Below are positions 1-39,204 of a stretch of 39,204 nucleotides of DNA, in pieces. A program made the position numbers and the translations under genes. The notes under the pieces were generated by a model. It made no database searches, was not told the origin of the DNA, and worked only from the letters and a program-made list of their open reading frames with translations. This stretch comes from Gammaproteobacteria bacterium. Its GTDB lineage: Bacteria; Pseudomonadota; Gammaproteobacteria; Steroidobacterales; GCA-2729495. Each line of letters opens with the position of its first letter. The stretch's first letter is position 1. The stretch covers positions 1-39,204 of the forward strand of contig JADYZO010000043.1 of assembly GCA_020853135.1 (NCBI GenBank), in the 5' to 3' direction.

Positions 1-540
1 GCGCCAGAGTTCGTCCATGCTCACGCGCTTGGCGCGCCACGCTTCCTGCAGCGCTTCCATCGCGACATCCAGGCCGATCTTGTTGCGAAACTTGAAGCAG
101 TCGGCCACGGTGCGGGCGACATTGGTCACGCGCACGGTCACGCCATCGACCTGATGTTCTTCGATGCCGTCGGTCAGCGCGGCACCGGAGAAGCGCACGA
201 TGCGCAGCGGGGGATAATCCATCTTCGGCGCACGGGCCTTGTTGGGAATGGCCAGCCAGACCTCGAACGGCGACTGCGTGGTGAGATCGTGCACGCGCAG
301 TGCCGATAGCAGGCAGACGATGGCCTGCGGGTGTTTGCGTGCCACCTCGGCCAGCGTGCCATGCTCGGATACGCTGCGATCGGGACGGGCGTACAGACCG
401 CGACCCACGCGGACGAGCAGGCCCTGCCGAACCAGCCGCGTGAGTGCGACACTGGGCAGACCCAGCGCATCGAGATCGCGCGGGCGTATCAGGCCGCGCT
501 GGGCGGCGAGATCCAGAATGGTCTGGTGCGAAGTTTCCAT
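1..540 (-). CDS. AbiEi-type antitoxin / transcriptional regulator, partial (3' end off the left edge)
   Basis: The visible 180 residues begin METSHQTILDLAAQRG and continue with a winged-helix N-terminal domain (RGLIRPRDLDALGLPS, then LLVRVGRGLYARPD at about residues 38-51). This is the pattern of the type IV AbiEi antitoxin family, which represses its own operon and counteracts the nucleotidyltransferase toxin AbiEii. The C-terminal part (TNVARTVADCFKFRNKIGLDVAMEAL) also fits that family. The toxin gene would lie to the left and is not visible. I chose the ATG at 540; an in-frame ATG at 558 adds six residues, and neither has a clear Shine-Dalgarno sequence. The gene sits in accessory DNA beyond the ssrA 3' end. 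The family call is recognition by pattern; the pairing with AbiEii is inference. Confidence 0.72.
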   Translation of the reverse strand, partial: METSHQTILDLAAQRGLIRPRDLDALGLPSVALTRLVRQGLLVRVGRGLYARPDRSVSEHGTLAEVARKHPQAIVCLLSALRVHDLTTQSPFEVWLAIPNKARAPKMDYPPLRIVRFSGAALTDGIEEHQVDGVTVRVTNVARTVADCFKFRNKIGLDVAMEALQEAWRAKRVSMDELWR

Positions 541-546
541 GTCGCC

Positions 547-587
547 ATGATGTTGCATTACGTCGGTAATTGTCAATAGATACCGAC
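547..587 (-). promoter_or_regulatory. Candidate promoter and operator of the AbiEi-type gene
   Basis: On the minus strand a perfect -35 TTGACA (576-571) is followed after 18 nt by CATCAT (552-547), a 4/6 match to the -10 box. That would start transcription near 540, the chosen ATG, so the mRNA may be leaderless. A perfect 7-bp inverted repeat, GTCGGTA at 562-568 and TACCGAC at 581-587, flanks the -35. AbiEi proteins are known to autorepress through inverted repeats in their promoter, so this is a plausible operator. The function is inferred. Confidence 0.45.
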
Positions 588-840
588 AAAACGCAACTAC
601 GGGGGTTCCTTTTGCTCCCCGATGCTGCGATCCAACTGCTTGATTTGTCCGCGCGTAATTCTTGGATCTGTATGGCGCTGACTTATGGTCTTTGCGGACT
701 TCGGGCCAGTTCCAAGGAGCGAGGTCGGAGCGAGGAATGGCCAGGAGAGAGTGGAATGTGGCCCGGAACGGGGCGAGAGGCTGGCCGGCGAAGTCCGCAG
801 GAACCCCCGAGAACACGCGGGAACCGGCGCGATCGGGCAA
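588..840. other. Gene-free stretch with nothing recognisable
   Basis: Between the AbiEi promoter and the duplicated ssrA terminator I see no credible gene. Open frames exist on both strands but they lack a ribosome binding site and family-like sequence, and they read straight through the terminator hairpin at 845-872. The stretch may be decayed island DNA. Confidence 0.5.
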
Positions 841-912
841 GAAAAAACCCCAACCGAGAACGGTTGGGGTTTCATTATTGGTGGTCAATTCGGGAACCGA
901 ACCCGCGTCCGC
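841..912 (-). repeat. Displaced, degenerate copy of ssrA 3' end plus terminator (candidate att site)
   Basis: This copy matches 2501-2574. The 22 nt at 891-912 match 2553-2574 with one difference and cover the tmRNA T arm. The CCA-end sequence TGGTGG (plus strand) occurs at 879-884 and 2541-2546 at identical spacing. The six intervening bases, the acceptor stem, differ completely. Similarity ends at 912, where this copy continues into unrelated DNA. No tmRNA body is attached, so it cannot be a functional tmRNA. It is best explained as a recombination product at the 3' end of ssrA. Confidence 0.7.
845..872 (-). terminator. Rho-independent terminator attached to the displaced ssrA 3' end
   Basis: AAACCCCAACC (845-855) pairs perfectly with GGTTGGGGTTT (862-872). 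A further G-C pair closes an AGAA tetraloop. On the minus strand the stem runs into a T tract (complement of the A run 842-847). Position and architecture match the real ssrA terminator at 2506-2533: both lie 6-7 nt beyond an encoded CCA end. Confidence 0.8.
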
Positions 913-1062
913 CTTCCAAGACAGAGAGGCAGGCATTGCTATTTTGTCCCTGGCTTAAATGGTTTGGCCGTTTCCTTGGACAACCGTCAGATTGGCTTGG
1001 CGGCCTGACTCGGCGTGTTCGATGCGGACAACCGGGGGCGGCGATCACTCTTGGCGCAAGAC

Positions 1063-1107
1063 AATGCACCCGCATTGACAAGACAAGGCGATTGCATTAC
1101 CATGCAA
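1063..1107 (+). promoter_or_regulatory. prlF-yhaV promoter with two inverted-repeat operators
   Basis: A perfect -35 TTGACA (1075-1080), a 17-nt spacer and a -10 TACCAT (1098-1103, 4/6) precede prlF. Two perfect inverted repeats with 4-nt spacers overlap these boxes. AATGC-ACCC-GCATT (1063-1076) touches the -35, and TTGCAT-TACC-ATGCAA (1092-1107) covers the -10. This is well placed for autorepression by the AbrB-type antitoxin PrlF, alone or with YhaV. Confidence 0.6.
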
Positions 1108-1137
1108 GACGTCCCACTTCCTGATCGGAGATGCCCC

Positions 1138-1467
1138 ATGTCCGCCACCCTCGAAGTCGAATCCACGCTGACCGACCGTTACCAGACCACGGTGCCGGAA
1201 ACTGTGCGTCGCGCCCTTCGCCTCGGTAAGCGCGACAAGATCCACTACACGATTCGTCCCGGCGGCGAAGTGGTGCTGACGCGCGTCGATGCGGCCGAAG
1301 TTGACGACCCGGTGCTCGGTCAGTTCTTGGGCTTTCTGGCGCGCGACATCGCCCGCCATCCGGAGCGCCTGCAGGCCGTCGACGCCGCCTTCGTTCAGCG
1401 CCTCCAATCCCTGACCGGCGGCATCGAAGTTGATCTCGACGCCCCCTTGTCGGCGGACGATGAATGA
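1138..1467 (+). CDS. prlF: Type II antitoxin PrlF (SohA), AbrB/SpoVT fold
   Basis: This 109-residue protein has the length usual for PrlF (E. coli about 111). Residues 9-45 (STLTDRYQTTVPETVRRALR, then GDKIHY-like and EVVLTR segments) form the swapped-hairpin AbrB-type DNA-binding domain. The acidic C-terminus (VDLDAPLSADDE) would contact the toxin. PrlF neutralises the YhaV ribonuclease and autoregulates the operon. The ATG at 1138 is preceded by CGGAG (1126-1130) at 7 nt. An upstream in-frame ATG at 1102 falls inside the -10 box and is rejected. The stop codon overlaps the yhaV start by 4 nt (ATGA), indicating translational coupling. Confidence 0.88.
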   Translation: MSATLEVESTLTDRYQTTVPETVRRALRLGKRDKIHYTIRPGGEVVLTRVDAAEVDDPVLGQFLGFLARDIARHPERLQAVDAAFVQRLQSLTGGIEVDLDAPLSADDE

Positions 1468-1970
1468 GCAGCAGCAAGCCTGCGCCCCTGGTCATTCACG
1501 GCTGGACGGTTTTCGCCCACCCGCTGTTCCTCGCACAGATTGAAGCACTGGTGCAGCAGGTCGATGCCTTCAAGCAGAAAGACCCGGTCGGGTACGTGAA
1601 GAAGAACGCCAGCAAGCGGCTGGCGGCAATCACCAAGCTCGCGTTCGACGTCATCCCGCAAGACCCGACGCGGCCGGAATATCGCCAAGGCAACACGCTT
1701 GGCGACGACTACAAGCATTGGTTCCGCGCCAAGTTCTTCCAGCAGTACCGCTTGTTCTTTCGCTACCACGCGCCTAGCAAAGTGATCGTGCTGGCGTGGG
1801 TGAACGATGACGATACGAAGCGCGCCTACGAGAGCAGCGACGACGCCTACCGGGTGTTTCGCAAAATGCTGGAAAACGGCCATCCTCCGGACGACTGGAG
1901 TGAGTTGCTGGCCGAGACCCGGGCCGAAGGGCAACGCCTCCAGCGGTTCGCCGCTGGCATCGCGCCGTAA
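1464..1970 (+). CDS. yhaV: YhaV-family ribonuclease toxin
   Basis: The protein has 168 residues (E. coli YhaV 154). It matches the family: an N-terminal IHGWTVFAHPLF motif, an LAFDVIPQDPTRPEYRQG segment around residues 60-77, and the core HWFRAKFFQQYRLFFRYH with VIVLAWVNDDDTKRAYES. YhaV is a RelE-superfamily ribonuclease that cleaves mRNA and rRNA and is held inactive by PrlF. It overlaps prlF by 4 nt and shares its promoter. A gene for a double-HTH protein follows after 56 nt, probably in the same transcript. The toxin looks complete. Confidence 0.9.
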   Translation: MSSSKPAPLVIHGWTVFAHPLFLAQIEALVQQVDAFKQKDPVGYVKKNASKRLAAITKLAFDVIPQDPTRPEYRQGNTLGDDYKHWFRAKFFQQYRLFFRYHAPSKVIVLAWVNDDDTKRAYESSDDAYRVFRKMLENGHPPDDWSELLAETRAEGQRLQRFAAGIAP

Positions 1971-2026
1971 GGCTTGGCTTCGGTGACGAACAGCGTTGTC
2001 ATGGGGCATCTGCTTTGGAGAAGACG

Positions 2027-2539
2027 ATGCACTACCCCGTGATGACCGAAAAGCACCTCGCCGAGCGCTGGCAGGTCAGCCTCAAGACCCTGCAGCGCTG
2101 GCGGCTCGATGGCGAGGGGCCGGTTTGGCACAAGCTGTTCCGTCATGTCCGCTACCACGAGGCCGACGTTGTCGAATTCGAACGACGCGGTGCGCAGCAC
2201 CTGATGACCCTGCTCGGCATCCATCGGGAGTTCAAGCCCGCCGATGAGGATGTCGGCGAGGTGTTCGATGCCCAGGGAAGCCGCTACCTCACGGCCAAGG
2301 ACATTGCCGAGGCAGCGTCACTGCCCAGCCACTTTTTTCTGGATCGCGCCGAGCGTCAACGCAAACAGATCCCGCATCTGATGCTGGTCGGCAACCTGCG
2401 TTTTTCGCTGCAAGCGATCCTGGACTGGGAGGTGGCCAACAGCGTGCCGGGCAACGCTGCTACAGACGCGCAGAACCGCGCCAACGCTGGGGGAACGGAC
2501 GAAAAAAAGCCCAACCGGAAAGGGTTGGGCTTTGGGTAA
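2027..2539 (+). CDS. Double helix-turn-helix DNA-binding protein, excisionase/MerR-like
   Basis: This 170-residue protein has two HTH_17-type domains. The first, about residues 6-50, reads MTEKHLAERWQVSLKTLQRW and then VRYHEADVVEFERR. The second, about 90-140, reads YLTAKDIAEAASLPSHFF and then LRFSLQAILDWE. Such domains occur in phage excisionases, transposon regulators and toxin-antitoxin-linked repressors. The ATG at 2027 has GGAG (2017-2020) 6 nt upstream; a TTG at 2015 is less likely. The last 12 residues (EKKPNRKGLGFG) are encoded by the ssrA terminator, and the stop falls 1 nt before the encoded tmRNA CCA end. The native C-terminus may therefore have been replaced when the att junction formed. 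It could regulate the toxin-antitoxin operon or act as a recombination directionality factor; neither is shown. Confidence 0.7.
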   Translation: MHYPVMTEKHLAERWQVSLKTLQRWRLDGEGPVWHKLFRHVRYHEADVVEFERRGAQHLMTLLGIHREFKPADEDVGEVFDAQGSRYLTAKDIAEAASLPSHFFLDRAERQRKQIPHLMLVGNLRFSLQAILDWEVANSVPGNAATDAQNRANAGGTDEKKPNRKGLGFG

Positions 2540-2574
2540 ATGGTGGAGGCGGCGGGAATCGAACCCGCGTCCGC
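2501..2574 (-). repeat. Functional ssrA 3' end plus terminator (right copy of the direct repeat)
   Basis: This copy is continuous with the tmRNA body and its acceptor strand pairs with the tmRNA 5' end, so it is the functional one. Its 22-nt core at 2553-2574 recurs at 891-912 with one difference. Its terminator resembles the one at 845-872. Confidence 0.7.
2506..2533 (-). terminator. Rho-independent terminator of ssrA
   Basis: AAAGCCCAACC (2506-2516) pairs perfectly with GGTTGGGCTTT (2523-2533) around a 6-nt loop. On the minus strand the stem is followed by a T tract (complement of 2502-2505). It sits 7 nt beyond the encoded CCA of tmRNA. On the opposite strand the same bases encode the C-terminus of the double-HTH protein. 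Confidence 0.85.
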
Positions 2575-2905
2575 AAGCCCTACGCCATGAGCTCTACATG
2601 CTTATTCCGCCTTTGATCTCGCTGGCGGCTACCCGGCGAACAGGGAAGACCGACAGCCAGTCCGGATTGGGAGATTTGACGTTCGGACCCCGGACGAGCC
2701 CTGGCGCGATCCTGTGATTGATAACCCCGGCATCTGCTCCCGCACAGGCACGGACTCAGCCCGAGGGCTCAAGACTGGTTTTTAAGCAGCCAGAGCGTAG
2801 TTTGCGTCGTTCGCAACTATTGGTTTGCAGCTGGATTTACGAGGTGGTCTGCGCCTCGGCATGCACCCAGGGTTTCGCGACCCACGTCGAAACCAGGTCG
2901 CCCCC
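2541..2905 (-). ncRNA. ssrA: tmRNA (10Sa RNA)
   Basis: The 5' end GGGGGCG (2905-2899) pairs with the 3' acceptor strand CGCCTCC (2551-2545), followed by discriminator A and encoded CCA at 2541. This includes the G3-U70 pair that specifies alanine charging. The T arm is at about 2552-2568. The tag frame runs from 2814 to 2782 and encodes ANDANYALAA followed by TAA, a normal gammaproteobacterial-type proteolysis tag ending in ALAA. tmRNA with SmpB rescues ribosomes stalled on broken mRNAs and marks the peptide for degradation. At 365 nt the length is normal. smpB lies upstream on the same strand. The 3' end serves as the presumed island attachment site. Confidence 0.97.
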
Positions 2906-2910
2906 TCAGT

Positions 2911-2924
2911 GTGTCCTCTGACAC
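2911..2924 (-). promoter_or_regulatory. Small hairpin in the tmRNA 5' leader, with a candidate -10 box upstream
   Basis: GTGTC-CTCT-GACAC is a perfect 5-bp hairpin ending 5 nt before the mature tmRNA 5' end, where RNase P would cut the precursor. On the minus strand TAAACT (2944-2939) is a possible -10 box for this precursor. I could not find a convincing -35. Confidence 0.3.
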
Positions 2925-3052
2925 TTCAATCGCGCGTTAGTTTAGCCGGCGTCTCCGGATGCTTGCGAGGACTTTCCGTGGGTCGGGATCCGGGCCCGGG
3001 GCACTAAACATAAAGAACCATAAATAAATGATGTAATAGCTTGTTTATCAAT

Positions 3053-3532
3053 CTATTTATGACGCAAAAGGCGCTGGCGCTGGCGCTGCCAGTCCTCCTC
3101 TTTCTTGGAGGCCCGCTTGTCGTGCTGCTTCTTGCCCTTTGCGAGGCCGAGCGCGAGCTTGGCGCGGCCGCGGCTCCAGTAGAGGGAGAGTGGCACCAGC
3201 GTGTAGCCCTCGCGCTCGAGTGCACCCACCAGCCGGTCGAGTTCGCGGCGGCCGAGCAGGAGCTTGCGGCTGCGTACCGGGTCGGGGCTGACGTGGGTGG
3301 AGGCCGAGGGCAGCGGCGAGAAGTTGGCACCCACCAGCCAGGCCTCGCCGTTGCGGATGATGGCGTAGCCCTCCTGGATGTTGCCGCGCCCCTCACGCAG
3401 GCTCTTGACCTCCCAGCCCTCGAGCACCAGTCCGGCTTCGAGCGTGTCCTCGATGAAATAGTCATGGCGGGCCTTGCGGTTCTCCGCGATGGTCCGGCTG
3501 GCTTCCTTCTTCTGTGCTGCCTTGGCGCTCAT
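3053..3532 (-). CDS. smpB: SsrA-binding protein SmpB
   Basis: The 159-residue protein has the full SmpB core: [20 protein letters not shown], then [19 protein letters not shown] (about residues 40-58), and a basic C-terminal tail ([13 protein letters not shown]) that enters the empty mRNA channel of the ribosome. SmpB binds tmRNA and delivers it to stalled ribosomes. It is encoded just upstream of ssrA on the same strand, a common arrangement. The ATG at 3532 gives [20 protein letters not shown], the normal start. The stop (TAG) lies in an unusually AT-rich patch that continues to about 3004. Confidence 0.96.
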
Positions 3533-3541
3533 GCCGCTGTG

Positions 3542-3570
3542 TTGTCCGCTCGGGTCCGATCACGCACAAT
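3542..3570 (+). promoter_or_regulatory. Candidate ratA promoter
   Basis: TTGTCC (3542-3547, 4/6) and CACAAT (3565-3570, 4/6) are separated by 17 nt in the divergent smpB/ratA interval. This places a start site near 3577. Confidence 0.35.
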
Positions 3571-3633
3571 CCGGCCATTTTCCACTACCGGGGCCGGTTG
3601 GCGTGAGTGATTGCGCAAGGAGGGCGGGCCGCC

Positions 3634-4065
3634 ATGCGCCAGGTTGAGCGCAGCGCACTCGTGCCGTTCCCGGCGGAGGCCATGTTCGACCTCGTCGCCG
3701 ATGTCGAATCCTACCCGGCATTCGTGCCCGGCTGCACGGGATCGCGGGTCCACTCGCGCGGGGAACAGTGCCTGGTGGCGAGCCTCGCGCTGGCCGAGGG
3801 ACCGCTGCACACGGAGTTCCGCACCCGCAACCGGCTGGAGCGCCCGCGGCTGATGGACATGCAGCTCGAGGAGGGTCCCTTCAGCACGCTGCACGGGGTC
3901 TGGGAGTTCACCCCGCTGGGGGAGCACGGCTCCAAGGTGGCGCTGTCGATCCGCTTTGCCTTCTCCAGCAAGGCGGTTGACCTGCTGATGGGGCCGGTCT
4001 TCGAGGCGATCTGCAACCGCCTCGTCGAGGCCTTCGTGCGCCGCGCTCGCTCGCTCTACGGCTGA
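3634..4065 (+). CDS. ratA: RatA family START-like (polyketide cyclase/COQ10) protein
   Basis: The 143-residue protein reads MRQVERSALVPFPAEAMFDL, then VADVESYPAFVPGC, the signature of the RatA/YfjG and Coq10 family of START-like lipid-binding folds. The family is linked to 50S ribosomal subunit association (RatA) and to ubiquinone chaperoning (Coq10 homologues). Which role holds here cannot be told from sequence. The ATG at 3634 has an AAGGAGG box (3617-3623) 10 nt upstream; the longer GTG start at 3607 would put that box inside the gene. It is divergent from smpB and its end nearly touches that of convergent bamE, an order conserved in many gammaproteobacteria. Confidence 0.88.
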   Translation: MRQVERSALVPFPAEAMFDLVADVESYPAFVPGCTGSRVHSRGEQCLVASLALAEGPLHTEFRTRNRLERPRLMDMQLEEGPFSTLHGVWEFTPLGEHGSKVALSIRFAFSSKAVDLLMGPVFEAICNRLVEAFVRRARSLYG

Positions 4066-4069
4066 AGGG

Positions 4070-4408
4070 TCAGACCTGGTCGCGGGCGTCGAAGGGCACG
4101 TCCTTGCGGATGGTCGCCACCTTGTCCTCGGCGAAAGTCACGATCAGCCAGCGCTTTTCCTCGCGGCTGCTGCGGCCCTTGCGCAGGTAGTAGACATAGT
4201 CCCAGCGGTCCTTGTGGAAGGCATCCTCCACCATCGGCGTGCCGAGCAGGAAGCGCACCTGGCTGCGGGTCATGCCGGGCTGCACGGCATCGACGTCCTT
4301 GTCGTCGAGCAGGTTGCCCTGCTGGACGTCGACACGGTAGACGCAGCCGGCGGCCATGGCCGCGAGGCCGCCGAGGAATGCACGGCGTGAGCAATGCTGG
4401 ATCCGCAT
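4070..4408 (-). CDS. bamE: Outer membrane assembly lipoprotein BamE (SmpA/OmlA)
   Basis: The 112-residue precursor has a signal peptide with a twin-arginine-like RRAFLGGLAAMAAGC stretch ending in a lipobox, with Cys22 as the lipidated residue. The mature part carries the SmpA/OmlA domain: QQGNLLDDKDVDAVQPGMTR, then QVRFLLGTPM, DRWDYVYYLRKG and LIVTFAEDKV. BamE is an outer-membrane lipoprotein of the BAM complex that inserts beta-barrel proteins. It ends 4 nt from the end of convergent ratA. In many relatives fur lies next to bamE; here recN lies upstream instead. Confidence 0.93.
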   Translation of the reverse strand: MRIQHCSRRAFLGGLAAMAAGCVYRVDVQQGNLLDDKDVDAVQPGMTRSQVRFLLGTPMVEDAFHKDRWDYVYYLRKGRSSREEKRWLIVTFAEDKVATIRKDVPFDARDQV

Positions 4409-4443
4409 CGGGTAGCTGGCCCTGGGCCGGGAAAACCGCCCGC

Positions 4444-4449
4444 ATCATA
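4444..4449 (-). promoter_or_regulatory. Candidate -10 box for bamE
   Basis: TATGAT on the minus strand matches the -10 consensus at 5 of 6 positions, 35 nt before the bamE start. No convincing -35 is visible. Confidence 0.3.
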
Positions 4450-4491
4450 AACCATCGGCCCCGGGCGCACACCGCCCGCGATGGCGCCGGA

Positions 4492-6192
4492 TCAGCCCGC
4501 CCGGCGCGAGCCCCTGGCCTGCAGCATCTCGCGCGCATGGGCGCGGCTGCGCTCGGTGATGGCCACGCCGCCCAGCATCCGGGCGATTTCCTCGACGCGT
4601 TCGCGGTGGCCGAGATCCTGGACGCGGGTGCGGGTTTCCTGTGCCGTGCTGTGCTTGGAGACGGCGTAGTGGCGGGTGGCCTGGCTCGCCACCTGCGCGA
4701 GGTGGGTGACGCAGACCACCTGGCGCCGCCCGCCGAGGTCGCGCAGGCACTGCCCGACGATCTCGGCGACACCGCCGCCGATGCCGGCATCCACTTCATC
4801 GAAGATCAGCGTGGCGGGCCCGCCATCGGCCGTGCACACCAGCTGGACGGCGAGGCTGAGCCGCGAGAGCTCGCCACCCGAGGCCACCCGGGCGATGGGC
4901 CCGGGCGCCTGGCCCGGGTTGGTGCTGGCGAGGAACTCGACCTGTTCGCCTCCCGAGGCGCTGATCTGCCCGTTGCCCAGGGGTTCGAGATGCACGGTCA
5001 GCGCGCTGCCCGGCATGCCGAGTTGCCCGAGCCTGGCCGATACGGCTGCGGCAAAAGCCGCTGCCGCGTGCTGACGTGCCTGCGTCAGCCGGCCGGCCGC
5101 CTCGCGCAGGGCCTTCTCCTGTGCGGCCAGTTCCCCGGCAATCGTCCGCAGGCGGTCCTCGCCCGCACCCAGGCCGGCGAGTTCCGCCTGTAATTGCCCG
5201 AGCAGGCTGCCGAGTGCCTCGGGTGGGCAGCGGTGCTTGCGCGCCAGGTCCTGAACGGCGGCCATCCGCGACTCCACGTGCGCCAGGCGCTCCGGGTCAT
5301 CTTCGATGGCACCGAGGCGCCGGCGCAGCTGCTCGGTCGCCTCGCGCAGATCGATTGCGGCCTGCTCGAGCGCCCCGGCGGCGGGGATGAGCGTGACATC
5401 GACTTCCGCCAGCGCGCGGATGTCGCGCAGGGCGCTGGCGATGATGCGCTGGGCCGAGCCCTCGTCGGCATCGTGGAGCTGCTCCAGCGCCAGGGCCAGG
5501 CCCGCGGCGAGGCCCGTGGCATTGGCCAGCAGCCGCTGCTCCTGTTCCAGTGCTTCGGCTTCGCCGGCTTGCAGGCCCAGGGCGGCGAGTTCCTGCACCT
5601 GGTAGCGCAGGAGGTCCTCGCGCGCCTGACGGTCGCCCTGTGCGCTGAGCAGCGAGGCCTGCTCGGCCTGCAGTGCCGACCAGGCGGCGTGTGCGTCCGC
5701 CACCGCGCTGCGCAGCGCACCATGGTTGCCGAAGGCATCGAGCAGGTCGCGCTGCGTGGCCCGTTGGCCGAGCGACTGGTAGGCATGCTGGCCGCAGATC
5801 TCGACCAGCTGCCCGCCCAGTTCGCGCAGCATCTCCACCGGCACCGGCCGGCCGTTGACGTAGCCCCGCGAGCGGCCCTCGGCGCCGACGACGCGCCGCA
5901 GGATGCATTCGCCGACCCCGCCTTCGGCGTCGCTGTCGAGGTCGTGATCGCGCAGCCAGGCGGCGATGGCGCTGCCGGCATCCAGGTCGAAGAATGCCGA
6001 GACCTCGGCACGCTGCGCACCGGTGCGGACCGCGTTGCTGTCGGCACGGGCCCCGAGGGCGAGGGCCAGCGCGTCCACGAGCATGGATTTCCCGGCGCCG
6101 GTCTCCCCGGTCAGCACGCTGAAGCCGCCGGCCAGCTCGAGTGTCACCTCGTCCAGGACGGCGAGATTGCGGATGTGCAGGCGCGCCAGCAC
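4492..6192 (-). CDS. recN: DNA repair protein RecN
   Basis: The 566-residue SMC-like ATPase opens with the typical LHIRNLAVLDEVTLELAGG and a Walker A motif GETGAGKS near residues 29-36. Two long coiled-coil arms follow. The C-terminal half carries the ABC signature region (ASGGELSRLSLAVQLV), Walker B (LIFDEVDAGIGGGVAEIVG) and the H-loop (VVCVTHLAQVAS). RecN is recruited to double-strand breaks and tethers DNA ends for homologous recombination. The start is GTG at 6192, 6 nt after the nadK stop, so the two genes form an operon. No LexA box is obvious near the start, and any promoter would lie inside or before nadK. Confidence 0.96.
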   Translation of the reverse strand: MLARLHIRNLAVLDEVTLELAGGFSVLTGETGAGKSMLVDALALALGARADSNAVRTGAQRAEVSAFFDLDAGSAIAAWLRDHDLDSDAEGGVGECILRRVVGAEGRSRGYVNGRPVPVEMLRELGGQLVEICGQHAYQSLGQRATQRDLLDAFGNHGALRSAVADAHAAWSALQAEQASLLSAQGDRQAREDLLRYQVQELAALGLQAGEAEALEQEQRLLANATGLAAGLALALEQLHDADEGSAQRIIASALRDIRALAEVDVTLIPAAGALEQAAIDLREATEQLRRRLGAIEDDPERLAHVESRMAAVQDLARKHRCPPEALGSLLGQLQAELAGLGAGEDRLRTIAGELAAQEKALREAAGRLTQARQHAAAAFAAAVSARLGQLGMPGSALTVHLEPLGNGQISASGGEQVEFLASTNPGQAPGPIARVASGGELSRLSLAVQLVCTADGGPATLIFDEVDAGIGGGVAEIVGQCLRDLGGRRQVVCVTHLAQVASQATRHYAVSKHSTAQETRTRVQDLGHRERVEEIARMLGGVAITERSRAHAREMLQARGSRRAG

Positions 6193-6198
6193 CGGACT

Positions 6199-7107
6199 TC
6201 AGCCGTCCGGCCTGGCAGCGGAATGGTGGTCGCGGCCCCAGTGCAGCTTTTCCCTGAGGATCCGGAAATAGTCGTAGCCGCGCGGGTGGAGCAACTCGAT
6301 CTTCTCGGCAGCCGCCCGCACCCGCAGCCTGCGGCCGGGCGTGAGTGCCCCGGTCACCTCGCCGTCGCAGCTCACGTCGGCACACACCGAATGGCTTTCG
6401 CTCAGGGTGATCTCGGTGACGACCGAAGCCGGCACGAGGATGGGGCGCTCGCTCAGCGTGTGGGGGCAGATCGGCACCAGCACGATGGCCTCGAGCGCCG
6501 GTGCCACGATGGGTCCCCCGCAGCTCATGGAATAGGCCGTGGAGCCGGTTGCGGTGGCGATGATGAAGCCGTCCCCGCCATGGGTGTTGACGTAGCGCCC
6601 GTCGACGAAGCTGCGGATCTCCAGCATGCGCCCGGGGTCGTGGCGGGTCACCGCAATGTCATTCAGCGCGAGCCCGCCGGCCACGACCCGGCCGCCTTCC
6701 AGGATCTCCGCGCGCAGCAGCAGGCGCTGTTCGCGGTCGTACTCGCCCCTGAGCACTTCGTCGAGGCTGGCGAGCATCTCGGCCGGGCGGATGTCGGCGA
6801 GGAACCCGAGCCGGCCGCGGTTGATGCCGAGCAGCGGCACGCCTGAGCCGGCGAGCCGGCGCGCCGCGTAGAGCATGCTGCCGTCTCCGCCGACGGTGAT
6901 CACCAGCGCCGCCCCGGCGGCGAAGCGGTCTTCCGGGACCCGGGCGCTGGCGCCCGGGACGGCCGCGGGCGCAATGGCGTCGGATACCAGCACCCTGCGC
7001 CCATGCGCGGTGAGGTGCGCGGCGAGCACGTGCATGGGGTCGAGGACCCGCGGGTCGTCCGGGTTGCCCATCAGGGCGACTTCAGGAAACGAGATGCTTG
7101 CCGGCAC
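6199..7107 (-). CDS. nadK: NAD kinase
   Basis: The protein phosphorylates NAD to NADP. It has the GGDGS motif (LVITVGGDGSMLYAARRL), the LALNDIAVTR segment and the glycine-rich TATGSTAYSMSCGGPIV that binds the nucleotide. From the GTG at 7107 the product has 302 residues (E. coli 292). That start has an AGAGG box about 7 nt upstream and puts the conserved core (VALMGNPDDPRVLD) near the N-terminus. A GTG at 7131 adds eight residues but has a poorer site. It is divergent from hrcA and followed at 6 nt by recN, a conserved pairing. Confidence 0.92.
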   Translation of the reverse strand: MPASISFPEVALMGNPDDPRVLDPMHVLAAHLTAHGRRVLVSDAIAPAAVPGASARVPEDRFAAGAALVITVGGDGSMLYAARRLAGSGVPLLGINRGRLGFLADIRPAEMLASLDEVLRGEYDREQRLLLRAEILEGGRVVAGGLALNDIAVTRHDPGRMLEIRSFVDGRYVNTHGGDGFIIATATGSTAYSMSCGGPIVAPALEAIVLVPICPHTLSERPILVPASVVTEITLSESHSVCADVSCDGEVTGALTPGRRLRVRAAAEKIELLHPRGYDYFRILREKLHWGRDHHSAARPDG

Positions 7108-7211
7108 GCAATAGCCTCTGGCTTGCTTCACCCGCCCCGGCAGCGGTCGGAGACCGTGGCCGGGGCCGCACGGCGGTCAACATTACAGGCCACCGGAAGT
7201 TCGGGGCAAGC

Positions 7212-7278
7212 GCGCCGCGGCAGCCCAGTCTGTGCTGCCGCGGCGCCCTTGACACCCCGCAAATGGCATTGCTAGGTT
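7212..7278 (+). promoter_or_regulatory. hrcA promoter with a 13-bp perfect inverted repeat
   Basis: GCGCCGCGGCAGC (7212-7224) and GCTGCCGCGGCGC (7234-7246) form a perfect inverted repeat with a 9-nt spacer. A perfect -35 TTGACA starts 3 nt later (7249-7254), with TAGGTT (7273-7278, 3/6) as a possible -10 at 18 nt. The 9-nt spacer is the same as in the HrcA operator CIRCE, but the arm sequence is not the CIRCE consensus. It may be an operator or just a stable hairpin. Confidence 0.4.
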
Positions 7279-7328
7279 CCGATACGGGCGGCCGGTTTCC
7301 CAAGGGGCCGCCCGCTGAATGTTTTCCA

Positions 7329-8384
7329 ATGACCGATTCCTCCTCCAATCCATCCTTCGACCGTTCCGGCCAGATCCTCCGGGCGCTGGTGGCCCAGTAC
7401 ATCCGTGATGGCCAGCCGGTGGGCTCGCGCACCCTGGCCCGCGCGAGCGGATTGAACCTGAGCCCGGCCACCATCCGCAACGTCATGGCGGACCTGGAGG
7501 AATTCGGCTTCGTCGCGGCGCCACACACCTCGGCGGGACGGGTGCCCACCGCCAAGGGCTACCGGTTTTTCGTCGATACGCTGGTCAAGCTGCAGCCGCC
7601 GGCGGAGACCGAACTGAGCCGCCTGCAAAGCCAGCTGGCGGGTGATGGGGCCGGGGATGCCAAGAGCGTGGCAGGCGCGGCCTCGGCGGCCCTGTCGGCG
7701 CTCACCCACATGGCGGGCCTCGTGACGCTGCCGCGCCAGGCGCAACTCACGCTGCGACAACTGGAATTCCTGCCGCTGTCGAACAACCGGGTGCTGGCCA
7801 TCCTGGTCATCAACGACCAGGAGGTGCAGAACCGCGTCCTGCACATGGAGCGCGGCTACAGCGAAAGCGAGCTGCGCCGGGCGGCCAATTACCTCAACGA
7901 GAAGTTCATCGGGCAGGACATCCGCGAGGTGCGGCGGCGGGTGCTGGAGGAGCTCCAGGCCATGCGCGAGAGCATGAACCAGCTGATGGTGGATGCCATC
8001 GCGGTCGCCGAGCGCGCACTCGACCTTGGTGGCGAGCGTTCGGAGTTCGTCCTGAGTGGCGAAACCCGCCTGATGGAGTTCGACGAGCTCTCCGACGTGG
8101 AGAAGCTGCGGCAGCTGTTCGAGGCCTTTGGTGCCCAGCGGGAGATCCTGAACCTGCTCGATCGCAGCATCGCCGCCGATGGCGTGCAGATCTTCATCGG
8201 CGAGGAATCCGGCTACAGGATCCTCGATGATTGCAGCCTCGTCACCGCTCCCTACCGGGTCCACGACCAGATCGTCGGGGTGCTGGGCGTCATCGGCCCG
8301 ACCCGCATGGCCTACGAGCGGGTCATCCCCATCGTGGACATCACCGCCCGGCTGCTCGGGGCGGCCTTGAATCCCAACCAGTAG
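7329..8384 (+). CDS. hrcA: Heat-inducible transcription repressor HrcA
   Basis: The 351-residue protein opens with a winged-helix domain (ILRALVAQYIRDGQPVGSRT, then LNLSPATIRNVMADLEEFGF and SAGRVPTAKGYRFFVDTLV). The dimerisation and GAF-like core ends in VIGPTRMAYERVIPIVD. HrcA binds the CIRCE operator and represses chaperone genes, and its folding depends on GroEL. I chose the ATG at 7329, although the ribosome binding site is weak, because it matches the usual N-terminus. It heads the hrcA-grpE-dnaK-dnaJ cluster. No consensus CIRCE sequence is visible in the intergenic regions of this cluster. Confidence 0.95.
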   Translation: MTDSSSNPSFDRSGQILRALVAQYIRDGQPVGSRTLARASGLNLSPATIRNVMADLEEFGFVAAPHTSAGRVPTAKGYRFFVDTLVKLQPPAETELSRLQSQLAGDGAGDAKSVAGAASAALSALTHMAGLVTLPRQAQLTLRQLEFLPLSNNRVLAILVINDQEVQNRVLHMERGYSESELRRAANYLNEKFIGQDIREVRRRVLEELQAMRESMNQLMVDAIAVAERALDLGGERSEFVLSGETRLMEFDELSDVEKLRQLFEAFGAQREILNLLDRSIAADGVQIFIGEESGYRILDDCSLVTAPYRVHDQIVGVLGVIGPTRMAYERVIPIVDITARLLGAALNPNQ

Positions 8385-8412
8385 CCCCCATATCGCCCGC
8401 TGGCTGCCTGCT

Positions 8413-8429
8413 GCCCGTCCGCGACGGGC
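8413..8429 (+). promoter_or_regulatory. Intergenic hairpin between hrcA and grpE
   Basis: GCCCGTC and GACGGGC pair perfectly around a 3-nt loop, 33 nt before the grpE start. No T tract follows, so it is more likely an mRNA processing or stability element than a strong terminator. Confidence 0.35.
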
Positions 8430-8461
8430 CGGGCAGGCGGTTTGGCTGCACGGAGACAGGC

Positions 8462-9022
8462 ATGACAGATGAGCATTCGGCACCCGCTGCCCCGCCCGAG
8501 GCGGGCGATGCGGCACAGCTGCGGGAGGCCCTGGCGCAGGCCGAGGCGACCGCGCAGGAGAACTGGGGCAGGTACCTGCGCACGGCGGCAGAACTCGACA
8601 ACGTCCGCAAGCGTGCGGCCCGCGACGTCGAGCAGGCGCGCCGGCTCGGCGTCGAGCGGCTGGCCACCGAGCTGCTGGCGGTGATCGACAGCCTGGAGAT
8701 GGGGCTGGAGGCCGGGGCGGGCGGTGCCTCCGCCGAGTCACTCCTCGATGGCAAGAAGGCGATCCTGCGCCTGCTCAGCGGGGCCCTGGAGAAGTTTGGC
8801 GTCACGGCCGTGGAGCCCGCGGGCCAGAAGTTCGATCCCCAGCTGCACGAGGCCCTCAGCGTCCAGCCGGCGCCGGATGCCGAAGCCGGCGCCGTCCTCG
8901 CCGTGGTGCAGAAGGGCTACCAGCTCCATGGCCGGCTCCTGCGTCCGGCACGTGTCATCGTGGCCGGGGCCGCTCCCGATTCCGGCCCGGATGCCGGGAC
9001 GCAGGGCGGCGATGGCGCTTGA
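8462..9022 (+). CDS. grpE: Nucleotide exchange factor GrpE
   Basis: The 186-residue protein has an acidic, Ala-rich N-terminus, a long helix (AQAEATAQENWGRYLRTAAE, then LDNVRKRAARDVEQAR) and the C-terminal beta domain with EKFGVTAVEPAGQKFDPQLH followed by VVQKGYQLHGRLLRPARVIV. GrpE releases ADP from DnaK and acts as a thermosensor. The ATG at 8462 has GGAG (8452-8455) 6 nt upstream. The stop codon overlaps the -35 of the RpoH-type promoter before dnaK. Confidence 0.96.
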   Translation: MTDEHSAPAAPPEAGDAAQLREALAQAEATAQENWGRYLRTAAELDNVRKRAARDVEQARRLGVERLATELLAVIDSLEMGLEAGAGGASAESLLDGKKAILRLLSGALEKFGVTAVEPAGQKFDPQLHEALSVQPAPDAEAGAVLAVVQKGYQLHGRLLRPARVIVAGAAPDSGPDAGTQGGDGA

Positions 9023-9046
9023 AAAGCGGCGGATATCCCCCCACAT
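9018..9046 (+). promoter_or_regulatory. RpoH (sigma-32) type heat-shock promoter of dnaK
   Basis: CTTGAAA (9018-9024) and CCCCACAT (9039-9046), 14 nt apart, closely match the sigma-32 consensus (CTTGAAA, then CCCCAT-T). The start site would be about 9054, 32 nt before dnaK. The -35 overlaps the grpE stop codon. Confidence 0.7.
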
Positions 9047-9085
9047 CGGGACCATACTGAATTCTGATCGGTTGCGGAGAACATC

Positions 9086-11008
9086 ATGGGCAGAGTGATT
9101 GGCATTGACCTGGGCACGACCAACTCGTGCGTGGCGATCATGGAGGGCAAGACCCCCAAGGTCATCGAGAACAGCGAGGGGGACCGCACGACGCCGTCCA
9201 CCGTCGCCTTCACCAGGGATGAGGAGGTGCTGGTGGGCCAGGCCGCCAAGCGCCAGGCGGTGACCAACCCGGCCAACACGCTGTTTGCGGTCAAGCGGCT
9301 CATCGGGCGGCGCTTCGACGAGGACGTGGTCAAGCGCGACATGTCGATGGTGCCGTACCGCATCGTGCGCGCCGAGAACGGGGACGCCTGGGTGGATGCC
9401 GGCGGCCGGAAGATGGCCCCGCCGGAGATCTCCGCCCGCGTGCTGATGAAGATGAAGAAGACCGCCGAGGACTACCTCGGCGAGCCGGTGACCGAGGCGG
9501 TCATCACGGTGCCCGCCTATTTCAACGATTCCCAGCGCCAGGCCACCAAGGACGCGGGCCGCATTGCCGGCCTGGAGGTCAAGCGCATCATCAACGAGCC
9601 CACCGCCGCGGCGCTGGCCTACGGCCTGGACAAGCAGCGCGGGGACCGCAAGATCGCCGTTTACGACCTCGGCGGCGGCACCTTCGACATTTCCATCATC
9701 GAGATCGCCGAGATCGACGGCGAGCACCAGTTCGAGGTGCTGGCGACGAACGGCGACACCTTCCTTGGCGGCGAGGATTTCGATGCGCGGATCATCGGCT
9801 ACCTGGCCGCGGAGTTCCAGAAGGAGAGCGGCATCGACATCCGCAAGGATCCGCTCGCCATGCAGCGCCTCAAGGAGGCTGCCGAGAAGGCCAAGATCGA
9901 GCTGTCCTCGCAGCAGCAGACCGACGTCAACCTGCCGTACATCACGGCCGATGCCAGCGGGCCCAAGCACCTCAACATCAAGATGACCCGGGCCAAGCTG
10001 GAGTCGCTGGTGGAGGAACTGGTCAACCGCACCATCGAGCCGTGCAAGGTGGCCTTGGCCGACGCCCGCCTGAAGGTGGGCGACATCGGCGATGTCATCC
10101 TGGTCGGTGGCCAGACGCGCATGCCGAAGGTGCAGGAGGTCGTGAAGGCCTTCTTCGGCCGCGAGCCGCGCAAGGACGTCAACCCGGACGAGGCGGTGGC
10201 CGTGGGCGCCGCGATCCAGGGCGGCGTGCTGTCGGGCGAGGTGAAGGACGTCCTGCTGCTCGACGTGACGCCGCTGTCGCTCGGCATCGAGACGCTGGGC
10301 GGCGTCATGACCAAGCTGATCGACAAGAACACCACCATCCCGACCAAGGCGGCCCAGGTGTTCTCCACGGCCGACGACAACCAGACGGCGGTGACGATCC
10401 ACGTGCTGCAAGGCGAGCGCCAGCGGGCGGGTGACAACAAGTCGCTGGGCCGCTTCGACCTCACCGACATCCCGCCGGCACCCCGGGGCATGCCCCAGGT
10501 CGAGGTGGCCTTCGACATCGACGCCAACGGCATCCTCAACGTGTCGGCGCGCGACAAGGCGACCGGGCGCGAGCAGAAGATCGTGATCAAGGCCTCCAGT
10601 GGCCTGTCGGAGGACGAGATCAAGCGCATGGTCGGCGATGCCGAGGCGCACGCCGAGGACGACCGCCGCTTCCGTGAACTGGTGGAGTCGCGCAACAAGG
10701 CCGACGGCCTGGCCCACACGACGGAGAAGGCGCTGGCGGATCTCGGCGACAAGGTGGCCGGCAGCGAGCGGGCCGCGATCGAGGCGGCGCTGGCGGACCT
10801 GCGCGAGGCGCTGAAGGGCGACAACCGCGATGTCATCGAGACCAAGGCTGCGGCACTGGCTGCAGCGGCTGGTGCGATTGCCCAGGCGGCCAATGACCAG
10901 GCCCGTGAGGGCCCGCAGGCCGATGGCGCGGCTGGTCCCGGGAGCGGTGATTCCGGCGTGATGGACGCAGAGTTCGAAGAGGTCAAGGGCGACAAGGGCA
11001 AGCCCTGA
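9086..11008 (+). CDS. dnaK: Chaperone protein DnaK (Hsp70)
   Basis: The 640-residue protein is full length. The ATPase domain opens [20 protein letters not shown] and contains [20 protein letters not shown] and the phosphate-loop signatures [17 protein letters not shown] and [14 protein letters not shown]. The linker [16 protein letters not shown] leads into the substrate-binding beta domain and helical lid. The C-terminus ends in the usual acidic tail ([15 protein letters not shown]). It folds and refolds proteins in an ATP cycle driven by DnaJ and GrpE. The ATG at 9086 has GGAG (9075-9078) 7 nt upstream. Confidence 0.98.
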
Positions 11009-11063
11009 CCCGCCAATGGGGCGCGGGAGCCCCGGGCTGGTTTGCGGGCCAGGCAAGGACCAT

Positions 11064-11093
11064 GCGGGCGCCTCCGGGATCGGGGGCGCCCGC
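11064..11093 (+). promoter_or_regulatory. Intergenic hairpin between dnaK and dnaJ
   Basis: GCGGGCGCC (11064-11072) pairs perfectly with GGCGCCCGC (11085-11093), loop 12 nt. No T tract follows. It probably partly terminates or stabilises the dnaK message and so lowers dnaJ expression relative to dnaK; this is inference. Confidence 0.5.
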
Positions 11094-11114
11094 TGATCGC
11101 ATGTGGTATCGGTG

Positions 11115-12257
11115 ATGAGCAAGCGGGATTACTACGAAGTGCTCGGGGTGGAGCGCGGCGCCTCGGCGGAAGAGCTGAAAAAGGCCTACCGCCGGCTGGC
11201 GATGAAGCATCACCCTGACCGCAACCCTGGCGACAAGCAGGCGGAGGCCAATTTCAAGGAGGCGAAGGAGGCCTACGAGGTCCTCACGGATCCAGCCAGG
11301 CGCGCGGTCTACGACCAGCATGGGCACGCCGGCGTGGACGCCGCCGCAGCCGGGGCCGGAAGGCCGGGCGGCTTTGGTGCCGGGGATGCCTTCGGCGACA
11401 TCTTCGGGGACGTCTTCGGTGACATTTTCGGCGGTGGCCGGCGCGGCAGCCGCTCGGGCGTGTTCCGCGGGGCGGACCTGCGCTATGAGCTTGCGCTCGA
11501 CCTGGAGCAGGCCGTGTTTGGCGCAACGGTCAACATCACCATCCCGACCGTGGTCGCCTGCGAGCCCTGCCACGGCTCGGGTGCGGCAGCCGGCACCAAG
11601 ACCATCCCGTGCCGGCGCTGCAGCGGCAGCGGCCAGGTCCGCATCAGCCAGGGCTTTTTCTCGATCCAGCAGACCTGCCCGGCCTGCCAGGGCAGCGGCC
11701 AGGTGGTGGAGAAGCCCTGCCCGTCCTGCCAGGGCCGGGGCCGCATCCAGCAGAGCAAGACCCTGGCGGTCAAGGTGCCGGCCGGGGTCGACGAGGGCGA
11801 CCGGATACGCCTGACCGGGGAGGGTGAGGCGGGCCAGAACGGCGGGCCACCCGGCGACCTGTATGTGGAGATCCGCGTACGGCCACACCCGATATTCGAA
11901 CGTCGCGGGGCCGACCTCTCATGCATCGTGCCGGTCAGCTTCGCGACGGCCACGCTCGGCGGCAATGTCGGGATCCCGACGCTCGAGGGCGAGGTCACGC
12001 TCAAGGTGCCAGCCGAGACCCAGCCCGGCAAGGTCCTGCGACTCAAGGGCAAGGGGGTGCGCCCGGTGCGCGGCGGTGGCGTGGGAGACCTGTACTGCCG
12101 CATCGACGTGGAGGTGCCGGTAAACCTCACCGCCGAGCAGAAAAAGCACCTGAAGACGTTCAACGACCTGCTCATGGCCGACGGCGACCGCCACCGGCCG
12201 CGGACCCGCAACTGGAAGGATGGCGTACGGAAGTTTTTCGAGCAGCTCGGATCCTGA
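11115..12257 (+). CDS. dnaJ: Chaperone protein DnaJ (type I Hsp40)
   Basis: The 380-residue protein has a J domain with HPD at residues 33-35 and a Gly/Phe-rich linker ([19 protein letters not shown]). The zinc domain has four CxxCxGxG repeats ([32 protein letters not shown]), followed by the C-terminal substrate-binding domains. It stimulates DnaK ATPase and delivers substrates. The ATG at 11115 matches the canonical [12 protein letters not shown]; the upstream GTG at 11103 would add four residues. The ribosome binding site is weak. It follows dnaK by 106 nt. Confidence 0.97.
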
Positions 12258-12294
12258 GAAGATGCGCCTGCGGCAGGGACGAGGAGGGCCTGAC

Positions 12295-13107
12295 TTGAAA
12301 GTAGCGGTTCTGGGCGCCACCGGGCGCATGGGCATGGCGATCACCCGGTTGATCGCCGCCAGTGCTGACATGACGCTGAGCGGGGCGGCCGCCGAACCCG
12401 GCCACCCCCGGCTTGGGCAGGATGCGGGCAGCATCGCGGGGGCCGGTGCGCTGGGTGTTGCCGTGACGGCTGCCGCAGCACAGGCCGTTGCCGGGGCAGA
12501 CGTGGTCATCGATTTCACGACGGTGGCGGCTACCGGCGCCAACCTCGATGCCTGCGTGCAGGCCCGCTGTGCCCTGGTCATGGGCACCACGGGGTTGGGC
12601 GCGGAGCAGCAGCGGCTGCTCGAGCAGGCGAGTCGCGCCATCCCCGTCGTCTACGGGCGCAACATGAGCGTCGGGGTGCTGGTGCTCACCGAACTGGCGC
12701 GGGTCGCCACACGCCTGCTCGGGCGCGAGGCCGACATCGAGATCCTCGAGGCACACCACCGCGACAAGGTGGATGCTCCATCGGGCACGGCGCTGCAGCT
12801 TGGCGAGGCCGTGGCCGGGGAACTGGGGCACCGGCTCGAGGACCTCGCCGTCCATGACCGCTTTGCCACGCGCGTGCCGCGCCGGCCCGGCAGCATCGGC
12901 TTTTCCTCGGTGCGGGCCGGCCGGATCGTCGGGGACCACGAGGTCCTGTTTGCCCTCGACGAAGAGGTGTTGCGCCTGGAGCACCGTGCGCTGGATCGCG
13001 CCACGTTTGCGCGGGGCGCCGTGCGCGCCGCGCGCTGGGTGGCCGGCAAGCCGCCACGCCTGTACGACATGGGAGATGTCCTCGGCTTGCCCGCCACGCG
13101 GACCTGA
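12295..13107 (+). CDS. dapB: 4-hydroxy-tetrahydrodipicolinate reductase
   Basis: The 270-residue enzyme of the lysine/diaminopimelate pathway opens KVAVLGATGRMGMAI (dinucleotide binding). It contains VVIDFTTVAA, MGTTGL and the signature EAHHRDKVDAPSGTALQLGE, with catalytic His and Lys. It reduces the product of DapA with NAD(P)H and supplies both lysine and peptidoglycan precursor. The start is TTG at 12295 with a strong GAGGAGG box (12281-12287) 7 nt upstream. An in-frame ATG at 12262 would add 11 residues without homology. It follows dnaJ by 37 nt. Confidence 0.95.
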   Translation: MKVAVLGATGRMGMAITRLIAASADMTLSGAAAEPGHPRLGQDAGSIAGAGALGVAVTAAAAQAVAGADVVIDFTTVAATGANLDACVQARCALVMGTTGLGAEQQRLLEQASRAIPVVYGRNMSVGVLVLTELARVATRLLGREADIEILEAHHRDKVDAPSGTALQLGEAVAGELGHRLEDLAVHDRFATRVPRRPGSIGFSSVRAGRIVGDHEVLFALDEEVLRLEHRALDRATFARGAVRAARWVAGKPPRLYDMGDVLGLPATRT

Positions 13108-13162
13108 TGCAGTGCGCCCGGGAGTTCCCGGCGTGCGGATGGTGTCGCGCCGGGCGCTCGTT

Positions 13163-13168
13163 TAGAAT
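13163..13168 (+). promoter_or_regulatory. Candidate -10 box for the carAB operon
   Basis: TAGAAT is a 5/6 match to the -10 consensus, about 100 nt before carA. The -35 region (TGGTGT at 17 nt) is poor, suggesting a weak or activated promoter. Confidence 0.4.
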
Positions 13169-13198
13169 GACGCCGGTTCCATGACAAGAATGTCCCCG

Positions 13199-13229
13199 GC
13201 GGGAGGAATCCATCGCGGTTGCCTCCCGC
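13199..13229 (+). promoter_or_regulatory. Leader hairpin upstream of carA
   Basis: GCGGGAGG (13199-13206) and CCTCCCGC (13222-13229) form a perfect 8-bp stem with a 15-nt loop in the presumed 5' leader of carA. It ends 40 nt before the start codon. No T tract follows. A regulatory role is only a guess. Confidence 0.35.
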
Positions 13230-13269
13230 TGAACGTATCTGTGGGTCGGAAAAAGACGAGGATCCAGCC

Positions 13270-14442
13270 GTGAGCGAGCCCGCCGTACTGGCGCTGGAAG
13301 ACGGGAGTCTCTTCCGGGGCATCTCCGTCGGTGCACCGGGGCGCACCATCGGTGAAGTGGTATTCAACACGTCGATGACGGGCTACCAGGAGATCCTCAC
13401 CGACCCGTCCTATTGCCGGCAGATCGTCACCCTGACCTATCCGCACATCGGCAATACGGGCACCAATTCCGACGACCACGAGAGCGACCGCATCTATGCG
13501 GCCGGGCTGGTCATCCGGGACCTGCCGGCGCTGGAGAGCAGTTTCCGCTCCGAGCTGCCGCTGGGCGAGATGCTGCGGCGGGCCAATGTGGTGGCGATTG
13601 CGGACATCGATACCCGCCGGCTGACACGCCTGCTGAGGGAAAAGGGCGCGATGTCAGGATGCATCATGACGGGGGAGGTGGCCGTCGATACCGCGGTGGA
13701 GCACGCGCGGCGCTTCCCGGGGCTGGAAGGCATGGATCTGGCACGCGTGGTCACTACGCGGGAGACCTACCAGTGGAACCTGGGCAGCAACTGGCCCACC
13801 AGCGCCGCCATGCCGCGCAAGGGACCCGCGCCGTTTCTGGTTGTCGCCTATGATTTCGGCATCAAGCGCACCATCCTGCGGCTGCTGGTCGATGCCGGCT
13901 GCCGGGTGACCGTGGTTCCGGCCCAGACCCGCGCGGAGGACGTGCTGGCCATGGAGCCCGACGGGGTGTTCCTGTCCAACGGGCCGGGTGATCCCGGGCC
14001 CTGCACCTACGCCATCGAGGCCGTCGGCAAGCTCCTGGCGAGTGGCGTGCCGGTGTTTGGCATATGCCTGGGCCACCAGTTCCTGGCGCTGGCCAGCGGA
14101 GCCCGGACCGGGAAGATGAAGTTCGGCCATCATGGCGCCAATCACCCGGTGCTCGACATGGATTCGGGGCGGGTCCTGATCACCAGCCAGAACCACGGTT
14201 TCGCGGTCGATGCCACGAGCCTGCCGGCCAACCTGCGCCAGACGCACCGGAGCCTGTTTGATGGTTCACTTCAGGGAATGGAGAGAACCGATTGTCCTGC
14301 CTTCAGTTTCCAGGGTCATCCAGAGGCCGGCCCGGGGCCGCATGATGTGACGCAGCTGTTTGCGCGCTTCACCGGGACGATGCGCCGGAATTCGCAGGCC
14401 ACTGCCGGTCACGGCGGGCGTGCCGCCGGCCTGCGCAGCTGA
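13270..14442 (+). CDS. carA: Carbamoyl-phosphate synthase small subunit (glutaminase)
   Basis: The 390-residue subunit hydrolyses glutamine and channels ammonia to CarB for arginine and pyrimidine synthesis. The N-terminal CPSase domain opens [14 protein letters not shown]. The class I glutaminase half has the nucleophile Cys266 in [11 protein letters not shown], and His-Glu in [13 protein letters not shown]. The GTG at 13270 is preceded by GAGG (13258-13261) at 8 nt. carB follows after 11 nt. Confidence 0.97.
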
Positions 14443-14453
14443 GCCTTCCGGCC

Positions 14454-17400
14454 ATGCCCAAGCGTACCGACATCAAGAGCGTGCTGATCATCGGCGCCGG
14501 CCCGATCGTGATCGGCCAGGCCTGTGAGTTCGACTACTCGGGCACGCAGGCCTGCCAGGCCCTCAAGGAGGAGGGCTACCGGGTCATCCTCGTGAATTCC
14601 AACCCTGCCACGATCATGACCGACCCGGACTTCGCCGATGCCGTGTATATCGAGCCGGTGAACTGGAAGACCGTGGCCCGCATCATCGAGCGCGAGAAAC
14701 CCGATGTGCTGCTGCCCACCATGGGCGGGCAGACGGCGCTGAACTGCGCGCTCGACCTGGAGCGCGAGGGCGTGCTGGCGAAATTCGGCGTCGAGCTGAT
14801 CGGCGCCTCCCGGGAGGCGATCGACACCGCCGAGGACCGCGAGCTGTTCCGCGACGCCATGCAGGAAATCGGCCTCGAGGTGCCCCGCGCCATGGTGGCC
14901 CACACCATGGAGGACGCCCTGCGGATCCAGCCTGACATCGGCTTCCCGATCGTCATCCGGCCCTCGTTCACGCTCGGCGGCAGCGGTGGCGGCATCGCCT
15001 ACAACCGCGACGAATTCGAGGAGATCGTCGGCCGCGGGCTCGAGGCATCACCCACCAGCGAGGTACTCCTCGAGGAGTCCGTGCTCGGCTGGAAGGAATT
15101 CGAGATGGAGGTGGTGCGGGATCGCAATGACAACTGCATCATCATCTGCTCGATCGAAAATCTCGACCCGATGGGGGTGCACACCGGCGACTCGATCACC
15201 GTGGCACCCGCGCAGACGCTTACGGACAAGGAGTACCAGCGGCTGCGTGATGCCTCCATCGCAGTCCTGCGGCGCATCGGCGTCGACACCGGCGGGTCCA
15301 ACGTCCAGTTTGCAGTCAGTCCGGCCGATGGCCGGGTGCTGGTCATCGAGATGAATCCGCGTGTCTCGCGCTCCTCGGCGCTCGCCTCCAAGGCCACGGG
15401 CTTTCCGATCGCGCGCGTTGCGGCCAAGCTGGCCGTGGGCTACACGCTCGACGAACTGCGCAACGAGATCACCGGCGGGGCGACGCCGGCATCCTTCGAG
15501 CCCACCATCGACTACGTGGTGACGAAGATCCCGCGCTTCACCTTCGAGAAGTTTCCCGGGGCGGATACGCGCCTGACGACCCAGATGAAGTCGGTGGGCG
15601 AGGTGATGGCCATCGGGCGCACGTTCCAGGAGTCCGTGCAGAAGGCCCTGCGGGGCATGGAAACCGGGATCGATGGCCTGGTGGAGCGCCTGCCGCAGGA
15701 TCCCTCCGAGGAGCAGATGGACCAGCTCCGCCACGAGTTGCGCATGCCCGGGCCGGACCGCCTGCTCTACGTGGCGGATGCCTTCCGCCATGGCCTGGGG
15801 CTTGCCGAGATCGGTGAGCTGAGCCGCATCGATCCCTGGTTCCTGGCGCAGATCGGGGACCTGGTGGCCTGCGAGGCCGGGGTCCGCCGCGACGGCCCGG
15901 GTGCGCTCAAGGCCGAGCGCCTGCGCAGGCTCAAGCGCAAGGGCTTCTCCGACAGCCGCCTGGCCCGGCTGATCGGCACGAAGGAAAGCGTCGTCCGGCA
16001 GAACCGCCACAAGGCCGGCATCCGGCCGGTGTACAAGCGCGTCGACACCTGTGCCGCCGAATTCGCCACTTCGACCGCCTACCTCTACTCGACCTATGAG
16101 GAGGAGTGCGAGGCCGAGCCCGGCGACCGGCGCAAGATCATGATCCTCGGCGGCGGCCCGAACCGCATCGGCCAGGGCATCGAGTTCGATTACTGCTGCG
16201 TCCACGCCGCGCTGGCCCTGAAGGAATCCGGCTTCGAGACCATCATGGTCAACTGCAACCCCGAGACGGTCTCCACGGACTTCGACATCTCCGACCGGCT
16301 GTACTTCGAGTCCCTGACGTTCGAGGACGTCATGGAGATCATCGACATCGAGAAGCCGGCCGGCGTCATCGTCCAGTATGGCGGCCAGACGCCGCTCAAG
16401 CTCGCCAAGAGCCTGGAGGCGGCAGGTGCACCCATCATCGGCACCTCGCCCGATTCCATCGATGTCGCCGAGGACCGCGAGCGCTTCCAGCAGCTGCTCA
16501 GGCGCCTGAACCTGAAGCAGCCGCCGAACTGCACCGCCAGCAACGAGGACGATGCCGTGCGCCTTGCCCAGGAGGTGGGGTTCCCGCTGGTGGTGCGTCC
16601 ATCCTACGTGCTGGGCGGTCGCGCCATGGAGATCGTCCACGGCGAGGACGACCTGCGCGCCTACATGCGCAAGGCCGTGGCCGTTTCCCACGACAGCCCG
16701 GTGCTGCTGGACCGTTTCCTCGACCTGGCGATCGAGGTCGATGTCGACTGCATCTGCGACGGCAACGACGTCTTCATCGGCGGCATCATGGAACACATCG
16801 AGCAGGCGGGCATCCACTCGGGTGATTCCAGCTGCTCGTTGCCGCCGGCGACGCTGACGCAGGAAACGCAGGACGAGCTTTCCCGCCAGGTTGCGGCCAT
16901 GGCCCAGTCGCTCGGCGTCATCGGCCTGATGAACACGCAGTTCGCCATCCAGAACGGCATCATCTATGTGCTCGAGGTCAACCCGCGCGCCTCGCGCACC
17001 GTGCCCTTCGTGTCGAAGGCCATCGGCCTGCCGCTGGCCAAGATTGCCGCGCGCGTGATGGTTGGGCAGAGCCTGGCCGAGCAGGGCATCACGAGCACCC
17101 GCGTGCCGCCGTATTACTCGGTGAAGGAATCCGTGTTTCCGTTTGCCAAGTTCCCCGACGCCGATCCCATCCTCGGGCCGGAGATGAAGTCGACCGGCGA
17201 AGTGATGGGGACCGGCCGCTCGTTTGCCGAGGCGTATGCGAAGGCCCAGCTCGCATCCGGCGTCACGCTGCCCCGGCGCGGCGTGGCCTTCCTGTCGGTG
17301 CGCGAGCGCGACAAGCCCGGGGTGGTGAAGCTTGGCCGGATTCTGCTGGAGCGCGGATTCGACATCGTCGCGACCAACGGCACCGCGGTGGCGCTCGCGG

Positions 17401-17678
17401 CGGGCGGGGTGGCCTGCCGGCGGGTGAACAAGGTGCGCGAGGGCCGGCCGCACGTCGTGGACATGATCAAGAACGATGAGCTGTCCCTGATCGTCAACAC
17501 CACGGAAGGCAGGCAGGCGATCCGCGAGTCCCATTCGATCCGCTCGGCGGCCGTGCGCCAGCGGGTGACCTACTACACGACGCTGGCCGCCGCGGTGGCG
17601 ACCACCCTGGCGCTGGATCACCTGGACAATGGCGAGGTGAATCGTCTCCAGGACCTACACAGGGAGCTGGTGCAGTGA
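14454..17678 (+). CDS. carB: Carbamoyl-phosphate synthase large subunit
   Basis: The 1074-residue protein has the full two-fold repeated architecture. The first half ([20 protein letters not shown] onward) makes carboxyphosphate; the second, from about residue 560 ([20 protein letters not shown]), makes carbamoyl phosphate. Each half has an ATP-grasp domain. An oligomerisation domain lies between them, and the C-terminal MGS-like allosteric domain ([19 protein letters not shown]) ends the protein. Its stop overlaps the GTG start of greA. Confidence 0.98.
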
Positions 17679-18151
17679 GGAAGATGCCCATCACGGCACG
17701 GGGCGCCGGGCTGCTGCGCGAAGAACTGCGCCGCCTCAAGGGCACGGAGCGGCCGCGCATCATCCAGGCCATTGCCGAGGCGCGCGGCCATGGTGACCTG
17801 AAGGAAAATGCCGAATACCAGGCCGCGAAGGAGGAGCAGGGCTTCATCGAAGGGCGCATCCTGGAGATCGAGTCGCGCCTGGCGAACTGCGAGATCATCG
17901 ACGTGACCAGGCTCACGAACACCGGGCGGGTGGTGTTCGGGGCCACGGTCAGGCTGGCTGACGAGTCTGACGGCAGGGAAGTGACCTACCGGATCGTCGG
18001 CGAGGACGAGGCGGACATCGCCTCCGGCTTCATTTCCATCACGGCACCCATCGCCCGCGCGCTGATCGGGCGCAACGAGGGCGATGTGGCGGTGGTCGCC
18101 GCCCCGGGCGGGGAGCGCAGCTACGAGATCCTGAAGGTCGAGTACCTCTAG
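17675..18151 (+). CDS. greA: Transcription elongation factor GreA
   Basis: The 158-residue protein rescues backtracked RNA polymerase by stimulating transcript cleavage. The N-terminal coiled coil contains RAGLLREEL-like and [20 protein letters not shown] segments, with the acidic tip near residues 40-48. The C-terminal FKBP-like domain ends in [12 protein letters not shown]. The GTG at 17675 gives [18 protein letters not shown], which aligns with the usual MxKxPMTxxG start. It overlaps the carB stop by 4 nt. A later ATG at 17684 would lose conserved residues. Confidence 0.95.
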
Positions 18152-18164
18152 GCTCCGGGCCCGC

Positions 18165-18458
18165 TCAGGGCAGGGCCAGGCGCGGGCCGCGTGCGTCCGG
18201 ACGGTACAGGACGGCGACGTTGCCAATGCGGGTCACGAGGGTCGAGCCGCTCCGGCTGGCCAGTTCCGTGATCAGCGCATCGCGCGTTTCCCGGTCGGCG
18301 GCGCGCACCCTGACCTTGAGCAGTTCATGGTGGGCCAGTGCGCCATCGAGTTCGGTCATCACCGCGGGCGAGAGCCCGGCGGTGCCGATGTGGACACAAG
18401 GGTTGAGGTGATGCGCCAGCCCCCGCAGGTGGCGCTTCTGGGATTCGGTGAGTTGCAT
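18165..18458 (-). CDS. yhbY: CRM-domain RNA-binding protein YhbY
   Basis: The 97-residue protein is a single CRM domain: LTESQKRHLRGLAHHLNPCV, then HIGTAGLSPAVMTELDGALA, HELLKVRV and LVTRIGNVAVLYR. YhbY associates with pre-50S ribosomal subunits. The ATG at 18458 gives MQLTESQKRHLRG, the usual start; upstream in-frame codons lack homology. It is convergent with greA and divergent from rlmE, the standard gammaproteobacterial order. Confidence 0.93.
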   Translation of the reverse strand: MQLTESQKRHLRGLAHHLNPCVHIGTAGLSPAVMTELDGALAHHELLKVRVRAADRETRDALITELASRSGSTLVTRIGNVAVLYRPDARGPRLALP

Positions 18459-18502
18459 CGGCGCACATTGTACCCGGTGCCAGGACGGCGGCATTCAGCG
18501 CA

Positions 18503-19123
18503 GTGAGCAGGAAGTCCTCCAGCGGCAGGTGGAAGCAACGGCAGGCCCGTGACCCGTATGTCCGGCAGGCGCGGGCGGCCGGCTGGCGCTCGCGGGCGGC
18601 ATTCAAGCTCATGGAAATCGATGACCGGGAGCGCCTGCTGCAGCGTGGCGCGGTGGTGCTCGATCTGGGGGCGGCACCCGGGGGATGGTCGCAAGTCGCC
18701 GTGCAGCGGGTGGGGACGGCGGGTCGCGTGGTGGCGGTGGACCTCCTGCCGATGGAGCCCCTGGCGGGGGTTGAATTCATCCGGGGTGATTTCACCGAGC
18801 CGGGCGTCCAGGACCGCATCCTGGCTGCCCTGGGCGGCCAGCAGGCGGACCTGGTGATTTCCGACATGGCCCCCAATATCAGTGGTAACCGGAGCGTGGA
18901 CCAGCCGCGGGCCATGGAACTGGTGGAGGCCGTGCTGGCCGAGGGTCTGCGGTTCCTGAAGCCCGGGGGCACGGTGCTCGCCAAGGTGTTCCAGGGCGAG
19001 GGATTCGAGGCCCTGGTGGCCGGCGCGAGGCAGCGGTTCGGGGTGGTGCGCATCCGCAAACCCGCCTCGTCCCGGGCGGAGAGTCGTGAGATGTACTTGG
19101 TGGCGGGGAACCCTCGTTTGTAG
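18503..19123 (+). CDS. rlmE: 23S rRNA (uridine-2'-O) methyltransferase RlmE
   Basis: The 206-residue RrmJ/FtsJ enzyme methylates U2552 of 23S rRNA in the 50S subunit. It shows SRAAFKLMEIDDRERLL (first catalytic Lys), the SAM-binding VVLDLGAAPGGWSQVAV, LVISDMAPNISGNRSVDQPR (catalytic Asp) and a C-terminal VLAKVFQGEGF (second Lys) with KPASSRAESREMYLV (Glu), completing the K-D-K-E set. The start is GTG at 18503. It lies 55 nt before ftsH, as in E. coli. Confidence 0.95.
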   Translation: MSRKSSSGRWKQRQARDPYVRQARAAGWRSRAAFKLMEIDDRERLLQRGAVVLDLGAAPGGWSQVAVQRVGTAGRVVAVDLLPMEPLAGVEFIRGDFTEPGVQDRILAALGGQQADLVISDMAPNISGNRSVDQPRAMELVEAVLAEGLRFLKPGGTVLAKVFQGEGFEALVAGARQRFGVVRIRKPASSRAESREMYLVAGNPRL

Positions 19124-19146
19124 TAGCGTCTAACCGGAAAGGTTCA

Positions 19147-19152
19147 TATAAG
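19147..19152 (+). promoter_or_regulatory. Candidate -10 box before ftsH
   Basis: TATAAG is a 5/6 match to the -10 consensus, 32 nt before the ftsH start. No good -35 or sigma-32 motif is visible. Confidence 0.25.
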
Positions 19153-19178
19153 TCGCTCACGCGGCTGAAGGTTTTTCA

Positions 19179-21101
19179 GTGAACGACCTGGCAAAGAACA
19201 TCATCCTCTGGATCGTCATCGCCATCGTGCTGTTGACGGTGTTTCAGAGTTTCGGCACCGGCGGGCGGCAGCCGGCGGCAGTGGAGTACTCGACGTTCCT
19301 CGACTGGGTCCACACCGGCCAGGTCGAACGGGTGTTGTTCGAGGGTGGCGATACCATCCGTGGCCAGCGGGTCACCGGCGAGGGCTTCGTGACCTACAGC
19401 CCCGAGACCGACAATACCGCGCTCATCGGCGAACTCAAGAAGGGCAAGGTGCAGATCAGCGCGACGGCCCCGAAGGGCCAGAACATCCTGGTCAGCCTGT
19501 TCATCAACTCCTTCCCGGTGCTGCTGCTGATCGGCGTGTGGGTCTACTTCATGCGGCAGATGCAGGGTGGCGGGGGCGGCCGCGGAGCGATGTCCTTCGG
19601 CAAGAGCCGGGCACGGCTGCTCGGCGAGGACCAGGTCAACGTCACATTCAACGACGTGGCGGGTGTCGAGGAGGCGAAGGAGGAGGTCGGCGAGATCGTC
19701 GATTTCCTGCGCGATCCGGCCAAGTTCCAGCGTCTCGGCGGCAAGATCCCGCGCGGCGTGCTCATGGTGGGTTCGCCCGGCACGGGCAAGACACTGCTCG
19801 CCAAGGCCATCGCCGGCGAGGCCAAGGTGCCGTTCTTCACCATCTCGGGCTCGGATTTTGTCGAGATGTTCGTCGGCGTGGGCGCCTCGCGGGTGCGCGA
19901 CATGTTCGAGCAGGCCAAGAAGCATGCGCCGTGCATCATCTTCATCGATGAGATCGACGCGGTCGGCCGCCACCGGGGCGCCGGCCTCGGCGGCGGGCAT
20001 GACGAGCGCGAGCAGACGCTGAACCAGCTGCTCGTGGAGATGGACGGCTTCGAGGGCAACGAGGGCGTCATCGTCATCGCCGCCACCAACCGGCCCGACG
20101 TGCTCGATCCCGCGCTGCTGCGGCCGGGCCGGTTTGACCGCCAGGTCGTCGTGCCGCTGCCCGACGTGCGCGGCCGCGAGCAGATCCTGCGCGTGCACAT
20201 GCGCAAGGTGCCCGTGGCCGATGACGTGCGGCCTTCGATCATCGCGCGCGGCACGCCGGGCTTCTCCGGTGCCGATCTCGCCAACCTGGTCAACGAGGCG
20301 GCGCTGTTCGCCGCGCGGGCCAACCGCCGCACGGTGACGATGGACGAGTTCGAGAAGGCCAAGGACAAGATCATGATGGGCGCCGAGCGCCGCTCCATGG
20401 TCATGAGCGAGGAGGAGAAGAAGCTCACCGCCTACCACGAGGCGGGCCACGCGATCGTCGGCCTCTCGGTCCCGGACCACGACCCGGTGTACAAGGTGTC
20501 CATCATCCCGCGGGGTCGGGCGCTGGGTGTCACGATGTTCCTCCCGGAGGAGGACCGCTACAGCCTGAGCAAGCGGCGCCTGAACAGCCAGATCTCCAGC
20601 CTGTTCGGCGGGCGTGTGGCCGAGGAGATCGTCTTTGGCCGCGAGGCGGTGACCACCGGTGCGGCCAACGACATCGAGCGCGCCACGGAGATCGCCCGCA
20701 ACATGGTGACCAAGTGGGGCCTCTCCGAAAGGCTGGGGCCACTGACCTACACCGAGGAGGACGGCGAGGTGTTCCTCGGCCGCTCCGTGACCCAGCACAA
20801 GCAGGTGTCGGATGTCACCATCCATGCGATCGACGAGGAAGTCCGCAAGATCATCGACAGCAACTACGTGCGCGCGGAATCGATCCTGCGCGAGAACATG
20901 GACAAGCTGCATGCGATGGCGGGCGCGCTGATCAAGTACGAGACCATCGACGAGCCGCAGTTGAAGGACATCATGGCTGGCCGCGAGCCGCGTCCGCCCG
21001 ATGGCTGGGACAGCCCCGGGTCCGCGCCGACGCCGTCCAGTCCATCGGCGGGTCCCAGCAAGGACGATCCCGGGATTGGGGAGCCGGCCAAGCAGCACTG
21101 A
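19179..21101 (+). CDS. ftsH: ATP-dependent zinc metalloprotease FtsH
   Basis: The 640-residue inner-membrane protease has two transmembrane segments ([16 protein letters not shown] near residues 6-21 and [20 protein letters not shown] near 104-123) flanking a small periplasmic domain. The AAA+ module has Walker A GSPGTGKT (about 198-205), Walker [12 protein letters not shown] and the arginine-finger region. The zinc motif HEAGH is near residue 420. It degrades membrane proteins and regulators such as RpoH and LpxC in relatives. The start is GTG at 19179 with GAAGG upstream. Confidence 0.97.
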
Positions 21102-21173
21102 TCCAGCCGGCATGGCGGGCCGCGGGCCGGGCGTGCCGGGAATCGGCCTGCGGATCGGCCATCGGGACTGTTC

Positions 21174-22004
21174 GTGACAGGTGTGTTTCCCCCGGCGGCT
21201 GGCGGACAGCCGCTGGTCATGGGCGTGCTCAACATCACGCCCGACTCGTTCTCCGATGGGGGGCGCTACCTGCGGCCCGATGCGGCCGTCGCCCAGGCAC
21301 AGGCCATGGCGGCGGCCGGGGCTGACATCATCGACATCGGCGGGGAGTCCACGCGGCCAGGGGCGCCGGCGGTGGATGAGGCCGAAGAGATCGCCAGGGT
21401 GGTTCCGGTGATCGAGGCCCTCGCGACCCGGGTGCCCAGCCTGCTGTCGATCGACACCAGCAAGCCGGCGGTGATGCGGGCGGCCGTGGCGGCCGGTGCG
21501 GGCATGATCAATGACGTGCGGGCCTTGCGCTGCGCCGCTGCCATCGAGACGGCCAGCGGACTTGGCGTCCCCGTCTGCCTCATGCACATGCAGGGGGAGC
21601 CGGCGACCATGCAGGCCGCACCTGCCTACGACGACGTCGTGACCGAGGTGACGGGGTTCCTCCTTGCCCGGGTGGCTGCATGCGAAGCTGCCGGCATGCC
21701 GCGCAACCGGCTGTTGATCGACCCCGGCTTCGGCTTCGGGAAGGACCTGTCGCATAATCTGTGCCTGTTGCGGGCGCTGCCGGCGCTGGCCGGCCTTGGC
21801 CTGCCACTGCTCGTGGGGTTGTCGCGCAAGGCCATGATCGGGGCCCTCACCGGCAGGCCGGTGGACGACCGTCTGCACGGCAGCGTGGCGCTGGCGGTGT
21901 ACGCGGCGCTGCAGGGAGCCGCGGTCATCCGTGTGCACGACGTCGGTCCCACGGTGGAGGCATTGCGTGTGATCAGGGCAGTGAAGGGGAGTGGTGGCCA
22001 GTGA
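21174..22004 (+). CDS. folP: Dihydropteroate synthase
   Basis: The 276-residue TIM-barrel enzyme joins p-aminobenzoate to dihydropterin pyrophosphate in folate synthesis and is the sulfonamide target. Visible signatures are MGVLNITPDSFSDGGRY, DIIDIGGESTRPGA, SIDTSKPAVM, LMHMQGEPATMQ and LLIDPGFGFGKDLSHN. The start is GTG at 21174 with no strong ribosome binding site, 72 nt after ftsH. It overlaps glmM by 4 nt (GTGA). Confidence 0.95.
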   Translation: MTGVFPPAAGGQPLVMGVLNITPDSFSDGGRYLRPDAAVAQAQAMAAAGADIIDIGGESTRPGAPAVDEAEEIARVVPVIEALATRVPSLLSIDTSKPAVMRAAVAAGAGMINDVRALRCAAAIETASGLGVPVCLMHMQGEPATMQAAPAYDDVVTEVTGFLLARVAACEAAGMPRNRLLIDPGFGFGKDLSHNLCLLRALPALAGLGLPLLVGLSRKAMIGALTGRPVDDRLHGSVALAVYAALQGAAVIRVHDVGPTVEALRVIRAVKGSGGQ

Positions 22005-23335
22005 GCAGGCAATTCTTTGGTACCGACGGCATACGGGGGCGGGTCGGCGAGCATCCGCTGACCGCCGAGTTCGCGCTGCGCCTGGCCAGTGCCGCCGCCC
22101 GGGTGCTTGCGCCCGGGGGCGGGCGCGTCGTGATCGGCAAGGACACGCGCGTGTCGGGGTACATGTTCGAGTCCGCGCTGGAGGCTGGCTTCGTCGCGGC
22201 GGGCATGGACGTGGCGCTGCTTGGTCCCCTGCCGACGCCGGGCATTGCCTACATGACCCAGGCCTCGCAGGCCGACCTGGGCGTGGTCATCAGCGCATCG
22301 CACAATCCTTATTTCGACAACGGCATCAAGTTTTTCGACCGCAAGGGCGGCAAGCTGTCCGACAGTATCGAGGCGGCCATCGAGGCACGTCTCGGTGAAC
22401 CGGCGATCACCCGTGAGTCTGGTGCGCTGGGGCGCGCCAAGCGCCTGGAATCGGCCATCGAGCAGTACCAGCGTTTCTGCATCAGCACGGTATCCGGCGG
22501 TCTGCGCCTCGATGGACTGAAGGTGGTCGTCGATTGCGCGCATGGCGCCGGCTACAAGGTCGCGCCGCGGACGCTGGCGGAGCTGGGCGCGGAGATCATC
22601 CCGATCGGGTGCTCGCCCAACGGGCGCAACATCAACGATGGCTGCGGTTCAACGCACCCGGACCTGCTGACCCTAATGGTCAAGGGCGTCGGGGCCGACA
22701 TCGGCATTGCCTTCGACGGGGATGGCGACCGGGTCCTCATGGTCGATCATCTCGGCAACCTGGTCGATGGTGACCAGATCCTCTACGTGCTGGCCGCCGA
22801 CCGCGGCCGCCGCGGGCTCCTGGAGGGACCCGTGGTCGGCACGTTGATGAGCAACCTCGGCCTCGAGCTGGCGCTGGGTGAGCTTGGGGCGGGCTTTTGC
22901 CGGGCCCGGGTGGGCGACCGCTACGTGCTGGAACTCCTGCGTGAGACGGGTGGCCAGCTCGGTGGGGAAGCCTCCGGGCACATCCTCTGCCTGGACAAGA
23001 CCACGACCGGTGACGGCCTGGTCACGGCCCTGCAGGTGCTGGCCGTCATGAAGGACTCCGGCCGCAACCTCGCCGACCTGGTCGGCGGCATGGTCCGGTT
23101 TCCGCAGGTCCTCATCAATGTGCGCATGGCCCGGCGGGTGGATGTCGATTCCAGCCTGCCGGTGCGCTCGGCGGTGGAAGCGGTCGAGCGCCACCTGGGG
23201 CGGCGCGGACGGGTGGTGCTGCGTCCGTCGGGTACCGAGCCCGTGGTGCGTGTCATGGTGGAAGGCGAGGACGAAGGCGAGGTCCGCCACCTGGCCGAGC
23301 AGATTGCGCGGGCGGTGGCCGCCGAGGCTGCCTGA
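22001..23335 (+). CDS. glmM: Phosphoglucosamine mutase
   Basis: The 444-residue enzyme converts glucosamine-6-phosphate to glucosamine-1-phosphate for peptidoglycan and lipopolysaccharide. It opens RQFFGTDGIRGRVGEHPLTA. The phosphoserine loop ISASHNPYFDNG has the active Ser100, the metal site is FDGDGDRVLMVD, sugar binding is GEASGHILCLDK, and the C-terminal phosphate site is LRPSGTEPVVRVMVEG. The start is GTG at 22001, overlapping folP. The folP-glmM pair is conserved in gammaproteobacteria. Confidence 0.97.
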   Translation: MSRQFFGTDGIRGRVGEHPLTAEFALRLASAAARVLAPGGGRVVIGKDTRVSGYMFESALEAGFVAAGMDVALLGPLPTPGIAYMTQASQADLGVVISASHNPYFDNGIKFFDRKGGKLSDSIEAAIEARLGEPAITRESGALGRAKRLESAIEQYQRFCISTVSGGLRLDGLKVVVDCAHGAGYKVAPRTLAELGAEIIPIGCSPNGRNINDGCGSTHPDLLTLMVKGVGADIGIAFDGDGDRVLMVDHLGNLVDGDQILYVLAADRGRRGLLEGPVVGTLMSNLGLELALGELGAGFCRARVGDRYVLELLRETGGQLGGEASGHILCLDKTTTGDGLVTALQVLAVMKDSGRNLADLVGGMVRFPQVLINVRMARRVDVDSSLPVRSAVEAVERHLGRRGRVVLRPSGTEPVVRVMVEGEDEGEVRHLAEQIARAVAAEAA

Positions 23336-23385
23336 TCCCGGGGCTGTGGTTTGCCGCCATTGATTTCACGGTAAGGGGCGGCTAA

Positions 23386-23404
23386 CCTTCGCGCCCGTCG
23401 AAGG
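23386..23404 (+). promoter_or_regulatory. Small hairpin in the glmM-tpiA interval
   Basis: CCTTCG and CGAAGG pair perfectly around a 7-nt loop within the 113-nt interval before tpiA. A weak promoter-like pair (TTGATT at about 23360, TAACCT 17 nt later) precedes it. Its function is unknown. Confidence 0.25.
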
Positions 23405-23448
23405 CGCCCCGGTTCCTGGCGCGCCGGCTACATCTTGATGGGATATCC

Positions 23449-24213
23449 ATGAGGCGGCCCCTCGTTGCGGGAAACTGGAAGCTCCACGGCAGCCGGGACG
23501 GCAACGCCCGCCTGCTTGCTGCGCTCCGGACTGGGCTGGATCCCGGTTGGGCCGTCGACGTGATGGTCTGCCCGCCGTTCGTCTATCTCGCGGAGGCCCA
23601 CGCCGCCCTCGAGGGAAGTCCCGTGCTGCTGGGTGCCCAGGACGTCTCCGCCGAGAACCAGGGTGCCTATACCGGCGAGGTGTCGGCAGGCATGCTGCGG
23701 GAGGTCGGCTGCAGCCACGCCATCATCGGCCACTCCGAGCGCCGCACCCTGTACGGCGAGTCCGATGAGCTGGTGGCCCGCAAATTCAAGGCGGTCGTCG
23801 CCGCCGGCCTGGTACCGGTCCTCTGCGTTGGCGAGACGCTGCAGGAGCGGGAGGCCGGGACGACCCACGCAGTGGTCCAGCGCCAGCTCGATGCGGTGTT
23901 TGCCGCCGTCAGCATCGAGGAATTCGCGCGCGGCGTGGTGGCCTACGAGCCGGTCTGGGCGATCGGCACCGGCCGCACGGCTTCTCCGGAGCAGGCCCAG
24001 GATGTCCATGCCTTCATCCGGCACGCCGCCTCGATGCGGTCTGCTAGAATGGCGGGCGGACTTCGCATCCTGTACGGCGGCAGCGTCAAGGGCACCAACG
24101 CGCAGGCGCTCTTTGGCATGCCGGACATCGATGGCGGCCTGATCGGTGGCGCCTCGCTGGAGGCCGGTGACTTCCTCACGATCTGCAACGCAGCCGCGGG
24201 AACGGTGACATGA
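23449..24213 (+). CDS. tpiA: Triosephosphate isomerase
   Basis: The 254-residue glycolytic TIM barrel interconverts dihydroxyacetone phosphate and glyceraldehyde-3-phosphate. Catalytic residues are visible: Lys11 in AGNWKLHG, His95 in IIGHSERR and Glu167 in AYEPVWAIGTGRTAS (flexible loop 6). LYGGSVKGTNA binds phosphate. The ATG at 23449 matches the normal start. Its stop overlaps the secG start by 4 nt. Confidence 0.97.
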   Translation: MRRPLVAGNWKLHGSRDGNARLLAALRTGLDPGWAVDVMVCPPFVYLAEAHAALEGSPVLLGAQDVSAENQGAYTGEVSAGMLREVGCSHAIIGHSERRTLYGESDELVARKFKAVVAAGLVPVLCVGETLQEREAGTTHAVVQRQLDAVFAAVSIEEFARGVVAYEPVWAIGTGRTASPEQAQDVHAFIRHAASMRSARMAGGLRILYGGSVKGTNAQALFGMPDIDGGLIGGASLEAGDFLTICNAAAGTVT

Positions 24214-24590
24214 CGACCATTCATACCCTGTTGTTGGTGCTGCAAGTGATCGTGGGCGTCATGATCATCGGGCTGGTGCTGGTGCAGCGCGGGAAGGGCG
24301 CCGAGGCCGGGGCCGCCTTTGGGGCAGGCGCCTCGGCGACCGTGTTCGGGGCCAAGGGATCGGCCAACTTCCTGTCCCGTTCCACCGCGGTGCTGGCAAC
24401 CATCTTTTTCGCGACCAGCCTCGGGCTGGCGTATCTCGGTGCGGAGCGGCCCGTGGCAAAGAGCGTAATCGGGCCGGCGCCGGATGCCGTGACGGTGGCC
24501 CCCGCGCCCGGTGCCGGGAACCCGCCGCAGGACAGCCAGCCGCTGCCCGGCGGCAATGCCCCGGCGCCGGACGGCGGGACGGCGCCCTGA
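24210..24590 (+). CDS. secG: Preprotein translocase subunit SecG
   Basis: The 126-residue inner-membrane protein has two transmembrane segments (LLLVLQVIVGVMIIGLVLVQ near residues 6-25 and STAVLATIFFATSLGLAYL near 57-75). The conserved loop RGKGAEAGAAFGAGASATVF lies between them. A Pro/Ala/Gly-rich tail follows, common in high-GC genomes. SecG assists SecYE in protein export. Coupled to tpiA by an ATGA overlap; tRNA-Leu begins 12 nt after its stop, probably on the same transcript. Confidence 0.95.
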   Translation: MTTIHTLLLVLQVIVGVMIIGLVLVQRGKGAEAGAAFGAGASATVFGAKGSANFLSRSTAVLATIFFATSLGLAYLGAERPVAKSVIGPAPDAVTVAPAPGAGNPPQDSQPLPGGNAPAPDGGTAP

Positions 24591-24601
24591 TCTGACAGAA
24601 T

Positions 24602-24686
24602 GCCGATGTGGTGGAATTGGTAGACACGCCGTCTTGAGGGGGCGGTGGCGCAAGCCGTGTGAGTTCGAGTCTCACCATCGGCACCA
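24602..24686 (+). tRNA. tRNA-Leu (anticodon GAG)
   Basis: The 85-nt class II tRNA has acceptor GCCGATG paired with CATCGGC, an anticodon stem CCGTC/GGCGG around the loop TTGAGGG (anticodon GAG), a long variable arm, a T arm GTGAG-TTCGAGT-CTCAC and encoded CCA. It lies directly after secG as in Pseudomonas and Xanthomonas. Confidence 0.97.
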
Positions 24687-24758
24687 TTCAGTCAGGGCAG
24701 AGGCCGGGTCCCGCATGGGTGCGGCGGGTTATTCGGCGATGAATGTGTGAGGTACAGC

Positions 24759-25115
24759 TTGCTGCAGAATTATCTGCCAGTTCTCGTTTTCCTGGGGATC
24801 GCCACTGCCATCGGCCTGATACTCCTCGGTCTCGGCTTCCTGTTCGGGCGCGGACAGAAGGATGCCGAGAAGCTCTCCGCGTACGAGTGCGGATTCGAGG
24901 CCTTCGAGGACACGCGTACGCGGTTCGACGTGCGCTACTACCTCGTGGCGATCCTGTTCATCGTGTTCGACCTCGAGATTGCCTTCCTGTTTCCCTGGGC
25001 CGTCTCGGTGGATGCGCTGGGACTCGCCGGCCTGGTGGCGATGGGCGTGTTCCTCGGCGTGCTGGTGGTCGGGTTCATCTACGAGTGGAAGAAGGGGGCG
25101 CTGGAGTGGGATTGA
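24759..25115 (+). CDS. nuoA: NADH-quinone oxidoreductase subunit A
   Basis: The 118-residue subunit has three transmembrane helices: [40 protein letters not shown] and [20 protein letters not shown]. The conserved loop is [20 protein letters not shown]. It is the first gene of the complex I operon, 72 nt after tRNA-Leu. I prefer the TTG start at 24759 ([13 protein letters not shown]), with GAGG (24749-24752) 6 nt upstream. A GTG at 24747 would add four residues. No clear promoter lies between tRNA-Leu and this gene. Confidence 0.93.
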
Positions 25116-25609
25116 GCGAGAGTCCCCCGAAGCTGCTCCAGCAGCGCGGGTTCGTGGTGGCCAAGGTGGACGACCTGGTGAACTGGGCCCGGACCGGTTC
25201 GTTGTGGCCGATGACCTTCGGCCTGGCCTGCTGTGCCGTGGAGATGATGCACGCCGGGGCCGCCCGCTACGATCTCGACCGCTTTGGCGTCATCTTCCGC
25301 CCGAGCCCGCGGCAGTCCGACGTGATGATCGTTGCAGGGACGCTGACCAACAAGATGGCCCCCGCGCTGCGCAAGGTCTACGACCAGATGCCGGATCCGA
25401 AGTGGGTGATCTCCATGGGTTCCTGCGCCAACGGCGGCGGCTACTACCACTACTCCTATTCGGTCGTGCGCGGCTGTGACCGGATCGTTCCCGTCGATGT
25501 GTACGTGCCCGGCTGTCCGCCCACGGCGGAAGCCCTGCTCTACGGCATCCTGCAGCTGCAGAACAAGATCCGCCGCACCAGCACCTTCCTGCGCCAGGCC
25601 AGCCGATGA
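25106..25609 (+). CDS. nuoB: NADH-quinone oxidoreductase subunit B
   Basis: The 167-residue peripheral-arm subunit holds the terminal [4Fe-4S] cluster N2, which passes electrons to quinone. The Cys ligands are visible: adjacent cysteines in [11 protein letters not shown], one in [14 protein letters not shown] and one in [11 protein letters not shown]. The GTG at 25106 has a purine-rich AAGGGGG box upstream and overlaps the nuoA stop. A TTG at 25112 is the alternative. Confidence 0.95.
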
Positions 25610-26310
25610 CCCCGCGGACACAGGCACTGGCCGCGCGTATCGCAGCGAGGTTCGGCGGACAATTGCGCATCGTGCCCGCGCAGACCGGCGAGCTGACCTG
25701 CGAGGTCGACAAGGAGCGGCTTCTGGAGGTGGCGCAGGCACTGCGTGACGAGGAGGGGCTGCGCTTCGAGATGCTGATCGACCTCTGCGGCGTCGATTAC
25801 CTGGGCCATGGCCAGGCGGAGTGGAACACCTCGACGGCAACCAGCCGGGGGTTCAGCCGTGCGGCCATGCCGGAGGTGATCGTTACCGACCCGGAGGCGT
25901 CCTTCGATGCCCGGCGGTTTGCCGTGGTTTACCACCTGTTGTCGATCAGCGGCAACCAGCGGCTGCGGCTGCGCGTGTTCACCGGTGCCGGCAACCCGCC
26001 GGTCGTGCCCTCGGTCATCGAGATCTGGCGCGCGGCTGACTGGTACGAACGTGAGGCCTTCGATCTGTTCGGCATCCTGTTCGAGGGTCATCCGGACCTG
26101 CGCCGCCTGCTGACGGACTACGGCTTCATCGGGCATCCCTTCCGCAAGGACTTTCCCACCAGCGGCAACGTGGAAGTCCGCTACGACCCTGACCGGGGAC
26201 GCGTCGTCTACCAGCCGGTGAGCATCGAGCCGCGGGTCTTGGTGCCGCGCATCGCCCGCGACGACAATCGCTACGAGACCGATCTCAGGGACAAGCCCGC
26301 CAATGGCTGA
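25606..26310 (+). CDS. nuoC: NADH-quinone oxidoreductase subunit C
   Basis: The 234-residue 30-kDa subunit has the family signature [20 protein letters not shown], then [17 protein letters not shown]. It is separate from NuoD, unlike the fused NuoCD of E. coli. The segment [19 protein letters not shown] near residues 70-88 is a lineage-type insertion. It starts with an ATGA overlap with nuoB and overlaps nuoD by 8 nt. Confidence 0.95.
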
Positions 26311-27556
26311 GTTCCAGCAGTTCACCCTCAACTTCGGCCCGCAGCACCCGGCAGCCCACGGTGTGCTGCGGCTGGTCCTGGAAATGGACGGCGAGGTGAT
26401 CCAGAAAGCCGACCCGCACATCGGCCTCCTGCACCGGGGCACCGAGAAGCTCGCCGAGTCCAAGCCGTACAGCCAGAGCATCGGCTACATGGACCGCCTC
26501 GACTACGTGTCCATGATGTGCAACGAGCACGGCTACGTCCTCGCCATCGAGAAGCTGCTGGGCGTGAAGCCTCCGCCGCGGGCCCAGTACATCCGCGTCA
26601 TGTTCGACGAGATCACGCGGATCCTGAACCACCTGCTGTGGCTCGGCTGCCACGGGCTGGACATCGGCGCCATGACGGTCTTCCTCTACTGCTTCCGCGA
26701 GCGTGAGGACCTGATGGACTGCTACGAGGCGGTGTCCGGCACGCGCATGCACGCAACCTACTACCGTCCGGGCGGCGTTTACCGTGACCTGCCGGATGTG
26801 ATGCCGAAGTACCAGGAATCGAAGTGGCGCTCAGGCGCCGGGCTCAGGCGGCTGAACGATAACCGCGGGGGCAGCCTGCTCGATTTCATCGAGGACTTCA
26901 CGGAACGCTTCCCGGCCTGCATCGATGACTATGAAACGCTGCTGACCGACAACCGCATCTGGAAGCAGCGTACCGTGAACATCGGCGTAGTGACCCCGGA
27001 GCGGGCCATGCAACTGGGCTTCACCGGGCCCATGCTGCGCGGCTCGGGCATCGCCTGGGACCTGCGCAAGAAGCAGCCCTACGAGGTCTATGCGGATCTC
27101 GACTTCGACATCCCGGTGGGCGTCAACGGCGACTGCTACGACCGTTACCTCGTGCGGATGGAGGAGTTGCGCCAGTCCAACCGCATCATCCGCCAGTGCG
27201 TGAACTGGCTGCGCGCCAACCCGGGCCCCGTGACGGTGGACGACCACAAGCTGGTGCCGCCTTCCCGTGAACAGATGAAGGGTGACATGGAGTCGCTGAT
27301 CCACCACTTCAAGCTGTTCACGGAGGGTTACACGGTCCCGGCCGGCGAGGCCTATGCGGCCGTCGAGCACCCCAAGGGGGAGTTCGGCGTTTACCTGGTT
27401 GCCGACGGTACCAACAAGCCCTTCAGGGTGAAGGTCCGGGCGCCGGGCTTTCCGCACCTCGCGGCCATGGACGAGATGGTGCGCGGCCACATGCTTCCCG
27501 ATGTCGTGGCCGTCATCGGCACCCAGGACATCGTTTTCGGCGAAATCGACCGGTAG
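26303..27556 (+). CDS. nuoD: NADH-quinone oxidoreductase subunit D
   Basis: The 417-residue 49-kDa subunit is related to [NiFe]-hydrogenase large subunits without the metal site and forms the quinone pocket with NuoB. Signatures are [20 protein letters not shown], the quinone-site His in [31 protein letters not shown]-like SNRIIRQ and the C-terminal [18 protein letters not shown]. It overlaps nuoC by 8 nt. Confidence 0.97.
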
Positions 27557-27563
27557 GAGCGCC

Positions 27564-28064
27564 ATGCAGGCCAGTGACAGGATCGCGCTGCTTTCCGCCC
27601 ACGTGCGCGAGGAAATCGACCACTGGGTCAGCAAGTTCCCCGCCGGACGCCAGCGTTCGGCGGTCATCGGTGCCCTGCATGCCGTGCAGCACGAGAACGG
27701 CGGCCACCTGACCAGCGAACTGATGGAGGCGGTGGCGGCCTATCTCGACATTCCGTCGATCCAGGTCTTCGAGGTGGCCTCGTTCTATTCCATGTTCGAG
27801 ACCAGACCCGTCGGCCGGCACAGCGTCTCGGTGTGCACGAACATCTCGTGCATGCTCTGTGGTGGCGAGCAGCTTCTGGCCCATGTCGAGAAGCGCCTGG
27901 GGATCCGCATCGGGGAGAGCACGCCGGACGGCAGGATATTCCTCAAGAAGGAGGAGGAGTGCCTGGCCGCGTGCACGGGTGCGCCGATGATCATGGTGGA
28001 CCACAGGTACTACGAGAACGTCACCCCCGCGCGGGCTGACGAGATACTGGACGCACTGGAATGA
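27564..28064 (+). CDS. nuoE: NADH-quinone oxidoreductase subunit E
   Basis: The 166-residue 24-kDa thioredoxin-fold subunit binds the [2Fe-2S] cluster N1a through C-x4-C in VCTNISCMLCGG and C-x3-C in EECLAACTGAP. The ATG at 27564 has TAGGAG 5 nt upstream. Its stop overlaps the nuoF start (ATGA). Confidence 0.96.
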   Translation: MQASDRIALLSAHVREEIDHWVSKFPAGRQRSAVIGALHAVQHENGGHLTSELMEAVAAYLDIPSIQVFEVASFYSMFETRPVGRHSVSVCTNISCMLCGGEQLLAHVEKRLGIRIGESTPDGRIFLKKEEECLAACTGAPMIMVDHRYYENVTPARADEILDALE

Positions 28065-29371
28065 CCAGGGTCCACTCGCAGCAGAACCTCATGTGCCTGG
28101 AGACCCTGGGCCATGAACGGCCCTGGAGCCTGGAGACCTACCGGAGCATCGGCGGCTATCGGGTCTGGGAGGACATCCTCGCCGGCAGGATGACGCGTGA
28201 CCAGGTGATCGACACGGTCAAGGCCTCCGGGCTGCGCGGGCGCGGCGGTGCGGGTTTTCCCACAGGCGTGAAGTGGAGCTTCATGCCAAGGGACAAGGCC
28301 ATGCAGAAGTACGTGGTCTGCAACTCCGACGAGAGCGAACCGGCGACCTGCCACGACCGCGATATCCTGCGCTTCAACCCGCATGCGGTGGTCGAGGGCA
28401 TGGCCATCGGTGGTTTTGCGATGAATGCCACCGTGGGCTACAACTACATCCGCGGTGAGTTCCTCGACGAGCCGATCCCGCGCTTCGAGGCGGCCCTGAA
28501 GGAGGCCTATGCGGCCGGGCTGCTCGGCAGGAACATCCGCGGTTCGGGCATCGACTTCGACCTGCACATCTTCATCGGTGCGGGCGCCTATATCTGCGGC
28601 GAGGAGACCGCACTGCTCGAGTCCATCGAGGGCAAGCAGGGGCGTCCACGCTTCAAGCCGCCGTTCCCGGCCAACAAGGGCCTGTTCGGCATGCCCACCA
28701 CGATCAACAACACGCAGAGCTTCGCCTCGGTGCCGAAGATCCTGCGTGAGGGGCCCCAGTGGTTCTCGGCGCTCGGGCCGAAGGACTCCGGCGGCACCAT
28801 GATCTTCTCCGTGTCCGGGCATGTGAACCGGCCGGGCAATTTCGAGCTGCCGCTGGGCATCCCGTTCCGGGAACTGCTGGAACTCGCCGGGGGCGTGCGT
28901 GACGGCCGGGCGCTCAAGGCGGTGATCCCCGGCGGCGTGTCGGTGCCGGTGCTGCCCGGCGCCGTGATGATGGGGTGCACCATGGACTACAACTCCGTGA
29001 AGGCGGCCGGCTCGGCGCTCGGCACCGGGGCCGTGGTCGTCATGGACGAGACCACCTGCATGGTATCCCTGCTGCGCCGGATCAGCCGGTTCTACCATGC
29101 GGAATCCTGCGGCCAGTGCACGCCCTGCCGCGAGGGGACCGGCTGGCTGCACCGGATGCTGTCGCGGATCATCGCCGGCGGCGGCAAGCCCGAGGACCTC
29201 AAGCTGCTGGTGGATGTCGCCAACCACATCGAGGGCCACACCATCTGTGCCTTCGGCGATGCCGCGGCCTGGCCCGTGCAGAGCTTCATCCGCCACTTCC
29301 GCCACGAGTTCGAGTACATGATCGCCAATGGCGGGCGGTCCATCGTGGAGGCGCAATCCGAGGCCGCCTGA
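28061..29371 (+). CDS. nuoF: NADH-quinone oxidoreductase subunit F
   Basis: The 436-residue NADH-binding subunit carries FMN and cluster N3. Signatures: GLRGRGGAGFPTGVKWSFMP (NADH/FMN loop), NSDESEPATCHDRDI, GAGAYICGEETALLESIEG (FMN), and the [4Fe-4S] ligands in ESCGQCTPCREGTGW plus the Cys of HTICAFGDAA. It accepts the hydride from NADH and passes electrons to NuoG. It is coupled to nuoE by a 4-nt overlap. Confidence 0.97.
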   Translation: MTRVHSQQNLMCLETLGHERPWSLETYRSIGGYRVWEDILAGRMTRDQVIDTVKASGLRGRGGAGFPTGVKWSFMPRDKAMQKYVVCNSDESEPATCHDRDILRFNPHAVVEGMAIGGFAMNATVGYNYIRGEFLDEPIPRFEAALKEAYAAGLLGRNIRGSGIDFDLHIFIGAGAYICGEETALLESIEGKQGRPRFKPPFPANKGLFGMPTTINNTQSFASVPKILREGPQWFSALGPKDSGGTMIFSVSGHVNRPGNFELPLGIPFRELLELAGGVRDGRALKAVIPGGVSVPVLPGAVMMGCTMDYNSVKAAGSALGTGAVVVMDETTCMVSLLRRISRFYHAESCGQCTPCREGTGWLHRMLSRIIAGGGKPEDLKLLVDVANHIEGHTICAFGDAAAWPVQSFIRHFRHEFEYMIANGGRSIVEAQSEAA

Positions 29372-29392
29372 GGGCCCGGACAGGACAGTTTC

Positions 29393-31582
29393 ATGAGCCA
29401 GGACAAGTGCACCATCCAGGTCAACGGGGTCGAGGTCGAGGCGCGCCCCGGCCAGATGCTGATAGAGGTGACCGATGCAGAGGGCGCCTATGTGCCGCGC
29501 TTCTGCTATCACCCGAAGCTCTCGGTGGCCGCCAATTGCCGCATGTGCCTGGTCGAGGTGGAGAACGCGCCCAAGCCGATGCCCGCCTGCGCCACGCCCG
29601 TGGCGCCCGGCATGAAGGTGCACACGAAGTCACGCAAGGCCATCGATGCGCAGCGGGCGGTGATGGAATTCCTGCTGATCAACCACCCGCTCGACTGCCC
29701 CATCTGCGACCAGGGGGGTGAATGCGAGCTGCAGGATCTCGCGATGGGCTTCGGCCGTGGCGTGGGGCGTTTCAGCGAAGCCAAGCGGGTGGTGCGCGAC
29801 ACGAGCATCGGCCCGCTGGTCTCCACGGACATGACCCGCTGCATCCACTGCACGCGGTGCGTGCGCTTCACGCAGGAAGTCGGCGGGCTCCAGGAACTCG
29901 GCACCATGGGTCGCGGCGACCGCGTCGTGATCTCGACCTACATCGAACAGGGCGTCAACCACGAGCTCTCCGGCAACATCATCGATCTCTGTCCCGTGGG
30001 CGCGCTGAACAGCAAGCCGTTCCGGTTTTCGGCCCGTGCCTGGGAGATGGAGCAGCGCCCCCTGATCGCCGGGCATGACTGCCTCGGCTCGCACATCTTC
30101 GCCCACCTCATGGGGGGCAAGGTCAAGCGCGTGGTCCCCGCAGCCTGCGAGGAGATCAACGAGACCTGGGCCTCCGACCGCGACCGCTTCAGCTACGAGG
30201 GACTGGACGCGCCCGACCGGCTGGCGGAGCCGCTCCTGCGCGAGAACGGCCACTGGCGTGCGGCCTCATGGGACGAGGCGCTGGATGCCGCGGCGGCGGG
30301 ACTGCGACGGGCCGGCGGCGACCTGGCCGCGCTGCTGTCGCCCAGTGCCACCGTCGAGGAGGGATACCTGCTCCAGCGGCTGCTGGCCCAAATGGGCTCG
30401 GCCAGCATCGACCACCGCCTGCGTCGGCGCGACTTCCGCAGCCAGGACACGGAAATCGAGGTGCCGTGGCTCGGCATGCCAGTGGCCGACGTGGAGCGTC
30501 TCGACCAGGTGCTGGTGGTTGGCGCCAACCTCCGCAAGGAGGTGCCGCTGCTCGCCCATCGCCTGCGCAAGGCGGCGGTGCGGGGTGCCGGAGTGGCCTT
30601 CCTCAATCCGGCACGCTATCCCATGCACTTTCCGGTGGCGGATGCCCTGCAGGGCACGCCGGCGGACTTCTGGCTGCACCTGGCCACGCTGGTGCGCGCA
30701 GCCGCGCAGGGCGGGGAGACACCGCCAGGCATGGCGGAACTGCTCGGGAAGGCGCCGGCGCCCGAAGAGCGGCATCGCCAGGCCGTGGCCCGCCTGCGCG
30801 AGGGCGGCCGCTCGGCCATCCTCCTCGGGAATATCGCACTTCGCCACCCGCGGTTTGCGGATATCGACGTACTGGCTGCCGCACTGGCCAGGCTTACCGG
30901 CTCGACGCTCGGGTACATCACGGAAGGCGCCAATGCCGCCGGGCTGGCGCTTGCCGGAGCGCTCCCGCACCGGGAGGCGGGCGGTCGCGCGCGCGCCAGG
31001 GCCGGCGCCAACGCCGCGGAGATCATTGCCCGGCCGCCAGCCGGGCTGATCCTGTTCGGTATCGAGCCGGGGCTGGATTGCCCCGGCGGCGCAGGCTGGC
31101 AGCGCGCGCCTGCCGGCGGCCGGTTCGTCGTGGCCTTCTCCGCTTTCCGCGGGGAGTCGTTGCCGGCATTGGCGGATGTGATCCTGCCCATCGGCACCTT
31201 CTTCGAGACCGACGGGACCTTCGTGAACGGCGCAGGCCAGTGGCAGTCCTTCAGCGCGGCCGCCCGCCTCCCCGGGGAGGCGCGTCCCGGCTGGAAGGTG
31301 CTGCGCGTGCTGGCCGAGCGTCTCGGCGTGCCGCAGCCCGGCCAGGCGACGGCGGCTGCGATTGCCGCCGAGGTCCGCAAGCTGGCCGGGGAGGTGATGC
31401 CAGACGCACTGGCGCGCCAGCGCCCAGCCTCCGCCATCGCTGCTGCCGGCGAGGTGTCGCTGCAGGAACTCGACCTGCCGATGTACCAGGTCGATGCGCT
31501 GCTGCGCCGCGCCCATGCGCTGCAACTGACCGCGGACGGCCTGGCCGGCTCCATGCCAGAAGGGGAGCGCCTGACGGCCTGA
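29393..31582 (+). CDS. nuoG: NADH-quinone oxidoreductase subunit G
   Basis: The 729-residue 75-kDa subunit has an N-terminal [2Fe-2S] ferredoxin domain ([20 protein letters not shown]), a His/Cys N5 cluster ([20 protein letters not shown]) and a second [4Fe-4S] motif ([10 protein letters not shown] with LCPVGAL). The molybdopterin-oxidoreductase-like C-terminal part has no cofactor function. Downstream of CPVGAL I see only [17 protein letters not shown], without the CxxCxxxC ligands of the extra N7 cluster found in E. coli. The C-terminal half is Ala/Arg-rich and divergent, which is usual. Confidence 0.96.
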
Positions 31583-31586
31583 TCAC

Positions 31587-32666
31587 ATGATTGCCTGGCT
31601 GAACAATTTCCTTGGCTTCCTGCCCGATCCGCTGCGCATCCTCGCCGTGATCGTGGCGCAGATCCTGCCGCTGGTCATCGTCCTGATCCTGTGCGTGGCC
31701 TTCCTCACCTACATCGAGCGCAAGGTGATCGGCTACATGCAGAACCGCATCGGGCCGAACCGGGTTGGCCCGCGTGGCTGGTTCCAGCCGTTTGCCGACG
31801 TCATCAAGCTGCTCGTCAAGGAAGTGGTGGTGCCCTCGCGGGCCAATCGATTCCTGTTCCTGGTGGCGCCCCTGCTGTCGATCGTGCCCGCGCTGGCCAC
31901 CTGGGCGGTGATGCCGCTGTTCCCGGGCTATGCCATTGCCGACATCGACGCCGGGCTGCTCTACATCCTGGCGCTGACCTCGCTGTCGATCTACGGGGTC
32001 ATCCTTGCCGGCTGGGCATCGAACTCCAAGTACGCCTTCCTGGGTGCCATGCGTTCGGCGGCCCAGATGGTCGCCTACGAGATCGCCATGGGCTTTGCCC
32101 TTGTCGGGGTGCTCATGGCGGGCGGCAGCCTCAACCTCGGCGTCATCACCGAGGCGCAATCGGGCGGGTTTCTCAGCTGGTTCTGGCTGCCGCTCTTCCC
32201 GCTGTTCCTGGTGTACTTCATCTCGGGTGTCGCCGAGACCAACCGGGCGCCATTCGACGTCGCGGAAGGCGAGTCGGAGATCGTCGCCGGCTTCCACGTG
32301 GAATACTCCGGGGTGGCCTTTGCCATCTTCTTCCTGGCCGAGTACGCCAACATGATCCTGATTGCGGGGCTCACCGCCGTCATGTTCTTCGGCGGCTGGC
32401 ATTCCTTCCTGGCGGGTTCGTGGTTCATGTTCCTCGATGGCACGCCGCTCTGGTTCCTGCGCCAGCCATCGCTGCTGTGGCTGTGCGCCAAGATCGCCTT
32501 CTTCCTCTTCTGTTTCCTGTGGCTGCGGGCGACCTTTCCGCGCTACCGGTATGACCAGATCATGAGACTGGGCTGGAAGGTGTTCATTCCGGTGACCCTC
32601 GTATGGATCATGGTGGAGGGCGTGATGATCGTGGCCCAGGTCGGCCCGTGGAGCAGTGGAGGGTGA
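31587..32666 (+). CDS. nuoH: NADH-quinone oxidoreductase subunit H
   Basis: The 359-residue membrane subunit has about eight transmembrane helices and links the peripheral arm to the proton-pumping arm, lining the quinone channel. The signature loop is [20 protein letters not shown], followed by [40 protein letters not shown] is the second conserved stretch. It starts 4 nt after the nuoG stop. Confidence 0.97.
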
Positions 32667-32671
32667 GTTCG

Positions 32672-33151
32672 ATGATTTCCGCCATCAAGACCCTGTCGCT
32701 CTGGGATCTCCTCCTGGGCCTGCGCGTGACCCTGCGCAACCTGTTCGTGAAGAAGGTGACCATCCAGTATCCCGAGGAAAGGACGCCCCAGTCGCCGCGC
32801 TTCCGTGGGCTGCATGCGCTGCGGCGCTATCCGAACGGGGAGGAGCGCTGCATCGCCTGCAAGCTCTGCCAGACCGTATGTCCGGCGGCCGCCATCACCA
32901 TCGAGTCCGACGTGGCCGAGGATGGCACGCGCCGCACGACGCGGTATGACATCGACCTCTTCAAGTGCATCTACTGCGGCTTCTGCGAGGAGGCCTGTCC
33001 GGTGGACGCCGTCGTCCTGACGCGGCTCTACGAGTACCACATGGAACAACCCGGCCAGAACATCATGACCAAGGACAAGCTCCTGGGGATAGGGGACAAG
33101 TACGAGGGCATGATTGCGGCCGACCGGTCGGCGGATGCCCCGTACCGGTAG
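32672..33151 (+). CDS. nuoI: NADH-quinone oxidoreductase subunit I
   Basis: The 159-residue subunit carries clusters N6a and N6b through two ferredoxin motifs, [12 protein letters not shown] and [12 protein letters not shown]. An N-terminal amphipathic helix lies against the membrane. The ATG at 32672 has TGGAGGG (32657-32663) 8 nt upstream, overlapping the nuoH stop. Confidence 0.97.
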
Positions 33152-33171
33152 GCACGGTGGAAGGCGATCCT

Positions 33172-33774
33172 GTGATTACCCTGCTCATTTTCGGTGTCCT
33201 GGCCCTCGTGCTGGTCAGTGCGGCGCTTGGCGTCATCGTCTCGCGCAACCCGGTCTACGCCGCGATGTGGCTCGTGCTGTCGTTCGTGACCAGTGCCGTG
33301 CTGTGGCTGCTGATCGAGGCCGAGTTCCTCGCCATCGTGCTGGTCCTGGTGTACGTCGGCGCCGTCATGGTCCTGTTCCTGTTCGTCGTCATGATGCTCG
33401 ATGTCGATGTGGCAGCCACCCGCGAGGGCTTCACCCGGTATGCCCCTGCCGGCACCGTGGTGGCTGCAGTCATCGTCGCCGAGTTGCTCAGCGTGCTCTG
33501 GCTGCGGGGGTCCGGGCTGCCGATCGCACAGCCCCTCGCCAGTCAGCCCGCCGGGCACAGCAACACCCGCGAAATCGGCCTGGCGCTCTACGGCAGCCAC
33601 GTGTTCGAGTTCGAACTGGCGGCTTTCCTCCTGCTCCTGGCAATCGTGGCCGCCATCATGCTGACCCACCGCCAGCGGCCCGGGTTGAAGGTCCAGGATA
33701 TCGCGGCACAGGTCAGGGTCAGGCGCGAGGACCGGGTGCGAATCGTCAAGATGGATGCGGAGCGCGATCCATGA
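33172..33774 (+). CDS. nuoJ: NADH-quinone oxidoreductase subunit J
   Basis: The 200-residue subunit has five transmembrane helices, including the conserved [20 protein letters not shown] with a pi-bulge region. The charged C-terminal tail ([20 protein letters not shown]) is cytoplasmic. The start is GTG at 33172 with GGAAGG about 7 nt upstream. Its stop overlaps the nuoK start by 4 nt. Confidence 0.95.
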
Positions 33775-34076
33775 TCACGCTGACCCACTACATGACCCTG
33801 TCTGCGCTGCTGTTCGCCATCAGTGTCGCCGGGATATTCATCAACCGGAAGAACGTCATTCTCCTGCTGATGTGCATCGAGCTGCTGCTGCTGGCGGTCA
33901 ACTTCAACTTCATTGCGCTGTCGCGCTTCATGGGCGATGCGACCGGGCAGGTGTTCGTGTTCTTCATCCTGACGGTGGCTGCGGCCGAATCCGCCATTGG
34001 GCTTGCCATCATGGTGGTGCTGTTCCGCACGCGGCGGAGCATCAATGTCCAGGAACTGGACGTCCTGAAGGGATGA
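33771..34076 (+). CDS. nuoK: NADH-quinone oxidoreductase subunit K
   Basis: The 101-residue antiporter-like (MrpC-type) subunit has three transmembrane helices. It carries the two conserved membrane glutamates, in [17 protein letters not shown] and in [14 protein letters not shown]. Overlaps nuoJ (ATGA) and nuoL. Confidence 0.97.
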
Positions 34077-34078
34077 GC

Positions 34079-36040
34079 ATGGACAGCACCCTCTGTATCG
34101 CGATCGTCCTGTGCCCGCTGCTGGCCTCGCTGGTGGCCGGCCTTGGCGGGCGCCTGGTCGGGCGGACGGGCGCCCACACGGTGACGATCGCCGGCGTGGC
34201 GGCATCATGCGTGCTGTCGCTGCTGGTCCTGCGTGACCAGCTGGCACCCGGCGCCGAGCCGTTCAACGAGACGGTCTATACCTGGCTGGTGACCGATGGG
34301 GTGCGGATGCAGGTGGGCTTCCTGGTCGACCACCTGACCGCGCTGATGATGGTCGTGGTGACCTTCGTGTCCCTGATGGTGCACATCTACACCATCGGCT
34401 ACATGCACGATGACCCCGGCTACCAGCGCTTCTTCAGCTACATCTCGCTGTTCACCTTCGCCATGCTCATGCTGGTGATGGCCAACAACTTCATGCAGCT
34501 GTTCTTCGGCTGGGAGGGCGTGGGCCTCGTCTCCTACCTGCTGATCGGGTTCTGGTACACCCGCCCCACCGCCATCTTCGCCAGCCTCAAGGCGTTCATG
34601 GTGAACCGCGTCGGTGATTTCGGGTTCATCATCGGGATCGCCGTTGTCCTTGGCTACACGGGCAGTCTCGACTACCAGCAGGTCTTTGCGCAGGCTGCCT
34701 CGCTCCAGGGCCGGCAGATCGAGATTTTCTCCGGAATGCCCTGGTCGGTGGCCACCGTGGCCTGCCTGGCGCTCTTCGTCGGGGCCATGGCCAAGTCGGC
34801 ACAGATGCCGCTGCATGCCTGGCTGCCGGACTCGATGGAAGGCCCGACGCCCATCTCCGCGCTCATCCACGCCGCGACCATGGTCACCGCCGGAGTGTTC
34901 ATGGTGGCGCGGATGTCGCCGCTTTTCGAGCAGTCGCAGACCGCGCTGACCGTGGTTCTGGTGATCGGCGCAACGACGGCCCTGCTGACCGGCTTCATCG
35001 GCGTGGTGCAGAACGACATCAAGCGTGTCGTGGCGTATTCAACCCTCTCGCAGCTCGGCTACATGACCACTGCCCTGGGTGCCTCGGCCTATGCCGCCGG
35101 CATCTTCCACCTCATGACGCACGCCTTCTTCAAGGCCCTGCTGTTCCTGGCGGCCGGCTCGGTCATCGTGGCCCTCCACCACGAGCAGGACATCCGCAAG
35201 ATGGGCGGCCTGCGCCGTCACATGCCCGTGACCTATTGGACCAGCCTGGCCGGTTCCCTGGCGCTGATCGGCTTTCCGGGATTCTCGGGGTTCTTTTCCA
35301 AGGATGCGATCATCGAGGCGGTGGGCCTGGCGACCATCCCGGGTGCCCGCTACGCATTCGTGTGCCTGATGATCGGCGTGTTCGTGACGGCGCTGTATTC
35401 GTTCCGGATGTTCTTCCTGGTGTTCCACGGGGAGGAGCGGCTGGACGAGGAGGCGCGCCACCACGTGCATGAGTCGCCCTGGGTCATCACCCTGCCACTG
35501 GTACTCCTGGCCATTCCCTCCGTGATGATCGGCTGGCCTCTCATCGGACCGGTCCTCTTCGGCGGCTATTTCGACGGTGCCATCCTGGTGACCGGGGAGC
35601 ATGACGTGCTGGGCGAGATGGGCCGGGAGTTCCATGGCCCCGGCGCATTCCTCCTGCACGGGCTGTCGGGGTTGCCGCTACTGCTCTCGCTCGCCGGCGT
35701 CGCCGTGGCCTGGTACGCCTATCTGCGCAATCCGGCGCTGCCTGATCTGGTCCGCCGCAAGGCCGGCGGCGTGTACACCCTTCTGGTGAACAAGTACTAC
35801 CTCGACGATTTCAACGAGAAGATACTCATGCGTGGTGCACAGGGCGTCGGCGGCCTGCTCTGGCGGATCGGCGATGTCGTCCTGATCGACGGGGCGGTCG
35901 TGAATGGCAGTGCGCAGGCGGTGGACTGGATCGCGGCGCGCGTGCGGCGCGGCCAGACCGGCTACCTGTACCACTACGCCTTCGCCATGATCATCGGCCT
36001 CGCCGCGTTGCTCGGCTGGATAGTCTTCCGGGGCGCCTAG
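34079..36040 (+). CDS. nuoL: NADH-quinone oxidoreductase subunit L
   Basis: The 653-residue antiporter-like proton-pumping subunit has about 14 core helices plus the long lateral helix and C-terminal anchor. Signatures: MQLFFGWEGVGLVSYLLIGF (key Glu), MAKSAQMPLHAWLPDSMEGP and LIHAATMVTAGVFMVARMSP (key Lys/His regions). I prefer the ATG at 34079 because GAAGGG (34067-34072) lies 6 nt upstream. An ATG at 34073 overlaps the nuoK stop and adds two residues. Confidence 0.96.
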   Translation: MDSTLCIAIVLCPLLASLVAGLGGRLVGRTGAHTVTIAGVAASCVLSLLVLRDQLAPGAEPFNETVYTWLVTDGVRMQVGFLVDHLTALMMVVVTFVSLMVHIYTIGYMHDDPGYQRFFSYISLFTFAMLMLVMANNFMQLFFGWEGVGLVSYLLIGFWYTRPTAIFASLKAFMVNRVGDFGFIIGIAVVLGYTGSLDYQQVFAQAASLQGRQIEIFSGMPWSVATVACLALFVGAMAKSAQMPLHAWLPDSMEGPTPISALIHAATMVTAGVFMVARMSPLFEQSQTALTVVLVIGATTALLTGFIGVVQNDIKRVVAYSTLSQLGYMTTALGASAYAAGIFHLMTHAFFKALLFLAAGSVIVALHHEQDIRKMGGLRRHMPVTYWTSLAGSLALIGFPGFSGFFSKDAIIEAVGLATIPGARYAFVCLMIGVFVTALYSFRMFFLVFHGEERLDEEARHHVHESPWVITLPLVLLAIPSVMIGWPLIGPVLFGGYFDGAILVTGEHDVLGEMGREFHGPGAFLLHGLSGLPLLLSLAGVAVAWYAYLRNPALPDLVRRKAGGVYTLLVNKYYLDDFNEKILMRGAQGVGGLLWRIGDVVLIDGAVVNGSAQAVDWIAARVRRGQTGYLYHYAFAMIIGLAALLGWIVFRGA

Positions 36041-36060
36041 TTTCCACAGGAACATATCGA

Positions 36061-37575
36061 GTGGGACTTCTCAGTATCCTGATCGCCCTGCCCATCGCAG
36101 GAGGAATTCTGGTGCTGGCCAGCGGCCGGTCGGATGCAGCGGCAGGCGCGCGCGCCTATCGCTGGCTGGCCCTGCTGGCCGCCGTCGCGACCTTCGTGGC
36201 GAGCCTGCCGCTGTGGACGCAGTTCGATCGCACGACGGCGCACATGCAGTTCGTCGAGCGCCACGCCTGGATCCCGGCTTTCAGGGTGGAGTACTTCCTC
36301 GGCGTCGACGGGTTTTCGATGCCGCTGATCCTGCTGACCACCTTCCTGACGCCGCTGGTGCTCATCGCCAGCTGGGAATCGGTGAAGCTGCGCCAGGCCC
36401 AGTACTTCGCCACCTTCCTGATCCTCGAGGGCCTGATGATCGGGACGTTCGCCGCCCTGGATGCGCTGCTGTTCTACGTGTTCTGGGAGGCCATGCTCAT
36501 ACCGATGTTCGTGATCATCGGCGTCTGGGGCGGGGAGCGGCGGGTCTACGCCACCGTGAAGTTCTTCCTCTACACGTTCCTCGGCTCGGTTTTCATGCTG
36601 GTCGCGCTGGTCTACCTGTACGTCAGGGCCGACAGCTACAGCATCCTCGACTTCCATGCCCTGCCGCTCTCGATGACCGAGCAGGTCTGGATATTCCTGG
36701 CATTCCTGGTGGCATTTGCGGTCATAGTGCCGATGTGGCCGGTGCACACCTTGCTGCCCGATGCCCACGTGGAGGCCCCGGCAGGCGGTTCGGTGATCCT
36801 GGCGGCCATCCTCCTCAAGATGGGCGGTTACGGACTGTTGCGCTTCAGCCTCCCGGTGGTTCCCGATGCCTCGGCCCTGCTGGCCCCGATGGTGATCGGG
36901 CTGTCGCTGGTGGCCATCGTCTACATCGGCCTGGTGGCGCTGGTCCAGCAGGACATGAAGAAGCTGATCGCCTATTCATCCGTTGCGCACATGGGCTTCG
37001 TGACCCTCGGCATCTTCCTGGCCTGGGCGATACTCGGGCGCACGGGGGACATGCCTGGCATCGCCATGGGGATCACCGGCGGCATGGTGCAGATGATCTC
37101 CCATGGCTTCGTATCAGGCGCCCTGTTCTTCTGCATGGGTGTGCTGTATGACCGGTTGCATACCCGGCAGATTGCCGCCTACGGTGGCGTCGTCAATACG
37201 ATGCCGCACTTCGCAGCCTTCATGGTGTTGTTCGCGATGGCCAACGTGGGACTCCCGGGTACATCAGGCTTCGTCGGCGAGTTCCTCGTGATCCTGGCCA
37301 GTCTCCAGGCCAGTTTCTGGTATGCGCTGCTGGCTGCGACCACGCTGATCACCAGCGCCGGGTATACCCTGTGGATGATCAAGAGGGTGGTCTTCGGGCC
37401 GGTGGCGAACGACGGCGTGGCAGGCCTGCACGACATCAATGGCCGTGAGTTCCTGGTGCTGGGGCTGCTGGCGGCCAGCGTGCTCGCGCTCGGCCTCTGG
37501 CCGGCGCCCCTGGTGGAGGTCATGTCGGCCTCCGTGGACCACCTCGTCAGCCATATCCTGCAGTCGAAACTATGA
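36061..37575 (+). CDS. nuoM: NADH-quinone oxidoreductase subunit M
   Basis: The 504-residue antiporter-like proton-pumping subunit has about 14 transmembrane helices. Signatures: LLFYVFWEAMLIPMFVIIGV (conserved Glu), FVIVPMWPVHTLLPDAHVEA-type stretch and KLIAYSSVAHMGFVTLGIF. The start is GTG at 36061 with AGGAA about 10 nt upstream. Overlaps nuoN by 4 nt. Confidence 0.96.
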   Translation: MGLLSILIALPIAGGILVLASGRSDAAAGARAYRWLALLAAVATFVASLPLWTQFDRTTAHMQFVERHAWIPAFRVEYFLGVDGFSMPLILLTTFLTPLVLIASWESVKLRQAQYFATFLILEGLMIGTFAALDALLFYVFWEAMLIPMFVIIGVWGGERRVYATVKFFLYTFLGSVFMLVALVYLYVRADSYSILDFHALPLSMTEQVWIFLAFLVAFAVIVPMWPVHTLLPDAHVEAPAGGSVILAAILLKMGGYGLLRFSLPVVPDASALLAPMVIGLSLVAIVYIGLVALVQQDMKKLIAYSSVAHMGFVTLGIFLAWAILGRTGDMPGIAMGITGGMVQMISHGFVSGALFFCMGVLYDRLHTRQIAAYGGVVNTMPHFAAFMVLFAMANVGLPGTSGFVGEFLVILASLQASFWYALLAATTLITSAGYTLWMIKRVVFGPVANDGVAGLHDINGREFLVLGLLAASVLALGLWPAPLVEVMSASVDHLVSHILQSKL

Positions 37576-39005
37576 GCGCCGATGTCATGGCCTTCCTGGG
37601 CGCCTGCCTGCCGGAAATGGTGGTTGGGGCGGGTATCTGCATTGCGCTCCTTGCCGGCCTGTTTGCCAGTGACAACCGCAACCTCGTGTATGTGCTCGCC
37701 ATGGCATGCCTGGTGGTTGCCGCATGGGTGACCGGCGCTGGCGACCAGTCCGCTGTCATCGGCATGCCGGGCGGGGCTTTCGTCCAGGATCCCCTGTCCC
37801 GATTCCTGAAGTTGTTCGTCCTGGCGCTCACGGCTGTCATCTTCGTCTATGCGCGGGCCTACCTGCGCGCACGCCGGCTGGAGACGCCCGAGTTCTACGC
37901 GCTGGGCCTGTTCGCGCTGCTCGGTATCTTCGTCATGATCTCGTCCACGGGATTCCTGACGATGTACCTCGGGCTGGAGACCCTGTCGCTTGCCCTCTAT
38001 GCCATGGTGGCCTTCGAGCGGGGCTCGGCACCGGGGGCGGAAGCGGCCATGAAGTATTTTGTGCTGGGTGCGATTGCATCCGGTTGCATCCTCTACGGCG
38101 TCTCCATCCTGTACGGGGTCACCGGCAGCATCCTGTTCAGCGACATCGCCGCAACGTTGCAGTCGGGCGCTCCCGGCCAGGTTGCGGCCCTGGCCGGTTT
38201 GAGCTTCGTGCTGGTGGGCATCGCGTTCAAGTTCGGTGCCGTGCCATTCCATATGTGGTTGCCGGATGTCTACGAGGGTGCACCCACCTGCGTGACCCTG
38301 TTCGTCGCGACCGCGCCCAAGGTGGCGGCATTTGCCCTGGCATTGCGTGTCCTCGTGGATGCGCTGGGCCCGGTGGAGGCCGACTGGCGCCTCATCCTGA
38401 CGGTGTTTGCCGTGCTGTCGCTGGCCCTTGGCAACCTGGCCGCCATCGTGCAGTCCAACATCAAGCGCATGCTTGCCTATTCCACCATCGCCCACGTCGG
38501 GTTCATTCTCCTCGGCTTCATCGCCGGGCAGGGCCAGGGCGTGCAGTCCGCACTCTATTACACGGTGATTTACGTGCTGATGGCGGCGGCGGCATTCGGG
38601 GTCGTGCTCCTGGTGGCGGGCAGCAGCGATGCAGACCAGCTGGATGACTTCAGGGGGCTGAACCGCCGCGCGCCCTGGTTTGCGCTGATGATGCTCGTGG
38701 TCATGGTCAGCATGATCGGCGTGCCGCCATTCGCGGGTTTTTATGCGAAGTGGTGGGTGCTCTCCGCGCTGGTGGATTCGGGCCAGACCTGGCTGGCTGT
38801 GGTCGGGGTGGTGTTCTCGGTGATTGGCGCCTTTTATTACCTGCGGGTCATCTGGCTGATGTACTTCGACGAAGGGACCGGCCTCCCGCCCGTCGCGGGC
38901 GCGCTGGACCTGCGGGTGCTGCTCAGCGCCAACGCATTGCTGCTGCTGGGGCTGGGTCTGTTCCCGGCCGGGCTGCTGGACCTGTGCGCCCGGGTCCTCG
39001 GCTGA
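37572..39005 (+). CDS. nuoN: NADH-quinone oxidoreductase subunit N
   Basis: The 477-residue antiporter-like proton-pumping subunit completes complex I. Signatures: FLTMYLGLETLSLALYAMVA (conserved Glu), FKFGAVPFHMWLPDVYEGAP and KRMLAYSTIAHVGFILLGF. Starts at ATG 37572, coupled to nuoM by ATGA. It is the last nuo gene; no terminator hairpin with a T tract is visible before the following tRNA. Confidence 0.96.
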   Translation: MSADVMAFLGACLPEMVVGAGICIALLAGLFASDNRNLVYVLAMACLVVAAWVTGAGDQSAVIGMPGGAFVQDPLSRFLKLFVLALTAVIFVYARAYLRARRLETPEFYALGLFALLGIFVMISSTGFLTMYLGLETLSLALYAMVAFERGSAPGAEAAMKYFVLGAIASGCILYGVSILYGVTGSILFSDIAATLQSGAPGQVAALAGLSFVLVGIAFKFGAVPFHMWLPDVYEGAPTCVTLFVATAPKVAAFALALRVLVDALGPVEADWRLILTVFAVLSLALGNLAAIVQSNIKRMLAYSTIAHVGFILLGFIAGQGQGVQSALYYTVIYVLMAAAAFGVVLLVAGSSDADQLDDFRGLNRRAPWFALMMLVVMVSMIGVPPFAGFYAKWWVLSALVDSGQTWLAVVGVVFSVIGAFYYLRVIWLMYFDEGTGLPPVAGALDLRVLLSANALLLLGLGLFPAGLLDLCARVLG

Positions 39006-39022
39006 CGGCTGGCTCATTGCGG

Positions 39023-39051
39023 TTGCAGATGCATCCCCGGAGGAGTAGGAT
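39023..39051 (+). promoter_or_regulatory. Candidate promoter of tRNA-fMet
   Basis: TTGCAG (39023-39028) and TAGGAT (39046-39051) are spaced 17 nt. A GC-rich discriminator (GCCGCGC) follows, typical of growth-rate-controlled stable RNA promoters. Box matches are moderate (3/6 and 4/6). Confidence 0.4.
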
Positions 39052-39067
39052 GCCGCGCTCAAACCGG

Positions 39068-39144
39068 TGCGGGGTGGAGCAGTCTGGCAGCTCGTCGGGC
39101 TCATAACCCGAAGGTCGCAGGTTCAAATCCTGCCCCCGCTACCA
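39068..39144 (+). tRNA. Initiator tRNA-fMet (anticodon CAT)
   Basis: The 77-nt tRNA has the initiator hallmarks: three consecutive G-C pairs in the anticodon stem (TCGGG-CTCATAA-CCCGA) and an unpaired 1-72 position. Here position 1 is T and position 72 is T, a U-U mismatch, instead of the usual C1-A72. The remaining acceptor pairs (GCGGGG/CCCCGC), the T arm CAGG-TTCAAAT-CCTG and encoded CCA are intact. Confidence 0.95.
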
Positions 39145-39204
39145 ACGCCGTCTTGGTCGTCGTCACACGGTTATCGTTGACCGCCCGCTGATGACGACCG
39201 GACA
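39145..39204. other. Right edge, no gene resolved
   Basis: The last 60 bases contain an imperfect inverted repeat (GGTCGTCGTCA near 39156 and TGATGACGACC near 39189). In Xanthomonas-like genomes rimP-nusA-infB would follow here. The ATG at 39191 lacks a ribosome binding site, so I make no gene call. Confidence 0.3.

Follow-up and report, generated by a model that had tools for sequence, protein, structure and literature searches.

A small prlF-yhaV cassette with AcaML1-type phage ends at the 3' end of a gammaproteobacterial tmRNA gene

Elements that are flanked by attachment (att) sites and carry no recombinase are a known kind, represented by CIMEs and integrase-less genomic islets. The cassette described here resembles them in being att-bounded, recombinase-free and stacked beside related elements, with att half-sites at both of its flanks. 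It differs in its ends, which derive from a serine-recombinase phage aimed at tmRNA and tRNA genes, in its toxin-antitoxin cargo, and in the size of the units, which measure 1.5-4.7 kb from repeat to repeat (six loci). Integron gene cassettes are likewise small stacked modules with toxin-antitoxin and defence genes, but the junctions here lie at CCACCA rather than at an attC fold. The genome does encode IntI on another contig (C135:286-1224; 436.1 bits, cut-off 265), but no array appeared when that 8.5-kb contig was searched for repeats, and an integron reading was rejected. Compared with the PrlF-YhaV type II system, both cassette proteins are full length by Pfam and unremarkable; the novelty lies in their genetic setting. 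Among the literature matches listed, none described cassettes with AcaML1-type ends and none described YhaV at tmRNA genes, and this search is the sole basis on which AcaML1-ended, YhaV-carrying cassettes are called new here.

Integration at tRNA and tmRNA genes is usually carried out by tyrosine integrases, as stated in PMC4383910, so serine recombinases aimed at CCACCA would be unusual. According to PMC3826726, the Acidithiobacillus phage AcaML1 is an inducible prophage that occupies the tmRNA gene (written srrA) of A. caldus and has 10-bp direct repeats. AcaML1 and the cassette share both ends (R on the left, E on the right), the CCACCA core and the target gene, and the HTH regulator gp9 of AcaML1 resembles the N-terminal half of the cassette's HTH protein. 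AcaML1 is, however, a 59-kb phage with recombinase subunits, whereas the cassette has neither a recombinase nor phage structural genes. The cassette has the R left end starting with CCACCA and the E right end of an AcaML1-type element but no large serine recombinase (LSR) of its own, and it is therefore regarded as a derivative of such an element and not as a member.

The ssrA locus and the parts of the cassette

The window, meaning the whole stretch of 39,204 nucleotides that was analysed, is the entire contig C43 of genome G000; its left side therefore ends at an assembly gap. With smpB upstream of ssrA, the order leftward past ssrA is a terminator (2506-2533), an HTH gene, yhaV, prlF, a second TGGTGG (879-884), a second terminator (845-872) and an AbiEi gene cut at the contig end. 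The features are as follows, with the E and R profile models described further below.

1..558, minus strand: AbiEi antitoxin gene, belonging to the next element and running off the contig end (PF13338, 4.6e-16; PADLOC AbiEi, 1.5e-77)
619..912, minus strand: extended R2 flank, 82% identical to the sequence following ssrA in G006 (left end of its LSR-gene insert) and 83% to G028:C103
814..884, minus strand: R2, left end of the next stacked element, comprising CCACCA and the terminator 845-872 (R model, 2.3e-16)
879..977, plus strand: E, phage-type right end, with a tmRNA T-arm mimic (893-910) behind TGGTGG 879-884 (E model, 8.9e-12)
1063..1137, plus strand: predicted prlF promoter region (homology with G007/G009 begins at 1063; -35/-10-like elements at 1075-1103)
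1138..1467, plus strand: prlF antitoxin gene, 109 aa (PF15937, 1.5e-46)
1464..1970, plus strand: yhaV toxin gene, 168 aa (PF11663, 4.6e-63)
2027..2539, plus strand: double-HTH gene, N-terminal half like HTH_17 and phage excisionase-regulators (PF12728, 1.3e-9; phrog_66, 5.8e-10; 45% over 53 aa to AcaML1 gp9)
2476..2546, minus strand: R1, phage-type left end (CCACCA and terminator), now the terminator of ssrA, with a terminator-like hairpin at 2506-2533 (R model, E 1.2e-8; 59/72 columns identical to the AcaML1 left end)
2541..2546, minus strand: CCACCA, putative crossover core on the ssrA side, attL-like (copy identity begins at CCACCA in L127, L129 and L113; G002/G006 junctions)
2541..2905, minus strand: ssrA (tmRNA), intact, tag ANDANYALAA (ARAGORN; Rfam RF00023, 221.5 bits)

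The original prediction held that the 3' end of ssrA with its terminator occurs twice in the same orientation. The duplication itself stands: a search of the genome with 619-912 matched 2503-2574 at 76% identity over query positions 1-71 (E 3.6e-7), and the T-arm portions of the two ssrA-like copies agree at 27 of 35 positions. The left copy as a piece of host ssrA does not. A decayed host ssrA end was rejected, as prlF-yhaV cassettes of other bacteria terminate in this sequence too. Since 885-977 is found both in other bacteria and in phage AcaML1, the left copy is the element's own end. Its acceptor part carries six contiguous differences and belongs to the element, its likeness to ssrA being limited to the T-arm and CCACCA, and the flank on the R2 side is 82% identical over 305 bp to the sequence directly 3' of ssrA in G006. 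Judging from these comparisons, both "ssrA 3' ends" are attachment half-sites of the phage type. Their identification as the pair of att half-sites of a serine-recombinase phage like AcaML1 is an addition to the first interpretation.

As had been predicted, Pfam places prlF, yhaV and the HTH gene between the copies and no integrase accompanies them: none of the genome's 5 PF00589 matches is on C43. These three are the only genes between the half-sites E and R1, and none encodes an LSR, in agreement with a small cassette that lacks a recombinase of its own and sits at the 3' end of ssrA. The prlF and yhaV genes overlap and encode PrlF_antitoxin and Toxin_YhaV domains, and the 3' end of the HTH gene extends into R1. 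By eye, regions similar to the prlF promoter region are seen in other YhaV loci. YhaV occurs in 4 of 40 genomes of the family and the HTH protein in 12 of 396 genomes of the order, the own genome being counted in both cases. Database matches to the HTH protein comprised 1 plasmid record and 11 phage records and covered, among the matches listed, at most its first 58 residues.

The segment 879-2546, 1,662 bp from core to core, is rather probably a non-autonomous integrative cassette with the AcaML1-type phage ends E and R1 that is mobilised in trans by an LSR. With the G006 LSR as query, no match at E<=1e-60 was obtained in G000, so the cassette may be stranded there.

Phage AcaML1 and the candidate recombinases

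The 19-nt core of the window's E end is present in 17 viral contigs. There it lies beside McrBC-like and ADP-ribosylglycohydrolase genes, an SNF2 helicase, or a WYL regulator with GmrSD; the gene calls behind these neighbourhoods, and those of the L177 region discussed below, are partly heuristic. The end of one of these contigs (L226) matches AcaML1 (JX507079) at bases 59267-59359 of 59363 (89% over 93 bases), as well as 4 of 72,556 plasmid records. A search of ecoli_genomes with the E end gave no match.

AcaML1 was found via E, and its match to R is therefore independent. The left end of the phage starts CCACCATTTACCC and matches R (E 8.8e-11), and CCACCATTTA stands at both AcaML1 ends, which fits the reported 10-bp repeat. 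Window R1 and the AcaML1 left end are identical in 59 of 72 aligned columns, a score reached by 0 of 3000 random host windows. Window E has just 68 of 107 columns in common with AcaML1 and may be inactive.

The left end of AcaML1 adjoins genes annotated as small and large recombinase subunits. The large subunit is 57% identical to the LSR of the G006 insert and matches phage integrases in PHROGs. LSR genes lie beside an R end in AcaML1, G006, G356, L231 and L233, and an AcaML1-type LSR is the enzyme that we infer to act on these ends. The idea of an LSR had been set aside when the G006 insert was found to align to G035 and G262 only from about L034:4890; it was restored by AcaML1 and by the far junction of G006. 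Of 10 places with an LSR gene, 2 (G006 and G356) have an R match in the available sequence, which suggests that the LSRs of the AcaML1/G006 family may use other sites too.

Tyrosine integrases, which we take to be of the P4 type, are left as a second candidate enzyme. They are encoded just outside the E end, across CCACCA, in L099, L223, L235 and L237, and tyrosine integrase genes adjoin ssrA in G005, G018 and G032, as expected if such integrases, not serine recombinases, moved the cassettes and E mimicked the tmRNA end so as to act as their attB. The flanks of these integrases are, however, unlike R by eye, and R ends adjoin LSR genes in the five cases named above, which makes this a quite improbable account. 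A P4-type island would also have its integrase next to attL; none of the 5 PF00589 matches of G000 is on C43 or on C98, the contig placed beyond the gap, with the intervening gap unseen.

E and R ends in other YhaV loci

Profile models of E and R were built from AcaML1 plus viral contigs, with the letters of the window excluded, and were applied at a cut-off of E<=0.01. Because the 17 viral contigs used for E had been chosen by the 19-nt window motif, the E model is not independent for those bases. The R model comprises AcaML1 and 9 of the 17 viral flanks, the 8 lacking such a hairpin having been omitted. Short E matches, mostly true tmRNA T-arms, were removed by requiring 80 model positions. 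On the window, the E model matched 879-977 and the R model 884-814 and 2546-2476, with the values listed above.

The survey covered the best 80 of 559 confirmed YhaV loci, mostly Proteobacteria by title, so that its fractions are not representative of the whole family. L112 was taken as the same contig as G009:C40 of a relative and left out, giving 79 other loci, of which 73 have at least 620 bp available upstream of yhaV. A full-length E was found in 11 of the 79, R in 20, either in 24 and both in 7; with near duplicates (L108/L109, L128/L130/L132, L136/L137, L150/L151) the 24 att-bearing loci amount to 23 independent ones. Reversed sequences gave 0 matches. Given that a G+C-rich hairpin with a T-run dominates R, the copies might be ordinary tRNA or tmRNA terminators that resemble each other by chance. 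This explanation is scarcely credible: besides the empty reversed control, the similarity reaches beyond the hairpin, the sequence common to gene-side and distal copies in L127, L129 and L113 is about 85-145 bp long, and in L097, L121, L123 and L138 R precedes prlF in available sequence that contains neither a tRNA nor a tmRNA gene.

Among the window and the 79 loci (from the best 80 of 559), 8, the window being one of them, have the start of E 585-608 bp before yhaV; it also occurs elsewhere, at -337 in L103, at -1492 in L102 and behind yhaV in L119 and L121. TGGTGG is clustered 581-606 bases before yhaV in 9 of the 75 loci for which this region is available (window included, the others again from the best 80 of 559), with 0-3 loci in each other bin. 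In 5 of these 9 (L097, L099, L107, L138 and the window), and also at -608 in L104, the bases after it are GGAACCGAACCCGCGTCC or differ from that sequence by one change.

Downstream of yhaV, 18 tRNA or tmRNA genes were found in 17 of the 79 loci (best 80 of 559, L112 left out), all 18 convergent; two 'tmRNA*' predictions (L139, L162) were skipped. Nine of the 18 are tmRNA genes, 6 of them less than 1 kb from yhaV. Genomes of several megabases have roughly one tmRNA gene each, a density at which the 74 kb examined in the first kilobase downstream of yhaV should contain about 0.02. Upstream of yhaV, 7 tRNA or tmRNA genes occur in 6 of the 79 loci, one of them a tmRNA. The flank of the tmRNA gene (of tRNA-Phe in L113) recurs beyond prlF in L127, L129, L139, L113 and L175. 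The identity between gene-side and distal copies begins at CCACCA and extends over about 85-145 bases in L127, L129 and L113; it amounts to about 45 bases in L139, and the distal copy in L175 has no CCACCA.

Queries with the AcaML1 and G006 LSRs and three P4-type tyrosine integrases gave no match in the available flanks of 20 of the 24 att-bearing loci (175,605 bases searched). Two of these 20, L123 and L152, match the AcaML1 small subunit.

The unit might instead be an immobile remnant, an AcaML1-type prophage from which all the DNA separating its left end from a toxin-antitoxin cargo pair beside its right end has disappeared. The near-constant distance from E to yhaV in the 8 loci is what an ancestral cargo pair at the right end would give, and partial LSR genes lie near yhaV in L127, L104 and L102. 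Against this, the same end stands beside varied cargos (McrBC-like, SNF2 helicase, GmrSD with WYL, and a TacA-type antitoxin with GNAT and HTH genes in L177), prlF-yhaV stretches are near identical across genomes, and repeated independent deletion would be required; we consider a remnant unlikely. The near-identical stretches are those of L123/L135 (97.4% over 1145 bp) and L167/L174 (97.0% over 931 bp). A shared stretch has one of its edges at an R copy in L139 and in L175; the shared edges of L123/L135 are not at TGGTGG.

On these comparisons we favour repeated movement over a frozen remnant, on account of the varied cargos behind the same end and the near-identical stretches in different genomes. 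Confidence in the cassette reading is reduced by the 8 of 10 LSR places without R in the available sequence and by some shared edges that lie off the att ends. The exact end pattern is found in 1 of 369 genomes of the class, namely G000 itself.

Junctions in relatives and a proposed route of movement

A comparison with related genomes for empty ssrA sites had been suggested, and one such site is found in G002, of the same genus. There ssrA-CCACCA is followed by a native terminator and, 147 bases further, by chromosome conserved with G006, on a contig that breaks inside ssrA. G006, also of the same genus, has ssrA-CCACCA-R, 68,853 bases, and then CCACCA with the native flank as in G002. As this insert is joined at CCACCA on both sides with a G002-like native flank, the crossover probably falls within CCACCA. 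The 68.9-kb insert contains LSR, small-subunit-like and DUF2924 genes, and none of the 5 PF00589 matches of G006 lies inside it. In G356, tRNA-Ala-CCACCA-R has LSR and DUF2924 genes behind it.

Other relatives carry other contents. In G004, R is accompanied by a GNAT gene, and CCACCA-R recurs 5.5 kb further on; G005 has a tyrosine-integrase element at the ssrA site; G007 and G009 have prlF-yhaV at ssrA between two R copies, without E and without the HTH gene. The arrangement is thus not one fixed in all relatives, G002 being empty and G006, G005 and G004 holding an LSR-gene insert, a tyrosine-integrase element and a GNAT cassette.

Stacking, which had also been proposed, is borne out by R1, E/R2, the AbiE element and a further R copy on contig C98, which synteny places beyond the gap of C43. 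C98 begins with this R copy (27-97), followed by a GNAT-sized frame (114-626), JetABCD-type (Wadjet) genes and conserved chromosome; the stretch with this frame matches the GNAT stretch of G004 at 88% identity over 616 bp. From the sequence, the prlF-yhaV-HTH cassette is stacked on an AbiE element, and the stack downstream of ssrA seems to comprise three R copies or more, the second and third being separated by the unseen gap.

For the mobilisable cassette, the following route is proposed. An AcaML1-type LSR, with its small subunit and the adjacent DUF2924 protein, would integrate phage DNA at the CCACCA end of the tmRNA gene and of some tRNA genes. The cassette would have retained the phage ends and an excisionase-like HTH gene; its cargo is prlF-yhaV, and it lacks a recombinase. 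A phage or prophage of the AcaML1 family in the same cell would then supply LSR and small subunit, so that the two CCACCA sites recombine and the cassette leaves as a 1.66-kb circle that may insert at a different ssrA or tRNA end. The HTH protein may set the direction, given that its N-terminal half resembles phage excisionase-regulators and AcaML1 gp9 and that a relative (69% over residues 1-157) occupies the same place in G160 (L177), behind a TacA-type antitoxin and a GNAT gene and beside E ends. Because R1 carries a terminator, insertion need not harm ssrA and would leave it functional. The toxin-antitoxin pair and the neighbouring defence genes would benefit element and host, and the pair may add to the stability of the element.

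More broadly, and as a tentative possibility that we regard as doubtful, a cassette-array system could exist at the 3' ends of tmRNA genes and of certain tRNA genes, in which tandem short E/R-ended toxin-antitoxin and anti-phage modules are reshuffled by serine recombinases from tmRNA phages with the same ends. The short, recognisable end pair connects small toxin-antitoxin and defence modules that lack mobility genes with a single phage recombinase family and a single type of target, so that the way they spread could be addressed by one recombination assay. If the proposal is true, the phages' own integration enzyme would spread anti-phage genes.

Content of two further contigs of the source genome

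A second contig of the source genome, C98, probably carries the far side of the ssrA island, with the following content, in which R denotes the left element end, CCACCA plus terminator:

C98, 1-8301: an R copy, a GNAT-sized frame and JetABCD-type Wadjet genes

Elsewhere in this genome, an integron integrase gene was identified on the 8.5-kb contig C135 (286-1224; TIGR02249, 436.1 bits against a cut-off of 265), and no cassette array was seen on that contig. The TIGR02249 cut-off was passed by 27 of the 60 genomes searched.

Element ends stacked at ssrA or possibly inverted, and the ssrA flank of G028

In the relative G005, an R copy (10704-10763 of locus L037, on contig C70) lies 2.8 kb past ssrA, behind a tyrosine-integrase element, an arrangement that is a further stack of unlike elements at ssrA. 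At locus L104 (5261-5489), an R and an E in minus orientation and a second E in plus orientation fall inside ~230 bp, E being the phage-type right end that mimics the tmRNA T-arm; these element ends stand head to head, as they would after an inversion.

The sequence that follows ssrA in genome G028 (C77:35223-35391 and C103:9-503) is ~92% identical to its counterpart in G006, a same-genus relative of the source genome, even though the G028 tmRNA is 80% identical to that of the window. This likeness would be due either to intergeneric transfer or to an error in binning.

The E end on plasmids and beside tyrosine integrase genes

Mobilizable, IncP-typed plasmids also bear the E end (L238 and L239; hits H12 and H13), and ~430 bp past it lies a gene whose annotation reads excisionase or HTH. 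Among such E-bearing plasmids, one carries a heat-resistance locus and another macrolide resistance genes. In four loci (L099, L223, L235 and L237), P4-type tyrosine integrase genes lie directly across CCACCA from an E end, as if E served other islands as a surrogate tmRNA end.
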